From the NCBI RefSeq assembly GCF_040790665.1, contig NZ_CP160849.1, forward strand, positions 2,877,501 through 2,941,500: 64,000 nucleotides of DNA. Reading direction: 5' to 3'. The notes beneath the pieces are model-generated. The model saw only the letters and a program-made list of their open reading frames with translations. It ran no database searches and was not told the origin of the DNA. Position numbers and translations under genes: made by a program. Shown one piece after another: positions 1-64,000 of the stretch; the stretch's first letter is position 1; each line of letters starts with the position of its first letter. This stretch comes from Sulfitobacter pontiacus (GTDB lineage Bacteria > Pseudomonadota > Alphaproteobacteria > Rhodobacterales > Rhodobacteraceae).

Positions 1-350
1 TCGGGCAGCGGCACCAGCCAGTCTGCCTTCACACGCGCCTTTTGCGCATAACCGCCCCAATGGGCCTCGCCCACACGCCAGCCGGTCAGCACGACCTTGT
101 CACCGGGTTTGTAGCGATCATCGTCCGATGCCTCCACGGTGCCTGCGAAATCGATACCGGGAATATGGGGATACTTGCGCACCAAGCCGCCGCCCGGCCC
201 GATGCACAGCCCGTCCTTGTAGTTCACGGTCGAATATTCGACAGCAACGGTCACATCCCCCTCGGGCAAACGGTCAAGGTCGATCTGGGTGACCTCGGCA
301 TGGGTCTTGCCGGTGTCCTCATCCTTATTCACCATCAACGCATCAAACAT
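1..350 (-). CDS. acuI: Acrylyl-CoA reductase (NADPH), AcuI/YhdH type, 5' part only
   Basis: The gene runs off the left edge, so only about 116 N-terminal residues are seen. They carry the opening GroES-like part of the medium-chain dehydrogenase fold: YSTVNYKDGL at residues 39-48, then PGIDFAGTV and GDKVVLTGW. This is the AcuI/YhdH branch. AcuI reduces acrylyl-CoA to propionyl-CoA and detoxifies acrylate formed from DMSP or 3-hydroxypropionate in roseobacters. Two adjacent ATG codons exist (353 and 350). The AGGAGG at 355-360 sits better for 350, and the protein then begins MFDALMV as I remember for other AcuI proteins. It is divergent from a GntR regulator rather than the TetR-type AcuR known from Rhodobacter. 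Substrate specificity is inferred from family likeness. Confidence 0.85.
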   Translation of the reverse strand, partial: MFDALMVNKDEDTGKTHAEVTQIDLDRLPEGDVTVAVEYSTVNYKDGLCIGPGGGLVRKYPHIPGIDFAGTVEASDDDRYKPGDKVVLTGWRVGEAHWGGYAQKARVKADWLVPLP

Positions 351-386
351 CATTCCTCCTGTCTCGGACCGCTATTCAGGGCCCGC

Positions 387-434
387 TTCATTTTGCCAGT
401 AAACTCCGGGGAGCCCGAGGGGCTGGCCCCTCGG
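387..434 (+). repeat. Intergenic repeat, copy 1 (conserved 5' box plus hairpin)
   Basis: The copy starts TTCATTTTGCC and continues to AAACTCCGGGGAG, followed by a perfect 9-bp inverted repeat, CCGAGGGGC (415-423) and GCCCCTCGG (426-434). The same box recurs at 19532, 24257 and, inverted, at 41670-41690. It lies between acuI and the GntR gene, which are divergent, so this copy is not simply a terminator. Confidence 0.6.
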
Positions 435-496
435 TTCCATGGGTTCAAGCTGCGCGCCAGTGGGGGTGCCCGCCGACTCACATCTTGCAAAATTAA

Positions 497-538
497 TGTC
501 AGACAATTAAAGTTTTTCCAAACCATAAATGTAAGACA
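497..538. promoter_or_regulatory. Two putative GntR operators upstream of the GntR gene
   Basis: TGTCAGACA at 497-505 is a perfect inverted repeat (TGTC-N-GACA). TGTAAGACA at 530-538 is a near copy that ends immediately before the ATG at 540. They are 33 bp apart, about three helical turns, and so face the same side of the DNA. FCD-type GntR regulators usually bind such short palindromes at their own promoters, so autoregulation is likely. Control of acuI is possible. Confidence 0.5.
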
Positions 539-539
539 T

Positions 540-1283
540 ATGAATTCCACGCCAGAAACCGCCTCTGATCTGTCCAGCCATATTGCCGCGAACATCCGTG
601 ATGCCATCATCAAGGGCGTGCTGATCGTGGACGAACGCCTCCCCTCCGAGGCGGAGCTGTCGGCGCAGTTCAACGTCTCGCGCGCGACGGTGCGCGAGGC
701 ACTCAAGCGGTTGGCGGCACAATCTTTGATCCGCACGCAACGGGGGGCAACGGGCGGCGCTTTCGTCAATCGCATCAGCTTTGAAGCCGCCCAAGCGCAG
801 CAGATCACCACCTCTACCCTGCTTTTGTCGATGAACGACGTAAGCTTCGAGACCGCCTGCGAGGCCCGCTTCGCGCTAGAGCGCGCCTGCGCGCCCCTGT
901 CGGCGGCACGCAGGCAGGATCATCATTTGGACGCGATGCAAAACGCGCTTGCCGCGCAATCCGCCCCCGATCTGTCGGACGCGGGCTTTTGCGCGGCGGA
1001 TGTCGCGTTTCACCGCGCGCTGGTCGATGGCGCGTGCAATCCGGTGCTGTCCTATCAACTCGCCGGTGCGGTCGAAGCGATGCAACCGCTGATGAACATG
1101 ATCACCTTCACCGCATGGTCCCGCGACGCCATCGTCGCGCGCCATCGTGACATCGCCACCGCCATCGCCGCCCGCGACGCCGGTGCCGCCGCCCAAGGGC
1201 TGACCCTGCTTGAGGAAGAGACCCAGGCCCTCGCCCGCACCGTCTTTGCCCGCCGCAGCAAACAGATTGACGCGGCCCGATAG
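540..1283 (+). CDS. GntR-family transcriptional regulator, FadR/FCD subfamily
   Basis: The 247-residue protein has an N-terminal winged helix-turn-helix (PSEAELSAQF at residues 35-44, then VSRATVREALKRL) and a C-terminal all-helical FCD ligand domain. The latter contains DVAFHRALVDG and RHRDIATAI, whose Asp and His residues fit the metal/ligand pocket of this subfamily. The reading frame is open well upstream, but the ATG at 540 gives the usual protein start. No Shine-Dalgarno is visible before it, and the second putative operator abuts the codon, so the mRNA may be leaderless or nearly so. It is divergent from acuI. Members of this family often sense small carboxylic acids. The ligand here is unknown. 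Confidence 0.88.
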   Translation: MNSTPETASDLSSHIAANIRDAIIKGVLIVDERLPSEAELSAQFNVSRATVREALKRLAAQSLIRTQRGATGGAFVNRISFEAAQAQQITTSTLLLSMNDVSFETACEARFALERACAPLSAARRQDHHLDAMQNALAAQSAPDLSDAGFCAADVAFHRALVDGACNPVLSYQLAGAVEAMQPLMNMITFTAWSRDAIVARHRDIATAIAARDAGAAAQGLTLLEEETQALARTVFARRSKQIDAAR

Positions 1284-1339
1284 CCGCGGGTCACCTTTCG
1301 TTTTCAAAGCTTTCCCCTTGCAAAGCAAATCATGCCCCT

Positions 1340-1665
1340 TATATCTGGGGTGTCCTTCGGGACTATGGGTATAAACGCGCATGTAATAAGCGGTTCGGAC
1401 CCGGGGGCGGTACCCGGCGACTCCACCAAACATCCGTCATTTGCGGATCATGGGGTCGAAATAGGATCGACGAACGTCTAAAGATGTTGCTTTATCTCGG
1501 CTGACTGCCACCGTTATCGGCGTAAAATGTACAATTGCAAATGACAATCGTGCTCCAATGGCGATGGCCGCGTAAGCGACCGGAACTATTGAAACTTAAG
1601 TCCTTACGTTTAGCGACCTAAGGCGGGGTTCGCAGGTACCTGGCAACAGAAACCTGCACTTAGCT
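1340..1665 (+). ncRNA. ssrA: tmRNA (ssrA), circularly permuted two-piece form
   Basis: The acceptor piece comes first: T-stem CCGGG (1401-1405) with CCCGG (1413-1417), acceptor strand CGACTCC (1418-1424), A and CCA ending at 1428. A short spacer with a hairpin (ATCCG/CGGAT) follows, then the coding piece starting GGGGTCG (1452-1458), which pairs with CGACTCC over 7 bp with one G-U. The tag begins at resume codon GCA (1537) and reads ANDNRAPMAMAA up to TAA at 1573-1575. A GCAGGT/ACCTGC hairpin (about 1632-1657) closes the coding part. Permuted tmRNA is the known alphaproteobacterial arrangement; the precursor is cut into two chains. It rescues stalled ribosomes. Outer ends are approximate. Confidence 0.93.
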
Positions 1666-1849
1666 CTCCCCCCGTAATTCCCCACCTTCAAGCGCATGAT
1701 ATGCAGTTTTCGCCTGCTTATGATCAGGCGGGTCATCGCCTGTGCTGCAATCAATCGGCAGCTTGCATAAGCACTTCGTCCGCTTCAGAATGAAGGGCAG
1801 AACACCCAAGCCCCTTGCCCCTGACTTTCAACGCGCACTTCGGGTTTGT
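1666..1849. other. Intergenic stretch after ssrA, no gene seen
   Basis: No convincing reading frame is present. A CGCCTG/CAGGCG hairpin at 1711-1730 lacks a U tract and could be a weak terminator or processing element for the tmRNA transcript. The sequence becomes AT-richer toward the next gene. Confidence 0.4.
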
Positions 1850-1876
1850 TTGACTTGCAGTCAAAAAGTCCATAAT
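1850..1876 (+). promoter_or_regulatory. Putative promoter with palindrome before the glycosyltransferase gene
   Basis: TTGACT at 1850-1855 and CATAAT at 1871-1876 resemble -35 and -10 boxes with a 15-bp spacer, which is short. The perfect palindrome TGACT-TGC-AGTCA (1851-1863) overlaps the -35 and may be an operator. This was assigned by eye only. Confidence 0.35.
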
Positions 1877-1922
1877 TTTTAATAAGATACATTAACCGCC
1901 CACAACGCAGAGAAGCCGCTCA

Positions 1923-2744
1923 ATGTCCCAATCGACTGAAATCCTTGTCTCAACTCGGTTCTCGTTTCTAGGGGCGTCAGGATGGCAAAGCGACTTCTCC
2001 AAAGATGCGGCGATGCTGTTCGATAAAAACAGGCTGTTGCGGCGGCTATGGCTGTTCAACAATATCGCATTGGCGAGCCTAGCGTCGCAAACGGACGATA
2101 ACTTTCACCATTTCATCCTTTCCAGCGATCAGATGCCCGATTGGGCAAAATCAGAGCTGACCGATATGTGTGAAGACCGTTTAGGGGCTGGCAAGTTCAC
2201 GATACAATTCGCGCCGCAGGGCCCGGCGAGGAAGTTTCAGCGCCACGCAATCGCAAAATTTGCAGGGAGCGATCCCGTGGCTCAGGTTGTCCTTGATGAT
2301 GATGACGGGCTGTCTTCGGATTTCATCGCAACGCTCAGAGCGCATCTAGCGCAAGCCGAGCCGCTCGAAGCAGAGGGCACGCCCCATTTTTACACATTCC
2401 CAAAGGGGTACGCATTGGGCCTGCGTGACGACGAGGTTCAGTTATGGGCACATCGCTTTAAATTCATCAACTTGGGTCTGACGATGGTTGGCAGGAAAGA
2501 CCATAAAAACATATTCGGCATCGGCCATATGGATGCACCGAAACGGTTCGGCTACACCAGCGACACTCGGAAACTCATGTATATCCGGACGTTGAGCGAC
2601 GTGAACGACTCGCGTGTCAGCGTCGGTGAAAGATGGACAGAGGTCGAGAATTGGCGCGACGACGAGGACTTTAAATCAAGGTTCCCTTGGATGCTGGACG
2701 TGCCGTTCAAAGAGTTCAACGATTTCGATAGTTTGGCGCAATAG
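1923..2744 (+). CDS. Putative rhamnosyltransferase-family glycosyltransferase
   Basis: This 273-residue protein opens ILVSTRFSFLG and has an acidic run LDDDDGLSSDF with DDDD at residues 125-128. That fits the nucleotide-sugar/metal binding DxD of a GT-A fold and the family of putative rhamnosyl transferases (formerly DUF3118). No membrane segment or signal peptide is seen, so it should act on the cytoplasmic face, probably on a polysaccharide or glycolipid. It stands alone: ssrA lies upstream and a chromate transporter homologue downstream. Its codon use is visibly less GC-rich than its neighbours and it sits directly after the tmRNA gene, a common insertion point, so horizontal gain is plausible. 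Donor sugar and acceptor cannot be told. Confidence 0.65.
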   Translation: MSQSTEILVSTRFSFLGASGWQSDFSKDAAMLFDKNRLLRRLWLFNNIALASLASQTDDNFHHFILSSDQMPDWAKSELTDMCEDRLGAGKFTIQFAPQGPARKFQRHAIAKFAGSDPVAQVVLDDDDGLSSDFIATLRAHLAQAEPLEAEGTPHFYTFPKGYALGLRDDEVQLWAHRFKFINLGLTMVGRKDHKNIFGIGHMDAPKRFGYTSDTRKLMYIRTLSDVNDSRVSVGERWTEVENWRDDEDFKSRFPWMLDVPFKEFNDFDSLAQ

Positions 2745-2889
2745 CAACCCGCGCCCCCTAACCTGACAATCTGCATCCTTTGAATGCCACCGCGCGTATA
2801 TGCGGGCCGGGCCATGATCGCTGCCCCACCGGCGCTTGACCTCGGGGGCCGGTACTGCGACCTCTGGCGCGGGGCATCGTGAGAGGCAT

Positions 2890-4155
2890 ATGCGAGATAT
2901 GAGTGTACCGGAATGGGGCCTGCTGGCGCACGTGTTCGGGCGGATCGGGGTGCTGTCCTTTGGGGGGCCAGCGGCCCAGATCGCCCTGATGCACAAAGAG
3001 TTGGTCGAGCGTCATCGCTGGCTTTCGGAAGACGGGTTTTTGCGCGCGCTGTCCTTGTGCATGTTGTTGCCCGGGCCAGAGGCGATGCAGCTGGCGACCT
3101 ATGCCGGATGGCGGCTGCGCGGCACCCTTGGCGGGCTGTTGGCGGGGCTTTTGTTTGTACTCCCAGGGGCTGCGGTCATTCTGGTGCTGGCCTTTGGCTA
3201 TGCCTATTTCGGCCAGCTTCCCTTGGTTCAAGCCGCGTTTATGGGGATCAAGGCGGCGGTCATTGTCGTGGTCTTTCAAGCCTTGCGCAATCTGGGACGG
3301 AAGGCGTTGCACGGGCGCGCGGGATGGGTGCTGGCCGCGCTGGCTTTTGTGGCTTTGTTCGTCTTTGGCCTGCCCTTCCCGCTGATCATTCTGGGTGCGG
3401 GCCTTTGGGGCGCTTTCGGTGCCACCGGGCACGGCAGCATGGCCGAGATTGAGGGGCTACATCACCGCCCTGCCCGCCCCTTCGGCGTCATCGGACTTTG
3501 GGTCGCGCTATGGGCGTCTCCGCTGCTGTTTGTCTGGGGTATGGGGAATGAATTCCTGCTCAAGATCGGGCTCTTCTTCTCGAAGCTCGCGGTGGTGACC
3601 TTTGGCGGCGCCTATGCGGTGCTGGCCTATATGGCGCAGACCGTGGTGCAGGATCACGGGTGGATCACCACCGAACAGATGATCGACGCCCTGGGGCTGG
3701 CCGAGACGACGCCGGGCCCTCTTATTCTGGTGACGGAGTTTGTCGCCCTGCTGGCGGGTTTTGCCCAATCGGGGCCATGGGGCGCGGTCTCGGCCGGGGC
3801 TCTGGCGCTCTGGGTGACGTTTACGCCCTGTTTTCTATGGATTTTCCTTGCCGGCCCGTATCTGGAGGCGATCTCGGCGCAGCCGCGGCTGGCGGGGGCC
3901 TTGCGCGCGATTACCGCCGCCGTCGTCGGCGTGATTGCCAATCTATCGGTCTGGTTCGCGCTGCATGTGATGTTTGAACGCGTGCTGCCTATGGCGCATC
4001 TGGCCGTGCCTCTTCCTGATTGGAGCAGCTTTGATCCCCTGGCCGCTGTGCTGACCGGTGTGGCGGGAGTGTTGATGCTGGGGCTGCGGTTCGGCTTTGT
4101 CCTGACGATGACGATAAGCGCTGCATTGGCCCTTTGCTGGCGCCTGTTGCTATAA
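2890..4155 (+). CDS. chrA: Chromate transporter family protein ChrA
   Basis: This polytopic membrane protein of about 421 residues has the two-fold repeat of the CHR family. The first half carries FGGPAAQ (residues 24-30) and LPGPEAMQLATYAGW; the second carries TFGGAYAVLAYM and TTPGPLILVTEF. About ten hydrophobic segments follow this internal duplication. ChrA proteins export chromate using the proton gradient, and some members have other or unknown substrates. The frame is open further upstream. I chose ATG 2890, with GAGAGG at 2881-2886 close before it; ATG 2899 is the alternative and would remove three residues. No chromate regulator (ChrB) is next to it, so chromate resistance is inferred from family only. 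Confidence 0.85.
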   Translation: MRDMSVPEWGLLAHVFGRIGVLSFGGPAAQIALMHKELVERHRWLSEDGFLRALSLCMLLPGPEAMQLATYAGWRLRGTLGGLLAGLLFVLPGAAVILVLAFGYAYFGQLPLVQAAFMGIKAAVIVVVFQALRNLGRKALHGRAGWVLAALAFVALFVFGLPFPLIILGAGLWGAFGATGHGSMAEIEGLHHRPARPFGVIGLWVALWASPLLFVWGMGNEFLLKIGLFFSKLAVVTFGGAYAVLAYMAQTVVQDHGWITTEQMIDALGLAETTPGPLILVTEFVALLAGFAQSGPWGAVSAGALALWVTFTPCFLWIFLAGPYLEAISAQPRLAGALRAITAAVVGVIANLSVWFALHVMFERVLPMAHLAVPLPDWSSFDPLAAVLTGVAGVLMLGLRFGFVLTMTISAALALCWRLLL

Positions 4156-4227
4156 ATTTTTGCGCCCCCTTTTCACTGGTGCGAAATGCCGTATGCTATC
4201 GCCATCAACCAAGGCCGGAGAGAAGTA

Positions 4228-4698
4228 ATGAGCCGAAGCATTGAGTATGGCAATCTGATGCACGATGCCATGCGCGGGTTAATTCGTCAGGTATTACTTG
4301 ACGTTGCAGCCAATGGACTGCCCGGCAACCATCACTTCTTTATCACGTTCGACACCTCTCATCCGGATGCGGAACTGGCCGATTGGCTGTCCGACCGCTA
4401 CCCCGGCGAGATGACCGTTGTCATGCAGCATTGGTACGACAAGCTTGAGGTCACCGAGGAAGGATTCTCGGTCACGTTGAACTTTGGCGATGCGCCCGAA
4501 CCCATGTATATCCCATATGACGCGATCCGCACCTTTGTGGATCCGTCGGTGGAATTCGGCCTGAAGTTCGAACAGCAAGAACCCGGCCAGCAGGACGAGG
4601 ACGAAGACCTGCCCCAGCAGGACGAAAGCGAGCTTGAGGTAGAGGAAGAAGCCCCCAAAGCCGCCGAAATCGTATCGCTGGACAGCTTCCGCAAGTAA
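4228..4698 (+). CDS. sspB: SspB, ClpXP adaptor for ssrA-tagged proteins
   Basis: The 156-residue protein has the SspB fold region (GNHHFFITFDT, MTVVMQHWYDKLEV, VTLNFGDAPEPMYIPYDAI) followed by an acidic flexible linker rich in Glu, Asp and Gln. The short conserved C-terminal tail EIVSLDSFRK is expected to dock on the ClpX N-domain. SspB tethers tmRNA-tagged substrates to ClpXP and speeds their destruction. GGAGAGAAG (4217-4225) sets the start at ATG 4228 rather than the upstream ATG at 4186. It lies about 2.5 kb from ssrA, so tag and tag receptor are encoded close together. The tag here, ending MAMAA, differs from the E. coli and Caulobacter tags, so the binding groove should be matched to it. 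Confidence 0.9.
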   Translation: MSRSIEYGNLMHDAMRGLIRQVLLDVAANGLPGNHHFFITFDTSHPDAELADWLSDRYPGEMTVVMQHWYDKLEVTEEGFSVTLNFGDAPEPMYIPYDAIRTFVDPSVEFGLKFEQQEPGQQDEDEDLPQQDESELEVEEEAPKAAEIVSLDSFRK

Positions 4699-4811
4699 TC
4701 GACCGGTCAGCGCTGCCTTGTCGCCAAGGTTAGCGCCATCGGCTCATTGCACCGCTGCGGCCAGCGAGGTAAACCCTGATCAGACATAAGCCCAAGATCA
4801 GGAGCCTTTTC

Positions 4812-6206
4812 ATGGCCGATACCCGTACAGAAACCGACAGCTTTGGCCCATTGGAAGTGCCGTCCGATAAATACTGGGGCGCGCAGACCCAGCGGTCGAT
4901 CATCAACTTCCCCATCGGGTGGGAAAAACAGCCCGTGCCGATCATCCGCGCCCTTGGCGTCGTGAAAAAAGCCTGTGCGATGGAAAACCTGAACCAGGGC
5001 AATCTGGACCAGAAGCTGGCTGATGCAATCACCGCCGCCGCGACCGAGGTGATCGAGGGTAAGTTCGACGACAACTTCCCGCTGGTCGTCTGGCAGACCG
5101 GCTCCGGCACCCAGTCGAATATGAACGCGAACGAGGTGATCTCGAACCGCGCGATCGAGATGCTGGGCGGCGAGATGGGGTCGAAAGATCCGGTCCACCC
5201 CAATGACCACTGCAACATGGGACAGTCGTCCAACGATACCTTCCCGACCGCGATGCATGTGGCCATCGGCATGCAGGCCCGCGATGTACTGCTGCCCGGT
5301 CTGCAAAAACTGCACGACGCCCTGGTCGCGAAGTCCGAAGAGTTCAAGGACATCATCAAGATCGGCCGGACCCATACCCAGGATGCGACACCGCTGACCT
5401 TGGGTCAGGAATTCTCGGGCTATGCGCATCAGGTGAAAAAGGGGATCGAACGGGTCAACGCCTGCCTGCCTGACATCTATGAACTGGCCCAAGGCGGTAC
5501 TGCCGTTGGCACCGGTCTGAACACCAAAAAAGGCTGGGCCGAAGCCGTGGCCGCGCATATGGCCGAGATCACCGGCCTGCCCTTTGTCACCGCGCCCAAC
5601 AAGTTTGAATCGCTGGCCGCCCATGACGCGATGGTCATGTTCTCGGGTGCGCTGAAAACCGTGGCGGGATCGCTGTTCAAGATCGCCAATGACATGCGCT
5701 TACTGGGGTCCGGCCCGCGTTCGGGTCTGGGCGAGTTGATCCTGCCCGAGAACGAGCCCGGGTCGTCGATCATGCCGGGCAAGGTGAACCCGACGCAGGC
5801 CGAAGCGCTGACCATGGTCTGTGCCCATGTCATGGGTAATGACGCCGCCGTCGGCTTTGCCGGCTCGCAAGGGCATTTCGAGCTGAACGTCTACAACCCG
5901 ATGATGAGCTATAACGTCCTGCAATCCATGCAGCTTTTGGGCGACAGCGCCTCGGCCTTCACGGACAATATGGTTGTCGGCACACAGGCCAATGTCGAAC
6001 GTATCGACAAGCTGATGAAAGAAAGCCTGATGCTGGTCACAGCGTTGGCCCCCACGATTGGCTATGACAACGCGACCAAAGTCGCGAAGACGGCGCACAA
6101 GAACGGCACGACGCTCAAGGAAGAAGCAATCGCCTTGGGCTTTGTCGATGCCGAAACATTCGACCGCGTGGTGCGGCCGGAGCAAATGATCGGACCCAAA
6201 GAATGA
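4812..6206 (+). CDS. fumC: Class II fumarate hydratase
   Basis: This is a full-length 464-residue cytosolic, iron-independent fumarase. It interconverts fumarate and L-malate in the TCA cycle as a homotetramer. Visible motifs are [14 protein letters not shown] near residue 96, [11 protein letters not shown], the [13 protein letters not shown] segment, and the superfamily signature [11 protein letters not shown] near residue 317, which includes the catalytic Ser loop. The start at 4812 is preceded by AGGAGC at a good distance. The stop overlaps the start of a DUF4169 gene as ATGA, so the small downstream genes are translationally coupled to it. A GGTTAGCGCC sequence in the leader (about 4725) faintly resembles half of a CceR-type operator. 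Confidence 0.97.
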
Positions 6207-6379
6207 GCGCCCCCATCAACCTCAACAAGGTCAAGAAAGAGCGCAACCGCGCCTCGCGCAAGGCCCGTGCCGATGAAAACGCGGTACAGTTCGGCCAGAG
6301 CAAGGACCAGAAAGAGGTTTTGAAAGCCCGTCTGGCGCAAATCTCGCGCAATCTGGAAGCCCATAAGCGCGACACATGA
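6203..6379 (+). CDS. DUF4169 family small protein
   Basis: This 58-residue, highly basic and helical protein begins [34 protein letters not shown] when read in two halves (residues 1-20 and 21-34). The shape matches the DUF4169 family of Rhodobacteraceae, whose function is unknown. It overlaps both neighbours by ATGA: its start lies in the fumC stop (6203-6206) and its stop in the next start (6376-6379). It is therefore the middle gene of a tightly coupled fumC-DUF4169-RHH unit. The charge suggests nucleic-acid or ribosome contact, but nothing in the sequence proves this. Confidence 0.85.
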
Positions 6380-6609
6380 GCGCCCGACCGGTGAAACATT
6401 CGGTGACCCTTCGGGGTCACCGTACGTCGATCTCGCTGGAGGATGAATTCTGGCAGGAATTGCGCGACCTTGCGCAAGAGATGGACATGCCGATCAATGC
6501 GCTGGTGGCGCAGATCGATGCAGAGCGCGGCGTTGAAGCGGGGCTGGCCTCTGCGATCCGCGTCTATGTCCTGCGTGCATTAAAGGAACGTTTACCTTCG
6601 CGGGGGTAA
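6376..6609 (+). CDS. Ribbon-helix-helix domain protein (RHH_4 type)
   Basis: The 77-residue protein has VKHSVTLRGHRTSISLEDEFWQEL, with the ribbon strand VTLRGHRTSISL (residues 10-21) and two following helices (EFWQELRDLAQEM and NALVAQIDAE). This is the RHH_4 family, arc-like DNA-binding proteins that act as dimers, often found beside fumC in roseobacters. It ends in an Arg-rich tail, RVYVLRALKERLPSRG. The start overlaps the DUF4169 stop. It may be a small regulator of its own operon or a nucleoid-type protein; no toxin partner is visible, which argues against an antitoxin role. Its stop codon lies in the loop of a hairpin that precedes the next gene. Confidence 0.85.
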   Translation: MSARPVKHSVTLRGHRTSISLEDEFWQELRDLAQEMDMPINALVAQIDAERGVEAGLASAIRVYVLRALKERLPSRG

Positions 6610-6618
6610 GTTTCCCCC
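6602..6618 (+). promoter_or_regulatory. Hairpin containing the upstream stop codon, just before the next start
   Basis: GGGGG (6602-6606), loop TAAGTTT (6607-6613) and CCCCC (6614-6618) form a stem ending one base before ATG 6619. The loop holds the TAA of the RHH gene and the stem holds the only purine-rich block that could serve as ribosome-binding site. Ribosomes finishing the upstream gene would melt it, which suggests translational coupling. Confidence 0.45.
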
Positions 6619-6852
6619 ATGGTCAAACAACAGTATTCTCCATTGTCGCCCGAGGGCTGGATGCTCGCCCTATTCAGTTCGAAGGCCGCCCGCAGCGGGT
6701 GTGTCGTGCGGCGGAATGTCAGGGATGTCGAAAGATATGTAGGCCGCTACGCATTCGAGCAAGAACTGCTACGCCGCGGTTATCACGCTGTGGAAAATGC
6801 GGGCCAGCTCGTAATCTTTTGCAATCAGGAACCGATCCGCATTATTGTTTAG
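6619..6852 (+). CDS. Conserved small protein of unknown function
   Basis: This 77-residue protein contains LSPEGWMLALFSSKAARSGCVVRR followed by a basic middle (RDVERYVGRYAF) and a C-terminal GQLVIFCNQEPIRIIV. From memory, related roseobacter proteins are often labelled N-(5'-phosphoribosyl)anthranilate isomerase, but at this length it cannot be that TIM-barrel enzyme, so the name should not be copied. No signal peptide or membrane helix is present. It is the fourth gene of the fumC cluster, nine bases after the RHH stop, and ends at a hairpin shared with the converging fda gene. Function unknown. Confidence 0.7.
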   Translation: MVKQQYSPLSPEGWMLALFSSKAARSGCVVRRNVRDVERYVGRYAFEQELLRRGYHAVENAGQLVIFCNQEPIRIIV

Positions 6853-6897
6853 GGGTTTTCTTCCCAAGAAAACCCCCGCGGAATTTAGGAAAATTCC
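6852..6897. terminator. Double hairpin between converging genes
   Basis: A perfect 11-bp stem (GGGGTTTTCTT 6852-6862, loop CCC, AAGAAAACCCC 6866-6876) is followed by a second stem GGAATTT/AAATTCC (6880-6897). Both sit between the stop codons of the plus-strand small gene and the minus-strand aldolase, so they probably end transcription from both sides. Confidence 0.65.
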
Positions 6898-6900
6898 AAT

Positions 6901-7794
6901 TTAGGCGACAGAGGCGTCGTAGATCTTGCTGATGTTCTGCCCCAGTGCCGTGTTGAACTCGGCATCCGACATCTTGACGTTCAGCCCTTCGGTCAGCGCA
7001 CGCGAGAAGCTGGCGATCATCTTGGGGTTTTGCGTCAAACGCGCGCAGGCGTCTTCGGTGGAATACCCACCCGATAGCGCCACGACCCGCAGCACATTGG
7101 GGTGATCCGCAAGGCTGTCATAAAGCCCCGCAACTTCTGGCAGGGTCACCTTGAGCATCACCAGTTCCTCCGCCGACAGCGTGGCCAAGTGCTTCTCGAG
7201 CTCGGATTTCAGGATGTCTTCGGCTTCCGCCTTGCTCTCGGAATGGATGTTCACCTCTGGCTCGATGATCGGGACCAGACCGGCGGCGCAGACGGTTTTG
7301 GCGACGGCGAATTGCTGCGCCACAACCGACGCGATCCCTTCGGCGTTGGCGGATTGGATGACCGACCGTTCCTTGGTGCCAAAGATACCGGCGGCTTTCG
7401 CGCGCTTCAGCAGATCGTCCAGCTCGGGCATGGGTTTGAGCAACTGCACGCCGTTTGCTTCGTCTTCCAGACCTTTGTCGATCTTCAGGAAAGGCACGAC
7501 GCCGCGGTCTTCCCATAGCAGTTGGGCCACAGGTTTGCCGTTAATCGTGTTGTCCATCGTGCGTTCAAACAGGATCGCGCCCAGAACTTTGTCAGAGGTG
7601 AAATCATCGGCCAGAATGATCCGCGCGCGCATGTCGTGCATGGCTTGAAACATCTCGGCATCGCCCGAGTAATCGGAAGGTTCAACGCCATAAAGGCTCA
7701 GCGCCTTGGGGGTCGATCCGCCCGACTGGTCCAATGCGGCCACAAACCCCTGCCCTGTTTCCATTTGTGTGCGCTGTGCGTCTGTCGTGGTCAT
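6901..7794 (-). CDS. fda: Class I fructose-bisphosphate aldolase
   Basis: This 297-residue Schiff-base aldolase cleaves fructose 1,6-bisphosphate into glyceraldehyde 3-phosphate and dihydroxyacetone phosphate, and runs backwards in gluconeogenesis. Motifs are AALDQSGGSTPKAL near residues 19-32, PIIEPEV at 175-181 and LKVTLPE with the likely Schiff-base Lys215. It belongs to the bacterial Fda group also seen in Staphylococcus, not to the metal-dependent class II enzymes. In a marine heterotroph that degrades sugars through Entner-Doudoroff, the main use is likely gluconeogenic. A 69-bp gap separates it from the upstream P450 gene on the same strand, long enough for its own promoter. Confidence 0.95.
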   Translation of the reverse strand: MTTTDAQRTQMETGQGFVAALDQSGGSTPKALSLYGVEPSDYSGDAEMFQAMHDMRARIILADDFTSDKVLGAILFERTMDNTINGKPVAQLLWEDRGVVPFLKIDKGLEDEANGVQLLKPMPELDDLLKRAKAAGIFGTKERSVIQSANAEGIASVVAQQFAVAKTVCAAGLVPIIEPEVNIHSESKAEAEDILKSELEKHLATLSAEELVMLKVTLPEVAGLYDSLADHPNVLRVVALSGGYSTEDACARLTQNPKMIASFSRALTEGLNVKMSDAEFNTALGQNISKIYDASVA

Positions 7795-7863
7795 GATGAT
7801 CCTGGCCCTTATTGATTCCGTCGAATGTTCGTTTAACGCATCTATTCCCGCGATGATATATCG

Positions 7864-9216
7864 TTAGCGCCGGACAAAGCGCAGCAAAATGCCGTCTTTT
7901 GAACGAACTGTCAGATGTGCCACGGGAACAGGTGGCTTTTCGCCGACAACCTCTATGCGGTAATCGCGCAGGATACGCGACAGGATCAACGGGCCTTCGA
8001 CCATGGCAAAGCCCGCCCCCGGGCAGACCCGCGCACCGGCGCTGAACGGCAGATATGCCTCGCGCTGGCATTTCTTGCCGTTCTCGCTGTGCCATCGCGC
8101 CGGATCAAACCCGTCGGGGTTGTCCCACAGGCGTTCGTGACGATGCAGATGCCACGGGCTGATCACCACCTGTGCCCCACGCGCCACGGTTCGGTCGCGG
8201 AACGTCGCGGGGCAGCTCGCTTCGCGCACCATCATCGGCACGGGGGGATAAAGGCGCAGTGCCTCGCGGAAGACATCGCGGCTTTGTTTGAGCTTGCCCA
8301 TAACCGCAAAATCGCACTGATCGATTGACTGCGCCTCTTCGGCCAGACGGTCCTGCCAGTCGGGATGGGTCGCCACCAGATACATCGCCCATGCCAGCGC
8401 CGAGGCGCTCGTTTCATGCCCTGCAAGAAAGAAGATCGCGACCTGATCGACCATTTCATCGGTGGTAAAAGTAGAGCCGTCTTCGGGGTCGGGCGTGGTC
8501 ATGATCTTGGTCGCCAGATCGTCGGGGGCGGTGCCCGCCTTGATCGCCTCCATCCGGTCGGCCGTCAGTGCGGTGATCAGTCGCCGGATCTTGGCGGCGC
8601 TGCGTTTAGTGTCGCGGCGGAACAACCGTGGCAGCCAGCGGGGCAACGGCACAAAGGCCGCGATGTTCAGGATCGGCTGGCTGCGTTGATAGGTTTTGAA
8701 TTCGTCAAAGACCTCGCGCGCCATGTGGTGTTCGATGGGTAGAGAAAACAACGTGCGAAAGATCACATCCGCCGCCGCGTGGCTGGTCTGCGCCTCCACC
8801 TCTAGCGGCGCGCCATCATGAGGCGCAAGCCGTGCCGCCGCTGCCTCTGCCGCGTCCCAGATGGCGGGGAAGGTTTCGCGCAAGCGGCCCCCTTCAAACG
8901 CGGGGTCAATGATGCGCCGCTGCCGTTTCCATATCGCCCCGTTGGTCAGGAACACCGAATTGCCAAGCAGCGGGCGCAATCCTTCGCCGATCCGGTCTGA
9001 CTTGGGATAATCGTCCGGGCGCGTCTTGAGCACGGTCTGGATCAGATCGGGCTGATTGATCAGATAACTGCGGAAGAACGGCGTCTTGAACTCTGCCATC
9101 CAGGCCCGATACAGCCGTGCGGGCTGCGCCGACAGGATGTCTTGGCGAAAGAGCCGCGCATAGCGCCAAAGCGACACTTTCGCGGGGCGGCTCTCGGGTT
9201 TGGGGGGCAGCATCAT
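7864..9216 (-). CDS. Cytochrome P450
   Basis: This 450-residue soluble bacterial P450 has all hallmark elements: the I-helix oxygen-activation motif AGHETS (265-270), the K-helix EALR (318-321) and the heme loop FSAGARVCPG (391-400) with Cys398 as iron ligand. No N-terminal membrane anchor is seen. The start ATG at 9216 overlaps the stop of the upstream membrane hydrolase gene as ATGA; a second ATG at 9213 is the alternative. No ferredoxin or ferredoxin reductase gene is nearby, so electrons must come from elsewhere. The motifs resemble the fatty-acid and alkane type group, but the substrate cannot be assigned. Coupling to the hydrolase suggests a lipid- or ester-related pathway. Confidence 0.95.
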   Translation of the reverse strand: MMLPPKPESRPAKVSLWRYARLFRQDILSAQPARLYRAWMAEFKTPFFRSYLINQPDLIQTVLKTRPDDYPKSDRIGEGLRPLLGNSVFLTNGAIWKRQRRIIDPAFEGGRLRETFPAIWDAAEAAAARLAPHDGAPLEVEAQTSHAAADVIFRTLFSLPIEHHMAREVFDEFKTYQRSQPILNIAAFVPLPRWLPRLFRRDTKRSAAKIRRLITALTADRMEAIKAGTAPDDLATKIMTTPDPEDGSTFTTDEMVDQVAIFFLAGHETSASALAWAMYLVATHPDWQDRLAEEAQSIDQCDFAVMGKLKQSRDVFREALRLYPPVPMMVREASCPATFRDRTVARGAQVVISPWHLHRHERLWDNPDGFDPARWHSENGKKCQREAYLPFSAGARVCPGAGFAMVEGPLILSRILRDYRIEVVGEKPPVPVAHLTVRSKDGILLRFVRR

Positions 9217-10439
9217 GGCGCGGTAGAGGTGAATTTATTCACCGGTTTGACAATGCGCGACCGGGATGCAGGCCGTCCGGCATAGCGTTCGGCCAGACTA
9301 TGCGGGCCGGCGGTGATCTGGAAATAATCATAGTCCTTGGGCGCATCAAAGGCGCAGAGGTATTGGAAATGCAGCCGGAAAAACCGCCAGCGCAGCTCTT
9401 TCCAGCGGGCTGGGGTCAGCGATTGAGTGAAGGCCGCGGAAAACACCAGCGGCCAGCGTTTATCCTCGGGGGCAACGCCCGACACCGCTACCGGATCGCA
9501 AAGCGCAAAGGCACAGCCGTCGCCGGGGGCCGTGACATCGACCCATGTCAGACCCTCGCATTGGGACAGAAAGCGCAAATCGGCGCGCAGACGGTGGGCA
9601 TCGCGCAGGAAGGACACCATCGGCACCACCTGCCCCAAGGTCATAAAGGCCAGCGCAGGCCCGTCAGCAGGGACACGGCCCGCCCGGATCAGATCGGCAA
9701 GGATCGACACCCCCAGATGCGCGCCGGAGGAATGGCCCACGACCAGCACCTCGTCCACATCAGACTTCAGCGCCTGTGCGATGGCATCCCCGAATTCGGT
9801 CATGCGCGTTTCAAGCGCGGGCGGGTTCGCCCCTCGCGTCGCGGCCCCGAAAGCGTAATCATGCATCAGGTAATAGGCGAAAAGCTTGCCATCGTGTTTC
9901 TTGAACCAGCGCAGCACCTGCCAGCCCAGCCCCACGCCAGCGGCGGCGACGATCCCCTTGAACCACGCAGGCCCGCCAAAGAAGGTCAGCCCCGCGTAGA
10001 GCAGCTTGCCCGCGAGGGCCGCGATCAACAATTGCAGCAGCAACATCCCCACCGGATAAAGCGCCGCAATCACTGGCCCCTTGCGCAGCTTCATCAACCG
10101 CCAAAGCGCACCCGACGCGATATAGACCCAAGCCGTCTGCACCAACTGCCCATAGGTCGCGAGGATCGAATTGCTCATGGAGATGCGCACGATGTCGGAC
10201 CAGACGAGCACGTCGACCTGAGCCTCAACATCAACGCCATCGATATGCGCGGCGACGTTCCAGCCGTAGTTCCCGCCGCCCTTCTTGGGCGACAACGCGA
10301 TCTGATAGTCCGAGATCTGCGCCTGTGCGCTGCCTTCCTTGCGGTAAAGCTCGCGGTAGCGGCGCGGATGAATGGGGTCATAGCCCGGGATATAGAAAAC
10401 CCGTCGCGTCCTGACTGTCTGCTCTATGTTCTCGGCCAT
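9213..10439 (-). CDS. Membrane-associated alpha/beta-hydrolase-like protein
   Basis: The 408-residue protein starts with RRVFYIPGYDP, which resembles the first strand of an alpha/beta hydrolase. A hydrophobic region follows with two likely transmembrane helices (about residues 123-155 and 162-178). After that comes VLVVGHSSGAHLG, whose GHSSG (235-239) is a nucleophile elbow with Ser237. A conserved-looking His occurs in ITAGPHSLAERY near the C-terminus. The protein is therefore probably a membrane-embedded serine hydrolase or lipase-like enzyme. No precise family name comes to mind. It ends in an ATGA overlap with the P450 gene, so both should be made together. Upstream lies ccdA with a 56-bp gap. 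Confidence 0.75.
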   Translation of the reverse strand: MAENIEQTVRTRRVFYIPGYDPIHPRRYRELYRKEGSAQAQISDYQIALSPKKGGGNYGWNVAAHIDGVDVEAQVDVLVWSDIVRISMSNSILATYGQLVQTAWVYIASGALWRLMKLRKGPVIAALYPVGMLLLQLLIAALAGKLLYAGLTFFGGPAWFKGIVAAAGVGLGWQVLRWFKKHDGKLFAYYLMHDYAFGAATRGANPPALETRMTEFGDAIAQALKSDVDEVLVVGHSSGAHLGVSILADLIRAGRVPADGPALAFMTLGQVVPMVSFLRDAHRLRADLRFLSQCEGLTWVDVTAPGDGCAFALCDPVAVSGVAPEDKRWPLVFSAAFTQSLTPARWKELRWRFFRLHFQYLCAFDAPKDYDYFQITAGPHSLAERYAGRPASRSRIVKPVNKFTSTAP

Positions 10440-10495
10440 CGTTCACCCTGTATTTCGCCGCAGCTTAAACAGGTTTTCCGGCAAGAGTAAGGCGC

Positions 10496-11260
10496 CTAAC
10501 CCAAGGATCCCAATGCAGGAAATGTTTCCAGCAACCAGAAAGAGAAGGTTGTAAACGCCCCCGTCAGCAGCGCCAGACCGACCACCACCAGCAAGATCCC
10601 CATGCCGCGTTCGATCAGCTTCATATAGGGCTTGATCCGGTTCATGACGTGGGTGGCGCGGGTAATGAACATCGCCGCCAGCAAAAAGGGAATACCCAAG
10701 CCCGCCGCATAGACCCCCAGCAAAAGCGTGCCGCGCGTGACCGAGGCTTCGGACGCCGCGAGCGACAGGATCGCGCCAAGCTGCGGCCCGATGCAGGGTG
10801 TCCAGCCGAAGGCGAAGGCCAGCCCAAGGATATAGGCCCCAAAGGACGTGCCGCCCTTGTCGCCCGCATCCAGACGCGCCTCTTGATCCAGAAAGGGAAT
10901 GCGGAAGACGCCCAGGAAATGCAGACCAAAGATGATCACCACGATGCCCGACAGCCGCGCGAAGAGAACCTGATTTTGCAGGAAGAACGCCCCGAAGACC
11001 GAGGCCGTGAACCCCAGAATCAGGAACACCGTACTAAGCCCCATAACAAAGAACAGGGCCGCGATGACAGCCTTGCGGCGCGCGGCGGCGACCGATGACA
11101 TATCGTTCAGGGTCACCCCGCTCATATAGGCGAGGTACGGGGGGACGATGGGCAGGACGCAGGGGCTCAGGAAGCTGATGATCCCGGCGGTCAGCGCGAT
11201 GAGTATGGCGGGCAGTAGTCCCGCGTCGATCAGGTCAAATCCAAACATGACATCAGCCAT
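10496..11260 (-). CDS. ccdA: Cytochrome c biogenesis protein CcdA
   Basis: This polytopic membrane thiol transporter of about 254 residues and six hydrophobic segments moves reducing power from cytoplasmic thioredoxin to the periplasm, where it keeps apocytochrome c and the CcmG/CcmH thiols reduced. The two redox cysteines are in FLSPCVLPIVPPYL (Cys34) and GWTPCIGPQLGAIL (Cys156). I chose ATG 11260 (MADVMFGFDL). ATG 11248 (MFGFDL) is an equally possible start, and neither has a strong ribosome-binding site. It is divergent from tusA, another sulfur-handling gene, with a gap of about 90 bp in which promoters for both must lie. Confidence 0.92.
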   Translation of the reverse strand: MADVMFGFDLIDAGLLPAILIALTAGIISFLSPCVLPIVPPYLAYMSGVTLNDMSSVAAARRKAVIAALFFVMGLSTVFLILGFTASVFGAFFLQNQVLFARLSGIVVIIFGLHFLGVFRIPFLDQEARLDAGDKGGTSFGAYILGLAFAFGWTPCIGPQLGAILSLAASEASVTRGTLLLGVYAAGLGIPFLLAAMFITRATHVMNRIKPYMKLIERGMGILLVVVGLALLTGAFTTFSFWLLETFPALGSLG

Positions 11261-11352
11261 AATCTGCTTTGTCCGGCGCGTCACCTGCTGTTGCGCGTGA
11301 TCTCCGTCACAAGGTTGTGGACGCGTTGAAACATGTGGCTTATCTGAGGATC

Positions 11353-11580
11353 ATGACAGATAAAAACTTTCTCGACGCGACGGGGCTTTTGTGCCCCCTG
11401 CCCGTGCTCAAAGCCCGTAAACGCCTGCAATCATTGGACTCTGGCGATCTTTTGACCGTGCATGCGGATGATCCCGCCGCGATCATCGACATCCCGCATT
11501 TCTGTGCCGAGGCAGGTCATAGCCTTGAAAGCGCCGCGATGGACGAAACGCCGCAGGCCTATGTGATCCGGAAAAGGTAG
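11353..11580 (+). CDS. tusA: TusA-family sulfur carrier protein
   Basis: This 75-residue protein has the family motif LLCPLPVLKARKRL, with the sulfur-carrying Cys14 in CPLP. TusA-like proteins accept sulfane sulfur as a persulfide and pass it on for tRNA 2-thiouridine, molybdenum cofactor or sulfur oxidation. No tusBCD or sox genes are near, so the exact relay is open. TGAGGA just upstream supports ATG 11353. It is divergent from ccdA and followed by a strong bidirectional terminator. Confidence 0.9.
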   Translation: MTDKNFLDATGLLCPLPVLKARKRLQSLDSGDLLTVHADDPAAIIDIPHFCAEAGHSLESAAMDETPQAYVIRKR

Positions 11581-11620
11581 CTGACCCGCGGCATCACGCA
11601 CCGCGGATACCGCAGATAAA

Positions 11621-11648
11621 AAAAGGCAGACCCGAAGGTCTGCCTTTT
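11621..11648. terminator. Bidirectional intrinsic terminator between tusA and rne
   Basis: AAAAGGCAGACC (11621-11632), loop CGAA and GGTCTGCCTTTT (11637-11648) form an 8-bp GC stem flanked by A and T runs on both sides. It can end the plus-strand tusA transcript and the minus-strand rne transcript. Confidence 0.85.
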
Positions 11649-11679
11649 GTCGTTTCTATATGTCGGCGCAGGGGGCTAT

Positions 11680-14607
11680 TTAGCCGCCCAAGGACCACCA
11701 GCCGCGCCGCTTGGGCTTGGCGGGTTTTTCGGGCTCCGCCTGCGGGGTCGCCTCGGGCTGAGGTACTTCGGTGACCGGTGGCTCCGGCTGGATTTCCTGC
11801 GCGGGCGGCATTTCCGTCGGGGTGCTATCGGGCACTTCGGTCGGGGCCGGCGTTTGCTCCACCTCGGCGGGCTGGGACGGCTGCGCGGGCGTGGGTTCAG
11901 GCGTCGGGATCGGCGTCGGCTCCTTTGCGGGCTCGGGCGTCGGCGCGTCTGGTGTCACCTCAGGCTCGGGCTTGGGCTCGGGGGTTGGCTGCTCTTTTGG
12001 CGCAGGTGTTTCCTCGGGCTCGGGTGCCTCTTCGACAGCCTCAACAGGGGCGGCCTTGGGCTTGCGCGTGCGGGTCCGCTTGGGTTTTGGCTTGGGCGCG
12101 TCTTCGGCGGCGTCCGCGTCGGCGGGGGCCGTCTCGGCCGGTTTCGCGTCCTCGGAGGTCTTGGCGTCCGCGTCTACGGTCGCTTCTGCCGCGGCATCAG
12201 CCTTGGGTTTGCGGGTCCGGCTGCGGGTGCGCTTGGGTTTGTCCTGCGGTTTCGCGTCATCAGAAGCGGCGTCTGCAGTCGCATCCGTTTTCGCGTCATC
12301 CTTGGCACCAGCAGTATCCGCCTCGGTTTGCGCGGGCGCGTCGCTATCGCCGTTGTCACCGTTGGTGTTGCTATCGCCGTTGTTTTCACCGTTGGCGGCA
12401 TCATCCCCGTTGGATTTGCCACCCCGACGCCGCCGGCGACGACGACGGCGCTTGGGTTTCCCTTCGCCATCATTGTCATCGTCAGAGCCATTGTGCTGGT
12501 TCTGCCCGCCATTGCCGTTGCCGGTAGGTTCATTGTCAGCATTGTCCGCATCTGCTTCCGCATCGACATCCAGATCATCGACCTCGTCCATGATGGAGGT
12601 ATCAACTGACACCACATGTTCGATCGGCGTGACAACGCGTGTCGCGGTCTTGAACTTTTCAAGCGAGAAATCGGGGCTGACCAAAGCGGGGTCGCCTTCG
12701 ATGCGCACGGCCATGCCATAGCGGCCTTCGATGTGAGCGATATGTTCGCGCTTCTGGTTCATCAGGAAGTTGGCGATGCCCACGGGTGCCGTAATCAATA
12801 CCTCGCGCGACCGTTTGCGGGTGCCCTCTTCCTCAATCTGGCGCAGGATCGACAGCGCAAGGTTGTCGTCCGACCGGATCAGGCCGGTGCCGTGGCAGGC
12901 GTGGCAAGGCTGGGTCGTCGCCTCGATCATACCGGGACGCAAACGCTGGCGCGACATTTCCATCAGGCCAAAGCCGGAAATACGGCCCACCTGAATACGC
13001 GCACGGTCGGTTTTCAGCTTTTCCTTCATCAGCTTTTCAACGGCGGCGTTATTGCGACGCTCGTCCATGTCGATAAAGTCGATGACGATCAGACCGGCCA
13101 GATCACGCAGACGCAACTGACGAGCGACTTCGGCGGCGGCTTCAAGATTGGTCTTGGTCGCGGTCTGTTCGATGGAGCCTTCCTTGGTGGCCCGGCCCGA
13201 GTTCACGTCGATCGCAACAAGCGCTTCGGTCACACCGATCACGATATAGCCACCCGAAGGCAGCTGTACCGTGGGGTTGAACATGCCCGACAGGTAGCTT
13301 TCGACTTGATAGCGTGCGAACAAGGGCAGTGTTTCGCTATAGAGCTTCACGTTCTTGGCGTGGGACGGCATGATCATCTTCATGAAGTCCTTGGCGATGC
13401 GGTAACCGCGTTCACCTTCGACAAACACCTCGTCAATCTCGCGGTTATAAAGGTCGCGGATCGAGCGTTTGATCAGGTCGCCTTCTTCATAGATCTTGGC
13501 GGGCGCGATGGATTTCAGCGTCAGCTCGCGGATTTGTTCCCACAGGCGTTGCAGGTATTCGTAGTCGCGCTTGATCTCGGCCTTGGTGCGTTGTGCACCG
13601 GCGGTGCGCACGATCAGACCGGCACCTTTTGGCACCTGAATTTCGTTTGCGATCTCTTTCAGCTTCTTACGGTCCGCGGCGTTGGTGATCTTGCGGCTGA
13701 TGCCGCCCCCACGCGCGGTGTTGGGCATGAGCACACAATAGCGGCCGGCCAGCGACAGATAGGTTGTCAACGCGGCACCTTTGTTGCCACGTTCCTCTTT
13801 AACGACCTGCACCAGCAGGATCTGACGCACCTTGACGACTTCCTGGATTTTATAGCGCTTGGGCCGTGGCTTGCGCGCGGTGCGCAGATCGTCGTGATCA
13901 TCGTCATCCGCCACGGATTCGATGCTGTCATCCTTGGAGGACGCATCTTTAGCCTTGGGGCTATCGTCGCTGTCATCCGCGTCGTCGCTGTCGTCCTGAT
14001 CATCGGCATCAGGTTTTGCGGCGTCTTTCGCATCTGCTTTGGCGGCCTTGGGAGTGTCACCCTCTGCCTTGCTGTCATCGCCGTCTGGCTCTTCGACAGG
14101 CGTTTCGGCAACCCGCTCCATCGGAGAGGAGCCTTCTTCATCGTCCAGATCGACGGTCTGCATGCCGTTGATCTGGTCGCTGTCGGTGGCATCGGCGTCT
14201 TTGCTGACGGTCGCGTCATCGGACACGGTGTCTTCGGCCTTGGACTTGCTGCGGCTGCGCGAGCGTGTCCGGCGTTTGGGCTTTTCGTCTTCGTCTTCCT
14301 TGGCGGCCTGCGCTTCGGCATAGGCACGCTCTTCCTCCATCAACGCCAGACGGTCAGCGACGGGGATCTGGTAGTAATCGGGGTGAATTTCCGAAAAGGC
14401 GAGGAAACCATGACGGTTGCCGCCATAATCCACAAACGCGGCCTGTAACGAAGGTTCGACCCGCGTGACTTTCGCGAGGTAGATATTGCCAGCTAGCTGG
14501 CGTTTATTCTCTGATTCAAAGTCAAATTCTTCGACCTTGTTTCCGTCAACCACAACAACGCGAGTTTCCTCAGCGTGGGTGGCATCGATAAGCATTTTCT
14601 TAGGCAT
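11680..14607 (-). CDS. rne: Ribonuclease E/G family endoribonuclease (RNase E)
   Basis: The 975-residue protein initiates mRNA decay and processes rRNA and tRNA precursors. I use MPKKMLIDATHAEE at 14607 as start. Order of parts: RNase H-like/S1 region with GNIYLAKVTRVEPSLQAAFVDYG; a large acidic insertion inside S1 (about residues 90-250, rich in Asp, Ser, Lys); the resumed S1 strand VRQILLVQVVKEERGNKG; the 5'-sensor; the DNase I-like catalytic core with AIDVNSG (Asp467) and LIVIDFIDMD (Asp510); and the zinc link CHACHGTG (Cys568, Cys571). A long disordered tail with an arginine patch and Pro/Glu-rich repeats ends in RRGWWSLGG. The S1 insertion is typical of alphaproteobacteria. The tail should bind RNA and degradosome partners. 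Confidence 0.95.
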   Translation of the reverse strand: MPKKMLIDATHAEETRVVVVDGNKVEEFDFESENKRQLAGNIYLAKVTRVEPSLQAAFVDYGGNRHGFLAFSEIHPDYYQIPVADRLALMEEERAYAEAQAAKEDEDEKPKRRTRSRSRSKSKAEDTVSDDATVSKDADATDSDQINGMQTVDLDDEEGSSPMERVAETPVEEPDGDDSKAEGDTPKAAKADAKDAAKPDADDQDDSDDADDSDDSPKAKDASSKDDSIESVADDDDHDDLRTARKPRPKRYKIQEVVKVRQILLVQVVKEERGNKGAALTTYLSLAGRYCVLMPNTARGGGISRKITNAADRKKLKEIANEIQVPKGAGLIVRTAGAQRTKAEIKRDYEYLQRLWEQIRELTLKSIAPAKIYEEGDLIKRSIRDLYNREIDEVFVEGERGYRIAKDFMKMIMPSHAKNVKLYSETLPLFARYQVESYLSGMFNPTVQLPSGGYIVIGVTEALVAIDVNSGRATKEGSIEQTATKTNLEAAAEVARQLRLRDLAGLIVIDFIDMDERRNNAAVEKLMKEKLKTDRARIQVGRISGFGLMEMSRQRLRPGMIEATTQPCHACHGTGLIRSDDNLALSILRQIEEEGTRKRSREVLITAPVGIANFLMNQKREHIAHIEGRYGMAVRIEGDPALVSPDFSLEKFKTATRVVTPIEHVVSVDTSIMDEVDDLDVDAEADADNADNEPTGNGNGGQNQHNGSDDDNDGEGKPKRRRRRRRRRGGKSNGDDAANGENNGDSNTNGDNGDSDAPAQTEADTAGAKDDAKTDATADAASDDAKPQDKPKRTRSRTRKPKADAAAEATVDADAKTSEDAKPAETAPADADAAEDAPKPKPKRTRTRKPKAAPVEAVEEAPEPEETPAPKEQPTPEPKPEPEVTPDAPTPEPAKEPTPIPTPEPTPAQPSQPAEVEQTPAPTEVPDSTPTEMPPAQEIQPEPPVTEVPQPEATPQAEPEKPAKPKRRGWWSLGG

Positions 14608-15174
14608 AAATCCATTTTGCACAGCTGCGCAAACAGCAGCCCCGGTGGGGCGCTGCGAGGCAGGGTATGTCTTGTCAGGGCGATGGGTGACGCGGCTAAA
14701 ACAGGGCCCAAAAGGCCGCCTGTCTGTCTGCTCTTGGCGTCTGCGCGCGTCATCGCGGTTCTTCTCCGACATGGGTGGTGCGTACCGCGCCCCCATATCC
14801 ATTAATTTACTGCGGTTGTCCGGCCAAAGGGACGGCGCAATCGTCAGCGGTTCTTGAGCCTTTTTTAAGGGCCTAATCGGTCTGCCTGGTCACCACATGC
14901 CGGGGAACCGAGGCATCGAAACTGTCTGGGGTCTGGTTTGCCATCCAAAGAGGCAAACAGTCCTACCTACAATTAACGGCAGAAGGCACCAAATGACAAT
15001 GGGAAATCGCGTTTAGCGGCTTTGCAGATACGGGGGCCGATAGCGGTATCACGCCCCCCGCCGCCTTGCTTGACAAGCGTCGGTGCTATGGGAAAAGCTT
15101 TGCCAGCGGGTTTATGCCCGTGCCGCAGCCCTGTGACGGGATGCACAAAAATAAGACAGATAAGGATGATACGA
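14608..15174. other. Long leader region of rne and promoter area of the lipoprotein gene
   Basis: This 567-bp gap holds no convincing conserved gene. On the minus strand it must contain the rne promoter and a leader of up to a few hundred bases, which in E. coli mediates autoregulation. Seen here are an inverted repeat GTTTGCC/GGCAAAC (14936-14942 and 14952-14958) and a 23-codon minus-strand reading frame (14944-14873) beginning MANQTPDSF. On the plus strand TTGACA at 15070-15075 could be a -35 box for the lipoprotein, without a clear -10. Confidence 0.4.
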
Positions 15175-15459
15175 ATGCATATTTCCCTGCGCGCAGCCCT
15201 GTGCCTGCCGTTTCTGGCGCTTGCCGCCTGCGAAGACATGAGCACGATCGGCGGCAGCGACCCCGAGGGCCCGTCCAAGCGCAGTTGCATCCGTGCCGTG
15301 GAAAAACATACCGGCAAATCGGGCGGTACGCTCAACACGACCATCCCTATCGTCGAGACGGGCCAGCATATTGTCGATATCCCCGGCGGCCCGTCGTGGA
15401 CCTGCTACACCGATGAAACTGGTGCAGCACGCGAGCTGATCGAGACGCGGCTCGGCTGA
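15175..15459 (+). CDS. Small lipoprotein of unknown function
   Basis: This 94-residue protein has a signal peptide (LRAALCLPFLALAAC) ending in a lipobox with the acylated Cys at about residue 20. The mature part is short, charged, and contains two further cysteines (SCIRAVEK and WTCYTDETG) that could form a disulfide. AAGGATGA at 15162-15169 supports ATG 15175. It is probably exported and attached to a membrane; there is no Asp at +2 that would clearly retain it at the inner membrane. It converges with dctD. I do not recognise a family. Confidence 0.75.
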   Translation: MHISLRAALCLPFLALAACEDMSTIGGSDPEGPSKRSCIRAVEKHTGKSGGTLNTTIPIVETGQHIVDIPGGPSWTCYTDETGAARELIETRLG

Positions 15460-15481
15460 GCCTGTCTGCAAAATGCGGCGC

Positions 15482-16816
15482 TCAGAGGTAATCCGAGCGC
15501 TGCAATCCGTATTTCGCCATTTTCTCGTTCAGCGTCCGGCGCGGCAGGCACAACTCCTCCATCACACTGGCGATAGACCCTTTGTGCCGGCGCATGGTAT
15601 TGTCGATCAGCATACGCTCGAAGGCTTCTACATATTCCTTCAGCGGCTTGCCGTCGGTGGTCATCACCGGCTGCATCTCTTCGTGGTCCGACATCAGCAG
15701 CGATGCGATAGAACCGGACCCGCGACGCGACTGCAACACGGCGCGTTCTGCCACATTGATCAATTGGCGCACGTTCCCGGGCCAAGGCGCTTGCAACAGT
15801 TGCGCGGCCTCTTGCGCGGAAACCTGCGGAGTCTCGCAGCCATATTCATCCGCGAATTCTTCGGACAAACGTGTGAACAACGTCAGAATATCCTCGCCCC
15901 GTTGGCGCAGCGGCGGCACGGTGATGCGCAGGGCGGCCAGACGATAGAAAAGGTCAGAACGCAGCGCATCTTCGGAGGTGCGCCCCGCTTCTTGCAGGTT
16001 CGAAATCGCAACGATCCGCGTTTCCGCAGGCGTGCCTTGGTCATTAATCGCACTCAGAAGACGGGCTTGCAGCGTCTCGCTGAGCGATTCAACACCTTCC
16101 AGCACCAAGGTACCGCCGCGGGCCTCCTCGATCGCGGGAAGCTGGGCGTCTTCTGGCATCATCGGACCAAACAAACGCTTGCTCAGCGCGTCTTCCTCTA
16201 GCGCGCCGCAGCTCACCAGCACGAACTTCTTGCCCGCGCGCGATCCCACGGCATGCAGCGCATGCGCCACCAGTGTCTTGCCCGTACCGGTTTCACCATC
16301 GATCAGCACGTGACCGTCGGCCTGACCAAGATCCAAAATATCCTCGCGCAGCCGTTCCATCACGGGCGAGCCGCCGATGAGCTTTTTCATCAGCTGGCTG
16401 CCGTCAGACAGCTCCCGACGCAGGGCGCGGTTGTCCATGACCAGACGGCGCGCGTTGGTGGCCTTCTTGGCCAGTTCGCTCATCCGGTCGGGGTTAAAGG
16501 GCTTTTCAAGGAAGTCGAACGCGCCGACGCGCATCGCCTCGACCGCCATGGGCACATCGCCGTGGCCGGTGATCATGATCACGGGCAGCGCACTGTCGGT
16601 CCCCATCAGCTTTTTCAGGAACTGCATGCCGCCCATGCCGGGCATCTTGATGTCGGAGATCACGATACCGGGGTAATCCGGCCCCAGCGTTTTCAACGCA
16701 TCCTCGGCGCTGCCGAACGTCTCTGTGTCATAGCCCGAAAGCGCCAGCCACTGGCTGATCGACTGACGCATGTCTTGTTCATCATCAACGATCGCGATTT
16801 TCATTGCCTGAGCCAT
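15482..16816 (-). CDS. dctD: DctD-like response regulator with a degenerate AAA+ domain
   Basis: The 444-residue protein has three domains: receiver (DDEQDM, phospho-acceptor Asp55 in ISDIKMPG, Lys105 in FLEKPF), AAA+ domain and a Fis-type helix-turn-helix (SVMEELCLPRRTLNEKMAKYG). Walker A is intact (GETGTGKT, 174-181) and an arginine-finger region SDLFYRL is present. However, the segment after RLFG that should carry GAFTGA reads PMMPEDAQLPAIEE, and Walker B is LVLEGVESL rather than LFLDEI. It may therefore not drive sigma-54 open-complex formation. It starts four bases after dctB ends, so the pair forms an operon. DctB/DctD normally control C4-dicarboxylate uptake; no dctPQM genes are in view. 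Confidence 0.85.
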   Translation of the reverse strand: MAQAMKIAIVDDEQDMRQSISQWLALSGYDTETFGSAEDALKTLGPDYPGIVISDIKMPGMGGMQFLKKLMGTDSALPVIMITGHGDVPMAVEAMRVGAFDFLEKPFNPDRMSELAKKATNARRLVMDNRALRRELSDGSQLMKKLIGGSPVMERLREDILDLGQADGHVLIDGETGTGKTLVAHALHAVGSRAGKKFVLVSCGALEEDALSKRLFGPMMPEDAQLPAIEEARGGTLVLEGVESLSETLQARLLSAINDQGTPAETRIVAISNLQEAGRTSEDALRSDLFYRLAALRITVPPLRQRGEDILTLFTRLSEEFADEYGCETPQVSAQEAAQLLQAPWPGNVRQLINVAERAVLQSRRGSGSIASLLMSDHEEMQPVMTTDGKPLKEYVEAFERMLIDNTMRRHKGSIASVMEELCLPRRTLNEKMAKYGLQRSDYL

Positions 16817-16820
16817 TGGT

Positions 16821-18581
16821 TTACTCTGCCGCCTGTGTCTTCTCTGTGCTGTCCATAATGGGCAGCTGCATTTCAAAAACCGCACCGCCATGTTGGCCGT
16901 TGCGGGCTGTCAGCCTGCCCCCCAGATCGGATACAATACCCGACGAGATCGCAAGCCCCAACCCGACACCATCGCCGGGCTGCTTGGTCGTGTAAAACGG
17001 CTCGAACAGGCTATCGAGATCTTCGATCCCGGGGCCATTATCGCGCACGGTAAGCGTCGCCGTCTCACCCGCTGATAGTATAATCTCTACCGTCGGGTTT
17101 CGTTCCGATTTGGTGGCATCCAATGCGTTGCGCAAGAGATTGACCAATACTTGTTCGATCCGCATGCGGTCCCCCATCACCTGAACAGGCTCTGCGGGCA
17201 GGATACGGTTGATCTGCACCTGACGCTGACGTAGCTGCGGCTCCATCATCGACAAGGCAGAGGCAAGCGCCTCCCCCATATCAAAGGGCGAAAACTGTTG
17301 CTGGCCCTTGCGCGCATAGCTTTTCAGCTGCCGCGTAATGGCCCCCATGCGTTCGATCAGATCGTCGATGCGCCCGAATGACGCCAACGCTTCCTCCAGC
17401 CGGTTGCGCTGCATCAACAGACGCGCGCCCGCCAGATAGGTTTTCATCGCGGCCAGCGGCTGGTTCAGCTCGTGGCTGACGGCGGCGGACATTTCGCCCA
17501 AGGCGGCGAGCTTGCTGGATTGTTCCAACGTCTGCTCGGCCACGGCCAAAGTCTGCTGCACCCGTTTGCGTTCCGCCACCTCGCGCTGAAGGGCGGCGTT
17601 CAGCGCGCGCAGCTCGGCGGATTCACGCTGAAACAGCGCGGCGCGCCCCGCCGTCCGACGGCTGAGAGCATAAAACGTCAACGCCAGCAGGATCGCAAAG
17701 CCCATCACCTCAAGCGCCAGTACCCCGTTCACCTTCTCGCGGACCGAAGCGTAGGTGGTGTAACTCGTGATCCGCCAGCCCCGAAACGGTATCCGTGACG
17801 ACAGACGCATCACCGCCTCGCCCTGCAGATAGGCATCGGCAGGCAATGCGGTCCAGTCGGCGGTGGCCTTGATCGCGCGCTCGATGGCGCTTTGCGGGGT
17901 CTGGTTCGACAAAGCCTCGCTTTCCGTCAGACCGCGCCAGCGCGGTTCGGTCGCCATGATGATGTCACCCGTGCTGTCAGTGACAATCACCGCATCCGAG
18001 ATACCGGCCCAGGCCCGTTCAAACCGTTGCAGATCCACCTCGGCCGCGATCACCCCAAGGTTGGTACCGCCTTCCTGAATACGGCGCGAATAGAAGAACC
18101 GGTAGCCGCCGGTATCGCGGGGAATAACGCTGAACACGGTCGAATTCGATCGCAGCGCGTCAACAAAATAAGCCTCTTGCCGGTGCGATGCCCCCAACCG
18201 GTTGCGGTCGGTCGCTGCCACCGTGCGCCCATCGATATCATAAAGCATCAAGGACGCCGCGCCGATCTCCTCTACAAAAGAGATCAATCGCTGGGTCGAC
18301 AGGGAGTAATCAGATCGGGTCAGCGCCTCGATCAAGGCGGGATCGCGCGACAAAAGCTGTGGCACAATCGCGTTCTGGCGCAGCTCGGCCAGCAGGTTGC
18401 CGCTGTAGAGCGCGATCCGAAGCTCGGCCCGGTTACGTGTGCTTTCGGTAAAGCGATCCGTCAGCAGCTTGTTGGTGACCGAAATCGTGGCCACCGCAAT
18501 GACCAAAAGCAAAGCAACCGCCAGCCGGACGCGCCAGCTGACAGATAAAGGGGCTTCACTAGAGGACGCAGACCGAAACAT
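16821..18581 (-). CDS. dctB: DctB-like C4-dicarboxylate sensor histidine kinase
   Basis: The 586-residue membrane kinase has one N-terminal transmembrane helix (about 19-38), a large periplasmic double-PAS-like sensor (to about residue 285), a second helix (290-306) and a coiled-coil linker. Then comes the dimerisation box with phospho-acceptor His370 in SAAVSHELNQPL, and the ATP-binding domain with NLLRNALDA, DNGPGI and GVGLGLAIS. This is the DctB architecture, where the periplasmic PAS domain binds succinate, fumarate or malate and controls DctD phosphorylation. It lies directly upstream of dctD. The unusual partner regulator makes the output uncertain even though the kinase looks complete. 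Confidence 0.88.
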   Translation of the reverse strand: MFRSASSSEAPLSVSWRVRLAVALLLVIAVATISVTNKLLTDRFTESTRNRAELRIALYSGNLLAELRQNAIVPQLLSRDPALIEALTRSDYSLSTQRLISFVEEIGAASLMLYDIDGRTVAATDRNRLGASHRQEAYFVDALRSNSTVFSVIPRDTGGYRFFYSRRIQEGGTNLGVIAAEVDLQRFERAWAGISDAVIVTDSTGDIIMATEPRWRGLTESEALSNQTPQSAIERAIKATADWTALPADAYLQGEAVMRLSSRIPFRGWRITSYTTYASVREKVNGVLALEVMGFAILLALTFYALSRRTAGRAALFQRESAELRALNAALQREVAERKRVQQTLAVAEQTLEQSSKLAALGEMSAAVSHELNQPLAAMKTYLAGARLLMQRNRLEEALASFGRIDDLIERMGAITRQLKSYARKGQQQFSPFDMGEALASALSMMEPQLRQRQVQINRILPAEPVQVMGDRMRIEQVLVNLLRNALDATKSERNPTVEIILSAGETATLTVRDNGPGIEDLDSLFEPFYTTKQPGDGVGLGLAISSGIVSDLGGRLTARNGQHGGAVFEMQLPIMDSTEKTQAAE

Positions 18582-18617
18582 GGCGGCAATCTACGCGTCC
18601 TCACCGGTGCACTCAAG

Positions 18618-19286
18618 TCACGCTGTGACCAGAGCCCCCGCCAATGCGCGGAAGAGCGCCGCCCCGTCCGTGCCCCCATGCCCCGCATCCGCGGCGCGTT
18701 CGGGGTGTGGCATCATCCCCAACACACGACGGTTCGACGAAAGGATGCCCGCGATGTCGGACTGCGACCCGTTGGGGTTATCACCATAGGTAAAGGCAAC
18801 ACGATCCTCGCCATGCAGTTTGGCAATTGTATCGCCATCGGCAAAATAATTGCCATCATGGTGTGCGATCGGGATGTCGATCATCGCACCGGCCTCGTAG
18901 CCCGATGTGTAATCGCTGTCCGCCGTGGCCACGCGCAGCGGCACGGTGCGACAGATGTATTTTAGCCCCGCATTGCGCAGCAGGGCACCGGGGAGCAGAC
19001 CGGTTTCGGTCAGCACCTGAAAGCCGTTGCAGATCCCGATGACATAACCGCCACGCTCCGCATGGGCCGCCACTTCGCGACAGATCGGAGAGTTTGCCGC
19101 AATGGCACCACAGCGCAGGTAGTCGCCATAGGAAAAGCCGCCGGGCACACCCACGATATCGACGCCCTCGGGCAGGCTCGTGTCCTTGTGCCAGACCATC
19201 GACACTTTGGCACCGACCGCCTTGAATGCCACCGCCAGATCGCGGTCACAGTTAGAGCCGGGAAAAACGATGACCGCTGCGTGCAT
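18618..19286 (-). CDS. purQ: FGAM synthase glutaminase subunit PurQ
   Basis: This 222-residue class I glutamine amidotransferase supplies ammonia to PurL in step four of purine synthesis. The nucleophile is Cys86 in GICNGFQ, and the His-Glu pair is in MPHPERAAD near residue 200. [18 protein letters not shown] is also typical. It is translated from an ATG overlapping the purS stop (TGATG at 19288-19284), so PurS and PurQ are made together, as fits the three-part PurL-PurQ-PurS enzyme used outside gammaproteobacteria. PurL itself is not in the window. Confidence 0.97.
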
Positions 19287-19516
19287 CAGCTCATCTCCAC
19301 TGTGTAGGATTCGATCACCGTGTTCGCGAGCAACTTTTCACACATCACCTCGACGTCGGCCTTGGTTGCGCCCTCGTTCAGGTCCAGCTCGATCACCTTG
19401 CCCTGACGCACGCCATTGACGCCTTCAAAGCCCATGGCCCCAAGCGCGTGGCGCACGGCCTCGCCCTGCGGATCCAGAACACCGTTTTTCAACATCACAT
19501 GCACCCGTGCTTTCAT
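19286..19516 (-). CDS. purS: FGAM synthase subunit PurS
   Basis: This 76-residue protein begins [20 protein letters not shown] and continues with GKVIELDL and a C-terminal IESYTVEMS. PurS bridges PurQ and PurL and helps ammonia channelling in formylglycinamidine ribonucleotide synthase. The frame is open nine codons further upstream, but ATG 19516 with GGGGAC before it gives the family start. It overlaps purQ by one base. The repeat copy 2 box lies just upstream, between purS and purC. Confidence 0.96.
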
Positions 19517-19531
19517 GACGCGTCCCCTATC

Positions 19532-19552
19532 TTCATTTTGCAAAATAAACTC
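19532..19552 (+). repeat. Intergenic repeat, copy 2 (box only)
   Basis: TTCATTTTGCAAAATAAACT followed by C matches the repeat box with one substitution. No GC hairpin follows. It sits in the 50-bp gap between purC and purS, which run in the same direction, so it lies inside a probable operon. Confidence 0.55.
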
Positions 19553-19567
19553 ATCTGCGACGCCAGC

Positions 19568-20329
19568 CTAGTTGATCAACGTCGGTTTCATCATCGGTGT
19601 CGACGTCTTGGGCATGACCCCCAAACGTCGGGCGACTTCGGTATAGGCATCCGTCAGCGACCCCAGATCGCGGCGGAACACATCCTTGTCCAGTTTCTGG
19701 CCGGTTTCGATATCCCACAGACGGCAGCTGTCGGGGCTGATCTCGTCGGCGACGATCAAACGCTGGAAATCGCCCTCGTAGATCCGGCCCACCTCAAGCT
19801 TGAAGTCCACCAGCCGGATGCCCACGGCCATCATCACGCCGGACATGAAATCATTGACCCGCAGCGACAGGCTCAGGATGTCTTCCATGTCCTGCTGACC
19901 GGCCCAGCCAAAGGCGGCGATATGTTCCTCGGTGACCAGCGGATCGCCAAGGTCGTTGTTCTTGAAGTGATATTCCACAATCGGGCGCGGCAGTTGCATG
20001 CCCTCGTCAATGCCAAGCCGCGTGGACAGCTCCCCCGCCGCATAGTTGCGCACGACGATCTCGAGCGGGATAATCTCTGCCTGACGGATCAACTGTTCGC
20101 GCATGTTCAGACGTTTGATGAAATGCGTCGGCACGCCGATGTTGTTCAGACCGGTCATGAAGAATTCGGACAGGCGGTTGTTCAGCACGCCCTTGCCTTC
20201 GATCACCGCTTTTTTCTCGGCGTTAAAGGCGGTTGTGTCGTCTTTGAAGTGCTGGACAATGGTCCCCGGTTCCGGTCCTTCATACAGGATCTTCGCCGTA
20301 CCTTCATAGATTTTCGTGCGACGGGCCAT
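19568..20329 (-). CDS. purC: SAICAR synthetase PurC
   Basis: This 253-residue enzyme joins CAIR and aspartate with ATP to form SAICAR in purine synthesis. Motifs include [11 protein letters not shown] near the N-terminus (ATP loop), [32 protein letters not shown] and [11 protein letters not shown] chose ATG 20329 ([10 protein letters not shown]), which has AAGGGA at a good distance; the upstream ATG 20335 would add two residues. It is the first gene of a minus-strand purC-purS-purQ group and is divergent from bmt across a 224-bp control region. Confidence 0.96.
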
Positions 20330-20467
20330 GCACATCCCTTCCAGACAACAGGCCGGTTGGAATACCCATCAGCCATTTCTAGCCTGTCACATAGTCCAAG
20401 CGCCCCTGCCACGCAAGCGCGCGCCCTGCCCTCATGGCGGTCATGCACGCAGAAACCATGGCGGCGG

Positions 20468-20504
20468 CTCATGACGATCATGAGAATAATGAAGTTGCGT
20501 CAAC
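20468..20504. promoter_or_regulatory. Palindromic operators upstream of bmt
   Basis: CTCATGA-CGA-TCATGAG (20468-20484) is a perfect 7+7 palindrome, and GTTG-CGT-CAAC (20494-20504) is a second perfect short one. They lie 50-86 bases before the bmt start in the bmt/purC divergent gap. Such dyads are typical binding sites of a dimeric regulator. An ArsR-type SahR/SamR regulator of methionine genes is one candidate, by inference only. Confidence 0.45.
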
Positions 20505-20553
20505 AGGGGCGTTGTGGGAAACGGCAAAATCACCCATTTAGCGGAGCGTTTTG

Positions 20554-21567
20554 ATGTCCAACCCCCTCACCGATCTTCTGGCTGAAAAAGGCACGCTGCT
20601 GGCCGATGGTGCCACTGGCACGAACCTGTTCAACATGGGCCTGATGTCCGGTGATGCGCCAGAGATGTGGAACACCGAACAGCCGCAAAACATCATCAAG
20701 CTGTATCAGGGTGCGGTGCAATCGGGCAGCGATATCTTCCTGACCAACTCCTTCGGCGCGAATGCCTCGCGTCTGAAACTGCATGGCGCTGAAAAACGCG
20801 CCCATGAGCTTAGCCGCGTGTCCGCCGAGCTTGCGCGCGAGGTCGCGGATAAGGCCGGTCGCAAGGTCATCGTTGCAGGCTCCGTCGGCCCCACGGGCGA
20901 GATCATGGAGCCGGTCGGCCCCCTCACCCACGCGCTGGCGGTCGAGATGTTCCATGAAACCGCGGACGGGCTGAAAGCCGGCGGTGCCGATGTGGGCTGG
21001 CTGGAGACGATCAGCGCCCCCGAGGAATACCGCGCCGCCGCTGAAGGCTTCAAGCTGGCAGGGCTCGACTGGGTCGGCACGATGAGCTTTGACACCGCAG
21101 GCCGCACCATGATGGGCATGACATCCGAGGCGATGGTCGACATGGTGCATGACCTCGATTATGGCCCGCTGGCCTATGGGGCCAACTGCGGCACCGGCGC
21201 GTCGGATGTGTTGCGCACGGTGTTGGGGTTCGCCTCCAAAGGCATGCCGACGCCGATCGTATCCAAAGGCAACGCGGGCATTCCGAAATACGTCGAAGGC
21301 CACATCCACTATGACGGCACGCCCGAACTGATGGCCGATTACGCCGAGATGGCCCGCAACTGCGGCGCGTCGATCATCGGCGGTTGCTGTGGCACCATGC
21401 CGGAACATCTGGTGCATATGCGCGCCGCTCTCGACAGCCGGCCCAAGGGCGACGCCCCCACGCTGGAACAGATCGTGGAGGCCCTTGGACCGTTCTCGTC
21501 GGCCAGCGATGGCACCGATGGCGAAGGCCCCACCCGCGCACCACGCCGTGGCCGCCGCCGGGGTTAA
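20554..21567 (+). CDS. bmt: Homocysteine S-methyltransferase (betaine--homocysteine type, Bmt)
   Basis: This 337-residue zinc methyltransferase barrel transfers a methyl group to homocysteine to form methionine. ILADGATGTNLF-like residues 15-26 (LLADGATGTNLF), the zinc cysteines in GANCGTG (Cys212) and GGCCGT (Cys278, Cys279), and VAGSVGPTGE are visible. It corresponds to the N-terminal homocysteine module of MetH. ATG 20554 is preceded by GGAG seven bases away; the TTG at 20551 is not needed. The tail is Arg-rich. With the corrinoid protein 1.3 kb downstream it probably works as one piece of a split B12-dependent methionine synthase. Direct use of glycine betaine is the traditional annotation and remains possible. 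Confidence 0.85.
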   Translation: MSNPLTDLLAEKGTLLADGATGTNLFNMGLMSGDAPEMWNTEQPQNIIKLYQGAVQSGSDIFLTNSFGANASRLKLHGAEKRAHELSRVSAELAREVADKAGRKVIVAGSVGPTGEIMEPVGPLTHALAVEMFHETADGLKAGGADVGWLETISAPEEYRAAAEGFKLAGLDWVGTMSFDTAGRTMMGMTSEAMVDMVHDLDYGPLAYGANCGTGASDVLRTVLGFASKGMPTPIVSKGNAGIPKYVEGHIHYDGTPELMADYAEMARNCGASIIGGCCGTMPEHLVHMRAALDSRPKGDAPTLEQIVEALGPFSSASDGTDGEGPTRAPRRGRRRG

Positions 21568-22649
21568 TCCCCGAAAAGATCCAACTGCGCGCTCGCCCGT
21601 TTGGGCGGGCGGAACAGATCGCAGCGCATCGGCGGCAATAGCGTATCCAGCCCCAACCGTTTGACCGCCAAGGTAAACCGCTGCGCAATCATCTCGGCAT
21701 AGGGGCCTTCGCCGCGCATCCGTCGGTGCCAATTTGCGTCATATTCCTTCCCCCCGTGCATCTCGCGCAGCCGCGCCATGATGCGACCCGCGCGGTCAGG
21801 GTAATGCGCCGCCAACCATTCCTGCATCAAGGGCGATACCTCGCGCGGCAAGCGCAGCATGATCCAGCTGGCCGCGACGGCCCCCGCATCGCGCCCCGCT
21901 TCCAAAATCGTCTCAAGCTCGGGATCGGTCAGCGCCGGCACCATGGGGGACGCCATCACCCGCACCGGAATGCCTGCCTCTGCCAAACGTGCGATCACCT
22001 GCAACCGGCGTTTCGGTGCAGGCACCCGCGGCTCCATCAACCGTGAAAGCGTCGCATCCAGCGTCGTCACCGACACGCCCACGCGGCACAGCCCGCGCGC
22101 CGCCATATCCGACAGAATATCAATATCCCGCTCGATCAGACTGCCCTTGGTCACAATGGCAACGGGATGGTTCGCATCTGCCAACACCTCTAGCAACGCG
22201 CGCATAATCCGATGCTCTTTCTCGATCGGCTGATAGGGATCGGTATTCGTGCCGATCGCAATGGGGGCGACCTGGTATTTCTTCGCCGCCAACTCTCGTT
22301 TCAACACCTCGGGCGCCTCGGGCCGCGCGATCAGCCGCGTCTCGAAATCCAGGCCCGGCGACAACCCCAGATAGGCATGGCTTGGCCGCGCAAAACAATA
22401 GACACAACCGTGTTCGCACCCGCGATACGGGTTAATCGACCGGTCAAACGGCAGGTCCGGCGACTGGTTGTAGCTGATCACGGAGCGCGGAATTTCAACG
22501 CTTACTTGGGTGCGCAAGACCGGCAAAGGGTCATCATCGCCCGCCCATCCATCGGCCACAGCGCTGACGGTCAGCGGCTCGAACCGGCCCGGGCGGTTGC
22601 TGGATGTGCCCCGTCCGGGCAGTCTGTATTTGCGCTGTGCCTGATCCAT
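21564..22649 (-). CDS. PA0069-family radical SAM protein
   Basis: This 361-residue protein has the radical SAM cluster motif in YRGCEHGCVYCFARPSHAY (Cys-x3-Cys-x2-Cys), followed by GTNTDPYQPIEKEH and IVTKGSLIERDIDIL. These are marks of the PA0069/Rv2578c family, distantly related to spore photoproduct lyase. The substrate of the family is not known to me; a DNA-related role is often assumed. The C-terminus ends SAQLDLFGD. It converges with bmt so closely that both stop codons overlap in TTAA (21564-21567), and its start is divergent from the corrinoid gene. It is probably an independent gene placed inside the methionine cluster. Confidence 0.88.
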   Translation of the reverse strand: MDQAQRKYRLPGRGTSSNRPGRFEPLTVSAVADGWAGDDDPLPVLRTQVSVEIPRSVISYNQSPDLPFDRSINPYRGCEHGCVYCFARPSHAYLGLSPGLDFETRLIARPEAPEVLKRELAAKKYQVAPIAIGTNTDPYQPIEKEHRIMRALLEVLADANHPVAIVTKGSLIERDIDILSDMAARGLCRVGVSVTTLDATLSRLMEPRVPAPKRRLQVIARLAEAGIPVRVMASPMVPALTDPELETILEAGRDAGAVAASWIMLRLPREVSPLMQEWLAAHYPDRAGRIMARLREMHGGKEYDANWHRRMRGEGPYAEMIAQRFTLAVKRLGLDTLLPPMRCDLFRPPKRASAQLDLFGD

Positions 22650-22851
22650 TCAAATCTTTTGGAACAAACTAGGAACATGGTCAAGTATATTGGCCCAAGC
22701 CATTGTTTTACAGCACGATTGAGCGTAATTTCCCACCAACCAAAGCGTCGCACGCGGTGCCGGGTTTGTCGCAAAAAGCACGAAGCTTTCGACGTGTATG
22801 TGACAAAAAGGCACAAGCCCGCGCGGGTGAGTTAACCGATGAGGAACGACT

Positions 22852-23550
22852 ATGTCGGATGAAGACGAAATTATCCTTGCCGATCTGGACGACGAAGAAC
22901 TTGTTCAGCAGATGTTTGATGATCTCTATGACGGTCTGCGCGAAGAGATCGAAGAAGGGGTCAATATCCTGATCGAACGCGATTGGGCACCCTATGATAT
23001 TCTGACCAAGGCGCTTGTTGGCGGCATGACCATCGTCGGGGCCGACTTCCGCGACGGTATCCTCTTTGTCCCCGAAGTGCTTCTGGCTGCGAACGCGATG
23101 AAAGGCGGCATGGCGATCCTAAAGCCGCTGCTGGCCGAAACCGGCGCGCCACGCGTGGGCAAGATGGTGATCGGCACGGTCAAGGGGGACATCCATGACA
23201 TCGGCAAGAACCTTGTGTCGATGATGATGGAAGGCGCGGGCTTTGAGGTTGTCGATCTTGGCATCAACAATTCGGTCGAAGCCTATCTTGAAGCGATGGA
23301 AACCGAAGGGCCGGACATCCTTGGCATGTCCGCGCTGCTGACCACGACCATGCCCTATATGAAAGTCGTGATCGACACGATGGTCGAACAGGGCATCCGC
23401 GATGACTATATCGTGCTGGTCGGCGGGGCCCCGTTGAACGAAGAATTCGGCAAGGCCATCGGTGCCGATGCCTATTGCCGCGATGCCGCCGTCGCGGTGG
23501 AAACCGCCAAGGAATGGGTCGGGCGGAAACACAACGCCGCAAAGGCGTAA
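22852..23550 (+). CDS. Corrinoid (B12-binding) methyl carrier protein, MtbC/MetH-like
   Basis: The 232-residue protein has the helical cap (LVGGMTIVGADFRDGILFVPEVLLAANAM read in parts at residues 56-84) and the cobalamin Rossmann domain with the base-off signature D113-x-H115-x-x-G118 (GDIHDIGKN). The SALLTTTMPYM loop and VLVGGAPLN hold the nucleotide tail. It matches the middle modules of MetH and the corrinoid proteins of methylamine/methanol systems. His115 should ligate cobalt. It probably shuttles a methyl group to Bmt encoded 1.3 kb upstream. GAGGAACGACT precedes the ATG. No cobalamin riboswitch is recognisable in the 200-bp leader. An intrinsic terminator follows directly. Confidence 0.92.
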   Translation: MSDEDEIILADLDDEELVQQMFDDLYDGLREEIEEGVNILIERDWAPYDILTKALVGGMTIVGADFRDGILFVPEVLLAANAMKGGMAILKPLLAETGAPRVGKMVIGTVKGDIHDIGKNLVSMMMEGAGFEVVDLGINNSVEAYLEAMETEGPDILGMSALLTTTMPYMKVVIDTMVEQGIRDDYIVLVGGAPLNEEFGKAIGADAYCRDAAVAVETAKEWVGRKHNAAKA

Positions 23551-23568
23551 GCAGTTGATCTAGAACAT

Positions 23569-23599
23569 AAAGGCCCTTCCCTACCGGAGGGGCCTTTTG
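23569..23599 (+). terminator. Intrinsic terminator between corrinoid and DUF1638 genes
   Basis: AAAGGCCCTTCC (23569-23580), loop CTACC and GGAGGGGCCTTT (23586-23597) form a 12-bp stem with one G-U pair, followed by TTTT. It ends just before the DUF1638 gene and should reduce read-through into it. Confidence 0.8.
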
Positions 23600-23615
23600 C
23601 ATGACGGAGCGTGAG

Positions 23616-24254
23616 ATGAAGCCGCCCTCGGACCGTGATCTGACAGAAAAAGGCCTGCCGCTCGCCCCGCAGACGGGCCGCATTCTGCTGATCGCCTGCG
23701 GGGCGCTGGCGCGGGAAATTCTCGACCTGAAAGAGGCGAACGGCTGGTCGCATCTGGACCTGACCTGCCTGCCCGCCAAGCTGCATCTCTACCCAGAAAA
23801 AATCACCAACGAAGTCCGCGCAGCCGTTGAGAAGCACCGCGACAAATACAACGATATATTCGTTGTCTACGCCGACTGCGGCACCGGCGGATTGCTAGAG
23901 GTGGAGTGTGAGAAACTTGGCGTGCAGATGGTCGCCGGGCCGCATTGCTATAGCTTTTTCGAAGGCAACGACCGCTTTTCCAAGATCTCGGAGGACGAGA
24001 TTACCACCTTTTATCTCACCGATTTTCTGGTCCGCCAGTTCGACGCTTTCATTATCAAACCCATGGGGCTCGACCGGCACCCCGACCTGCGCGATATGTA
24101 CTTCGGGAACTACGAAAAGCTTGTGTATCAGGCGCAAACAGATGATCCCGCGCTCACCGCCAAGGCGAAAACATGCGCTGATAGGCTCGGCCTTGCCTTT
24201 GAACGGCGCTTTACCGGCTACGGCGATCTGGCGCGCACGCTCAAGGCGCTCTGA
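23616..24254 (+). CDS. DUF1638 family protein, probable corrinoid-system partner
   Basis: This protein of about 212 residues contains ILLIACGALAREILDL, VVYADCGTGGLLE, MVAGPHCYSFFEGNDRF and FIIKPMGLDRHPDLRDMYF. Conserved Cys and His residues (ACGAL, DCGTGG, GPHCYSF) could bind a metal or cofactor. It matches DUF1638, which occurs beside corrinoid methyltransferase genes in archaea and roseobacters; its biochemical role is unknown to me. The first ATG (23601) is only three bases past the terminator hairpin. The second at 23616 has CGGAG at the right distance, so I use it. Location suggests a part in methionine synthesis or in reactivation of oxidised cobalamin. Confidence 0.8.
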   Translation: MKPPSDRDLTEKGLPLAPQTGRILLIACGALAREILDLKEANGWSHLDLTCLPAKLHLYPEKITNEVRAAVEKHRDKYNDIFVVYADCGTGGLLEVECEKLGVQMVAGPHCYSFFEGNDRFSKISEDEITTFYLTDFLVRQFDAFIIKPMGLDRHPDLRDMYFGNYEKLVYQAQTDDPALTAKAKTCADRLGLAFERRFTGYGDLARTLKAL

Positions 24255-24256
24255 TC

Positions 24257-24277
24257 TTCATTTTGCCAAATAAACTC
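24257..24277 (+). repeat. Intergenic repeat, copy 3 (box only)
   Basis: TTCATTTTGCCAAATAAACT followed by C is identical to the inverted copy at 41670-41690. It starts two bases after the DUF1638 stop, between two converging genes (DUF1638 and sufE). Confidence 0.6.
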
Positions 24278-24315
24278 AAATGGCACAGCCGTCGCCACAC
24301 CCCACAGGCGCGCGT

Positions 24316-24726
24316 TCAACCCTGCTGTGCAGCCTCGCCGCGAATCCGTTCGATCATCGCGGTCAACCCGTTCGACCGCTGCGCTGAAAGATGTTCGTTC
24401 AACCCAAGGCGCCCCATCTCTGCGCGGGCATCGATGGCGCTGACCTCGGCCGCGGGCACGCCGTTATACAGTTTTTGAAGCACCGCAATCAGGCCTGAAA
24501 CGATCATCGCATCGCTGGCCCCGTCGAAATGGAGCACGCCGTCCTCGAACTGCGTATGCAACCAGACCTGACTGGCGCACCCATCTACTTTGGTTGCGGG
24601 CACGCGCAGCTCTTCGGTCAGCGGCTCCATCGCCTTGCCCAGATCGATCACATGGCGATAGCGGTCTTCCCAATCGTCCAGAAACTCGAAATCCTCGACC
24701 AGTTCTTCAAATGCCTCTGTCGCCAC
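24316..24726 (-). CDS. sufE: SufE-like cysteine desulfuration protein
   Basis: This 136-residue protein accepts sulfur from the SufS cysteine desulfurase for iron-sulfur cluster assembly. The acceptor is Cys50 in KVDGCASQVWL; DFEFLDDWEDRYRHVIDLGK near the start is also typical. The start is read as GTG 24726 (M-ATEAFEELV), with AGAGGGA before it; the ATG at 24783 would add 19 residues that do not look like SufE. The remaining suf genes are not in the window, so this is a stand-alone copy. Confidence 0.9.
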   Translation of the reverse strand: MATEAFEELVEDFEFLDDWEDRYRHVIDLGKAMEPLTEELRVPATKVDGCASQVWLHTQFEDGVLHFDGASDAMIVSGLIAVLQKLYNGVPAAEVSAIDARAEMGRLGLNEHLSAQRSNGLTAMIERIRGEAAQQG

Positions 24727-24846
24727 GGTGCGTCCCTCTTTTCGCTTGCCAAACAGGTAGGTTGCACGATGCCAAAGGTCCACCCCCTTCCCAACGGGTC
24801 TGGGATGGGTTAGTCAAATATTACCGAAATTTCTACGGCGGACCCC

Positions 24847-25368
24847 ATGCGCAAGACCTTTTCAGCCATCCTGGTATCGACCCTTGTTTTGACAGGCTGC
24901 GCGACCGTGCGCGACAGCCGTGTGAACCCGTTCAACTGGTTCGGGACCGCGCGGTCTGAACCGATCACCCGTCAGGAAGCCTCGACCAACCCTTTGATCC
25001 CGCAGCGGACCGGATTGTTCTCCTCCTCGCGGAATAAAGAGGTGGTATATGGCGGTCGCCCCTTCGACCAGATCATCGATCTGACGATTGAACAGGTGCC
25101 GGGCGGTGCCGTCGTGCGCGCCACCGGGCGCGCGGATCGCCAAGGCATTTACGAGGTGCAGCTGACCCCCGCGAACGAAGACGAACTGCCAGTGGACGGC
25201 GTTCTGACCTACCGTCTTGAAGGGGTAGAACCAAGCGAGGCGACCGCCATCGGCACGCCCCCCACCCGCGAGGTTACGGCCGGCCGCAAGCTGACCAACC
25301 AGACGCTGGCTGGTGTGACGACCATCCGCGTCGAAGGGCTGCGCAACGCGATGACATCGCGCCGCTAA
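24847..25368 (+). CDS. Lipoprotein of unknown function
   Basis: This 173-residue protein has a signal peptide ending in the lipobox LVLTGC (Cys19). The mature part contains NPFNWFGTARSE, FDQIIDLTIEQVPGGAVVRATG and PPTREVTAGRKLTNQTLAGVTTIRVEG, a strand-rich pattern like a small beta-sandwich. I do not recognise a named domain, though the pattern is common in roseobacters. It is divergent from sufE and converges on rnd; a GTTGAGC/GCTCAAC stem (25397-25416) overlaps the rnd stop and may end its transcript. The likely location is the inner leaflet of the outer membrane. Confidence 0.75.
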   Translation: MRKTFSAILVSTLVLTGCATVRDSRVNPFNWFGTARSEPITRQEASTNPLIPQRTGLFSSSRNKEVVYGGRPFDQIIDLTIEQVPGGAVVRATGRADRQGIYEVQLTPANEDELPVDGVLTYRLEGVEPSEATAIGTPPTREVTAGRKLTNQTLAGVTTIRVEGLRNAMTSRR

Positions 25369-25404
25369 CCCCAAATAAAACAATAAAAACCAAAGAGTTG
25401 AGCC

Positions 25405-26562
25405 TTAAAGCTCAACCACTTTCAGATCGGACCCGACCGCGGTCAAAGCGATCTCGCCGTTGCACAGACGCAGCGCATCTTCCCCGAATACCTCGCGTCG
25501 CCACCCTTTAAGTGCGGCCACATCACGCAGCCCTGCGGCGATCCCGTCAAGATCCGCAGCGGGGGCGATCAGCTTGGCCGCAACGCCTGCGCTTTCGGAC
25601 TTGGCCTTTAGCAAGACACGCAGCAGATCGGACAGCGCCGGATTGACCTGAAGCTTGTCGCGGCTGCGATCGGGCTGCGGCATATCGCCGGGCGGGCAAT
25701 TCACGCCAGCGGCCACCGCCTTGAGGATACCATCCGCGATCTCGCCCTTGCGGGCCTCGCGCAGAAGCAGACGGGCACGGCCCAGTTCCTCGTGGTTTTT
25801 CGGTTTGTTGCTGGCCAACTCTACCATCGCGTCATCCTTATAGACGCGGCTGCGCGGGATGTTGCGGGTCTGGGCGTACTCCTCGCGGAACGCGGCCAGT
25901 TCGCGCACAAGCGCCAGGAACTTTGGCGAATTCGTGCGCGTCTTGACCCGACGCCATGCCTCGCGCGGCGGGGTGACATAGGTGTCAGGGCTGGTCAGGA
26001 TCTCAAGCTCTTCCTGAACCCAGCGGGCGCGGCCCGTCTGTTCAAGCTTACGCGCAAGGAATTCGTAGATCTGGCGCAGGTGCGTGACATCGGCCAGCGC
26101 GTATTTCGCCTGCGCATCACTCAGTGGGCGGCGCGACCAGTCGGTAAAACGGGACGTCTTATCAAGAGGTTGATGGGCGATCTTGCGCACCAGAGTTTCA
26201 TATCCCACCTGTTCGCCAAAGCCACACACCATCGCCGCGACCTGTGTGTCGAACAAGGGTTCAGGAAAGACGCCCGCATCGACAAAGAAAATCTCTAGAT
26301 CCTGCCGCGCGGCGTGGAAGACTTTGACCACCGACGTATCACGGAACAGCGTGTACAGCGGGTCAAGCGACAGCCCCTCGCTCAGCGGGTCCACCAGAAC
26401 GGCATTGCTATCGTCGGTTCCGGGCATCGCCAACTGGATCAGACAGAGCTTGGAATAATAGGTCCGTTCGCGCAGAAACTCGGTATCGACGGTCACGTAA
26501 TCATGCTTGGCGGCCTCTGTGCAGTAGGCTTCAAGCTCGGCGGTGGTGGTGATTGTTTTCAT
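25405..26562 (-). CDS. rnd: Ribonuclease D
   Basis: This 385-residue 3'-5' exoribonuclease trims tRNA precursors. The DEDDy exonuclease domain shows VDTEFLRE (Asp26, Glu28), FHAARQDLEIF and YALADVTHLRQIYE with its catalytic Tyr and Asp; an HRDC domain follows (FREEYAQTRNIPRSRVYKDDA, split over two stretches). The frame is open to 26589, but ATG 26562 (MKTITTTAEL) gives the usual length. The ribosome-binding site is weak. It is separated from purN by about 70 bp on the same strand. Confidence 0.94.
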   Translation of the reverse strand: MKTITTTAELEAYCTEAAKHDYVTVDTEFLRERTYYSKLCLIQLAMPGTDDSNAVLVDPLSEGLSLDPLYTLFRDTSVVKVFHAARQDLEIFFVDAGVFPEPLFDTQVAAMVCGFGEQVGYETLVRKIAHQPLDKTSRFTDWSRRPLSDAQAKYALADVTHLRQIYEFLARKLEQTGRARWVQEELEILTSPDTYVTPPREAWRRVKTRTNSPKFLALVRELAAFREEYAQTRNIPRSRVYKDDAMVELASNKPKNHEELGRARLLLREARKGEIADGILKAVAAGVNCPPGDMPQPDRSRDKLQVNPALSDLLRVLLKAKSESAGVAAKLIAPAADLDGIAAGLRDVAALKGWRREVFGEDALRLCNGEIALTAVGSDLKVVEL

Positions 26563-26635
26563 AGCGCTACTTTGGACAGAGGAAGCCATTCAGGCAATGG
26601 AAAAGCGCATGGTTTCAGCGCAATAGGCCGCGCGG

Positions 26636-27232
26636 TCAGCTTTCCAGCATTAAAAGATCACGGTTGCCGCTGGCAAACCGCCGCAGCACCGCAGGGTAAA
26701 GACGATGTTCCTGCACCAGAACCCGCGCTGCCAGATCTTCTGGCGTGTCGCCGGCCATGACGGGAATGGTCGCCTGCCCCAAAATAGGCCCGTCATCCAG
26801 CGCTGCCGTGACCTCGTGCACGGTGCAGCCATGCTGGGTATCGCCGGCCTCAAGCGCGCGGGCATGGGTGTGCAGCCCCTTATAGCGCGGCAGCAAAGAC
26901 GGGTGGATATTGATCATCCGGCCCGCCCAAGCATCGGTAAAGCCGCCGGTCAGTTTGCGCATAAACCCTGCCAGACAGATGATGTCGGGCGCATGGGGCA
27001 TCAGCCGCGCGGTCAATTCGTTTTCAAAGGCAGCGCGATCCCCTGCAAAGGGCTTGTGATCCACGACTTCGGTCGGGATGCCGCGTTCTTTGGCCCAGGT
27101 AATCCCACCCGCGTCCGTCACATTCGACACCACCACACAAGGCCGCGCGGGATGGTCGCCGGTCATGTCTTCGACCAGCGCCCGCATGTTCGACCCGCCA
27201 CCCGAAAGGAAAATCGCAACCCGTTTGGTCAC
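26636..27232 (-). CDS. purN: Phosphoribosylglycinamide formyltransferase PurN
   Basis: This 198-residue enzyme uses 10-formyltetrahydrofolate to formylate GAR in purine synthesis. [10 protein letters not shown] near residue 10 binds phosphate; [21 protein letters not shown] (catalytic Asn and His) and [15 protein letters not shown] (catalytic Asp) are all present. Its ATG overlaps the purM stop (ATGA at 27232-27229), so purM and purN are translated together. Confidence 0.97.
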
Positions 27233-28275
27233 AGCAGGCTGCCGGTATAGGCAACGCCCGTGGTCTCGGTGACATTGCCCATCGGATAGACCGTTTCGCC
27301 CGCCTGCCGCAGCAGTTTGGTCAGCGCCTCGGCCTCATCCGCTTTGACCACAAGGATCATGCCCACGCCGCAGTTAAAGGTCTTGAGCATCTCGGTTTCC
27401 GAGATCGCGCCCACATCGGCCATCCATTTGAACACGCCGGGCAGCTCCCAGCTGTCCAGATCAATCTGCGCGCCCAGATCATCGGGCAGCACACGGGGCA
27501 GGTTTTCCGTCAGACCGCCGCCGGTGATATGGGCCAGCGCACGCACGCCCCCTGCCCGCACGGCCTGCAACGCGGGTTTCACATAAAGCCGCGTCGGCGT
27601 CAGCAGCACCTCGCCCAATGTTCCGTCGGCCCAGGGGCAGTCCGCATCCCAGCCAAGGCCAGAGATCTCGACCAGTTTACGCACCAGAGAATAGCCGTTC
27701 GAATGCACCCCGTCCGAGGCAAGCCCCAGCAGCACATCCCCCGCCGCCACATCACGGGGCAAGTCCGCACCGCGTTCCATCGCGCCCACAGAGAAGCCCG
27801 CAAGGTCAAAATCACCTTCGGAATACATGCCAGGCATCTCTGCCGTCTCGCCCCCGATCAACGCGCAGCCAGAGCCTTCGCAGCCTTTGGCGATGCCTTC
27901 GATGATCCGCGCGGCCTGTTCGGTCTCAAGCTTGCCGGTGGCGAAATAATCGAGGAAAAACAGCGGCTCCGCCCCTTGGCACACCAGATCGTTGACGCAC
28001 ATGGCGACCAGATCGACCCCCACGCCATCGACGTTGCCGGTATCAATCGCGATCCGCAGCTTGGTGCCCACACCGTCCGTCGCAGCGACGAGGATCGGGT
28101 CGGTATAGCCCGCCCCCTTGAGGTCGAACAGCGCGCCGAAACCGCCAAGCCCCGACATCACGCCCGGACGCTTTGTCCGTTTGGCCGCCGGTTTGATACG
28201 TTCTACCAGCGCGTTGCCTGCATCAATATCCACACCAGCGTCTGCATAGGTGATCGAGTTCTTGGAGTTGGTCAT
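27229..28275 (-). CDS. purM: Phosphoribosylformylglycinamidine cyclo-ligase PurM
   Basis: This 348-residue AIR synthetase closes the imidazole ring in purine synthesis. The motifs [57 protein letters not shown] and [12 protein letters not shown] are intact. I start it at ATG 28275 ([14 protein letters not shown]), which has GGGATG before it; the longer frame to 28338 adds a Cys-rich stretch not expected for PurM. It is the first gene of the purM-purN pair. Another purine cluster (purC-purS-purQ) lies 8 kb to the left. Confidence 0.97.
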
Positions 28276-28371
28276 GACGCATCCCGCTGCCTGTTCCCTT
28301 TGCGAAAGTGGGTTATAGCAGGTTGCGCAGGCGTGCAATGCACCTAAGCCACATCTGCGCGTTTCTATCCC

Positions 28372-28400
28372 TTGACGCGCCGCGCCCGCCCGCTTACCAA
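28372..28400 (+). promoter_or_regulatory. Likely promoter of the tRNA gene
   Basis: TTGACG at 28372-28377 and TACCAA at 28395-28400 are spaced 17 bp and end 11 bases before the mature tRNA. The -35 is good; the -10 is weak. Confidence 0.4.
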
Positions 28401-28411
28401 ACCGCGCAGGC

Positions 28412-28488
28412 GGGCCTGTAGCTCAATTGGTTAGAGCAGAGCGCTCATAACGCTTTGGTTGCGGGTTCAAGTCCTGCCGGGCCTACCA
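28412..28488 (+). tRNA. tRNA with CAT anticodon, probably tRNA-Ile2 (lysidine-modified)
   Basis: The 77-nt cloverleaf with encoded CCA runs GGGCCTG...CGGGCCT-A-CCA. The D-arm is GCTC..GAGC, the anticodon stem-loop GAGCG-CTCATAA-CGCTT has anticodon CAT, and the T-arm is GCGGG-TTCAAGT-CCTGC. The body (AGAGCAG, CGCTTTGGTTGCGGGTTCAAGTCC in parts) resembles E. coli ileX/ileY more than elongator Met or initiator Met. The C of the anticodon would then be changed to lysidine by TilS so that it reads AUA. The acceptor stem has G1-U72 and U6-G67 wobble pairs. Elongator tRNA-Met is the alternative. Confidence 0.93.
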
Positions 28489-28595
28489 AACTTTCAGTAT
28501 TCAAACTGAAACCGCCGCAATCCATTTGGAAATACAAGGTTACTCCGGGGCTGCGCGCTACGATCCGCGGGACAATCGCGCTGTTTCGCGCGGCC

Positions 28596-30740
28596 TTAGG
28601 CGGCAGCGTTTACCTCGAGGCTTTGCGCGGCGCGGATGGGGAGTGTCAGGATAAAGCAGCTGCCCTGCCCGACGACGCTGGACACGCTAAGGCTGCCGCC
28701 CTGCATTTCTGCCAGACTGCGCGAAATCGCGAGCCCCATGCCCGTGCCGCCTGCCCGACGCGTGGCGGTGGAATCGACCTGATAGAAGACCTCGAAAATG
28801 CTTTGGAGTTCGGCTTCGGGGATGCCGGCACCGCTGTCATGCACTTCGAAGCTGACGGCATCGCCCACGGGTTTCACCACCAGACGGACGAAACCGGTGT
28901 CGGTGAATTTGATCGCGTTGCCGATCAGGTTGAACAGGATCTGCCGCGTGCGCACCTTATCGGCAAAGACCATATCCGCCTCTTGCACCACATCAAAGGC
29001 CAGCCCCTTCTTGCTTGAAAGTGTGCGAAGCTGTTCGATCACCGGATCGACAATATCCTGCACCGCACAACGGCTGGGTTCGATCACCAGGCTGCCGGAT
29101 TCGATCTTGGCCACGTCGAGGATCTCGTTGATGAGGTGCAACAGATGCTCGCCGGATTGTACCAACCGGTTCATCAGGCCGGACAGCTGGTCGTACATCT
29201 CATCCAGCAGGCGTTTTGCCTCTGCGTGGCTGATCTCTCCGTCCTCATAGCCCTTGAGCAGCGCCTTGGACGACGACAGCATACGCGCGTTGCGGGAAAG
29301 CTGCGCCACGCCCATGATCACCGTCAGCGGCGTGCGCAGCTCGTGGCTGAGGACGCCCATGAAATCCGTCTTGGCCTTGCTGGCAGCTTCGGCGGCATCC
29401 TTGGCGTGGCTCAGCTCGGTCACATCCACGCGCAGGCCGACATAGCTGCCGTCTGCCAAAGGCCGGTCAGAGGCTTTGATCACGCGCCCGCCCGACAGAT
29501 GTTGTTCTGTCTCGGATGTCCTGTTTTCGCGGTGGATGGCCAAGCGACGCTCGATCCATTCATCCTCATTATAGCGCCCCATGGGAAACTGCTTGCTTTT
29601 GACACCGATACGCAACAGCTCGGCAAAAGGTGTTCCGGGTTTGAGAACCTCGGGGGGAAGCTCGTACATCTCTTTGTATTTAGAGTTGCTTAGAAGTAAA
29701 CGGTCCTGCGCGTCGAACATGACAAACCCGTCGTTCAGCGCCTCGATCCCGCTGCTTAGCAGGACTTCGGCACGTTTGCGCCGCTCTGACACCTGCAGCA
29801 CATAAAGCAGCGTGCCCAAGAGCATCAGGCCGGCCGACGCGATGAGCGCCCGCTTGGCCCATTGATCGGGCGCGTGTTTGGGCCACCCGCCCTTGGTGCG
29901 TGCTTCCAGCATCCATTCCTCGAAGGAGAAATCGAATTCCAACGTAACAGTATCCGCCTCCCGCAGGCTCTGATCGCCGTAGGTGAACATCTGCGGCCCT
30001 GTACCAACCTGTGGAGAGGCCGCATGAATGAGGATGTCATAGCGTTCTTCGGCCTCACGTATGCCGGAATTGATCAGGAATTGATCATAGTCCAGCACAA
30101 GCGATACGATCCCCCACAGCTGGCGTTTGCTGCCGTCAACATCGCCTTCGGTGGCAAAGTCGGGATCGGGCCAATAGACCGGGGCGCGCAGGATCAGCCC
30201 CTTACCGCCTTGCACCAGATCGACGGGGCCGGTCATCAGCTCTTTGCCCAGGTTCAGCATCCGTTCGATGCCGGGAAACTGGTCTTCGTTTGTGCGGTAA
30301 TCTAACCCAAGCGCGCCCATGTTCGGCGCGAGCGGGTGGATCAGGGTCACGACGAGGTCAGGCGCGGCAGCAACATTGATGACCGTGTCGTCGATTTCAC
30401 GTATATTCTGAACCCGCTGGGTAAACTCTTCCTGCTTGGCGAAGGGGTTCTCGCCGATGAACGTCGCGAGCTCGCGCAGCGCAAGGGACCTTTGGTGGAT
30501 AATCTCTTCGAACTGTTCGCGCACCTCAAGCAGGTCCAGATAAGTCTGAGCGCGTGCTTCGTAGACGAAAGCTTCGGACAGCAGACGATCCAGACGACCA
30601 GCGGCGTAGGTAATGATGACCGTCGCGACGAGGAATGCGACCAGTGACCATATACCGCCAATGTGGGTGCGCTTTGTTCTACTTAAGGGCAAGCACTGTT
30701 CCGCCTGAAGCGCAGCGTAGCTGCGGATTACCTGAAGCAT
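28596..30740 (-). CDS. CHASE-PAS sensor histidine kinase
   Basis: The 714-residue protein has transmembrane helices at about 28-46 and 298-316 flanking a periplasmic CHASE-type sensor, recognised by HPLAPNMGALGLDYRTN at 135-151. Then follow a PAS domain (about 325-442), the dimerisation domain with His466 in GVLSHELRTPLTV, and the ATPase domain with NLIGNAIKFTD, DSGAGIPE and GTGMGLAISRSL. A helical insertion (DGEISHAEAKRLLDEM) sits in the dimerisation region. No receiver domain and no adjacent response regulator gene are seen, so it is an orphan kinase. CHASE domains sense small extracellular molecules; the ligand is unknown. Confidence 0.88.
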   Translation of the reverse strand: MLQVIRSYAALQAEQCLPLSRTKRTHIGGIWSLVAFLVATVIITYAAGRLDRLLSEAFVYEARAQTYLDLLEVREQFEEIIHQRSLALRELATFIGENPFAKQEEFTQRVQNIREIDDTVINVAAAPDLVVTLIHPLAPNMGALGLDYRTNEDQFPGIERMLNLGKELMTGPVDLVQGGKGLILRAPVYWPDPDFATEGDVDGSKRQLWGIVSLVLDYDQFLINSGIREAEERYDILIHAASPQVGTGPQMFTYGDQSLREADTVTLEFDFSFEEWMLEARTKGGWPKHAPDQWAKRALIASAGLMLLGTLLYVLQVSERRKRAEVLLSSGIEALNDGFVMFDAQDRLLLSNSKYKEMYELPPEVLKPGTPFAELLRIGVKSKQFPMGRYNEDEWIERRLAIHRENRTSETEQHLSGGRVIKASDRPLADGSYVGLRVDVTELSHAKDAAEAASKAKTDFMGVLSHELRTPLTVIMGVAQLSRNARMLSSSKALLKGYEDGEISHAEAKRLLDEMYDQLSGLMNRLVQSGEHLLHLINEILDVAKIESGSLVIEPSRCAVQDIVDPVIEQLRTLSSKKGLAFDVVQEADMVFADKVRTRQILFNLIGNAIKFTDTGFVRLVVKPVGDAVSFEVHDSGAGIPEAELQSIFEVFYQVDSTATRRAGGTGMGLAISRSLAEMQGGSLSVSSVVGQGSCFILTLPIRAAQSLEVNAAA

Positions 30741-30871
30741 CCAAGTCTAAGAGATCGTTCTATGCGGCGGCAGGGCGAGGTTCCGCCGACATAATACAAT
30801 TGGAGATGTGTGGCGCGCGCGCCGCATTTGTTAACTTTGCGTAAACCTTAACCATCGGGCCTAAATAAGTT
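30741..30871. other. Upstream region of the CHASE kinase gene
   Basis: Together with the hairpin at 30872-30901 this 187-bp gap contains no gene. It should hold the kinase promoter on the minus strand. The sequence is comparatively AT-rich near 30780-30870. Confidence 0.3.
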
Positions 30872-30901
30872 GCGCGCGCCGGACATATCTCCGACGCGCG
30901 C
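30872..30901 (-). terminator. Hairpin downstream of the aldehyde dehydrogenase gene of the left-flank group
   Basis: Arms GCGCGCGCCGGA (30872-30883) and TCCGACGCGCGC (30890-30901) with loop CATATC pair over 12 positions with one mismatch. It lies 27 bases after the minus-strand aldehyde dehydrogenase stop. The following minus-strand sequence, AACTTATTTAGG, is only moderately U-rich. Confidence 0.6.
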
Positions 30902-30927
30902 CCCACGTTTACCGTTGCCTCGCAGGC

Positions 30928-32304
30928 TTAGGGCAGGAAAATCGCCTTGGCATTGGCAAATTCGTTCATGCCAAATCCGCCATGCTCACGCCCATAGCCG
31001 GAATCTTTCACCCCGCCAAAGGGCATATTCGGATCGGCAGCTCCGAAGGAGTTGATGCGGATCATGCCTGTGTCGAAATGCTCTTTCGCGAGCTTCAACG
31101 CGCGATCCTCGTCCTTCGAGAATATCCCGCCGCCCAGACCGTAGCGACTGTCATTCGCCAGACGCATCGCGTCTTCGTCATCCTTCGCACGGATGATCGA
31201 CGCAACGGGCCCGAAGATTTCATCGTCAAACGCCGGCATACCGGGTTTAAGGTCAGATAATACCGTCGCTGGGTAATAGGCCCCCGTACGGTCAGGCACC
31301 TCGCCACCGCACAGCACCTTGGCCCCTTTATCAACGCTTTCTTTCACCTGATCGCGCACGGTCTCGAACTGGTCTTGGCTGGACAATGGACCCAGCTGAA
31401 CGTTTTCGTCGGTCGGATCACCCATATTGATCTTTTCCATCTCGGCGACGAAGGCATCAACAAAGGCGTCATGGACCTTATCGGCGACAATAAAGCGTTT
31501 CGCCGATACACAGGTTTCCCCGTTGTTATAGAGCCGACCCATAACCGAGAATTTGACCGCTGTTTCGATATCAGCATCCTCAAGCACCAGATAGGCGTCG
31601 TTGGACCCAAGTTCGAGCACGGTCTTTTTCAGCGACTTCGCGGCGACCGACCCGATATGACGGCCCGCGCCATCGCTGCCCGTCATTGTCACGCCTCGCA
31701 CCTTGGGGTGTTCGATCAGCTTGTCGCTGGTGTCGTGGTCAATCAGGATCACTTGGAACAGGTCTTCGGGTAGCCCTGCCTCGATACAAAGCTCGCGCAG
31801 GCGCAGGCCCGAGCCGGTGCAGATGCTCGCGTGTTTCAGGACACAACCGTTGCCGGTCATCAGGTTCGCCGCAAGCACACGGGTGGGTTGGTATAGTGGG
31901 AAGTTCCACGGCTGGATCGAATAGATGACGCCGATGGGCTGATACGTCACGACCCCGCGCTTGCCGTCGGCACCGTGGGTGCGCTCTTCATCCGCAAGCA
32001 CGTCGGGGCCATTCTTGGCGGTATATTCAAAGATGGCCGCGCAAATCTCTACCTCGGTCTTGCCATCTTTCAGCAGCTTACCTGTCTCGCGCGTCATAAG
32101 AGCGGCCAGTTCATCCGCGTTATCGCGCAGCTTGGCGGCGATCTTGGTCAGATAGGGCGCGCGTTCTTTGTGCGACAGTTTGCGCCATTCAAGATGCGCG
32201 TCATGACAGGCTTCGACCCGCTGAATAGCCTCTGCCTCGCTCATCAGATCGTAGGACTGGATCTCTTCTTCGGTGGCTGGATTGATTGTCGTGATCTTGG
32301 ACAT
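30928..32304 (-). CDS. NAD(P)-dependent aldehyde dehydrogenase, succinate-semialdehyde type
   Basis: The 458-residue enzyme has the coenzyme segment IYSIQPWNFPLYQP, the general base Glu231 in ELGSNDAYLVLEDAD and the nucleophile Cys265 in NNGETCVSAKRF. Length and sequence fit the Sad/YneI group of succinate-semialdehyde dehydrogenases. In that group the segment around the Glu usually reads LGGSDP; here it is LGSNDA, a small change close to the active site. AAGGAG at a good distance sets ATG 32304 as start. It stands alone, with no GABA transaminase nearby, so the true aldehyde could be different. Confidence 0.88.
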   Translation of the reverse strand: MSKITTINPATEEEIQSYDLMSEAEAIQRVEACHDAHLEWRKLSHKERAPYLTKIAAKLRDNADELAALMTRETGKLLKDGKTEVEICAAIFEYTAKNGPDVLADEERTHGADGKRGVVTYQPIGVIYSIQPWNFPLYQPTRVLAANLMTGNGCVLKHASICTGSGLRLRELCIEAGLPEDLFQVILIDHDTSDKLIEHPKVRGVTMTGSDGAGRHIGSVAAKSLKKTVLELGSNDAYLVLEDADIETAVKFSVMGRLYNNGETCVSAKRFIVADKVHDAFVDAFVAEMEKINMGDPTDENVQLGPLSSQDQFETVRDQVKESVDKGAKVLCGGEVPDRTGAYYPATVLSDLKPGMPAFDDEIFGPVASIIRAKDDEDAMRLANDSRYGLGGGIFSKDEDRALKLAKEHFDTGMIRINSFGAADPNMPFGGVKDSGYGREHGGFGMNEFANAKAIFLP

Positions 32305-32415
32305 GTCTGCTCCTTCTTCGCTTATTCGCGTCGAAGGGCAAACACATGGCCGTCGTATCAAGTTCCTGCGGTTGCGGCTGCTGCGGTCACGTCTGCGTGT
32401 GCGACGCCCGCACCC

Positions 32416-32997
32416 TTAGCCGCCGAAGCCCGTGCGACCGCTGCCCACCTTCCCGAAACCGCCGCGGGATTTCGCCGTCGCACGGGTCATCGGGGTTTTG
32501 CCCACGGTCGTCGCGGGGCGGGTGAATTGCGAGGTGCTGAGCTTGGCGGCCCCCTTGTTGCTGGAATAGGTGCTGGTGCGCGCCGCATTGGTGAACTTGC
32601 CATCCGCCGTCTTATACATCGGCTGGCTTGCGGCCATACCCGACCGCCCGCCCAGCATGTTCCCGATCAGATAGCCCGCGAGCAATGGCATAAAGATACC
32701 GCCCGATCCGCCCTGTGTTTGCTGCGCCTCTGACCCGCAGGCCCCTTCGCCGTGTTGTTCTTCGCAGACATCCAGACTGTTGTAGCGCGGTGCGGATTCC
32801 ACGTGCAGCGTCTCTGCCTCGGCAAAGGCGGTTTCACAATCGGCGGCGGTGAATGTGCCCCCAAAAGACGACTCGTTCTTGCAGCTTTGCACATCGGGAA
32901 AGGCAGCGGCATCAATCTTTTCGTCGCGGCAACCGGCCAGTGTAAAGGCGGTGGCCCCGATGATCGCGATGGCGACGCGTTTTGACCGTTTTGTCAT
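32416..32997 (-). CDS. DUF1190 (YgiB-like) lipoprotein
   Basis: This 193-residue protein has a signal sequence and lipobox FTLAGC (Cys23). The mature part shows FPDVQSCKNESSFGGTFTAADCETAF and RYNSLDVCEEQHGEGACG, with four cysteines likely to form disulfides. A glycine-rich hydrophobic stretch (FMPLLAGYLIGNMLGG) and a long Ser/Thr/Gly-rich tail ending GSGRTGFGG follow. This is the YgiB/UPF0441 family. In E. coli ygiB is paired with ygiC, and the same pairing is found here because the next gene upstream on this strand encodes a YgiC homologue. Function unknown; an envelope role is likely. Confidence 0.85.
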   Translation of the reverse strand: MTKRSKRVAIAIIGATAFTLAGCRDEKIDAAAFPDVQSCKNESSFGGTFTAADCETAFAEAETLHVESAPRYNSLDVCEEQHGEGACGSEAQQTQGGSGGIFMPLLAGYLIGNMLGGRSGMAASQPMYKTADGKFTNAARTSTYSSNKGAAKLSTSQFTRPATTVGKTPMTRATAKSRGGFGKVGSGRTGFGG

Positions 32998-33040
32998 GAT
33001 GATCTGCTTTCTGCTGTGGTGCGGCGATTGGGCGACGATG

Positions 33041-34276
33041 CTAACCGGAATATGGCGCAATGTAATGGGGTTTGAAACGCGACAAATCCTGCGTGATCCT
33101 CGACCGGTCCTCGCGCAGGCCGATGCCCGCACAGGTCTGCCCGATGATCCACGCGCCGACCACGGGGCGCATCCCGTCGAACTGCGGCAAGGGCGCATAG
33201 GCCTGAAGGATACGGGCGTGTTCGGCATACGCCGTGTTGCTGGCACTTTCGATGATCTGGCCGGATTTCACGATCTCGACCGAGGCACCTTCGCGCGACA
33301 GGATCGGTTTGCGCACATGGGCCCGTGCAAGCCCTGCCCGCGCACGGTCAAAGGCATCCGCCGCACGCCCCGTGACAGAGCCGCGCCCCGCCATCGCCTC
33401 GCCCACATCCTGTTCAAAGAACGCAGGGAGAAGGTTCGGGTGATCCTCGAACATCTCCCACAGCACGGGCAGCAGGCCCTTGTTGGACAGCAGCGCTTTC
33501 CATGCGGGTTCAAGGAACAGACAGCCAGAGCCTTCGATGTGGTCCGCGTAATCGTCGCGCAGCAGGTCTTCCCACGGGTAGAGTTTGAACAAGACGGCAA
33601 TGCGCCGGTCCTCATCATCCAGAAACTGCCCGTCATTGCTCAGCGCGATTTTATCAAGGTCGCAATAATGCGCGCCCAACCCCGCCTCGCGCGCGGCCCA
33701 GCCCATAGCCTCTACCGTGCCGTAGTCTTCGGGATTGCCCGCCACGGCGGTGAAATGCAGATCGCTATCGGGTTCGAACACGTCGGCGAAACGGGCGACA
33801 AGCGCCTCGTGGATGCCGTTGAACTGATCCGCCCCCTCGGGCAGGTTGCCTGCCTCTAGCTGATCTTCCAACCACTGCCACTGGAAGGCCGCCGATTCAT
33901 AAAGCGAGGTCGGCGTATCGGCATTATACTCCAGCAACTTGGCAGGCCCCTGCCCGTTATATGCCAGATCGAAGCGGCCATAAATCTCGGGGTCGCCTTG
34001 CTTCCAGCTGTTCGCAATGAGATCACGGTGCGCTTCGGGAATGGCAAGTTTGTCCAACAGCTCTTCGCTGGCAAGGATGTGATCCACCGCCTCGCGGCAC
34101 ATACCATGCAGCGCGGTCGCGGGGTCTTCGATGTCATTTTCAATCTGGTCAAGCGAGAACGCATAGACAGAGGTTTCGTCCCAATAGGGTTCGCCGTGCA
34201 TGTCCGCGAAGGAAAAACCGACCTCTTTGGCGTGGTCGCGCCAGTGGGGCCGTTCGGCTAGTTCTACTCTATGCAT
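33041..34276 (-). CDS. Glutathionylspermidine synthase-like ATP-grasp protein (YgiC family)
   Basis: The 411-residue protein has the ATP-grasp ligase parts of the glutathionylspermidine synthetase C-terminal domain: GRFDLAYNGQGPAKLLEYNADTPTSLYESAAFQW in adjacent blocks (about residues 100-133), LFKLYPWEDLLRDD, FLEPAWKALLSNKGLLPVLW and a C-terminal RKPILSREGASVEIV. It lacks the amidase half of the bifunctional E. coli Gss enzyme, as YgiC and YjfC do. It should ligate an amine to a carboxyl group using ATP, but the substrate is not known and glutathionylspermidine is not established in this group. It forms an operon with the DUF1190 lipoprotein 43 bp downstream. Confidence 0.88.
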   Translation of the reverse strand: MHRVELAERPHWRDHAKEVGFSFADMHGEPYWDETSVYAFSLDQIENDIEDPATALHGMCREAVDHILASEELLDKLAIPEAHRDLIANSWKQGDPEIYGRFDLAYNGQGPAKLLEYNADTPTSLYESAAFQWQWLEDQLEAGNLPEGADQFNGIHEALVARFADVFEPDSDLHFTAVAGNPEDYGTVEAMGWAAREAGLGAHYCDLDKIALSNDGQFLDDEDRRIAVLFKLYPWEDLLRDDYADHIEGSGCLFLEPAWKALLSNKGLLPVLWEMFEDHPNLLPAFFEQDVGEAMAGRGSVTGRAADAFDRARAGLARAHVRKPILSREGASVEIVKSGQIIESASNTAYAEHARILQAYAPLPQFDGMRPVVGAWIIGQTCAGIGLREDRSRITQDLSRFKPHYIAPYSG

Positions 34277-34506
34277 CCGGCCGGACCTTTCGCTCGAAAA
34301 ACTACCGCGGGTTTAATCGCATTGCCCCCGTGGTGCCAGAGCATATCCGCCATTGCAGAACCCGCACCCGCATCAGTCACAAAAACGTCAGACATATCGC
34401 GGAACAACGGGCGCGCCCATTCGTTGAACGGTCTACGCGGTCGTGATTGCGGCGTCCCCAATGACGCCCTGACCGGTATAAGAAATGAATTGAAAGGCCC
34501 AAAAAC

Positions 34507-35181
34507 ATGAAAATTCTCATGGTACTCACCTCCCACGACAAGCTGGGCGACACTGGTAACAAAACCGGTTTCTGGCTCGAAGAGTTCGCGGCCCCCTATT
34601 ATGTGTTCAAGGACGCTGGTGCAGAGATCACTTTGGCATCGCCCAAAGGCGGACAGCCGCCGATTGATCCGTCCAGCGATGCAGATGATGCGCAGACCGA
34701 CGCGACCAAACGGTTCAAGGGCGATGACGCTGCACAGAAAGAGCTGGCCAATACCGAGGTGCTTTCGAGCGTTTCGGCCGACGGTTTTGACGCGATCTTC
34801 TACCCCGGCGGCCACGGCCCGCTATGGGATCTGGCTGAAGACAAGGCCAGCATCAACCTGATCGAAAGCTTTGCCGCCAGCGACCGCCCCGTCGGGGCCG
34901 TCTGCCACGCGCCAGCAGTGTTCAAGCACACCAAAGGCACCGACGACAAACCGCTGGTTTCCGGCAAAACCGTCACCGGTTTCACCAATACCGAGGAAGA
35001 GGCCGTGGGCCTGACCGATGTGGTCCCCTTTCTGGTCGAAGACATGCTCAAGACCAATGGTGGGACCTATAAGAAGGGTGACGACTGGGCATCCTTCGTG
35101 GTGACCGATGGCAAGCTTGTCACCGGACAGAACCCGGCGTCTTCGGAAGAAGCCGCCCACAAGCTATTGTCGCTGCTGTAA
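34507..35181 (+). CDS. DJ-1/PfpI family protein (glutamine amidotransferase-like, Hsp31 type)
   Basis: The 224-residue protein contains the nucleophile elbow VGAVCHAPAVF with Cys133 followed by His134, an upstream Glu in FWLEEFAAPYYVF (Glu25/26), and FYPGGHGPLWDLA. These match the class I glutamine amidotransferase-like DJ-1 superfamily, closest to stress proteins with glyoxalase III or deglycase-like activity. It is cytoplasmic. A strong terminator follows, then the NAD(P)-binding protein gene; both fit a response to reactive carbonyls or oxidants, which is inferred. Confidence 0.87.
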   Translation: MKILMVLTSHDKLGDTGNKTGFWLEEFAAPYYVFKDAGAEITLASPKGGQPPIDPSSDADDAQTDATKRFKGDDAAQKELANTEVLSSVSADGFDAIFYPGGHGPLWDLAEDKASINLIESFAASDRPVGAVCHAPAVFKHTKGTDDKPLVSGKTVTGFTNTEEEAVGLTDVVPFLVEDMLKTNGGTYKKGDDWASFVVTDGKLVTGQNPASSEEAAHKLLSLL

Positions 35182-35187
35182 AAGACC

Positions 35188-35225
35188 GCCCGCTGCGCGA
35201 AGGCCGCGCGGCGGGCAGTTTTTCC
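35188..35225 (+). terminator. Intrinsic terminator after the DJ-1 gene
   Basis: GCCCGC (35188-35193) with inner GCGCG pairs against CGCGC and GCGGGC (35211-35216), followed by AGTTTTT. The stem is strongly GC-rich. Confidence 0.75.
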
Positions 35226-35252
35226 GCGACACGTATAACAAGGATTACAACC

Positions 35253-35849
35253 ATGAATATTCTCGTCGCCGGCGCGACCGGCAAAACCGGTGTCCGCGTC
35301 ACTGAACAACTTCGCGAACAGGGTCACACGCCGATCGCCCTTGTCCGCGATTCCTCTGACACCAGTGCGCTGGCCTCCGACGTGGTGCTGCGCAAGGGGG
35401 ACCTGACCAATCTGACCGCTGACGCCTGCGAAGGCTGCGATGCGGTGATCTTTGCCGCGGGATCCGGCGGGTCCACGGGGCCAGAGATGACCGACAAGGT
35501 CGACCGCGATGGTGCCAAAGATCTGGTTGATATCGCCGCCAAGGCCGGCATCTCGCGCTTTGTGATGCTCAGCAGCGTCGGCGCAGACAACCCCGACCCA
35601 GACAGCGAGCTTGCGCATTATCTGCAAGCCAAACACGAAGCCGACGTGCATCTGCAAAACTCCGGCCTCGAATACGCCATCCTGCGCCCCGTCGCACTGA
35701 CGGATGATGCGGGCAATCGGAATATGATCTTTGGCGACAGCGTTGACGTCAAAGCCAAGGCCGCCCGTGGCGATGTTGCCGCCGCTTTGGTCGATGCTGT
35801 CACCGACCCCGAATGGAAGAACCAGGCTTTGCTGATGCAATCCGCCTGA
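35253..35849 (+). CDS. NAD(P)-binding SDR-like protein
   Basis: This 198-residue atypical short-chain dehydrogenase has the Rossmann motif GATGKTG (7-13), VIFAAGSGGSTGPEMTDKVDRDGA in parts and FVMLSSVGAD. The Tyr-x3-Lys pair can be read as HYLQAKHEAD, the arrangement of the SDR_a5/NmrA-like group. Members reduce or sense NAD(P) state, and some are flavin or biliverdin reductase-like. AAGGATTACAACC precedes the ATG. It is the last gene before the que operon and lies downstream of the DJ-1 terminator. Confidence 0.85.
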   Translation: MNILVAGATGKTGVRVTEQLREQGHTPIALVRDSSDTSALASDVVLRKGDLTNLTADACEGCDAVIFAAGSGGSTGPEMTDKVDRDGAKDLVDIAAKAGISRFVMLSSVGADNPDPDSELAHYLQAKHEADVHLQNSGLEYAILRPVALTDDAGNRNMIFGDSVDVKAKAARGDVAAALVDAVTDPEWKNQALLMQSA

Positions 35850-35862
35850 TCACGGGTTTGCG

Positions 35863-35868
35863 TATAAT
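35863..35868 (+). promoter_or_regulatory. Consensus -10 box of the predicted RNA upstream of queC
   Basis: TATAAT at 35863-35868 is a perfect sigma-70 -10 hexamer 14 bases after the SDR stop codon. No good -35 box is seen at 16-18 bp, so an activator or an extended contact may be needed. Confidence 0.5.
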
Positions 35869-35874
35869 CTGACT

Positions 35875-35950
35875 ACGCGCGGGCACCTCCCACCCGTTCG
35901 CGGGACGAATGCGCCGTGCCGCCAGACCCCACCGGTCTGGAGATTTTTCT
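35875..35950 (+). ncRNA. Predicted small RNA or attenuator-type leader upstream of queCDEF
   Basis: Downstream of a TATAAT box, the segment can fold as outer stem GGCAC (35882-35886) with GTGCC (35916-35920) enclosing CCCG-TTCG-CGGG (35893-35904). The terminator hairpin CCAGACC (35922-35928) with GGTCTGG (35934-35940) and a TTTTT tract (35944-35948) comes next. The motif CACCTCC (35884-35890) equals the anti-Shine-Dalgarno sequence of 16S rRNA and would be partly exposed. About 75 nt long. It could be a free sRNA or a terminator-controlled leader of the que operon, which starts 132 bases later. It does not match the preQ1 riboswitch classes I know. Confidence 0.5.
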
Positions 35951-36082
35951 ATGAGTGACGCTGCGAATGCGACATTTCGCGCCAAATCCGCCGCATTGCC
36001 CCCCTTGGCATCCCTGATCGTCTCGTCTATCAGGCACCTTCCCGGTCGCAGCCTACCCGGGTATCAAAACAAGGGTTAAGAA

Positions 36083-36784
36083 ATGAAAACGATTGTCATC
36101 TGCTCCGGCGGATTGGATTCTGTGTCGCTCGCTCATATGGTGGCGGCCAAGCGCAAGCTGACGGGGCTCGTGTCTTTCGACTACGGCCAACGTCACCGCA
36201 AGGAACTAGACTATGCCGCGCTTTGCGCCAAACGTCTGGATGTTCCCCATGACATCATCGATATGCGCGGGATCGGTGCGGCGCTGACCGGATCCGCGCT
36301 GACCGATGATGTCGATGTACCCGACGGGCATTACGCCGAAGAAACGATGCGGGTCACCGTTGTCCCCAACCGGAATGCGATCATGCTGACGGTCGCCTAT
36401 GGCATTGCCGCCGCACGGGGGGATCAGGCGGTCGCAACCGCGGTGCATGGGGGCGATCACTTTATCTACCCCGACTGCCGCCCCGATTTCACCCAAGCGT
36501 TTGAATTCATGCAATATATGGCGCTGGACGGCTATGCTGATGTATCGCTTTACACGCCTTTCGTGCACCGTTCAAAAGCGGATATCGTGACCGAAGGCCA
36601 GCGCCATAACACCCCCTTTGCCGAAACGTGGTCTTGCTATAAGGGCGGCGTGCATCACTGCGGGCGCTGTGGCACCTGCGTGGAACGGCGCGAGGCTTTC
36701 GATCTGGCGGGGGTTGCCGACCCGACCCAATATGACGACCCCGATTTCTGGGCCGAAGCGGTCAAGCGGAAGATCCTCACCTGA
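36083..36784 (+). CDS. queC: 7-cyano-7-deazaguanine synthase QueC
   Basis: This 233-residue ATP-dependent enzyme converts 7-carboxy-7-deazaguanine and ammonia to preQ0. The PP-loop SGGLDS (8-13) binds ATP; VVPNRNAIML is typical; and a zinc site is formed by the cysteines of SCYKGGVHHCGRCGTC near residue 190-205. AAGGG seven bases before ATG 36083 is a good ribosome-binding site. It is the first gene of queC-queD-queE-queF, in which queC/queD and queD/queE overlap, giving the whole route from GTP product to preQ1 except FolE. Confidence 0.97.
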   Translation: MKTIVICSGGLDSVSLAHMVAAKRKLTGLVSFDYGQRHRKELDYAALCAKRLDVPHDIIDMRGIGAALTGSALTDDVDVPDGHYAEETMRVTVVPNRNAIMLTVAYGIAAARGDQAVATAVHGGDHFIYPDCRPDFTQAFEFMQYMALDGYADVSLYTPFVHRSKADIVTEGQRHNTPFAETWSCYKGGVHHCGRCGTCVERREAFDLAGVADPTQYDDPDFWAEAVKRKILT

Positions 36785-37137
36785 TGTATACCATTACGAA
36801 AGAGTTCCATTTCTCCGCCTCACATCAGCTGTCGCATCTGCCCGATGGCCACCAATGCGCCCGCCTGCACGGGCATAACTATGTCGTGGTGGTGGAGCTT
36901 CGGGCCAAAGAGCTGAACGCCGACGGTTTCGTTCGCGACTACGGAGAGCTGAAGCCGCTCAAGACCTATATAGACGAGACTTTCGATCACCGTCACCTCA
37001 ACGACGTGCTGGATTTTGTCTCCACCGGCGAGAATATGGCGCGTCATCTCTATGAATGGTGCGCGCAGCATTGGCCCGAAACCACCGCCGTCAAAGTCAG
37101 CGAGACGCCAAAGACCTGGGCAGAGTACCGGCCATGA
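36784..37137 (+). CDS. queD: 6-carboxy-tetrahydropterin synthase QueD
   Basis: This 117-residue homologue of 6-pyruvoyl tetrahydropterin synthase makes 6-carboxy-5,6,7,8-tetrahydropterin from dihydroneopterin triphosphate. The zinc histidines and catalytic Cys are in FSASHQL and [11 protein letters not shown] (Cys25, His29, His31). [10 protein letters not shown] and PTGENMA-like [13 protein letters not shown] follow. Its ATG overlaps the last base of the queC stop, and its own stop overlaps the queE start (ATGA). Confidence 0.96.
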
Positions 37138-37844
37138 GCCAGCTGCGCATCGCCGAGGTGTTCGGCCCCACGATACAGGGCGAAGGCGCGCTGATCGGTG
37201 AACCCACCGTCTTTGTGCGCACGGGCGGCTGTGACTATCGCTGCGCGTGGTGTGACAGCATGCACGCGGTCGACCCGGCATTCCGCCATGACTGGGCCAG
37301 CATGTCGACCGACGCGGTCTGGCAAGAGGTGCAGCGCCTGTCGGACAACACGCCGCTGACCGTATCCTTGTCAGGCGGCAACCCCGCCATTCAGGACTTC
37401 GCGCCCTTGATCCAATTGGGTCATGCCGCCGGCTACCGTTTTGCCTGCGAGACGCAAGGCTCCATCGCGAAGCCGTGGTTCGGGCAGCTGGATTGTCTTG
37501 TGCTGAGCCCGAAACCACCATCCAGCGGCGAGACGGTGGATTGGGCCGCTTTCGACCGTTGCGTTGCAGCTGGCGAAACGGCGGCCCAGACGGTGATGAA
37601 GATCGTGATATTCGACGACGCGGATTACGATTGGGCCCGCGACGCCGCCACCCGCTACGCCGAACTGCCGCTTTATCTGCAACCGGGCAACGACGAGGTC
37701 GACCCCAGCGTCGCTATCGATCCGCAGGTGCTGGCGGATAAGCTATTGTGGCTGGTGGACAAAACCATGGCAGATCGCTGGTTCACGCCGCGCCTGCTGC
37801 CGCAACTACATGTATTGCTATGGGGCAACAAACGCGGGGTCTGA
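37134..37844 (+). CDS. queE: 7-carboxy-7-deazaguanine synthase QueE (radical SAM)
   Basis: This 236-residue radical SAM enzyme rearranges carboxy-tetrahydropterin to [16 protein letters not shown] is the family opening and [12 protein letters not shown] carries Cys33, Cys37 and Cys40 for the 4Fe-4S cluster with normal Cys-x3-Cys-x2-Cys spacing. [10 protein letters not shown] is the glycine-rich SAM motif. The frame extends upstream inside queD, but ATG 37134 overlapping the queD stop is the natural start. Nineteen bases separate it from queF. Confidence 0.95.
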
Positions 37845-37862
37845 CCCGCCACCGGAGGATTT

Positions 37863-38324
37863 ATGGAAACGATTTACAGCGATTTGCAGCAGCTTGGCGG
37901 CAAGACAGAGCTTCCCGCCTCGCCCGAAGAAGCGATGCTCGAGAAAGTCGCGAACCCTCAGGCCGATGTCGATTATTGCGTGCGCTTCACCGCGCCCGAG
38001 TTCACCTCGCTTTGCCCGATGACCGGCCAACCCGACTTTGCGCATCTAGTGATTGACTATGTACCGGATCAGTATCTGGTCGAATCCAAATCGCTCAAGC
38101 TTTACCTGGGCGCATTTCGCAACCACGGTGCCTTTCACGAGGATTGCACCGTCTCTATCGGGCGCCGTCTGGTAGAGCTGTTGTCGCCCCGCTGGCTGCG
38201 CATCGGCGGCTATTGGTATCCGCGCGGAGGCATCCCCATCGACGTGTTCTGGCAAACGGGCGAGACCCCCAATAGCGTCTGGATTCCCGATCAAGGCGTG
38301 CCGCCCTATCGCGGGCGCGGATGA
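37863..38324 (+). CDS. queF: NADPH-dependent 7-cyano-7-deazaguanine reductase QueF
   Basis: This 153-residue unimodular QueF reduces the nitrile of preQ0 to the amine preQ1, the precursor inserted in tRNA by Tgt. The catalytic Cys51 lies in [13 protein letters not shown] with Asp58, and the QueF motif [14 protein letters not shown] (74-87) and FHED (92-95) are present. GGAGG before ATG 37863 fits. It closes the operon and is followed by a strong terminator. Confidence 0.97.
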
Positions 38325-38361
38325 AGCGAGAGAAGCCCCAGCACTACCTAAGGTAGATCAA

Positions 38362-38397
38362 AGCCGCGCAACGAGTGCCTCGTTGCGCGGCTTTTTT
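38362..38397 (+). terminator. Intrinsic terminator of the que operon
   Basis: A 14-bp perfect stem, AGCCGCGCAACGAG (38362-38375) and CTCGTTGCGCGGCT (38379-38392), with loop TGC is followed by TTTTTTG. This is one of the strongest terminators in the window. Confidence 0.92.
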
Positions 38398-38665
38398 GTG
38401 CTCGGATTTCTCGGCATATTCTTATGCCAAACCTGCCGATTACCTTTAGATATGAGTGCAAAGCCCGGCGATCAGTCAGCCCCGTCTCGCAAGACCAAGA
38501 ACAACTAAAACGTGTTACCGCACGTAAGCTGTTAGCCTTAAAGGTTATTTATCGCTAGACATTGCACTTTTAAATTGCGTTAATATTTCGATAGCGAGTG
38601 ATTTCAGTACGAGTATCGATTTTTACACTTCGCCAAGTTTTTTTGGCAGACATTTCAGGTGACAC
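38398..38665. other. AT-rich gap after the que operon
   Basis: This stretch is clearly less GC-rich than its surroundings, especially 38500-38650, with runs such as TTTTAAATTGCG and GATTTTTACAC. No gene is recognised before ATG 38666. It may hold the promoter of the mini gene that follows or be a remnant of transferred DNA. Confidence 0.4.
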
Positions 38666-38797
38666 ATGTTTTCGAAGCTCGTCCGGGCGCTTTCGCGCGT
38701 GCCGTGCAAATTTGGTATTCATCGCTGGCGTGACAGTACGACCATGCCCCAAAAAGTCTGTACGAGGTGCCACTGTCGGCGACAGACCTACGTTTAA
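38666..38797 (+). CDS. 43-residue zinc-ribbon-like small protein
   Basis: ATG 38666 with AGGTGA at 38657-38662 opens 43 codons ending TAA at 38795-38797. The peptide has basic residues at the N-terminus, then PCKFGIHRWRDS (Cys14, His19, Trp21) and VCTRCHCRRQTYV (Cys32, Cys35, Cys37). The arrangement Cys-x4-His-x-Trp ... Cys-x2-Cys resembles the tiny phage/bacterial zinc-binding proteins of the DUF1660 type. It lies in an AT-rich gap between que terminator and acyl-CoA ligase. Function unknown. Reality of the gene rests on motif and ribosome-binding site only. Confidence 0.5.
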   Translation: MFSKLVRALSRVPCKFGIHRWRDSTTMPQKVCTRCHCRRQTYV

Positions 38798-38895
38798 GGT
38801 CAATGTCTCCGCTTCATAAGGCGCCCTTCTGAAGACCGCATATAACGCTCCTGCCCCGCATATATTCTATACTGTGGGACAGAAGAAAGCTCAGT

Positions 38896-38921
38896 CACCG
38901 GGGCAGCGGCCTGCCCCGGTG
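38896..38921 (-). terminator. Hairpin after the acyl-CoA ligase gene
   Basis: CACCGGGGCAG (38896-38906) and CTGCCCCGGTG (38911-38921) form a perfect 11-bp stem with loop CGGC, ten bases after the minus-strand ligase stop. A short pyrimidine-rich tail follows on the minus strand rather than a pure U run. Confidence 0.65.
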
Positions 38922-38930
38922 AAGCATTCA

Positions 38931-40556
38931 TCAGCCGTTGATCAGCACTTCGCCGAAGCTTTCGCGCAGATCACGTTTCAACACCTTGCCGGTCGCGTTG
39001 CGCGGCAATGCGTCGGTAAATACGACGCGATCAGGGATCTGCCATTTGGCGATCTTGTCTTCGAAGATCGACAGAATCTCTGCCTCGCTCGGGTCCTGGC
39101 CTTCGGCTTTCACCGCAATCAGGATCGGACGTTCGTCCCATTTTTCGTGACGGGCCCCGATGACGGCCGCATCCGCGATTTGCGGGTGACCGATCGCGAT
39201 GTTTTCAAGCTCGACCGAGCTGATCCATTCGCCGCCCGACTTGATGATGTCTTTTGACCGATCACGGATCGTGACATAGCCGTCAGGGTCCATTGTCGCC
39301 ACATCGCCCGTGTCGAACCAACCGTCCTTGTTCAGCGTCTCGCTGCGGGTCTTGCGGAAATAGCTGTCGAGAATCCAGTAGCCCTTGGTGACCAGATCGC
39401 CCTGTGTCACGCCGTCATGTGCCACGGGGTTACCGTCGTCATCAAGGATTTCAAGATCCACACCAAAGACCGGACGACCCTGATTTTCGCGCAGCTTGTT
39501 TTGCGCGTCGGCAGGAAGCTTGGTGTGTTTGGCCAGCAGCTGGTTGATGCTGCCGACGGGCGACATCTCTGTCATGCCCCAGGCGTGGATCGTCTCTACC
39601 CCGTATTTCTCGCGGAAGGCGGTCATCATCGACGGCGGGCAGGCAGAGCCGCCAACAACCGTGCGCTGCAGGCTTTCCAGCTTGCTGCCGATCTTATCCG
39701 CCTCGTTCAGCAGCCCCAGCCAGATGGTTGGAACGCCAAGCGCCAGCGACACATGGTTGGTGTCGATCAGTTTCACCAGAGACGGGCCATCCAGACCGGG
39801 ACCGGGCATTACCATCGCCGCGCCAACCATAGCGCAGGCATAGGGCGCGCCCCAGGCGTTGACGTGGAACATCGGCACGACGGGCAGCACCACATCCTTG
39901 GCCGTGATCGCAATGCTGTCGGCCAGGTTGATCCCGAAGCTGTGCAACACGGTCGAACGGTGTGAATACAGAACGCCCTTGGGGTTACCCGTGGTGCCCG
40001 AAGTGTAGCACAGGCTGGAGGCGGTGTTCTCGTCCAGATCCGGCCAGATGAACTCGGGGTCGCCGCTGGCGATCAGGTCGTCATAGAACTTGATCCCGGG
40101 CAGTTGCGCGGCGGCTTCTTCGTCGGTGCCTTCCATCAGCACGACATGCTCAAGATGTTCAAGCTTGTCCTGAATGCCTGCGATCAGCGGCACAAACGTC
40201 TTGTCGATGAACAGCACCTTATCTTCGGCGTGGTTCAGGATATAGACAAGCTGTTCGGGGAAAAGACGCGGGTTAATGGTGTGGCAGACGAAACCGCCGC
40301 CCGATGCACCAAAGTAGATTTCGAGGTGACGGCGGTTGTTCCAAGCGATGGTGCCGCAGCGCGCCTGCGGGTCCAGCCCCAGATTTGTCAGCGCAGAAGC
40401 CAGCGCACGGGCGTTGCGCGCGACTTGACCCCAAGAGGTCTGCTCCAACCCGCCGGTGGTCTTGACAGAGACAATCTCTGTCTCGCCGTGAAAGCGTTGT
40501 GCGTGTTCGATCAAGCTCGAAATCAGCAGCGGTTTATTCATCATTTGGCCAAGCAT
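38931..40556 (-). CDS. Acyl-CoA ligase, DmdB-like (3-methylmercaptopropionyl-CoA or fatty acyl-CoA ligase)
   Basis: This 541-residue adenylate-forming enzyme activates a carboxylic acid with ATP and CoA. It has the P-loop SLCYTSGTTGNPKGV, HAWGMTEMSPVG, the hinge region GWFDTGDVATMDPDGY and RSKDIIKSGGEWISSVELE, and the C-terminal Lys in NATGKVLKRDLRE. The N-terminus MLGQMMNKPLLISSLIEHA is very like roseobacter DmdB proteins of the DMSP demethylation pathway, so that role is plausible, but medium-chain fatty acids are equally possible. GGGAGGA six bases before ATG 40556 sets the start. It is divergent from a thioesterase gene. Confidence 0.88.
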   Translation of the reverse strand: MLGQMMNKPLLISSLIEHAQRFHGETEIVSVKTTGGLEQTSWGQVARNARALASALTNLGLDPQARCGTIAWNNRRHLEIYFGASGGGFVCHTINPRLFPEQLVYILNHAEDKVLFIDKTFVPLIAGIQDKLEHLEHVVLMEGTDEEAAAQLPGIKFYDDLIASGDPEFIWPDLDENTASSLCYTSGTTGNPKGVLYSHRSTVLHSFGINLADSIAITAKDVVLPVVPMFHVNAWGAPYACAMVGAAMVMPGPGLDGPSLVKLIDTNHVSLALGVPTIWLGLLNEADKIGSKLESLQRTVVGGSACPPSMMTAFREKYGVETIHAWGMTEMSPVGSINQLLAKHTKLPADAQNKLRENQGRPVFGVDLEILDDDGNPVAHDGVTQGDLVTKGYWILDSYFRKTRSETLNKDGWFDTGDVATMDPDGYVTIRDRSKDIIKSGGEWISSVELENIAIGHPQIADAAVIGARHEKWDERPILIAVKAEGQDPSEAEILSIFEDKIAKWQIPDRVVFTDALPRNATGKVLKRDLRESFGEVLING

Positions 40557-40644
40557 GGCGCATCCTCCCAATTACTCGTTGGGTGCAAAATGGACAAATC
40601 ACCCCAGTCTTGCAAGCGCCCTCATTGCTGCTTACGCAGGGTTC

Positions 40645-41124
40645 ATGACAGTTATTTATCACACGCCCCTTTCCCCCGATCAGCAACGCGCCGCCGGTAT
40701 GCCGACACCGCAACCGCTGGCCATGGCAGATCAGGTCCGCTTCTCTGATCTGGACACCAACAACCACGTCAATAACACCGTCTATTTTGAATGGTTCGAA
40801 CGGCTGCGCATCCGCTATACGCAGTCATTGGTAGAACGCGGGCTGATCGACAGCCCCGGCCCGCGCGTGGTGATCCGGTCAGGGTCGATCCGCTATCTGC
40901 AAGAGATGCTGGAGCGCGAGAATTACATCGTGACCTGCCGCTGCACCAGCTTTCGCAACACCTCTTACGCTTTGGCGCAAGAGGTTTGGGTAGGCCGCGA
41001 ACTGCGGGCCACGTTCGAGTGTATTTTGGTGCTGCTGGAACGGGACGGCTCCGGTCGGTATCCCCTGCCCGACCGTTTGAAACAATATTTTGAGCAGACT
41101 GAAAACGCCCGCCCCGAGGGGTAA
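40645..41124 (+). CDS. Acyl-CoA thioesterase, 4HBT hotdog family
   Basis: This 159-residue hotdog-fold protein has QVRFSDLDTNNHVNNTVYFEWFERLR, with the catalytic Asp of the 4-hydroxybenzoyl-CoA thioesterase class in the SDLDTNNHVNN part, and SIRYLQEMLERENYIVTCR. It should hydrolyse an acyl-CoA. The frame is open to 40555, yet ATG 40645 preceded by CAGGG gives the usual N-terminus. It is divergent from the acyl-CoA ligase, so the pair could make and unmake the same CoA ester under shared control. Confidence 0.85.
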   Translation: MTVIYHTPLSPDQQRAAGMPTPQPLAMADQVRFSDLDTNNHVNNTVYFEWFERLRIRYTQSLVERGLIDSPGPRVVIRSGSIRYLQEMLERENYIVTCRCTSFRNTSYALAQEVWVGRELRATFECILVLLERDGSGRYPLPDRLKQYFEQTENARPEG

Positions 41125-41160
41125 TCGCCGCGCGCGCGTGCATCGAAAGGAACATAAGCT

Positions 41161-41613
41161 ATGACACTCACCACCCGCCCGATGGAGGCCGCGGATCGCA
41201 GCGCTTGGGAAGCGCTCTTTGCCGGCTACGCCGCTTTCTACAAGGTCGATCAGACGCCGCAGATGCGTGAAACCGTCTTTGGCTGGCTGATGGACGCCGC
41301 TCACGGCAGCAATTGCATCGTGGCACAGGATGCCAGCGGCGCGCTTGTCGGGTTTACCCATTACCGCCCCTTTGTCAGCCAGCTGCGCGCGGCGACGAAC
41401 TGTTTTCTGGATGATCTGTTTGTCAGCCCGCAGGCCCGCGGGTCCGGAGCCGCACAGGCGCTGATCAAAGCGGTTGAGACGGTGGCGAAAAACAACGGCT
41501 GGGGCACGCTGCGCTGGATCACAGCAGAGGATAACTATCGCGGGCGTGGGGCCTACGACAAGCTGGCGACCCGCACGGGCTGGGTGACCTATGACATCGC
41601 GCTGAACGGGTAA
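41161..41613 (+). CDS. GNAT-family N-acetyltransferase
   Basis: This 150-residue protein has the acetyl-CoA binding signature in LDDLFVSPQARGSGAAQALIKAVE (R/Q-x-x-G-x-G/A as ARGSGA) and ITAEDNYRGRGAYDKLA near the C-terminus. It should acetylate a small amine or a protein terminus; the substrate cannot be read from sequence. GAAAGGAAC precedes the ATG. It follows the thioesterase by 36 bp and converges with pgi, with a repeat copy in between. Confidence 0.85.
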   Translation: MTLTTRPMEAADRSAWEALFAGYAAFYKVDQTPQMRETVFGWLMDAAHGSNCIVAQDASGALVGFTHYRPFVSQLRAATNCFLDDLFVSPQARGSGAAQALIKAVETVAKNNGWGTLRWITAEDNYRGRGAYDKLATRTGWVTYDIALNG

Positions 41614-41641
41614 ACTGCAGCGCTGTGCGCGAGATTGGGGA

Positions 41642-41690
41642 TGAGGGGCGCTGCCCCTCACACTCCCCGGAGTTTATTTGGCAAAATGAA
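41642..41690 (-). repeat. Intergenic repeat, copy 4 (inverted, with hairpin)
   Basis: Read on the minus strand it begins TTCATTTTGCCAAATAAACT (41690-41671), continues CCGGGGAG, and ends in the hairpin TGAGGGGC/GCCCCTCA (arms 41642-41649 and 41653-41660). The box is identical to copy 3 and the hairpin is the counterpart of that in copy 1. It lies between the converging GNAT and pgi genes. Confidence 0.65.
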
Positions 41691-41699
41691 GCCGTGATC

Positions 41700-43289
41700 C
41701 TAATCGGCGTGTTTTGCAATAAAGGCGACAAGAGCGGCGGTTGAGCCGTCTTTATCGGTCGCAGGTGCCGCGCCCTCGACGATGGGTTGCAATGAGGTGG
41801 CGAGCTCTTTGCCCAGTTCCACACCCCATTGATCGTAGGAATTGATGCCCAGGATGACCCCTTCCACAAAGACGCGATGTTCATACAGCGCGATGATCTG
41901 CCCCAGGGTGAACGGGTCGAGCAGAGGGTAGCTGAGCGTGGTCGACGGGCGGTTACCGGGGAAGACGCGGTGGCGCGCCTGACGGTCCAGCTCGGCACCG
42001 GTCAGACCTTTTGCCGCCATCAGCTCTGACGCTTCTTGCAAGGATCGCCCGCGCATCAATGCTTCGGATTGCGCAAGACAATTGGCGATCAGCAGCTTGT
42101 GGTGGTGCGTCAGGTCCGGCTCGTGCCCATTGGCCGCGATCAGGAATTCGCAAGGAATGACGCGGGTGCCTTGGTGGATCAGCTGGTAGAACGCGTGCTG
42201 GCCATTGGTGCCCGCAGCCCCCCAGACGACGGGACCCGTGTGATAGGGCGCCGTGGTGCCGTCCATCAGGGTCGACTTGCCGTTGGATTCCATTTCAAGC
42301 TGCTGGAGGTAATCGGGCAGTTGCCCCAACCGCTGGTCATAGGGCAGCACAGCGCGGGTGGCATAGCCGCAGATCTGATTATGCCAGATGCCGACCAAGG
42401 CCAGCAGCATGGGCATGTTCTCGTGCGGGGCGGCGGCGCAGAAGTGACGGTCCATCGCCTGCCCGCCGCGCAGAAACGCATCAAAGGCGCGTGGGCCAAT
42501 GGCGATCATCAGCGACAGGCCGATGGGCCCCCAGACGGAATAGCGCCCACCGACCCAGTCTTCGAAGCCAAAGACCTGATCCGCATCGATACCGAAATCG
42601 CTGGTCTTGTCCTGCGCTGTGCTCAGGGCGGCAAACTGCTTTGCCGGATCGCCGTCATTCTCTGTCATCCACGCGCGTGCGGTACGGGCGTTGGTCATCG
42701 TCTCGATCGTGGTGAAGGTCTTGGAAGCGACGATCACCAATGTGGTTTTCGCATCAAGCCCGCGGAGCGTGTCCGAGATATGCGCCCCGTCGACATTCGA
42801 CACGAAGTGGCAGCGCGGCCCGTCATGATAGGGCGAGAGCGCCTGCACCGCCATCGCGGGCCCAAGATCGGACCCGCCGATACCGATATTCACCACATCC
42901 GTAATGTCGCTGCTGCGGATCTGATCCGCGAAACCGCGCATCCGGTCGAGCGTATCATGAACGCCGGGCATCACATCCGCCCCATCCACCATCACCGCCC
43001 CGCCATCAAGATTGCGCAGCGCCGTGTGCAGTACCGCGCGGTCTTCGGTCTCGTTGATCTTTTCGCCTGCGAACATCGCATCGCGACGCGCGGGCACGTC
43101 CGCGGCATCGATCAGCGCCAGCAGCGCATCCATCGTATCGCGGTCAAGGTTGGTTTTGGAGAAGTCGAACAACATGTCGCCGGTCTGCGCGCTGAACGTC
43201 TGGGCGCGATCGGCTGTGTCGAACAACGACAGGATAGAGCGGTCTTGCACCGCCGCCTGCATACGGATCAAATCATCAAAATGCGTCAT
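41700..43289 (-). CDS. pgi: Glucose-6-phosphate isomerase
   Basis: This 529-residue enzyme interconverts glucose 6-phosphate and fructose 6-phosphate. [33 protein letters not shown] (phosphate loop), [20 protein letters not shown] and the C-terminal [18 protein letters not shown] are intact. ATG 43289 overlaps the pgl stop as ATGA; the longer start at 43298 lies inside pgl and is unlikely. It is the last gene of the zwf-pgl-pgi operon. In roseobacters this lets fructose 6-phosphate recycle through the Entner-Doudoroff pathway. Confidence 0.97.
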
Positions 43290-43957
43290 GGTGCCCAATG
43301 TACTGTTGCCTCGTTCAATACTGCGCCGATGGGGGCCTGAAGGGCCGGCAGGCTTTGCGCCTGTTCCACCGCTGCGCGTTTTTCATCGCCAAAGATCACA
43401 AGATGTTTTGACATTGCGCCTTCCAGCACCCTGCGCGACAGGGTGATACGCCCGATGTCCTGCCCGTCGACATCGATCGGGCAGAGCGCCGGCGCGTCCG
43501 CGGCCATTGCCGCCTCAAGCCCGTTGGAACCCGGAAAGAGCGAGGCCGTGTGCATATCCGCGCCCATGCCCAGCAACAGCACCGACAGCGGCAATCGGGA
43601 TTCGATCTTGGGGGACAGTGTTTCTGCGGCCTCGGCCGAGGTCAGCCCGTCGATGTAGAACGGGGTGAACGCTGCCTCGGCCGCGCGCCCCACCAGCAAG
43701 CGATTGCGCAAGAGCCGCGCGTTCGACATCTCGTGGTCGGGGGCGACCCAGCGTTCGTCACCCAGCATGACCTGCACCCGCGCCCAATCAAGATTGGCCG
43801 CGCTGAGGCTGTCAAAGATCGGCCCCGGGGTTGTTCCGCCCGGCACCGCAAAGCTGACCGTGTCATGGGACAAAAGGGCGTTCTTCAGCTCCCCCGCGAT
43901 CAGATTGGCGAGGTCCATCGCAAGGACTTCGCGGTCGGCATATTCGATCAACCTCAT
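43286..43957 (-). CDS. pgl: 6-phosphogluconolactonase
   Basis: This 223-residue enzyme hydrolyses 6-phosphogluconolactone made by Zwf. [14 protein letters not shown] (phosphate site), [21 protein letters not shown] and [17 protein letters not shown] are the family signatures. ATG 43957 overlaps the zwf stop (ATGA at 43957-43954) and its own stop overlaps the pgi start, so all three operon genes are translationally coupled. Confidence 0.96.
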
Positions 43958-45423
43958 GCAGAATACTCCCGCCATTGGCGCTGGTCACGGCGCATCAGTT
44001 CGTTGGCATCTGTCGGGCCGTCGGACCCGCTGTCGTAGGGTTTGGGCACGTCATTGCGCGCTTCCCAGCCCTGGATGATCGGGTCGGTCCAGGCCCAAGC
44101 GGCCTCTACCTCGTCGCCGCGCATGAACAGGGTCTGGTTGCCACGGATCACGTCCATGATCAGACGTTCATAGGCGTCTACCTGTTCGGAGCCTTCAGGC
44201 CCCAAAGCGTCGGCGAATGTCATATCCAAGGGCACGTCCACCAAACGCATGCCGCCCGGGCCCGGTTCCTTGATCGTCACGCCAAGGGTGATGCCTTCGT
44301 TCGGCTGCAAACGGATCGACAGAACATTGCGGTGGCGGCCTGCGTCTTCGGCAAAAATCGAATGGGGCGTTTCCTTGAAGACGACCGTGATCTCGGAGGA
44401 CCGCGCCGCCATGCGTTTGCCGGTGCGTAGGTAAAAAGGCGTGCCAGCCCACCGCCAGTTACTGATGTGGGTTTTCAGCGCGACGAAGCTTTCGGTGCGC
44501 GAGCGTGGATCCCCCACAGCGGTACGGTAACCGGGTTGTTCGGCCTCGTTGCACGGTTCTGCCTGATATTGACCGCGGGCGATGTGGTGCGGCAGCACAG
44601 GGTCGAGCGCGCGGATCACCTTGAGCTTTTCATCGCGGACCGCGTCGGGGTCAAACCGCGCGGGCGGCTCCATCGCGATCAGGCACAAAAGCTGCATCAG
44701 GTGGTTTTGCACCATATCGCGCATGGCACCTGATTTGTCGTAATATTCGCCCCTGCCCCCGACGCCGACGGTTTCGGCCACGGTGATCTGGATGTGATCG
44801 ACATATTGGCTGTTCCACAGCGGCTCGAACAGCATGTTGCCAAACCGCACAGCCATCAGGTTTTGCACCGTCTCTTTACCCAGATAGTGGTCGATCCGGT
44901 AGATCTGGCTTTCGTCGAAATACTTGGCGAGCGTGGCGTTAAGCGCCTGCGCGGTTTTCAGGTCGCGGCCAAAGGGCTTTTCGACGACGATCCGGCTTTG
45001 CGCGTCAGCCATGCCCCATTGTTGCAGACGTTCCGCCAGATCACCGAACAAAGCGGGCGAGACGGAAAAATAATAGGCCTCTACCCGTTCGGTCCCGGCC
45101 ATGAGCTTTTGCAGCTCGGCCCAGCCGTCCTCGCCTTTCGCGTCAATCGCGACATATTCCAGCCGGTCGATGAACCCGTCCAGCTGCGCCTTCTCGTGCT
45201 CGAAGTCACCGTTGAATTCGGCAATGGCCTCGCGGATCATCTGCTGGTAGCCCGCGCGGTCCATTTCTGTGCGCGCGGCACCAATGACACGGGCGTTTTC
45301 GGGCATCTGCCCCGCACAAAAGCGCCGGAACAAGCCCGGCAGGATCTTGCGGCGCGCCAGATCGCCTGTGCCGCCGAAAATCACCAGATCAAAAGGATCG
45401 ACCGGAATGACGCGTGATACCAT
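43954..45423 (-). CDS. zwf: Glucose-6-phosphate 1-dehydrogenase
   Basis: This 489-residue enzyme oxidises glucose 6-phosphate with NADP and feeds the Entner-Doudoroff and oxidative pentose phosphate routes. FGGTGDLARRKILPGL binds the nucleotide; IYRIDHYLGKETVQN carries the substrate Lys and catalytic His region; WRWAGTPFYLRTGKRM is also typical. AAGGAGCATCCAC precedes ATG 45423. A LacI-type operator lies 50 bp upstream, so the operon is probably under carbon control. Edd and Eda are not in the window. Confidence 0.97.
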   Translation of the reverse strand: MVSRVIPVDPFDLVIFGGTGDLARRKILPGLFRRFCAGQMPENARVIGAARTEMDRAGYQQMIREAIAEFNGDFEHEKAQLDGFIDRLEYVAIDAKGEDGWAELQKLMAGTERVEAYYFSVSPALFGDLAERLQQWGMADAQSRIVVEKPFGRDLKTAQALNATLAKYFDESQIYRIDHYLGKETVQNLMAVRFGNMLFEPLWNSQYVDHIQITVAETVGVGGRGEYYDKSGAMRDMVQNHLMQLLCLIAMEPPARFDPDAVRDEKLKVIRALDPVLPHHIARGQYQAEPCNEAEQPGYRTAVGDPRSRTESFVALKTHISNWRWAGTPFYLRTGKRMAARSSEITVVFKETPHSIFAEDAGRHRNVLSIRLQPNEGITLGVTIKEPGPGGMRLVDVPLDMTFADALGPEGSEQVDAYERLIMDVIRGNQTLFMRGDEVEAAWAWTDPIIQGWEARNDVPKPYDSGSDGPTDANELMRRDQRQWREYSA

Positions 45424-45472
45424 GTGGATGCTCCTTGTCGCGAGGCTACGACGTTTGGGTGCCGAGATGTGA

Positions 45473-45486
45473 TGTTAGCGCAAACA
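45473..45486. promoter_or_regulatory. LacI-family (CceR-like) operator upstream of zwf
   Basis: TGTTAGCGCAAACA is a 14-bp dyad around a GCGC centre with a single symmetric mismatch, the typical form of LacI-family operators. CceR of Rhodobacter sphaeroides, as I recall, binds such a site and represses Entner-Doudoroff genes, responding to 6-phosphogluconate. Position 50 bp before zwf suits repression. Confidence 0.6.
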
Positions 45487-45600
45487 TACTGAGATTTCCG
45501 TTTTTCACAAGTCTGTGCACCAAATGACACGGGGTTTTATTGCGCATACCATTCGCATAGACAAAGAAAAGTAATTTATACAGGTGAGGCTCGGTTTCCT

Positions 45601-46548
45601 ATGAAAGACGTTGTCGACGCAAATATCGGTAAATTTCAGGATCCTGCCCTGACGGCCAAGGGCGAACCCCGCGCGACTGTCAGCCTGACAAACCCGCAGA
45701 CGCTGTGGTTCAACACCGGCACCCTGTGCAACATTGAATGTGTGAACTGCTATATCGCGTCCAGCCCCACGAATGATGCGCTGGTCTATATCACCGCCGA
45801 CGAGGTGCGCGATTATCTGGGGCAAATCACGCAGCGCAACTGGCCAGTGACAGAGATTGCCTTTACCGGCGGCGAGCCGTTCATGAACCCGCAGATGATC
45901 GAGATCACCGAAGCCTCGCTGGCCGCCGGATATGACGTGCTGATCCTGACCAACGCTATGCGCCCGATGATGCGTAAATCCGTGCAAGCGGGGCTGGTGC
46001 GCCTGAACGAAGCCTATCCCGGCAAGCTGACATTGCGCATTTCCGTGGATCACTACCGCACCGATCTGCATGACGCAGAGCGCGGCGCGGGCGCGCTGGA
46101 AAAGACAGTGACCGGCATGAAATGGCTGCGCGATAATAACATCCGCATGGCCGTTGCAGGGCGGTCGGTTTTTGGCGCCACAGACGAAGACAGCCGCGCC
46201 GGATACGGGGCTTTCTATGCTGAACACAGCTTTGACATCGACCCGCAAGACCCTGGGATGACAGTGCTTTTCCCTGAGATGGATGAAACCGTCGAAGTGC
46301 CCGAAATCACCACCGCTTGCTGGGGAATCCTGGATAAATCCCCCGACGCGGTGATGTGTTCAAGCTCGCGTATGGTGGTAAAGCGCAAAGGTGCGGCGAC
46401 CCCTGCCGTGCTGGCCTGCACCCTGCTGCCCTACACCGAAGAGTTCGAGCTGGGCCATTCGCTGGAAGAGGCGGAAAAAGACGTAGCCCTGAACCACCCT
46501 CATTGCGCCAAATTCTGTGTCTTGGGCGGGGCAAGCTGTTCGGCCTGA
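45601..46548 (+). CDS. Radical SAM protein with C-terminal cysteine cluster, function unknown
   Basis: The 315-residue protein has Cys43-x3-Cys47-x2-Cys50 in GTLCNIECVNCYIASS, then EIAFTGGEPFMNPQM (SAM glycine motif) and LRISVDHYRTDLHD. Extra cysteines follow in ACTLLPYTEE and the last residues (Cys302, Cys306, Cys313 in HPHCAKFCVLGGASCS), plus VMCSSSRMVVKRKG. These could bind an auxiliary iron-sulfur cluster as in SPASM-type enzymes, although the spacing is not a standard SPASM domain. No obvious peptide substrate gene is near. It is divergent from zwf and converges with the DUF2855 gene. Confidence 0.82.
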   Translation: MKDVVDANIGKFQDPALTAKGEPRATVSLTNPQTLWFNTGTLCNIECVNCYIASSPTNDALVYITADEVRDYLGQITQRNWPVTEIAFTGGEPFMNPQMIEITEASLAAGYDVLILTNAMRPMMRKSVQAGLVRLNEAYPGKLTLRISVDHYRTDLHDAERGAGALEKTVTGMKWLRDNNIRMAVAGRSVFGATDEDSRAGYGAFYAEHSFDIDPQDPGMTVLFPEMDETVEVPEITTACWGILDKSPDAVMCSSSRMVVKRKGAATPAVLACTLLPYTEEFELGHSLEEAEKDVALNHPHCAKFCVLGGASCSA

Positions 46549-46566
46549 CCCCGCGCACGCACAGCA

Positions 46567-47628
46567 TTAGGGGCGGATGATCGCGCCGACCTTGGGGTCG
46601 GCCTCCCCCCGTGCGAGGGTGGCATAGACCTCTTCCGCATCGGCCACGCCGTCATGCACCTGCACCTCCATCCAATCGGATGCGCTGGCCGCGATGCGTT
46701 TCCACGCGGCGGTGATCTGCGCCTCGATCTTGCCGGGGCCCCATTCCTCGCGGCGTTTGGCGACCTGTGAGGGCGCAAAGAAGAATTGCGGCTTGGGGCC
46801 GTCCAACGGCGCTGTCGAGGTAAATTGATCCCAATGGCTCAACCCGACCGCAGAGGAATGTTTTAGCTGATTTTTCAACGTGCTGTGCAGCTTGGCTTTG
46901 ACCGTACTATTGCCCGACATATCGACATAGACGGAGGGGACGTGGGCCAGCGCGTCGATCTGGTCGTAGGTCAGCACCGTATCGCAATGCCCTAAACCTT
47001 CAACAAACGCGCGATTCCCGGCAGATGTGAGGCCCACGATCTTGACCCCGCGCGCCTCTGCCTCGGCGAGGTAGCTGCACAGGCCCAATCCGGTTTTTGA
47101 CGAGGCGCTGCCCACAATAATCTGCTCTGCGCCGAAGAAGTCATTATCCAGCAGCCAATCGTAGATCAGATAGGACGTCGCCAGCAGCGGTTGCAGCAAG
47201 GCGCGCAAGTGATCCTCTGATGCGGGGGCGGTTTTGACGGGCGTGTACTGATTATAAATCAAGGGCAGTTTCGCCCGATGCGCCGCCCCATCCACCAGAC
47301 CGGCCGCGCCTTGTTCAGGTGTGATCACCAGCTCGGATGCCATTGGATAAAAGCCATACAGGCGCGTTCCGACCTCAAGCACATCTGTGCGGCTTTCGAC
47401 AACCTTTGCAGTCCCCCACACGGGCACGATCCCCCATCCGTTCTCGGATGTCGGGAAAAACTGCCAATAGCCGATATCGAAACCCGCCGCCGCATAGGTC
47501 ACGTTGTTCGATGTCACGGCAAAGCTTTCGATCGCAAGACGCGCCTGCCCCGGTGCCAGCGGCTCTCCCTCCGCCTCGAGCATGCGGGTTTCGGTGATTG
47601 CGTTTTGATTGACCAATATCTGTTGCAC
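46567..47628 (-). CDS. DUF2855 family protein (MDR-like)
   Basis: This 353-residue protein of DUF2855 resembles a medium-chain reductase in layout. FAVTSNNVTYAAAGF, WGIVPVWGTAKVVES and VGTRLYGFYPM mirror the GroES-like part, and IIVGSASSKTGLGLCSYLAEAEARG looks like a Rossmann strand-helix with GSASSKTG in place of a classical glycine motif. VYVDMSGNSTVKAKL follows. No zinc ligands of alcohol dehydrogenases are obvious. An NAD(P)-dependent reduction is plausible, unproven. It is divergent from gyrA. Confidence 0.8.
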   Translation of the reverse strand: MQQILVNQNAITETRMLEAEGEPLAPGQARLAIESFAVTSNNVTYAAAGFDIGYWQFFPTSENGWGIVPVWGTAKVVESRTDVLEVGTRLYGFYPMASELVITPEQGAAGLVDGAAHRAKLPLIYNQYTPVKTAPASEDHLRALLQPLLATSYLIYDWLLDNDFFGAEQIIVGSASSKTGLGLCSYLAEAEARGVKIVGLTSAGNRAFVEGLGHCDTVLTYDQIDALAHVPSVYVDMSGNSTVKAKLHSTLKNQLKHSSAVGLSHWDQFTSTAPLDGPKPQFFFAPSQVAKRREEWGPGKIEAQITAAWKRIAASASDWMEVQVHDGVADAEEVYATLARGEADPKVGAIIRP

Positions 47629-47867
47629 GTAGATGCCTCCCCCTCGTTTTGCTTTAGCCTACCCCAAAAGCGCGGGTTTGAACCACCAATTGACGTTGAC
47701 GTTACGCCCCAAAAATCACGCCGGATTTAGTATCATTATATTTCAATAACTTAGCCTGATGAGCAAGTGAATCCCCGCCTGCCAAGGCCGCAGGCATTGC
47801 ACCCGATATGCCCCGTCTGCTATACAAAACCGCAAGATATAGAACCAGCAAGAGCTAGGCAGATTAC

Positions 47868-50624
47868 GTGAACGACACGCCAGAAACCCCTGAAAACGAT
47901 GACGAAATCCCGGCTACGCGCCCCGTGTATGATGGCCCGTCGGTTAATATCGAACACGAGATGCGGACATCCTATCTGGATTATGCCATGTCGGTCATCG
48001 TTTCGCGCGCCATTCCCGACCTGCGAGACGGGCTGAAACCGGTTCACCGCCGCATCATCTATTCGATGTATGAGAAAGGCATTACCCACGATAAGGCCTA
48101 CCGCAAGTCGGCAAAGTCCGTGGGCGACGTAATGGGCTCCTACCACCCGCATGGCGACAGCGCGATTTATGACGCTCTGGTCCGCATGGCGCAGGACTTC
48201 TCTATGTCGCTGCCGCTGATTGACGGTCAGGGTAACTTTGGGTCGATGGACGGCGATAGCGCTGCGGCAATGCGTTATACGGAATCCCGCCTTGATAAGG
48301 TCGCGTCCTTCATGACCGGCGATCTGGACAAGGAAACCGTTGATTTCATCGACAACTACGATGGCAAAGAACGCGAACCCACTGTTTTGCCAGCACGGTT
48401 CCCGAATATGCTGGTCAATGGCGCGGGCGGTATCGCCGTTGGTATGGCGACCAACATCCCGCCGCATAACTTGGGCGAAGTGATCGACGCCTGTCAGGCC
48501 CTGATCGAGAACCCCGATCTGACCTCGGAAGAGCTGATCGAATATATCCCCGGCCCCGACTTCCCCACCGGCGGGATCATGTTGGGTCGTTCGGGCGCGC
48601 GCAAAGCCTATCTTGAGGGGCGCGGCAGTGTGATCATGCGGGCCAAGACCCGTGTCGAAGAGATTCGTAAAGACCGTTTCGCCATCGTCATCGACGAGAT
48701 CTGCTATCAGGTGAACAAATCCACCATGATCGAAAAGATCGCCGAGCAGGTGCGCGAGAAGAAGATCGACGGCATCGCCCATGTACAGGATGAATCTGAC
48801 CGCAACGGCGTGCGGGTTGTGATCGAGCTGAAGCGCGACGCGACGGCCGAAGTGGTGATGAACCAGCTTTACCGTTTCACCCCGATGCAGACCTATTTCG
48901 GCTGTAACATGCTGGCGCTCAACGGCGGCCGGCCCGAACAGCTGACCCTGCGCAAGTTCCTGACATCCTTCATCGATTTCCGCGAAGATGTCGTCGCCCG
49001 CCGCACTGCCTATCTGCTGCGCAAAGCGCGTGAACGCAGCCACATCCTGTGTGGTCTGGCCGTGGCCGTTACCAATATCGACGAGGTCGTCGCGACGATC
49101 CGGTCCTCCGCCGATGCCGCTGAAGCGCGCGAAAAGCTGATGACACGCCGTTGGCCCGCGGAACAGATCCTGCAATATATCGCATTGATCGACGATCCGA
49201 CACATACCGCCAATGACGACGGCACCTATAACCTGTCCGAAGCACAGGCCCGCGCCATTCTGGAACTGCGTTTGCAGCGTCTGACGCAGATCGGGGTGAA
49301 AGAGGTCACCGACGAGCTGGAAGAACTGGCCAAGAAGATCAAGGAATACCTTGAAATTCTGGGCAGCCGCGAACGGATCATGGGCATTATCTCGGACGAG
49401 CTGGCCGAGGTGAAAGACCAGTTTGCCGTGCCGCGCCGCACAGAGATCGTCGACTGGTCCGGCGACATGGACGACGAAGACCTGATCGCGCGCGAGGATA
49501 TGGTCGTGACCGTAACCTCCGGCGGCTATATCAAACGCACCCCACTGGTCGATTTCCGCAGCCAACGCCGCGGCGGCAAAGGTGTTTCGGGCATGCAAAC
49601 GAAGGAAGAGGACGTCGTCACCACCCTCTTCGTTGCCAATACCCATACGCAACTGTTGTTCTTCACGACCGACGGCATGGTCTACAAGCTCAAGACCTGG
49701 CGCTTGCCCCAAGGCGGGCGCACGTCAAAGGGCAAGGCGATCGTTAATATCCTGCCCATCCCCACCGGCGTTTCCATCGCGGCGATTATGCCCGTGGATC
49801 GCGACGAAAAAGAATGGGACGACCTTCAGGTCGTGTTCGCGACATCCGCTGGCACCGTGCGCAGGAACAAACTGTCGGATTTCACCAATGTCATGCGCAA
49901 CGGCAAGATCGCCATGAAGTTCGAGGACGACCACGCCGACACCACGCTGATCAACGCACGCATCGCGTCGAATGATGATGATGTCATGCTGGTGACCAAT
50001 TCGGGCCGCGCGATCCGCTTCCCTGCGACGGATGTGCGCGTCTTTAACAGCCGCGCCTCTGTCGGGGTGCGTGGGATCAAGCTGAACGGCGATGACAAGG
50101 TCGTCTCCATGTCGATCATCCGTCACTTCGACGCCAGCTCGGAAGAGCGGACGGCCTACCTCAAGATGCGCCGCGCGATGGCCGGTCTGGCCGATGATGC
50201 GGAAGGCGACGAAGACGAAGCCCCCGCCGATCCGAATTTCTCGCAAGAGCGCTACGCCGAAATGTCCGCGGCCGAGAACCTGCTGCTAACGATCACCGAA
50301 AAAGGCGCGGGCAAACTGTCCTCCAGCCACGACTATCCCGTGCGCGGGCGTGGTGGCCTGGGTGTGACCGCAATGGACAAAGCGATGCGCGGTGGCGATA
50401 TCGTCGCCTCCTTCCCTGTCGAGATGGATGATCAGATCATGCTCGCGACCTCTAAAGGGCAATCGATTCGCGTCCCGGTAGAGGGGATTTCCTTCCGGTC
50501 GCGCAGTGCCGGTGGCGTCAAAGTCTTTGACACCGGACGCGGCGAAGTTGTGGTAAGCGTTGCCTGGATTGCAGACCAAGGTGATGAAACCGGCGACGAC
50601 GAGATCGCAACGCCTGAGGCGTAA
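47868..50624 (+). CDS. gyrA: DNA gyrase subunit A
   Basis: This 918-residue subunit cleaves and rejoins DNA in supercoiling. The start is GTG 47868 with AGG six to ten bases before it. [36 protein letters not shown] and [10 protein letters not shown] (active Tyr137) are present; the GyrA box is QRRGGKG in [13 protein letters not shown], followed by the beta-pinwheel DNA-wrapping domain. At the quinolone-resistance positions it has Ser98 and Asp102 (E. coli 83 and 87), the susceptible form. A lengthened acidic segment ([15 protein letters not shown]) interrupts the C-terminal domain. A strong terminator follows. Confidence 0.98.
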
Positions 50625-50642
50625 GTCGCCCAACAGAATGTT

Positions 50643-50678
50643 AAAAGCCGCCCCTCTTCCTGAGTGGGCGGCTTTTTT
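50643..50678 (+). terminator. Intrinsic terminator of gyrA
   Basis: AAAAGCCGCCC (50643-50653) and GGGCGGCTTTT (50666-50676) form an 11-bp stem, followed by further T residues. Confidence 0.9.
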
Positions 50679-50706
50679 CTTTGCGCGCTACGGATTGCAA
50701 ACCCAT

Positions 50707-50730
50707 AAAAAAACGCCCCCGAGGGGGCGT
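50707..50730 (-). terminator. Intrinsic terminator of the small secreted protein gene
   Basis: ACGCCCCC (50713-50720), loop GA and GGGGGCGT (50723-50730) form the stem; on the minus strand it is followed by seven U residues (A run 50707-50713). Confidence 0.88.
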
Positions 50731-50764
50731 TCTCGAAACTCTCAGATCGTCAGATCTGTATTGC

Positions 50765-51106
50765 TTACGTACCGTTGGAACCGTTTGTGCCGTTTGCGTC
50801 GTCATCGTTGCTTGCGATAACTGCGACAGCAACGATAACCGCTGCGATACCACCGGCCGCGGCGGGGCTCAGGCCCTCAAAGCCAACGCCACCAGCGGCG
50901 CTTGGATCGATGCAACGACGTGCAATGATGCCATCGATTTCGGTAGGTGCTTGGCAAGCGTAGGTAACGCCGTTTTCGCCAACAACTGTGGTTGGGTAGC
51001 CGGCAACGCCGGAATCACCACCAACAGCGGCTTGGGTTGTAACTTGGGCGGAAGCTGCGCCGGCAGTCATCAAAAGCGCGGCGGCGAATGCTGTGAAGCG
51101 TGTCAT
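50765..51106 (-). CDS. Small exported protein with C-terminal membrane segment
   Basis: This 113-residue protein has an N-terminal signal peptide (FTAFAAALLMTAGAASAQ, cleavage after ASA). A short domain with two cysteines follows (TYACQAPTEIDG and ARRCIDPSA, probably a disulfide), then a hydrophobic Ala/Gly/Val helix (AAAGGIAAVIVAVAVIAS) and a polar Asn/Asp/Gly tail. It should lie in the periplasm, anchored by the C-terminal helix. I do not recognise a family. The gene is compact, with its own terminator and a moderately AT-rich upstream region. Confidence 0.75.
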   Translation of the reverse strand: MTRFTAFAAALLMTAGAASAQVTTQAAVGGDSGVAGYPTTVVGENGVTYACQAPTEIDGIIARRCIDPSAAGGVGFEGLSPAAAGGIAAVIVAVAVIASNDDDANGTNGSNGT

Positions 51107-51248
51107 AATAATTTCTCCAGTTTGCGAAGGTCAAAAATCTTGATCATCATATCGCATATTTCAGGCGCAATAGCAAACTTGATATTGACGCTAGGGTCAT
51201 CAGATCAAGTAAATGCAATTCAACCGACCGTTTTCGGGCTCGGCCAGA

Positions 51249-52724
51249 CTATAATGCATATAGAGTGCTGAATTTCTCCGTCAAATAAGAAAGCAAGGGG
51301 GCCTCGCTCGGCTGCTCTCCGGTGGCGCGCGTGATCAGATCCCGCGGGGCGTAAAGCCCGCCGTGGCGCTGGACATTCTCGCGCAGCCAGCCCGTCGCCG
51401 CAGAGGTATCGCCCTGCGCCAATTGCGCATCCAGTTCCGGTACATCGCGGCGCAGCGCCGTATTCAGGCACCCGGCATAGACGTTGCCCAAGGAATATGT
51501 CGGGAAATAGCCGAACAACCCGACTGACCAATGCACATCCTGCAACACCCCGTTCGAGGGCCGGTCAACCGCATAGCCGAAATCGGCCTCGAACCTGTCG
51601 TTCCACGCGGCTTCCAGATCACCGACCTGCAGATCACCGGCCATCAAAGCGCGCTCCAGATCAAACCGCAAAAGCACGTGCAGATTGTATTGCAGCTCGT
51701 CGGCCTCGGTCCGGATATAGCCGTCAGAGACACGGTTCACGATGCGGTAGAAGGTTTCTTCATCCGCCACGCCAAAATCACCGAAGGCATCGCGCATCTG
51801 ACCATACAACCAGCCGGTAAAGGCACGGCTGCGCCCAAGCTGGTTTTCATAGATCCGGCTTTGACTTTCGTGCACCCCCATAGACACACCCGCCCCAAGC
51901 GGCGTCAAAAGGTAGTCCTTGTCGATGCCCTGCTCGTAGCAGGCATGCCCGACCTCGTGGATGGTGGAATAAAAACAGTTGAACGGGTCCAGCTCGTTGG
52001 TGCGTGTGGTGATCCGAACATCAAGCCCCGACCCGCTTGAGAACGGATGCACGGCCTTGTCGACACGCCCCATGGACATATCATAGCCGAAGGTGGTGGC
52101 GAGCTGACGTGTCAGCTTCATCTGGGTCTCCGCGTCAAAGCGGCCCTCTAGCACCGGCGGTGCTTCGGCGGCGCGCACGGCTTCGCGCAGGCGCGTCAGC
52201 TCGGGGCGCAATGCGCCGAACATCGCCTCCAGCTCGGCAGCACGCGCACCGGGTTCATAATCATCCAGCATCGCGTCATAGACATCGCCGCCAGCAGCCA
52301 GCGCCTGCCCTTCTTCGCGCTTCAACGCGATCACCTCGGTCAGGGTCGGGGCAAAGGCCGCGACATCATCGGCGGCGCGCGCCTCGGCCCAGATGCCCTG
52401 CGCTTCCGAGGTGACCCGCGCGATCCGGGCGGCCAGCGCTGCGGGCACTTTAGAGCTGCGCGCGTGACTGCGACGGATGTCACGCAGCTGCGCTTGTCCG
52501 ACGGGGTTCAGCGCCGCTTCGTCGATCCTGTCCAGCCATTCGGGAACGCGCGGATCAACACGGCGCGCATGAAGCACGCCTTCCATTGCCGCCATCTCCT
52601 CGCCACGCTGCGGGGCCGCCCCGCGTGGCATGACGGTCTCCTGATCCCAACCCAACCGGCCCGCGACCTGTGCCAGCGCCTCGGTTTCGCGCTGGAACGC
52701 CATCAGCTCATCAAAAGCACTCAT
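51249..52724 (-). CDS. M32 family metallocarboxypeptidase (Taq type)
   Basis: This 491-residue zinc carboxypeptidase has STIHEVGHACYEQGI, whose HExGH supplies two zinc ligands and the catalytic Glu. The third ligand is expected in HESQSRIYENQLGRS. DVRITTRTNELDPFNCFYSTIHE fits the family substrate strand, and a C-terminal DVHWSVGLFGYFPTYSLGN is highly typical. It removes C-terminal residues from peptides in the cytoplasm. Its ATG overlaps the last base of the ctaA stop (TGATG), so the two genes are cotranslated. Confidence 0.95.
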   Translation of the reverse strand: MSAFDELMAFQRETEALAQVAGRLGWDQETVMPRGAAPQRGEEMAAMEGVLHARRVDPRVPEWLDRIDEAALNPVGQAQLRDIRRSHARSSKVPAALAARIARVTSEAQGIWAEARAADDVAAFAPTLTEVIALKREEGQALAAGGDVYDAMLDDYEPGARAAELEAMFGALRPELTRLREAVRAAEAPPVLEGRFDAETQMKLTRQLATTFGYDMSMGRVDKAVHPFSSGSGLDVRITTRTNELDPFNCFYSTIHEVGHACYEQGIDKDYLLTPLGAGVSMGVHESQSRIYENQLGRSRAFTGWLYGQMRDAFGDFGVADEETFYRIVNRVSDGYIRTEADELQYNLHVLLRFDLERALMAGDLQVGDLEAAWNDRFEADFGYAVDRPSNGVLQDVHWSVGLFGYFPTYSLGNVYAGCLNTALRRDVPELDAQLAQGDTSAATGWLRENVQRHGGLYAPRDLITRATGEQPSEAPLLSYLTEKFSTLYAL

Positions 52725-53875
52725 CAGGATTTACCTCGTACAGATGTCGGAATGGGATAGGCGCTCAGGAAGCGGGCGCGCAGGATCAACACCCACAGCA
52801 CCACGGCAAGCACCTGATGGAAGATCGCGATATGTACCGGTGCGGCGTTGATCACGGTCACAATGCCCAAGGCGATCTGCCCCAGCATCGCAATCATCAT
52901 CAGGTTGAACGCTTTGCGCGTATTGGGATGCGCCGACTTACGGCCCCGCAGCCAGACCACGATAGCGAAGGCAAACAGCAGATAGCCCGCCATGCGGTGC
53001 ATGAACTGCACCAGCCCGGGGTTTTCAAAGAAGTTGCGCCAGACCGGCGTGATGCTGAAGGCGTCAGGCGGAAAGAACTGCCCCTGCATCAGCGGCCAGT
53101 CGACAAAGAACCGCCCCGCATCGATCCCCGCGACCAGCGCGCCCAGCAGGATCTGCAGGAAGGCAAAATGCAACAGGCCCGTGGACATGCCGAAAAGCTT
53201 CGCCTCCTTGGCGCGTCGCGCCTGCATCAGGTCACGCTCGCTCCGGCCCAAGAGCAACGCATACCAGGTGATGAACCCGAGGATGACAAAGGCAAGCCCC
53301 AGATGCGTGGCCAAACGGTAGCTGGCGACATCCAGAACCGCCTCTCCGGTGGTGACGCCCGACGACACCATCCACCAGCCGATCGCACCCTGCAGACCGC
53401 CAAGACCGCCCAAGACAAGCAAACGCCCGGACCAGCCAACGGGGATCTGGCGACGCAAGAGAAACCACAAAAACCCGACAGCCCAGACCAGACCGATCAC
53501 CCGGCCCAACTGCCGGTGGCCCCATTCCCACCAGTATATTGCTTTGAAATCAGACAGTTCCATCCAGGAGTTCTGGACCTGGAACTCGTCAATCTCTTGG
53601 TATTTGGCGAATTCCGACTGCCAGTCCGCCTCGTTCATCGGCGGCATAGCTCCGGTAAAGGGCTTCCATTCGGTGATGCTCAGGCCGCTGTCGGTCAATC
53701 GGGTCAGACCGCCCACGGCGATCATCACAAAGACCAATGCAAATAGGATGAACAGCCAGATACGGATGCCACGGCGTGCCCCACCCCGCCCGCGGTCAAT
53801 GCCGCCAGCCTGTGCCACGGGGCGCGTGGCCTGCGCCTCGCCTACGTCCTCGAACAGCTTTCGTTTTTCGGCCAT
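52724..53875 (-). CDS. ctaA: Heme A synthase CtaA (COX15 type)
   Basis: This 383-residue membrane protein has about eight helices and oxidises the C8 methyl of heme O to the formyl of heme A for aa3-type cytochrome oxidase. GGLTRLTDSGLSITEWKP (N-terminal signature), EFQVQNSWMELSDFKAIYWWEWGHRQLGR in parts with the heme His, and FMHRMAGYLLFAF with another ligand His near the C-terminus are seen. It is the long alphaproteobacterial/mitochondrial type. It is upstream of and overlapping the M32 peptidase gene. Confidence 0.95.
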   Translation of the reverse strand: MAEKRKLFEDVGEAQATRPVAQAGGIDRGRGGARRGIRIWLFILFALVFVMIAVGGLTRLTDSGLSITEWKPFTGAMPPMNEADWQSEFAKYQEIDEFQVQNSWMELSDFKAIYWWEWGHRQLGRVIGLVWAVGFLWFLLRRQIPVGWSGRLLVLGGLGGLQGAIGWWMVSSGVTTGEAVLDVASYRLATHLGLAFVILGFITWYALLLGRSERDLMQARRAKEAKLFGMSTGLLHFAFLQILLGALVAGIDAGRFFVDWPLMQGQFFPPDAFSITPVWRNFFENPGLVQFMHRMAGYLLFAFAIVVWLRGRKSAHPNTRKAFNLMMIAMLGQIALGIVTVINAAPVHIAIFHQVLAVVLWVLILRARFLSAYPIPTSVRGKS

Positions 53876-53930
53876 GGTGCCTCTCGTCTGCTAGGGTTTG
53901 TGCAGAAGTAGGACACAAGCGCACAAAGGT

Positions 53931-54683
53931 CTAGCCGCGCTCTTTCCAACGTACCATCTGTCGCAGGGTGCCGTGCAAGGTCTGCACGTCGGCACGGGTC
54001 AGCGGCAGGCGCGACCACATGTTGCGCAGATTGATCTTCATGCTGGCGGCCTTGTGCTCGGGGTAGAAAAAGCCGGCGGTGTCGAGACGTTCCTCGAAAT
54101 GACGTGCGAGATGTTCGATCTCGCTGTTGTCGGCCCAGTCGGTGCCCGCCATCTCGACCTGCTCGGCCACGACATCGCCCTGCGCACGCATCCACTCATA
54201 GCCCATCAGCAACACACATTGCGCAAGGTTAAGCGAGGCAAAGGCAGGGTTTACCGGGACCGAGACAATCGCATTCGCGCGGCTGATATCATCATTCTCA
54301 AGCCCTGCCCGTTCCGGCCCGAACAGCACCGAGACACGGCGGCCCTCGCGGATCATCTGCGCGGCTTTGGCCATAGCCGCTTCAGGACTATAAACTGGCT
54401 TGGTCAGATCTCGATCGCGCGCCGTGGTGGCAAAAACAAAGGCAGCATCGCCCACAGCACCGGCCAGATCATCATAGATCACCGCCTCATCCAGCAACCG
54501 CCCCGCACCAGATGCCATAGCAACGGCCGAAGGGTTCGGCCAGCCGTCACGCGGCGCGACAATGCGCATGCGATCAAGGCCAAAGTTCCACATGGCCCGT
54601 GCGGCGGCACCGATGTTTTCGCCCATCTGCGGGCGCACAAGCACAAAGGCCGGGATCTGCGGGTGTTCTACTGTATCATTCAT
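53931..54683 (-). CDS. trmJ: TrmJ-like tRNA (cytidine/uridine-2'-O-)methyltransferase
   Basis: This SPOUT-class methyltransferase of about 250 residues has the three knot motifs: FVLVRPQMGENIGAAARAMWNFGL, VSVLFGPERAGLENDDISRAN, and VPVNPAFASLNLAQCVLLMGYEW. These are the TrmH/TrmJ signatures. The short helical C-terminal extension fits TrmJ, which methylates the ribose at position 32 of the anticodon loop. I use ATG 54683 with GAGGTG before it; GTG 54689 would add two residues. The ctaA gene downstream runs the same way after a 55-bp gap. Confidence 0.88.
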   Translation of the reverse strand: MNDTVEHPQIPAFVLVRPQMGENIGAAARAMWNFGLDRMRIVAPRDGWPNPSAVAMASGAGRLLDEAVIYDDLAGAVGDAAFVFATTARDRDLTKPVYSPEAAMAKAAQMIREGRRVSVLFGPERAGLENDDISRANAIVSVPVNPAFASLNLAQCVLLMGYEWMRAQGDVVAEQVEMAGTDWADNSEIEHLARHFEERLDTAGFFYPEHKAASMKINLRNMWSRLPLTRADVQTLHGTLRQMVRWKERG

Positions 54684-54839
54684 GGGCACCTCATACGCGC
54701 GCGGCGCGCACCTCGCAAGAACGACGGGGCGCTCCGCGCGCCTTCCAAATGGGAAAAAATCCTCGCCGAAGGCATAAAAGTTTTTCTTTCCCCGCGTGAT
54801 CCGCTAATTGACGCGCAATAACGCAAAGGACAGCAAGCC

Positions 54840-55460
54840 ATGGATACGCCCGAACAGCCGCAGCTTTACCTGATTACCCCGCCCGAGCTTGAACTCTCCA
54901 GCTTCCCCGACCAGCTGGCGCGTGTGCTGGATGCGCATGATGTGGCCTGCGTACGTCTGGCGCTCAGCACCCGTGACGAAGATCGCGTAATGCGCGCGGC
55001 GGATGCACTGCGGGGCGTCACCGACGCGCGTGACATTGCGCTGGTGATTGCGGATCACACTTTGCTGGCGGAACGGTTGGGGCTTGATGGCGTGCATCTG
55101 TCGGATGCGGCACGCTCCGTGCGTCATGCGCGCAAGACCTTGGGCGATGACGCCATTGTCGGCAGCTTTTGCAACGGCTCGCGTCACGACGGCATGGCCG
55201 CAGGCGAAGCGGGTGCGGATTACATCAGCTTTGGTCCGGTGAACGCGTCCCTGCTGGACGATGGCACCCACGCCGAACTAGAGCTATTCCAATGGTGGTC
55301 CGAAGTGATCGAAGTGCCGGTCGTCGCCGAAGGCGGGCTCAACACCGATCTGATCCGCGCGCTCACCCCCGTTACCGACTTTTTCGGCATCGGGGATGAA
55401 ATCTGGACCAGCGAAACACCCCAGCAGGCGCTCGCTGATCTGATTGCCGCGATGAAGTAA
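54840..55460 (+). CDS. Thiamine phosphate synthase-like protein (ThiE/TenI family)
   Basis: This 206-residue TIM barrel has LYLITPPELE, CVRLALST, ALVIADHTLLAERLGLDGVHLSD, GADYISFGPV and VPVVAEGGLNTDLI. These follow the ThiE pattern (DGVHL, GADY..GP, A.GG). Several ThiE positions are changed: no clear RxK diphosphate contact is seen and the GP loop is followed by NASLLDDGTHAEL rather than a T-K motif. It may be a TenI-like paralogue with another role. It stands apart from other thiamine genes. AAAGGACAGCAAGCC precedes the ATG. Confidence 0.75.
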   Translation: MDTPEQPQLYLITPPELELSSFPDQLARVLDAHDVACVRLALSTRDEDRVMRAADALRGVTDARDIALVIADHTLLAERLGLDGVHLSDAARSVRHARKTLGDDAIVGSFCNGSRHDGMAAGEAGADYISFGPVNASLLDDGTHAELELFQWWSEVIEVPVVAEGGLNTDLIRALTPVTDFFGIGDEIWTSETPQQALADLIAAMK

Positions 55461-55476
55461 CCGCGCAGGGCGGGTG

Positions 55477-56802
55477 TTACAGGAACACCCGCTCTACGAA
55501 CCAATAGGCCCCGATGACCGCAATCGCGACCGACGCCGGAATGGCGACAAAGCGACGGTAGGGTGCCGCGACCTGACGGAACTGCACCGACAGGAAACAC
55601 CCGGTAAAGACCAGCGCCAGCGGGATCAGGAACACCGGCACCGGTGCCTCCAGCAGCGCGGCCACGGCGGGCATCGGTACAATGCACAGCGCCAGCGCAA
55701 TCACCGTCAGCGCCACATAAAGCCCCTTGGTCGCACGCGGGTCGCCCTGCCCGCGCATCACCCGCAGCGCCTGCCAGACACAGAGGAACATGACGGCAAT
55801 CACGGTGAGCTGCCCGATCTCTACCCCGATGTTGAACCCGATGAGCGCGGGGATGAACTGGTCTTGCGGCAAGCCGAATTCCCCCAGCACCGAGGCAAAA
55901 CCAAGCCCGTGCAACAGACCAAAGCCAAAGATCACCAGCGGTCTCCACGGGCTGAGCCCTGCAAGAAAGATATTCTCGACCGCGACATAGACGATAGAGG
56001 CGGCGATCAACGGCTCGACAATGCTACCGGGGACAGTCACCCAGCCAAGCGCGCCAAGCGCCAATGTCACCGTATGCGCGGCCGTAAACGCCGTGACCTG
56101 CCAGACCAGCGGGCGCAGATGTGTCGACAGGAAAAACAACCCCAGCACGAACAAGATATGATCCAGCCCTTTGGGCAGGATGTGGTCAAACCCGACGGGA
56201 ATATAGCTGGCAAACGCCTCCCACGCGGATTGCTGTCCGCCGCCCGCAAGCAAAATTTCGGGGCTTTCCGCGCCACCGTCCAGATAACCGGTATAGGGGT
56301 TTTCGACCCCTTGCTGACGCAGGACCAGCGCGCCCGACCCATCGGGCCATGACACCACCAGCCCGCGCGTGTCTTGCGGCACCATTCCTTGCAGCGACCA
56401 TTCGGCGATACGGGGCAGTTCTGGGTTCACGTCTTCGGGAAGCGTCAGCGCCACTGCCTCCAGCGCCACAGGCTCCCCATCGGCGCGCAGCAGCGGTAGC
56501 GCGTTCCACTGGGCCAGCAATTCCGGCGCACGGGCCGCGACCTCATCGGCGGGCAAGGCACGCAAGCTGTCGTAATCGCTGGCATCTTCGGCATCATTCG
56601 TATCAGCCACCGCGTCCAGATCAATGCCGGACATCAGCGCCTCTAGGTTCACGCGCAGATCAAGCGTGACCTGACCGTCGCTGCTTTGCACATCGGCGAT
56701 GGTCGGCACGACTTCATGCGCCTGCGCGAGCCCTACCAGCCCACTTGACAAAACCAGCACATAGGCCAGCTTGAGTATCAGTTTATAAAAGGTTGTTGTC
56801 AT
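55477..56802 (-). CDS. HupE/UreJ-family membrane protein (metal permease-like)
   Basis: This protein of about 441 residues has a signal peptide, a periplasmic domain starting AHEVVPTIADV, and then membrane helices with GFDHILPKGLDHILFVLGLFFL, TAFTAAHTVTLALG and FGFGLLHGLGFASVLGEFGL. The histidines of HILF, HTVT and LLHGLGFA form the probable metal path of HupE/UreJ proteins, which import nickel, cobalt or copper. GGGA seven bases before ATG 56802 supports this start. The start codon overlaps that of the divergent DUF4198 gene in the tetranucleotide CATG (56800-56803), so each promoter must lie in the other gene. Confidence 0.85.
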   Translation of the reverse strand: MTTTFYKLILKLAYVLVLSSGLVGLAQAHEVVPTIADVQSSDGQVTLDLRVNLEALMSGIDLDAVADTNDAEDASDYDSLRALPADEVAARAPELLAQWNALPLLRADGEPVALEAVALTLPEDVNPELPRIAEWSLQGMVPQDTRGLVVSWPDGSGALVLRQQGVENPYTGYLDGGAESPEILLAGGGQQSAWEAFASYIPVGFDHILPKGLDHILFVLGLFFLSTHLRPLVWQVTAFTAAHTVTLALGALGWVTVPGSIVEPLIAASIVYVAVENIFLAGLSPWRPLVIFGFGLLHGLGFASVLGEFGLPQDQFIPALIGFNIGVEIGQLTVIAVMFLCVWQALRVMRGQGDPRATKGLYVALTVIALALCIVPMPAVAALLEAPVPVFLIPLALVFTGCFLSVQFRQVAAPYRRFVAIPASVAIAVIGAYWFVERVFL

Positions 56803-57616
56803 GTTTCTGTCCCGTTTCGTACTCGTACTATCATTCTTATTACCAACTTCGGCTGTCACTGCGCATGAATTCTGGCTGGACGCGCCCGCGTATCAAGTAC
56901 AGCCCGGCACCGAAATAACAACCGACATCCGCAACGGTCAGTTGTTCGAGGGCACACGCCTCGCCTATTTCCCGAACAGCACCGAACGGTTTGACGTGAC
57001 TTTTGACGGGGAAACCGTGCCGGTCACGGCACGCATGGGCGATATCCCGGCGCTGACGATGACCGCGCCGGATCAGGAAGGGCTGGCAATCGTCGCGCAT
57101 CAGGCCAAGGCGACAATGCTGACCTATAAAGACTGGCAAACATTCGTCGGATTTACCGTGCACAAGGATTTCATGCAGGCATTGGCCGAGCACCGCTCGA
57201 AGGGCTATCCCCAAGACAAGGTGCGCGAACGCTATAGCCGCTATTCCAAGGCACTGATCGCTGTCGGCGACGGACAAGGTGAAGACAAAGCCTTGGGGCT
57301 TGAAACCGAATTTGTCGCGCTCACCAACCCCTACACGCTTGCGGCCGATCAGCAGATGGAGGTCGCGCTGACCTACCAGCAAGAGCCGCGCCGCGATGTG
57401 CAGGTTGAAGTCTATGAACGCGACGCCGACAAGAACGTCACCGTGACCAAATACCGGACGGATGACGCGGGGCACGTCCAATTTCCGGTTACCGCGGGGA
57501 TGACCTATCTGGTGGATGCCGTGGTGCTGCGCCCTGCCCCGGACGTGGAAACCACCCCCACCAGCCCCCAATGGGAGAGCCTTTGGGCATCGCTGACATT
57601 TGCCGTGCCGGAATAG
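56801..57616 (+). CDS. DUF4198 domain periplasmic protein
   Basis: This 271-residue exported protein has signal peptide MFLSRFVLVLSFLLPTSAVT-A, with the mature form opening AHEFWLDAP. DUF4198 proteins of this kind accompany nickel/cobalt transport systems, where the N-terminal Ala-His-Glu region may bind metal. Later parts (VALTYQQEPRRDVQVEVYERDADK, TDDAGHVQFPVTAGMTYLVDAVV) read like two beta-sandwich domains. AAAAGG eight bases before ATG 56801 supports the start. It is divergent from a HupE-type permease, so the pair probably handles one metal. Confidence 0.85.
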   Translation: MFLSRFVLVLSFLLPTSAVTAHEFWLDAPAYQVQPGTEITTDIRNGQLFEGTRLAYFPNSTERFDVTFDGETVPVTARMGDIPALTMTAPDQEGLAIVAHQAKATMLTYKDWQTFVGFTVHKDFMQALAEHRSKGYPQDKVRERYSRYSKALIAVGDGQGEDKALGLETEFVALTNPYTLAADQQMEVALTYQQEPRRDVQVEVYERDADKNVTVTKYRTDDAGHVQFPVTAGMTYLVDAVVLRPAPDVETTPTSPQWESLWASLTFAVPE

Positions 57617-57673
57617 GCCTTTTCGCGCCGCCGCGCCTTGCGCCCGCCATATCGGTTGGGCCATACCGGCGGC

Positions 57674-58558
57674 ATGACACATACACCTGACATTCTCTGC
57701 ATCGGTTCCGTGCTTTGGGACATTATCGGCCGTGGCGATACGGTCATGCGACAAGGCTCTGATATGCCCGGTCGCATCTCGCGTCTGCCCGGTGGCGTTG
57801 CGCTGAATATCGCGATGGCGCTGGCCCGCTTTGGGCTGTCCCCCGCCCTCATCAGCGCCGTCGGCCGCGACCCCGAAGGGGACGAGCTGATCGCCGCGTG
57901 CAAGCTGCGCGGGCTGCATACGGATCATGTGTACCGCTCGGATGATCTGCCCACGGACCGCTATATGGCGGTCGAGGGCACCAACGGCCTGATCGCCGCC
58001 ATTGCCGATGCTCATTCGCTTGAGGCTGCGGGCGACAAGATCTTGCGCCCGTTCGAAGACGGATCGCTGCCCACCCCCTACCGCGGGGCCGTGGCGCTGG
58101 ATGGCAATCTGACGCTGGACCTGCTGTCGCAAATGGCCCGTAGCCCGCTGCTCGAGCATGCCGATCTGCGCGTCGCCCCTGCGTCGCCGGGCAAGGCGCA
58201 ACGGCTCACACCGTTTTTGCAGGCGGAACGCGGCACGCTTTACGTCAACCTCGAAGAAGCGGGGCTGCTGTGTCAGGCGACATTCGACAATTCGCGCGAT
58301 GCGGCCACGGCGCTGCTGTCCCGCGGTGCGGTTCGCGCGGTGGTGACCGATGGCGGCAATCCCGCGACGGTGGGTGCGCCAAGCGGTCTGATCACTCAGA
58401 ACCCGCCCCCCGTCTCTGTCACCCGCGTCACCGGTGCCGGTGATACGTTCATGGCTGCCCATATCGCGGCTGAAATCAAAGGGGCGGCACCAGACGCGGC
58501 CCTGACCCAAGCGCTTAGTGCCGCTGCCCAATATGTTTCTGGAGAGACCAAAATATGA
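57674..58558 (+). CDS. psuK: PfkB-family sugar kinase, probable pseudouridine kinase
   Basis: This 294-residue ribokinase-fold protein has DILCIGSVLWDIIGRGD, a GG motif region ISRLPGGVALNIAMALARFG and the ATP/catalytic TRVTGAGDTFMAAH with the base Asp. Its stop overlaps the psuG start (ATGA at 58555-58558), which makes pseudouridine kinase by far the likeliest identity. It phosphorylates pseudouridine released from RNA turnover, and PsuG then splits the C-C glycosidic bond. I start it at ATG 57674; the longer frame lacks a good ATG. Confidence 0.9.
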   Translation: MTHTPDILCIGSVLWDIIGRGDTVMRQGSDMPGRISRLPGGVALNIAMALARFGLSPALISAVGRDPEGDELIAACKLRGLHTDHVYRSDDLPTDRYMAVEGTNGLIAAIADAHSLEAAGDKILRPFEDGSLPTPYRGAVALDGNLTLDLLSQMARSPLLEHADLRVAPASPGKAQRLTPFLQAERGTLYVNLEEAGLLCQATFDNSRDAATALLSRGAVRAVVTDGGNPATVGAPSGLITQNPPPVSVTRVTGAGDTFMAAHIAAEIKGAAPDAALTQALSAAAQYVSGETKI

Positions 58559-59469
58559 TTCCCCTGCACCGCTCTGCCGAAGTCGCCAAAGCCCATGCGA
58601 ATGGAACCCCCGTTGTTGCGCTGGAAAGCACGATCATCACCCACGGGATGCCCTATCCGCAAAACCTAGAGGTCGCGCGTCAGGTCGAGGCAGATGTGCG
58701 TGAGGCCGGTGCGATCCCCGCCACCATCGCTGTGATCGACGGACGTTTGCACATCGGGCTCGAGGACGACGAGCTGACGGCATTGGCGCAGGCCAAGAAT
58801 GTCGCCAAACTGTCGCGCGCCGATATGGCGGCCTGCATCGCCACGGGCGGCACCGGTGCCACAACGGTTGCCGCGACGATGATCGCCGCCCATCTGGCCG
58901 AGATCGCGGTTTTCGCCACCGGCGGTATCGGCGGCGTGCATAAGGGCGCAGAAGACAGCTTTGATATCTCTGCCGACCTGATGGAGCTTGCCCAAACGCC
59001 GGTGACCGTTGTCGCCGCGGGGGCCAAGGCCATTCTGGATGTGGCCAAAACGCTCGAGGTGCTGGAAACGCAAGGCGTGCCGGTGATCACCGTCGGCCAA
59101 GACAGCTTCCCCGCCTTCTGGAGCAGCACCTCCCCGCTGAAATCGCCCCTGCGCATGGATAACGCGACTGATATCGCCGCCGCCCATAAAATGCGCGGTC
59201 ATATGGGTTTGCCCGGGGGGCAGCTGGTCGCCAACCCGATCCCGAAAGAGGATGAAATCGCCGCCGCTGATCTGGCACCCATCATCATGGCCGCCCAAGC
59301 CGATGCCAATACCCACGGCATCAGCGGTAAGGCCGTGACCCCCTATCTATTGCAGCGCATCTTCGAACTGACCGAAGGCCGGTCGCTGACCGCGAACATC
59401 GCATTGGTGCGTAACAACGCCCGTTTTGCGTCCAAAATTGCGGCTGCACTTATGTCAAAAGACGCATAA
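58555..59469 (+). CDS. psuG: Pseudouridine-5'-phosphate glycosidase
   Basis: This 304-residue enzyme cleaves pseudouridine 5'-phosphate to uracil and ribose 5-phosphate. VVALESTIITHGMPYPQN, TGGTGATTVAATM, VFATGGIGGVHKGAEDSFD, PVTVVAAGAKAILDVAKTLE and LPGGQLVANPIPKE are the family signatures, including the catalytic Glu and Lys of the first and fourth. It is coupled to psuK. Together they salvage carbon and uracil from modified RNA. Confidence 0.97.
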   Translation: MIPLHRSAEVAKAHANGTPVVALESTIITHGMPYPQNLEVARQVEADVREAGAIPATIAVIDGRLHIGLEDDELTALAQAKNVAKLSRADMAACIATGGTGATTVAATMIAAHLAEIAVFATGGIGGVHKGAEDSFDISADLMELAQTPVTVVAAGAKAILDVAKTLEVLETQGVPVITVGQDSFPAFWSSTSPLKSPLRMDNATDIAAAHKMRGHMGLPGGQLVANPIPKEDEIAAADLAPIIMAAQADANTHGISGKAVTPYLLQRIFELTEGRSLTANIALVRNNARFASKIAAALMSKDA

Positions 59470-59488
59470 AGCTTAATTATTATGCGTC
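59461..59488 (+). terminator. Hairpin at the psuG stop
   Basis: GACGCATAA (59461-59469, including the stop codon) and TTATGCGTC (59480-59488) are perfect 9-base inverted arms. No U tract follows, so it may protect the 3' end or be a weak terminator. Confidence 0.45.
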
Positions 59489-59555
59489 CTCCATTGTAGC
59501 AACGCGTGAAACGCCCTAGCTCTAACGCATTGCTGCAGTGGGATAACCTTCATTC

Positions 59556-60302
59556 ATGAACACACCGTTTACGCCGCCCCTTCCTCCCGCACCGCGCCGG
59601 ACTTTGCTCTCGCGGATCAGGGCTTCGTTCCTGACGGGGCTGGTGGTGATTGCGCCGGTCGGCCTCACGATCTGGCTGATCTGGAGCGTGATCGGCTGGA
59701 TCGACGGGATCGTGCTGCCGATGGTGCCGCTGGCCTATCACCCCGACCGGCTGATCCAGACGTATTTCGGGTTGGACCCGTCTGCCCAGATCAACGTGCG
59801 CGGCATCGGTGTGATCATCTTCTTGCTGTTTACGGTCATCGTCGGTTGGCTGGCCAAGGGCATTATCGGGCGGTCGTTCATCCGTTTCGCCGAAAGTCTG
59901 GTAGAGCGTACACCTGTGGTGCGGACCATCTATTCCGGCATCAAGCAGATTTCGGAAACGATTTTCGCCCAGTCAGAGCGCAGCTTTGAAACCGCCTGCA
60001 TGATTGAATACCCGCGTAAGGGTATGTGGGCGCTTGGTTTTATCTCTATCCCCGCAAAGGGAGAGGTCGCCGCAGCAGGGGGTGAAGGATCGAACCTTGT
60101 GGGGGTGTTTGTGCCAACCACGCCCAACCCGACCTCGGGCTTTTTGTTGTTCGTGCCGCAAAAGGATGTGACCGAGCTCGACATGTCGGTCGAGGACGCA
60201 GCCAAGCTGGTGATCTCTGCCGGGCTGGTCTATCCGCCAAAGAAACCGGTGCCTGTGGACCCATCCGCGACCCCGCGGCCCGACCGCATTTCCCCTAGCT
60301 GA
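59556..60302 (+). CDS. DUF502 membrane protein
   Basis: This 248-residue protein has two N-terminal transmembrane helices (SFLTGLVVIAPVGLTIWLIW and GVIIFLLFTVIVGWLAKGII) and a soluble part with VERTPVVRTIYSGIKQISETIF and PTTPNPTSGFLLFVPQKDV. This is DUF502, a family conserved in bacteria and plants with a trafficking-like role in plants; the bacterial function is unknown. Its C-terminus overlaps the stop of the converging patatin gene by 8 bp. Confidence 0.92.
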   Translation: MNTPFTPPLPPAPRRTLLSRIRASFLTGLVVIAPVGLTIWLIWSVIGWIDGIVLPMVPLAYHPDRLIQTYFGLDPSAQINVRGIGVIIFLLFTVIVGWLAKGIIGRSFIRFAESLVERTPVVRTIYSGIKQISETIFAQSERSFETACMIEYPRKGMWALGFISIPAKGEVAAAGGEGSNLVGVFVPTTPNPTSGFLLFVPQKDVTELDMSVEDAAKLVISAGLVYPPKKPVPVDPSATPRPDRISPS

Positions 60303-61326
60303 ACATCTTGCGCAGATCGACTGAACTGCGTTTGCCTACACTGTCGATATCGGTTTGCAGAAACCGCTCGGCCGAGGTGCGGCCCGCGGATTTAAGCGCA
60401 GTGATCACCGCCCCGTTCGGCACGCTTTTGGTAGCGGTGGACAGCTGCGACATCAGATCATCGTCAGCGACCATGTGAATCCGCAACCGCTGCATCTGAC
60501 CTTCCTCGACACGTCCCTGATCCAGCAGGTTCTGCACAAAGTGGATCGCACGAAGTTCGCGTAACAGGCTGGAATTAAAGCTGATTTCGTTCACTCGATT
60601 GTGGATCATCTGCGGCGTGGTGGGCAGTTCGTCCCGTTCAAGCGGGTTGATATTGATGATGACGATATCCCCCGGCAAGTCCGAGGAATACAGCGGGAAA
60701 AGCGCCGGATTGCCGGTATAGCCCCCGTCCCAGAACGCCTCGCGCCGGCCCGATTTCGGATCCTCCATCTCGATCGCCTGAAACAGCGTCGGCAGACAGG
60801 CAGAGGCGAGGATCGCGTCAGGCGTGATCTCTTCTTTCTCGAAGACGCGAATCTTGCCGTCGCGCACTTTGGTCGCGCTGACAAACAGCCGTGGTCCCGC
60901 CGCCTCGCAGATATGTTCGTAATCAAACGTCTCGACAATATCGCGCAGCGGGTTGCGATAGAGCGGGCCGTAGACATAGGGCGACACGATCTGCGTCATC
61001 GCCGTGCTGAGCATGACCGGCCAGCTATAGGCCATCGCCTGACTAAGCGCACCGACGCCAAAGGGGGCCATCCAGCCGTTCAGATGCAGGTTACCGACAC
61101 CGGCGACCTTATCCCACAGCCAATCCAGATTATCGCGCGCGGCCTGATGCCCGCCCTTGATCAGCCCCGCCTTCAATGCAGCGCCGTTCAGTGCGCCAGC
61201 CGATGTGCCGGAAATACCGCTGATCTCAAGCTCTGGCTCTTCCAGCAGCCGGTCAAGCACGCCCCAGGTGTAGGCCCCATGCGCGCCGCCGCCCTGTAGG
61301 GCAAGGTTGATCTGTTTTTTCTGCAT
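60295..61326 (-). CDS. Patatin-like phospholipase
   Basis: This 343-residue serine lipase has the oxyanion motif GGGAHGAYTWGVLD (12-25), the nucleophile SGTSAGALNGA and the catalytic Asp in WDGGYTGNPAL. This is the RssA/ patatin catalytic dyad type. It lies 60 bp downstream of bdhA on the same strand. The neighbourhood suggests a link with polyhydroxybutyrate use, for example as a granule-bound or depolymerase-like esterase, although a phospholipase role is the family default. No signal peptide is seen. Confidence 0.9.
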   Translation of the reverse strand: MQKKQINLALQGGGAHGAYTWGVLDRLLEEPELEISGISGTSAGALNGAALKAGLIKGGHQAARDNLDWLWDKVAGVGNLHLNGWMAPFGVGALSQAMAYSWPVMLSTAMTQIVSPYVYGPLYRNPLRDIVETFDYEHICEAAGPRLFVSATKVRDGKIRVFEKEEITPDAILASACLPTLFQAIEMEDPKSGRREAFWDGGYTGNPALFPLYSSDLPGDIVIININPLERDELPTTPQMIHNRVNEISFNSSLLRELRAIHFVQNLLDQGRVEEGQMQRLRIHMVADDDLMSQLSTATKSVPNGAVITALKSAGRTSAERFLQTDIDSVGKRSSVDLRKMFS

Positions 61327-61386
61327 CTAGACGCTCCGCCAATCGGCGCGCGCGAGGTATCCCCGCGCGCGGCGACGGGTGCTATA

Positions 61387-62172
61387 TTACAGGGCGGTCC
61401 AGCCACCATCGACGCTGATCGTTGTACCGGTGATCTGGTCCCCTGCCTCGGAACATAGGAAGGTCGCGGTGCCGCCCAGTTGTTCGACCGTGGCGAACTC
61501 TTTCGACGGTTGGCGCTTGAGCATGACGTTCTTGATCACCTCTTCGCGCGACATGTCGTATTCTTTCATCGTGTCGGGGATCTGCTTTTCTACGATATCG
61601 GTCAGCACATAGCCCGGGCAGATGGCATTGCAGGTGATCGGGTCTTCGGCCGTTTCCAGCGCGGTGGTTTTGGACAGCCCGACGATCCCGTGCTTGGCCG
61701 CAATATAGGCGGATTTATAAGGCGACGCCGTGAGCCCGTGCGCCGAAGCGACGTTGATCACGCGGCCCCAGCCCGCCTCGCGCATCATTGGCAGAGCCAC
61801 TGCGGTGGTATGAAACGCAGAACTGAGGTTGATGGCGATGATCGCGTCCCATTTCTCGGTCGGGAAGCTGGGGATCGGCGCCACATGCTGGATGCCCGCG
61901 TTGTTCACCAGAATATCGCAGCGCCCTGCATCGGTGATCAGCTGGCGGCATTCTTCGGCTTTCGACATATCCGCCTTGATAAAGCGCGCGGTGACTCCGG
62001 TTTCGTTGGCGATATCTTTCGCAATAGCGTGGTCTTCGTCGCGGTCGGTAAAGGAGTTCAGCACAACATCCGCCCCCGCCCGCGCCAATGCCCAAGCGAT
62101 GCCAAGCCCGATACCGGAATTGGACCCCGTGATGACTGCTGTTTTTCCTGAAAGATCGATGCTGTAAGCCAT
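61387..62172 (-). CDS. bdhA: D-3-hydroxybutyrate dehydrogenase
   Basis: This 261-residue short-chain dehydrogenase oxidises D-3-hydroxybutyrate to acetoacetate with NAD. ITGSNSGIGLGIA binds the cofactor, NNAGIQHVAPI and VINVASAHGLTAS carry the catalytic Ser, SAYIAAKHG the Tyr and Lys. The IQHVAPI-like segment and C-terminal DGGWTAL are typical of BdhA. AGGAGATTTTC before the ATG is an excellent ribosome-binding site. It is the first gene of a pair with the patatin-like lipase, consistent with polyhydroxybutyrate breakdown. Confidence 0.94.
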   Translation of the reverse strand: MAYSIDLSGKTAVITGSNSGIGLGIAWALARAGADVVLNSFTDRDEDHAIAKDIANETGVTARFIKADMSKAEECRQLITDAGRCDILVNNAGIQHVAPIPSFPTEKWDAIIAINLSSAFHTTAVALPMMREAGWGRVINVASAHGLTASPYKSAYIAAKHGIVGLSKTTALETAEDPITCNAICPGYVLTDIVEKQIPDTMKEYDMSREEVIKNVMLKRQPSKEFATVEQLGGTATFLCSEAGDQITGTTISVDGGWTAL

Positions 62173-62290
62173 GAAAATCTCCTAGCGTTTCTGCAGGTGC
62201 ATCATGGCGGGCTGTGAAACGAATGGAAACGGCTAATTCCGCACCCCGGCGGAATGCCCCTGCTGCCTAGACATATGCCGGATCACGGGC

Positions 62291-62367
62291 AAAAAAAAAC
62301 GTCCGCACGAAGCGGACGTTAAGTTATTGAGGCAGGTTTCATACAGGCAAGAAACCTATCGAGCAGT
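62291..62367 (-). ncRNA. Predicted small RNA between bdhA and the peptide-binding protein gene
   Basis: On the minus strand a promoter-like TTGGAT-17 bp-TATAAC is followed about 7 bases later by a 77-nt segment. It contains hairpin AGGTTTC/GAAACCT and then a terminator, AACGTCCGC (62320-62312 read backward) with GCGGACGTT and a run of U residues (A run 62291-62299). The terminator works only for minus-strand transcripts coming from the right, yet no minus-strand gene lies there, which leaves an RNA gene as the natural explanation. No reading frame with a ribosome-binding site is seen in it. Confidence 0.6.
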
Positions 62368-62373
62368 GAGTTC

Positions 62374-62402
62374 GTTATACGCAATTCGCCGCCGTAATCC
62401 AA
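62374..62402 (-). promoter_or_regulatory. Promoter of the predicted minus-strand small RNA
   Basis: The -35 TTGGAT (62402-62397) and -10 TATAAC (62379-62374) are separated by 17 bp; they match consensus at four and five of six positions. Confidence 0.5.
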
Positions 62403-62481
62403 GCTTAAAGTTTGAACTGTAGCCGCCGCATCGCTAAGGAATACGCTAATAAAACAAGGGCAGAGCGGGATTGTTGCTAAA

Positions 62482-64000
62482 ATGGCGTTTAAATTTTTCC
62501 AAAGCTGTCGGGCAGTTGCAGCTGTTTCTTCACTGATTCTTCTCAGTGGATTCGCCCGCGCCGAGCCCGCACATGGTATATCTATGTATGGGGACCCTGC
62601 TCTCCCACCTGATTTTGTGTCGCTGCCCTATGCCAACCCGGACGCGCCCCAAGGCGGCGCGATCGTTCTGGGCAACACCGGCGGGTTTGACAGCCTCAAT
62701 CCCTTCGTGCGCAAGGGCACCTCTCCGTGGCAGTTGCCGTTCTTTACCCATGAAAGCCTGATGGGCCGTTCGTGGGATGAACCTTTCGCGCTTTACGGGC
62801 TTTTGGCCGAATCGATTGAGGTCCCGGAGGACCGGTCCTGGGTCGAATTCACCCTGCGACCCGAGGCGCGCTTCTCTGATGGCAGTCCGGTCACCCCCGA
62901 GGATGTGATCTTTAGCTACGAAATGCTCGGCACAAAGGGGCACCCGCGCTACCACGGGCTTTATGCCCAGATCGACAGCATCACCCAGACCGGTCCGCGC
63001 AGCGTCAGAATGGCGTTCAACACCGACAACCGAGAGCTGGCCCTGCTGGCAGGGATGCGCCCGATCCTAAGCAAGGCGCAATGGGAGGGCCGCGATTTCG
63101 CCAACGCCCCGCTGGCGGAGATACCGCTTGGCTCCGGCCCCTATGTGGTCAGCGATTATAAGGCGGGCAAACAGGTCATCCTGACGCGTAACCCTGACTA
63201 CTGGGGCAAGGACGTGCCGTTTCGCAAAGGCACCCATAACATCGACGAGATAAAGCTCGACTTTTACGGCGACGCGAATGTGTTGTTCGAGGCGTTCAAG
63301 GCCGGAGAGATTTCCGCCCTGCGCGAATTCAACGCCGAAAGCTGGGCGACGCAATATGACTTCCCCGCCGTGCAGCGCGGTGATGTGGTCAGATCCACCT
63401 TCGCCCATAGCAAACCCTCGGGCATGACCGGATTGGTCATGAACACCCGCCGCGCTCCGTTTGACGACATCCGCGTGCGTGAGGCGCTGATCGCGGCCTT
63501 TAACTTTGAGTATATCAACGAGACGCTGACCGGCGGGGCGCAACCGCGCATTACCTCTTATTTCTCGAACTCTCCACTGGCGATGCAAGACGGCCCCGCC
63601 ACCGGCCGCGTGGCCGAGTTGTTGACCCCCTTTGCTGATGACCTGCCTGCCGGCGCGCTTGACGGCTATGCGCTGCCCGTGTCCGACGGATCCGCCCGCA
63701 ACCGCGCGGGCATCCGCCGCGCCATGGGCGCGTTGGCCGACGCGGGATACAGCGCCGATGGCGGCACCATGCGGGGGCCTGACGGGCAACCCTTGTCGTT
63801 CAGCATCCTGCTGTCCAAAGGCAGCAGCGAGAATATCGCCATTGCCGAGCTTTATATCCAGGCGCTGGCCCGATTGGGCATCACCGCCCGCGTGGACGCT
63901 GTGGATGACGCGCAATTCGTCGCGCGTAACGCGGCCTTCGACTTTGACATGGCCATCTTCCGCCGCGCCCTCTCGCTGAGCCCGGGCAACGAACAACGCT
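62482..64000 (+). CDS. Extracellular solute-binding protein family 5 (peptide ABC transporter), 3' end missing
   Basis: The first 506 codons of a periplasmic binding protein are seen; the gene leaves the window on the right. The signal peptide (FFQSCRAVAAVSSLILLSGFARA) precedes HGISMYGDPALPPDFVSLPYANPDAPQGG, read in parts. FDSLNPFVRKG, ARFSDGSPVTPEDVIFSYEML and PLGSGPYVVSDYKAGKQV mark family 5. The opening with a Tyr-rich loop is typical of the YejA/microcin C type oligopeptide binders. Permease genes should follow outside the window. The ATG at 62482 lies 115 bp from the predicted small RNA start, divergent to it, in a gap with no strong ribosome-binding site. Confidence 0.9.
   Translation, partial: MAFKFFQSCRAVAAVSSLILLSGFARAEPAHGISMYGDPALPPDFVSLPYANPDAPQGGAIVLGNTGGFDSLNPFVRKGTSPWQLPFFTHESLMGRSWDEPFALYGLLAESIEVPEDRSWVEFTLRPEARFSDGSPVTPEDVIFSYEMLGTKGHPRYHGLYAQIDSITQTGPRSVRMAFNTDNRELALLAGMRPILSKAQWEGRDFANAPLAEIPLGSGPYVVSDYKAGKQVILTRNPDYWGKDVPFRKGTHNIDEIKLDFYGDANVLFEAFKAGEISALREFNAESWATQYDFPAVQRGDVVRSTFAHSKPSGMTGLVMNTRRAPFDDIRVREALIAAFNFEYINETLTGGAQPRITSYFSNSPLAMQDGPATGRVAELLTPFADDLPAGALDGYALPVSDGSARNRAGIRRAMGALADAGYSADGGTMRGPDGQPLSFSILLSKGSSENIAIAELYIQALARLGITARVDAVDDAQFVARNAAFDFDMAIFRRALSLSPGNEQR

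Follow-up and report, generated by a model that had tools for sequence, protein, structure and literature searches.

The mtgE-mtgC-DUF1638 locus

An ORF check of the window (the whole stretch of 64,000 nucleotides of the Sulfitobacter pontiacus genome that was analysed) recovered the open reading frames at the positions given in the earlier note on this DNA. The first gene, mtgE (20551..21567, plus strand, ATG at 20554), encodes a homocysteine S-methyltransferase module of 338 aa, equivalent to MetH module 1, which matches S-methyl_trans (PF02574) with 195.3 bits over residues 16-294 and carries the motifs DGATGT at 19, NCG at 212 and GGCCG at 277, which we take to be zinc motifs. The second, mtgC (22852..23550, plus strand; 232 aa), encodes a stand-alone corrinoid protein with a cap and a Rossmann B12-binding domain (PF02607 and PF02310; B12-binding 89.5 bits, B12-binding_2 62.4 bits); it scores 187 bits with NF047996 (corrin_MtgC_2), below the cut-off of 370, and has DIHDIG at 113, presumably the cobalt-histidine motif. 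The DUF1638 gene (23601..24254, plus strand; 217 aa) encodes a protein that matches PF07796 with 119.3 bits (curated cut-off 27), and no further meaningful Pfam or NCBIfam family was detected in it. The ORFs and the Pfam matches agree with the proposal in the earlier note that a split MetH, with homocysteine methyltransferase, corrinoid protein and DUF1638, lies here within 3.7 kb.

Between mtgE and mtgC there is a divergent gene (21564..22649, minus strand) for a radical SAM protein of the PA0069 family (NF033668, 504 bits). This neighbour is probably not part of the function of the locus, and in Phaeobacter growth in minimal media does not depend importantly on its counterpart, according to Price 2018 (PMC5764234).

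A terminator-like hairpin (23569..23597, plus strand; 12 pairs and a loop of 5, then T) that folds at -21.0 kcal/mol separates mtgC from the DUF1638 gene and ends 3 bases ahead of the start codon of the latter; the two genes therefore need not share one transcript. Of the 72 relatives compared, 36 carry a similar hairpin ~30 nt beyond their mtgC stop codon; 50 mononucleotide shuffles gave a mean of 1.8 and a maximum of 4. No RNA switch was matched by Rfam near the genes of the locus, and no sigma-70-like promoter was found within 22600-24400. We regard it as virtually certain that the locus supplies mtgE, mtgC and DUF1638 for the split methionine synthase / glycine-betaine methyltransferase (MtgBCDE), an already known B12-dependent system.

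Remaining parts of the methionine synthase

The folate and reactivation modules are absent from the locus and, as had been anticipated, genome searches located them elsewhere: a pterin-binding (methyl-folate) protein of MtgD type (C1:2627939-2628649, minus strand; NF005719, 395.6 bits) and RACo, a RamA-like activase (C1:2597159-2597971, minus strand; genome profile search). Moreover, an MTTB gene (C1:2754975-2756468, plus strand; PF06253, 787.6 bits) is a candidate MtgB and, judged by its sequence, could be the matching partner for glycine-betaine demethylation. Whole-genome searches gave one copy each of DUF1638, the MtgD-type protein, RACo, MTTB and the stand-alone corrinoid protein. Specifically, mtgC is the sole stand-alone corrinoid gene among three PF02310 matches, the other two being acyl-CoA mutases, and the second pterin-binding match is a dihydropteroate synthase.

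According to the earlier note, a complete metH elsewhere that supports growth alone would speak against a split enzyme. Searches for a complete MetH or MetE in the genome found neither: the MetH reactivation domain PF02965 had 0 matches (7 of 14 control genomes matched), a RamA/RACo activase being present instead of this domain of classical MetH, and the MetE family PF01717 had no match. Since MtgD, RACo and MTTB are single and PF02965 and PF01717 matches are lacking, the split Mtg set is probably the only methionine synthase of the genome.

Comparison with published systems

The three-part MetH that the earlier note mentions for Phaeobacter corresponds to what is reported for Phaeobacter inhibens (PGA1_c13370, c16040 and c13350, with the RamA-like c15200 and the DUF1638 gene c13340), where methionine rescues mutants in all three MetH parts, in the RamA-like gene and in the DUF1638 gene, and where the authors argue against polar effects and against a role in B12 synthesis (Price 2018, PMC5764234). 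As in P. inhibens, the homocysteine module, the radical SAM protein, the corrinoid protein and DUF1638 are encoded together here, the pterin module and the RamA-like protein elsewhere, and PF02965 is lacking; unlike in P. inhibens, for which Mausz 2025 (PMC12478193) reports a core-MetE homologue, there is no PF01717 match in the genome studied. The same paper describes MtgBCDE of Ruegeria as serving both methionine synthesis and glycine betaine demethylation, the corrinoid and folate parts being used for both: mutants in mtgC or mtgD require methionine and do not grow on glycine betaine, and the RamA and DUF1638 proteins are more abundant on N-osmolytes. This glycine-betaine role of the corrinoid and folate parts had been missed in the earlier note.

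Like Ruegeria pomeroyi DSS-3 (Mausz 2025, PMC12478193), the present genome has all of the MtgC, MtgD, MtgE, RamA, DUF1638 and MTTB parts, and by analogy the set is expected to serve both methionine synthesis and the use of glycine betaine. The two differ in that there is one MTTB match here versus at least two in R. pomeroyi, and in that mtgE, mtgC and DUF1638 are clustered here whereas the R. pomeroyi tags separate mtgE (SPO1884) from mtgC (SPO2160) and DUF1638 (SPO2162). A cluster on pSymB of Sinorhizobium meliloti (strain Ak57) shares bmt/MtgE, MTTB, the corrinoid protein, DUF1638 (55% identical), an MtgD-type protein and ASKHA (RACo), but there all parts lie in one region together with MetF and a MetV-like gene.

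The split methionine synthase system itself is already in print, and the locus is one more genome for a system that matters for marine methionine supply and glycine-betaine turnover. What is new here are three invariant cysteines in DUF1638, its tie to RACo, the corrinoid gene upstream of it and a kinase-fused branch. The earlier note had considered the biochemistry of DUF1638 undescribed and had missed its methionine phenotype, already published in Phaeobacter (Price 2018, PMC5764234). The main gain concerns DUF1638 as a protein with a phenotype but no assigned function.

Distribution and gene neighbourhood of DUF1638

In the class survey (376 genomes), DUF1638 was detected in 72 genomes, RACo in 84 and both in 69; all 52 DUF1638-bearing genomes with a completeness of at least 95% have RACo. 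Conversely, 15 of the 84 RACo genomes gave no DUF1638 match (7 with only a shorter RACo type and 3 with only fragments; six of the 15 have a completeness of at least 95% or close to it), and hence RACo can occur without DUF1638. MTTB accompanies DUF1638 in 69 of the 72 genomes, i.e., exactly as often as RACo does, and the link of DUF1638 could therefore be to the whole methyltransferase set. PF02965 is also present in 36 of the 72 DUF1638 genomes, while DUF1638 is missing from 171 of the 207 genomes with PF02965. The tie to RACo bears on the choice of an assay for DUF1638.

The recurrence of DUF1638 beside corrinoid genes, put forward in the earlier note, was borne out. In the class survey, a corrinoid gene directly precedes DUF1638 on the same strand at 65 of 74 places, and at six of the 74 there is none within ~7 kb upstream. 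The grouping goes beyond chance: among related loci, many of which are cut by contig ends, a corrinoid gene lies upstream on the same strand in 76 of 80, with the radical SAM gene in 62 and MtgE in 55; a corrinoid gene is present in 58 of the 59 loci longer than 14 kb. Operons on named replicons read corrinoid - DUF1638 - ... - MtgD - RACo. The partnership of DUF1638 with the corrinoid protein is well supported by gene context; the chemistry proposed for it is an inference. No viral copies of DUF1638 were found.

Conserved cysteines and predicted structure

Across 135 distinct aligned DUF1638 sequences, C33, C93 and C116 are the sole columns that are identical throughout. In the AlphaFold2 model (pLDDT 88.9, pTM 0.78) C33 is at the end of a strand, and C93 and C116 are in loops a few residues past strand segments; we infer that the three come together in space. 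The invariant cysteines point to targets for mutation.

Foldseek with the model returned nothing at E ≤ 1e-3. With VIA-align the top Z was 7.8, below the caution line of 8, and nitrogenase-like and racemase-like chains led the list: the nitrogenase component-1 chain 9d9u_B (Z 7.8, below the line; rmsd 2.6, 84 aligned), the further nitrogenase-like chains 1mio_B (6.6), 5koj_B (6.5) and 9onk_B (5.7), all below 8, and the racemase-like 3uhf_B (Z 6.9, below 8; rmsd 5.4, 167 aligned) together with several others at 5.7-6.3. Nitrogenase component 1 has a three-cysteine iron-sulphur site, and glutamate/aspartate racemase two catalytic cysteines. Because the fold searches gave no convincing match, a [4Fe-4S] site in DUF1638 would be a guess. 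There was likewise no convincing solved relative: the best profile match, MmoQ (E 0.013), covers only the part behind C116, and the kinase-domain profile gave nothing at E ≤ 1 in this search.

A kinase-fused branch of DUF1638

Some histidine kinases begin with a divergent DUF1638 domain. Their genes closely follow a corrinoid gene and an MtaA-like methyltransferase gene, the second of which directly precedes the DUF1638 domain; this domain has conserved thiols, and no RACo was seen beside this branch in the loci examined. One example is the DUF1638 kinase of Azoarcus sp. KH32C (AZKH_RS26485), which is accompanied by a cobalamin-dependent protein and a URO-D protein. These operons resemble the mec cassette of dichloromethane-degrading anaerobes (histidine kinase MecA, a corrinoid protein and an MtaA/CmuA-family protein) in being a corrinoid/methyltransferase cluster with its own sensor kinase, but MecA has a PocR domain instead of DUF1638, as far as the accessible text goes (PMC9768040). 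In the full-text literature searched (few subscription papers, no preprints) there was no earlier account of a corrinoid/MtaA/DUF1638 kinase, and the combination of corrinoid protein, MtaA-like methyltransferase and kinase-fused or kinase-adjacent DUF1638 domain would be an apparently undescribed sensor class.

Tentatively, with the chances slightly against it, DUF1638 might be a module that reads corrinoids and has a three-cysteine centre, used for reductive activation in B12 methyl transfer and also in a class of sensors. These sensors would detect methylated compounds by actually transferring the methyl group to a B12 protein, whose state is then signalled to the kinase. On this sensor reading, methylated compounds would be sensed via B12 chemistry and not by simple binding. 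The kinase fusions give a further and simpler way to see what the DUF1638 domain responds to.

Possible roles of DUF1638

The overall explanation that we favour, and consider quite probable, is an Mtg locus where DUF1638 docks on the corrinoid protein and aids its reactivation by a three-cysteine centre, with one branch reused as a sensor. MtgD would transfer a methyl group from methyl-folate to the corrinoid on MtgC, and MtgE from there to homocysteine; together with MtgB (MTTB), MtgC would also accept methyl groups from glycine betaine. Oxidised cobalt on MtgC would be re-reduced by the RamA-like RACo and ATP, and DUF1638 probably shares in this reductive activation, presumably by docking and electron transfer, through a centre built from the invariant cysteines that could be an iron-sulphur cluster, a metal ion or redox thiols. 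The divergent branch would have been recruited as an input domain that watches the corrinoid/methyltransferase pair. That DUF1638 acts on the corrinoid protein jointly with RACo is likely; that it does so via a metal or cluster centre is an almost even bet.

DUF1638 could instead be a cofactor-handling chaperone, which loads cobalamin onto MtgC-type proteins or removes the upper ligand by a cysteine, the human CblC/CblD pair being a functional counterpart. The strict tie to corrinoid genes and the conserved cysteines are in keeping with such a role, and so is the need for DUF1638 in methionine synthesis, given that Price 2018 (PMC5764234) argued against B12 synthesis as the cause of the mutant's phenotype. 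However, the distribution of DUF1638 follows that of the reductive activase RACo and of MTTB, not that of corrinoid proteins or of B12 use at large; it is absent from most genomes that have an ordinary MetH, and a loading factor would be an odd choice of sensor domain. We consider a chaperone unlikely.

Less likely still is a role as a regulator only, which would control Mtg expression or assembly and affect methionine indirectly. Sensor-kinase relatives exist and the hairpin ahead of the DUF1638 gene suggests separate dosing, but the stand-alone protein has no DNA-binding or kinase domain (Pfam) and its gene stays next to corrinoid genes, in metabolic operons that also contain MtgD and RACo.

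We likewise give little credence, marginally less than to a regulator, to DUF1638 as a methyl acceptor, in which a zinc-bound cysteine, as in the Ada protein, would take the methyl group from the corrinoid as a shunt or signal. The MtaA-like enzyme, known relatives of which shift methyl groups from corrinoid to thiol, precedes the DUF1638 domain in the sensor operons, where this domain has its conserved thiols. An MtaA-like gene is nevertheless beside Mtg-type DUF1638 at just one of the 74 places, though Phaeobacter still needs DUF1638, and the three cysteines are dispersed along the chain, whereas those of the Ada site are not.

Finally, that the mtgE product is a true betaine--homocysteine methyltransferase acting alone, and the locus no split MetH, is very improbable despite the NCBIfam equivalog of that name (NF005718, betaine--homocysteine S-methyltransferase, 571 bits, cut-off 338), since the MtgE / S. 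meliloti bmt type is argued to work via MtgC and to lack the residues with which human BHMT binds betaine (Mausz 2025, PMC12478193), the Phaeobacter counterpart is required for methionine without betaine (Price 2018, PMC5764234), and the genome encodes the corrinoid protein, the folate module and the activase.

The split methionine synthase and its missing parts

The earlier note had read three genes of the window, those for a homocysteine S-methyltransferase (mtgE), a stand-alone corrinoid protein (mtgC) and a DUF1638 (PF07796) protein, as a split B12-dependent methionine synthase. All three are at the positions it gave, with the expected domains and motifs, and the interpretation is supported, the missing parts being present in the genome and matching published systems. 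The own-genome searches covered 3.55 Mb (99.96% complete). Of two PF00809 matches, one is a methyltransferase of the MtgD type, which scores 395.6 bits against NF005719, and the other dihydropteroate synthase; profile searches gave single copies of RACo (the RamA-like activase), MTTB and DUF1638. The folate and reactivation modules thus lie elsewhere, as predicted. Neither the MetH reactivation domain (PF02965) nor MetE (PF01717) was found in this genome, and its three B12-binding matches are MtgC and two acyl-CoA mutases, and a complete metH, the alternative raised by the note, was not found. Given the single MtgD/RACo/MTTB/MtgC set and the lack of PF02965 and PF01717 matches, this genome probably has no methionine synthase other than the split one. 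The gene preceding mtgD matches methylenetetrahydrofolate reductase weakly, with 20 bits.

The locus itself is already known, since the system is covered by Price 2018 (PMC5764234) and Mausz 2025 (PMC12478193). The former is on the three-part enzyme of Phaeobacter inhibens, a genus named in the note, where phenotypes of the RamA-like and DUF1638 genes were rescued by methionine; the available excerpts of that paper offer no proposal for DUF1638. In Ruegeria pomeroyi, MtgC and MtgD act in both methionine synthesis and glycine-betaine demethylation (Mausz 2025), and the excerpts of that paper have a single mention of the DUF1638 protein, with a predicted part in recharging cobalamin. In the third paper with the term DUF1638, it appears only in a table entry for a S. 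meliloti protein. What is new is the cysteine signature of the DUF1638 family and the family's use in sensor kinases linked to corrinoid proteins.

A PA0069-family radical SAM gene (21564-22649, minus strand) lies between the first two genes of the trio. Of 80 relatives, 62 keep it beside the split synthase, although Price 2018 found no phenotype for it. The closest DNA records, ranked by identity of DUF1638 (66-80%), mostly bear titles of Rhodobacteraceae or Roseobacter-type bacteria, and one near record titled Exiguobacterium is probably a mislabelled assembly.

DUF1638 follows corrinoid genes and the activase

The class survey gave 74 places with DUF1638, viewed with about 7 kb per side where the contig allowed. 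In 65 of them the gene immediately upstream, in the same orientation, is a corrinoid gene, which bears out the claim that DUF1638 recurs next to corrinoid proteins. Three of the remaining nine have less than 1.3 kb of upstream sequence, and in six (four from one genus) no corrinoid gene was present within the upstream ~7 kb. Stretches longer than 14 kb (n = 53) hold RACo in 35, MtgD in 34 and MTTB in 26 cases. Named examples of the order corrinoid - DUF1638 - (virulence-factor family gene) - MetV-like - MetF - MtgD - ASKHA/RACo, with small differences, are S. meliloti pSymB, Azoarcus pAZKH and Paracoccus aminovorans plasmid IV. Between DUF1638 and mtgD, the virulence-factor gene and the MetV-like gene next to MetF are a recurring feature (14931-16901 of the pSymB locus L162; counterparts in loci L151, L164 and L165); they were found in 47 and 22 of the 74 stretches, respectively.

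Across the class (376 genomes) DUF1638 is present in 72, RACo in 84, MTTB in 80 and PF02965 in 207 genomes. DUF1638 occurs together with RACo in 69 genomes (genus-level count, the sole treatment of relatedness, 49/52) and with MTTB in 69 of the 72. The three DUF1638 genomes without RACo are 74, 79 and 92% complete; at ≥95% completeness RACo is present in 52/52. Fifteen RACo genomes without a DUF1638 match speak against a strict rule: seven have only a shorter RACo type, three only fragments (one of which scores below the cut-off of the family), and another 5 to 6 have full RACo. The excerpted figure of Price 2018, with 158 alphaproteobacteria, gives much the same picture. DUF1638 is not tied to loss of the MetH reactivation domain, because 36 of the 72 genomes hold PF02965. 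DUF1638 is also present at loci L155 (G125) and L156 (G313), in genomes without an MTTB match; at L155 a more distant corrinoid gene (44% identical) and then an MtaA-like gene are found.

DUF1638 in corrinoid-linked sensor kinases

The main new point is the fusion of DUF1638 to histidine kinases. The survey of the phylum covered 398 genomes, of which 57 had a PF07796 match of any strength. Seven weak matches among these are N-terminal domains of longer proteins, and five of these are fused to histidine-kinase domains: L142 (5060-6904, minus; recognised by its ATPase domain only), L143 (1694-3448, plus), L144 (5496-7415, plus), L145 (111-2648, plus) and L146 (5361-7256, plus). The other two (L147, L148) run into contig ends. 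PF07796 scores of the seven domains are low (26-44 bits, hmmscan), L146 with 26.1 bits being below the cut-off of 27 (28.9 in the genome search). Profile-profile comparison of the seven kinase domains with 26 stand-alone proteins gave an alignment of 188 columns with E 1.1e-6 and probability 91. In 6/6 loci with room, the kinase gene is directly preceded by a corrinoid gene and an MtaA-like gene, L145 being outside this count as it starts at a contig end. Beyond the survey, Azoarcus sp. KH32C pAZKH (L167) encodes, in this order, a cobalamin-dependent protein, a URO-D family protein and a kinase (7001-8773, plus) whose DUF1638-like domain scores 22.5 bits, below the cut-off, with all four cysteines present; formylmethanofuran dehydrogenase and quinoprotein genes are nearby.

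In other classes of the phylum the operon is RACo - corrinoid protein - MtaA/CmuA-family (URO-D) protein - DUF1638 - sensor protein, complete in all four stretches long enough (L149, L150, L152, L153); three further genomes of this type, covered by short loci (L134, L137, L139), show the segment corrinoid - MtaA - DUF1638. Histidine-kinase domains are present in the downstream protein of L150 and L152, and only PAS/GAF domains were found in that of L149 and L153. Taken together, the module is therefore kinase-fused in some genomes and kinase-adjacent in others, and a corrinoid gene accompanies it wherever the neighbourhood was visible.

MmoQ (PDB 3p3q, 3ljx), labelled response regulator, matches the DUF1638 part behind C116 weakly (profile E 0.013-0.015); this may be chance, but a methane-related regulator would fit the sensor branch.

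Invariant cysteines and a possible role

The alignment covers 135 distinct sequences: 61 from genome_contigs, 60 further stand-alone proteins, 7 second-context ones (beside a sensor protein) and 7 kinase domains. Its sole columns identical in all rows are C33, C93 and C116 of the window protein. C56 is found in nearly all proteins of the methionine synthase/glycine-betaine (Mtg) type but in 0/9 second-context rows; 7/7 kinase domains have a cysteine a few residues beyond this position. The AlphaFold2 model (pLDDT 88.9, pTM 0.78, 61 sequences) is an alpha/beta domain where strands end at C33 and C56, and C93 and C116 come after strand segments, a placement as expected for a site on one sheet edge, where the cysteines would meet in space. 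Foldseek against solved structures gave no relative at E ≤ 1e-3, and neither it nor VIA-align gave a clear one; the VIA-align values for a nitrogenase-like reductase subunit (best, Z 7.8) and racemases (Z 5.7-6.9) are hints only.

Since DUF1638 follows the corrinoid gene, activase and methyltransferase set and has a published methionine phenotype, it is most economically read as taking part in the reductive activation of the corrinoid protein, on which it would dock. As its working part, the invariant cysteines suggest a cluster, metal or thiol centre, which might pass electrons or keep the cobalt ready for activation. In the sensor branch, such contact would let the protein register which state the corrinoid protein served by the MtaA-like enzyme is in.

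A hairpin between mtgC and DUF1638

A terminator-like hairpin (23569-23597; 12 pairs, short T run) lies in the mtgC/DUF1638 gap and ends 3 bases ahead of the DUF1638 start codon. A similar hairpin about 30 nt past the mtgC stop is present in 36 of 72 relatives (shuffle mean 1.8), in many with a different stem sequence. As judged from sequence, it probably ends most mtgC transcripts, leaving DUF1638 lower or separately driven, and "operon" should for this reason be used with care for the pair. The hairpin also overlaps the likely ribosome-binding site of DUF1638.
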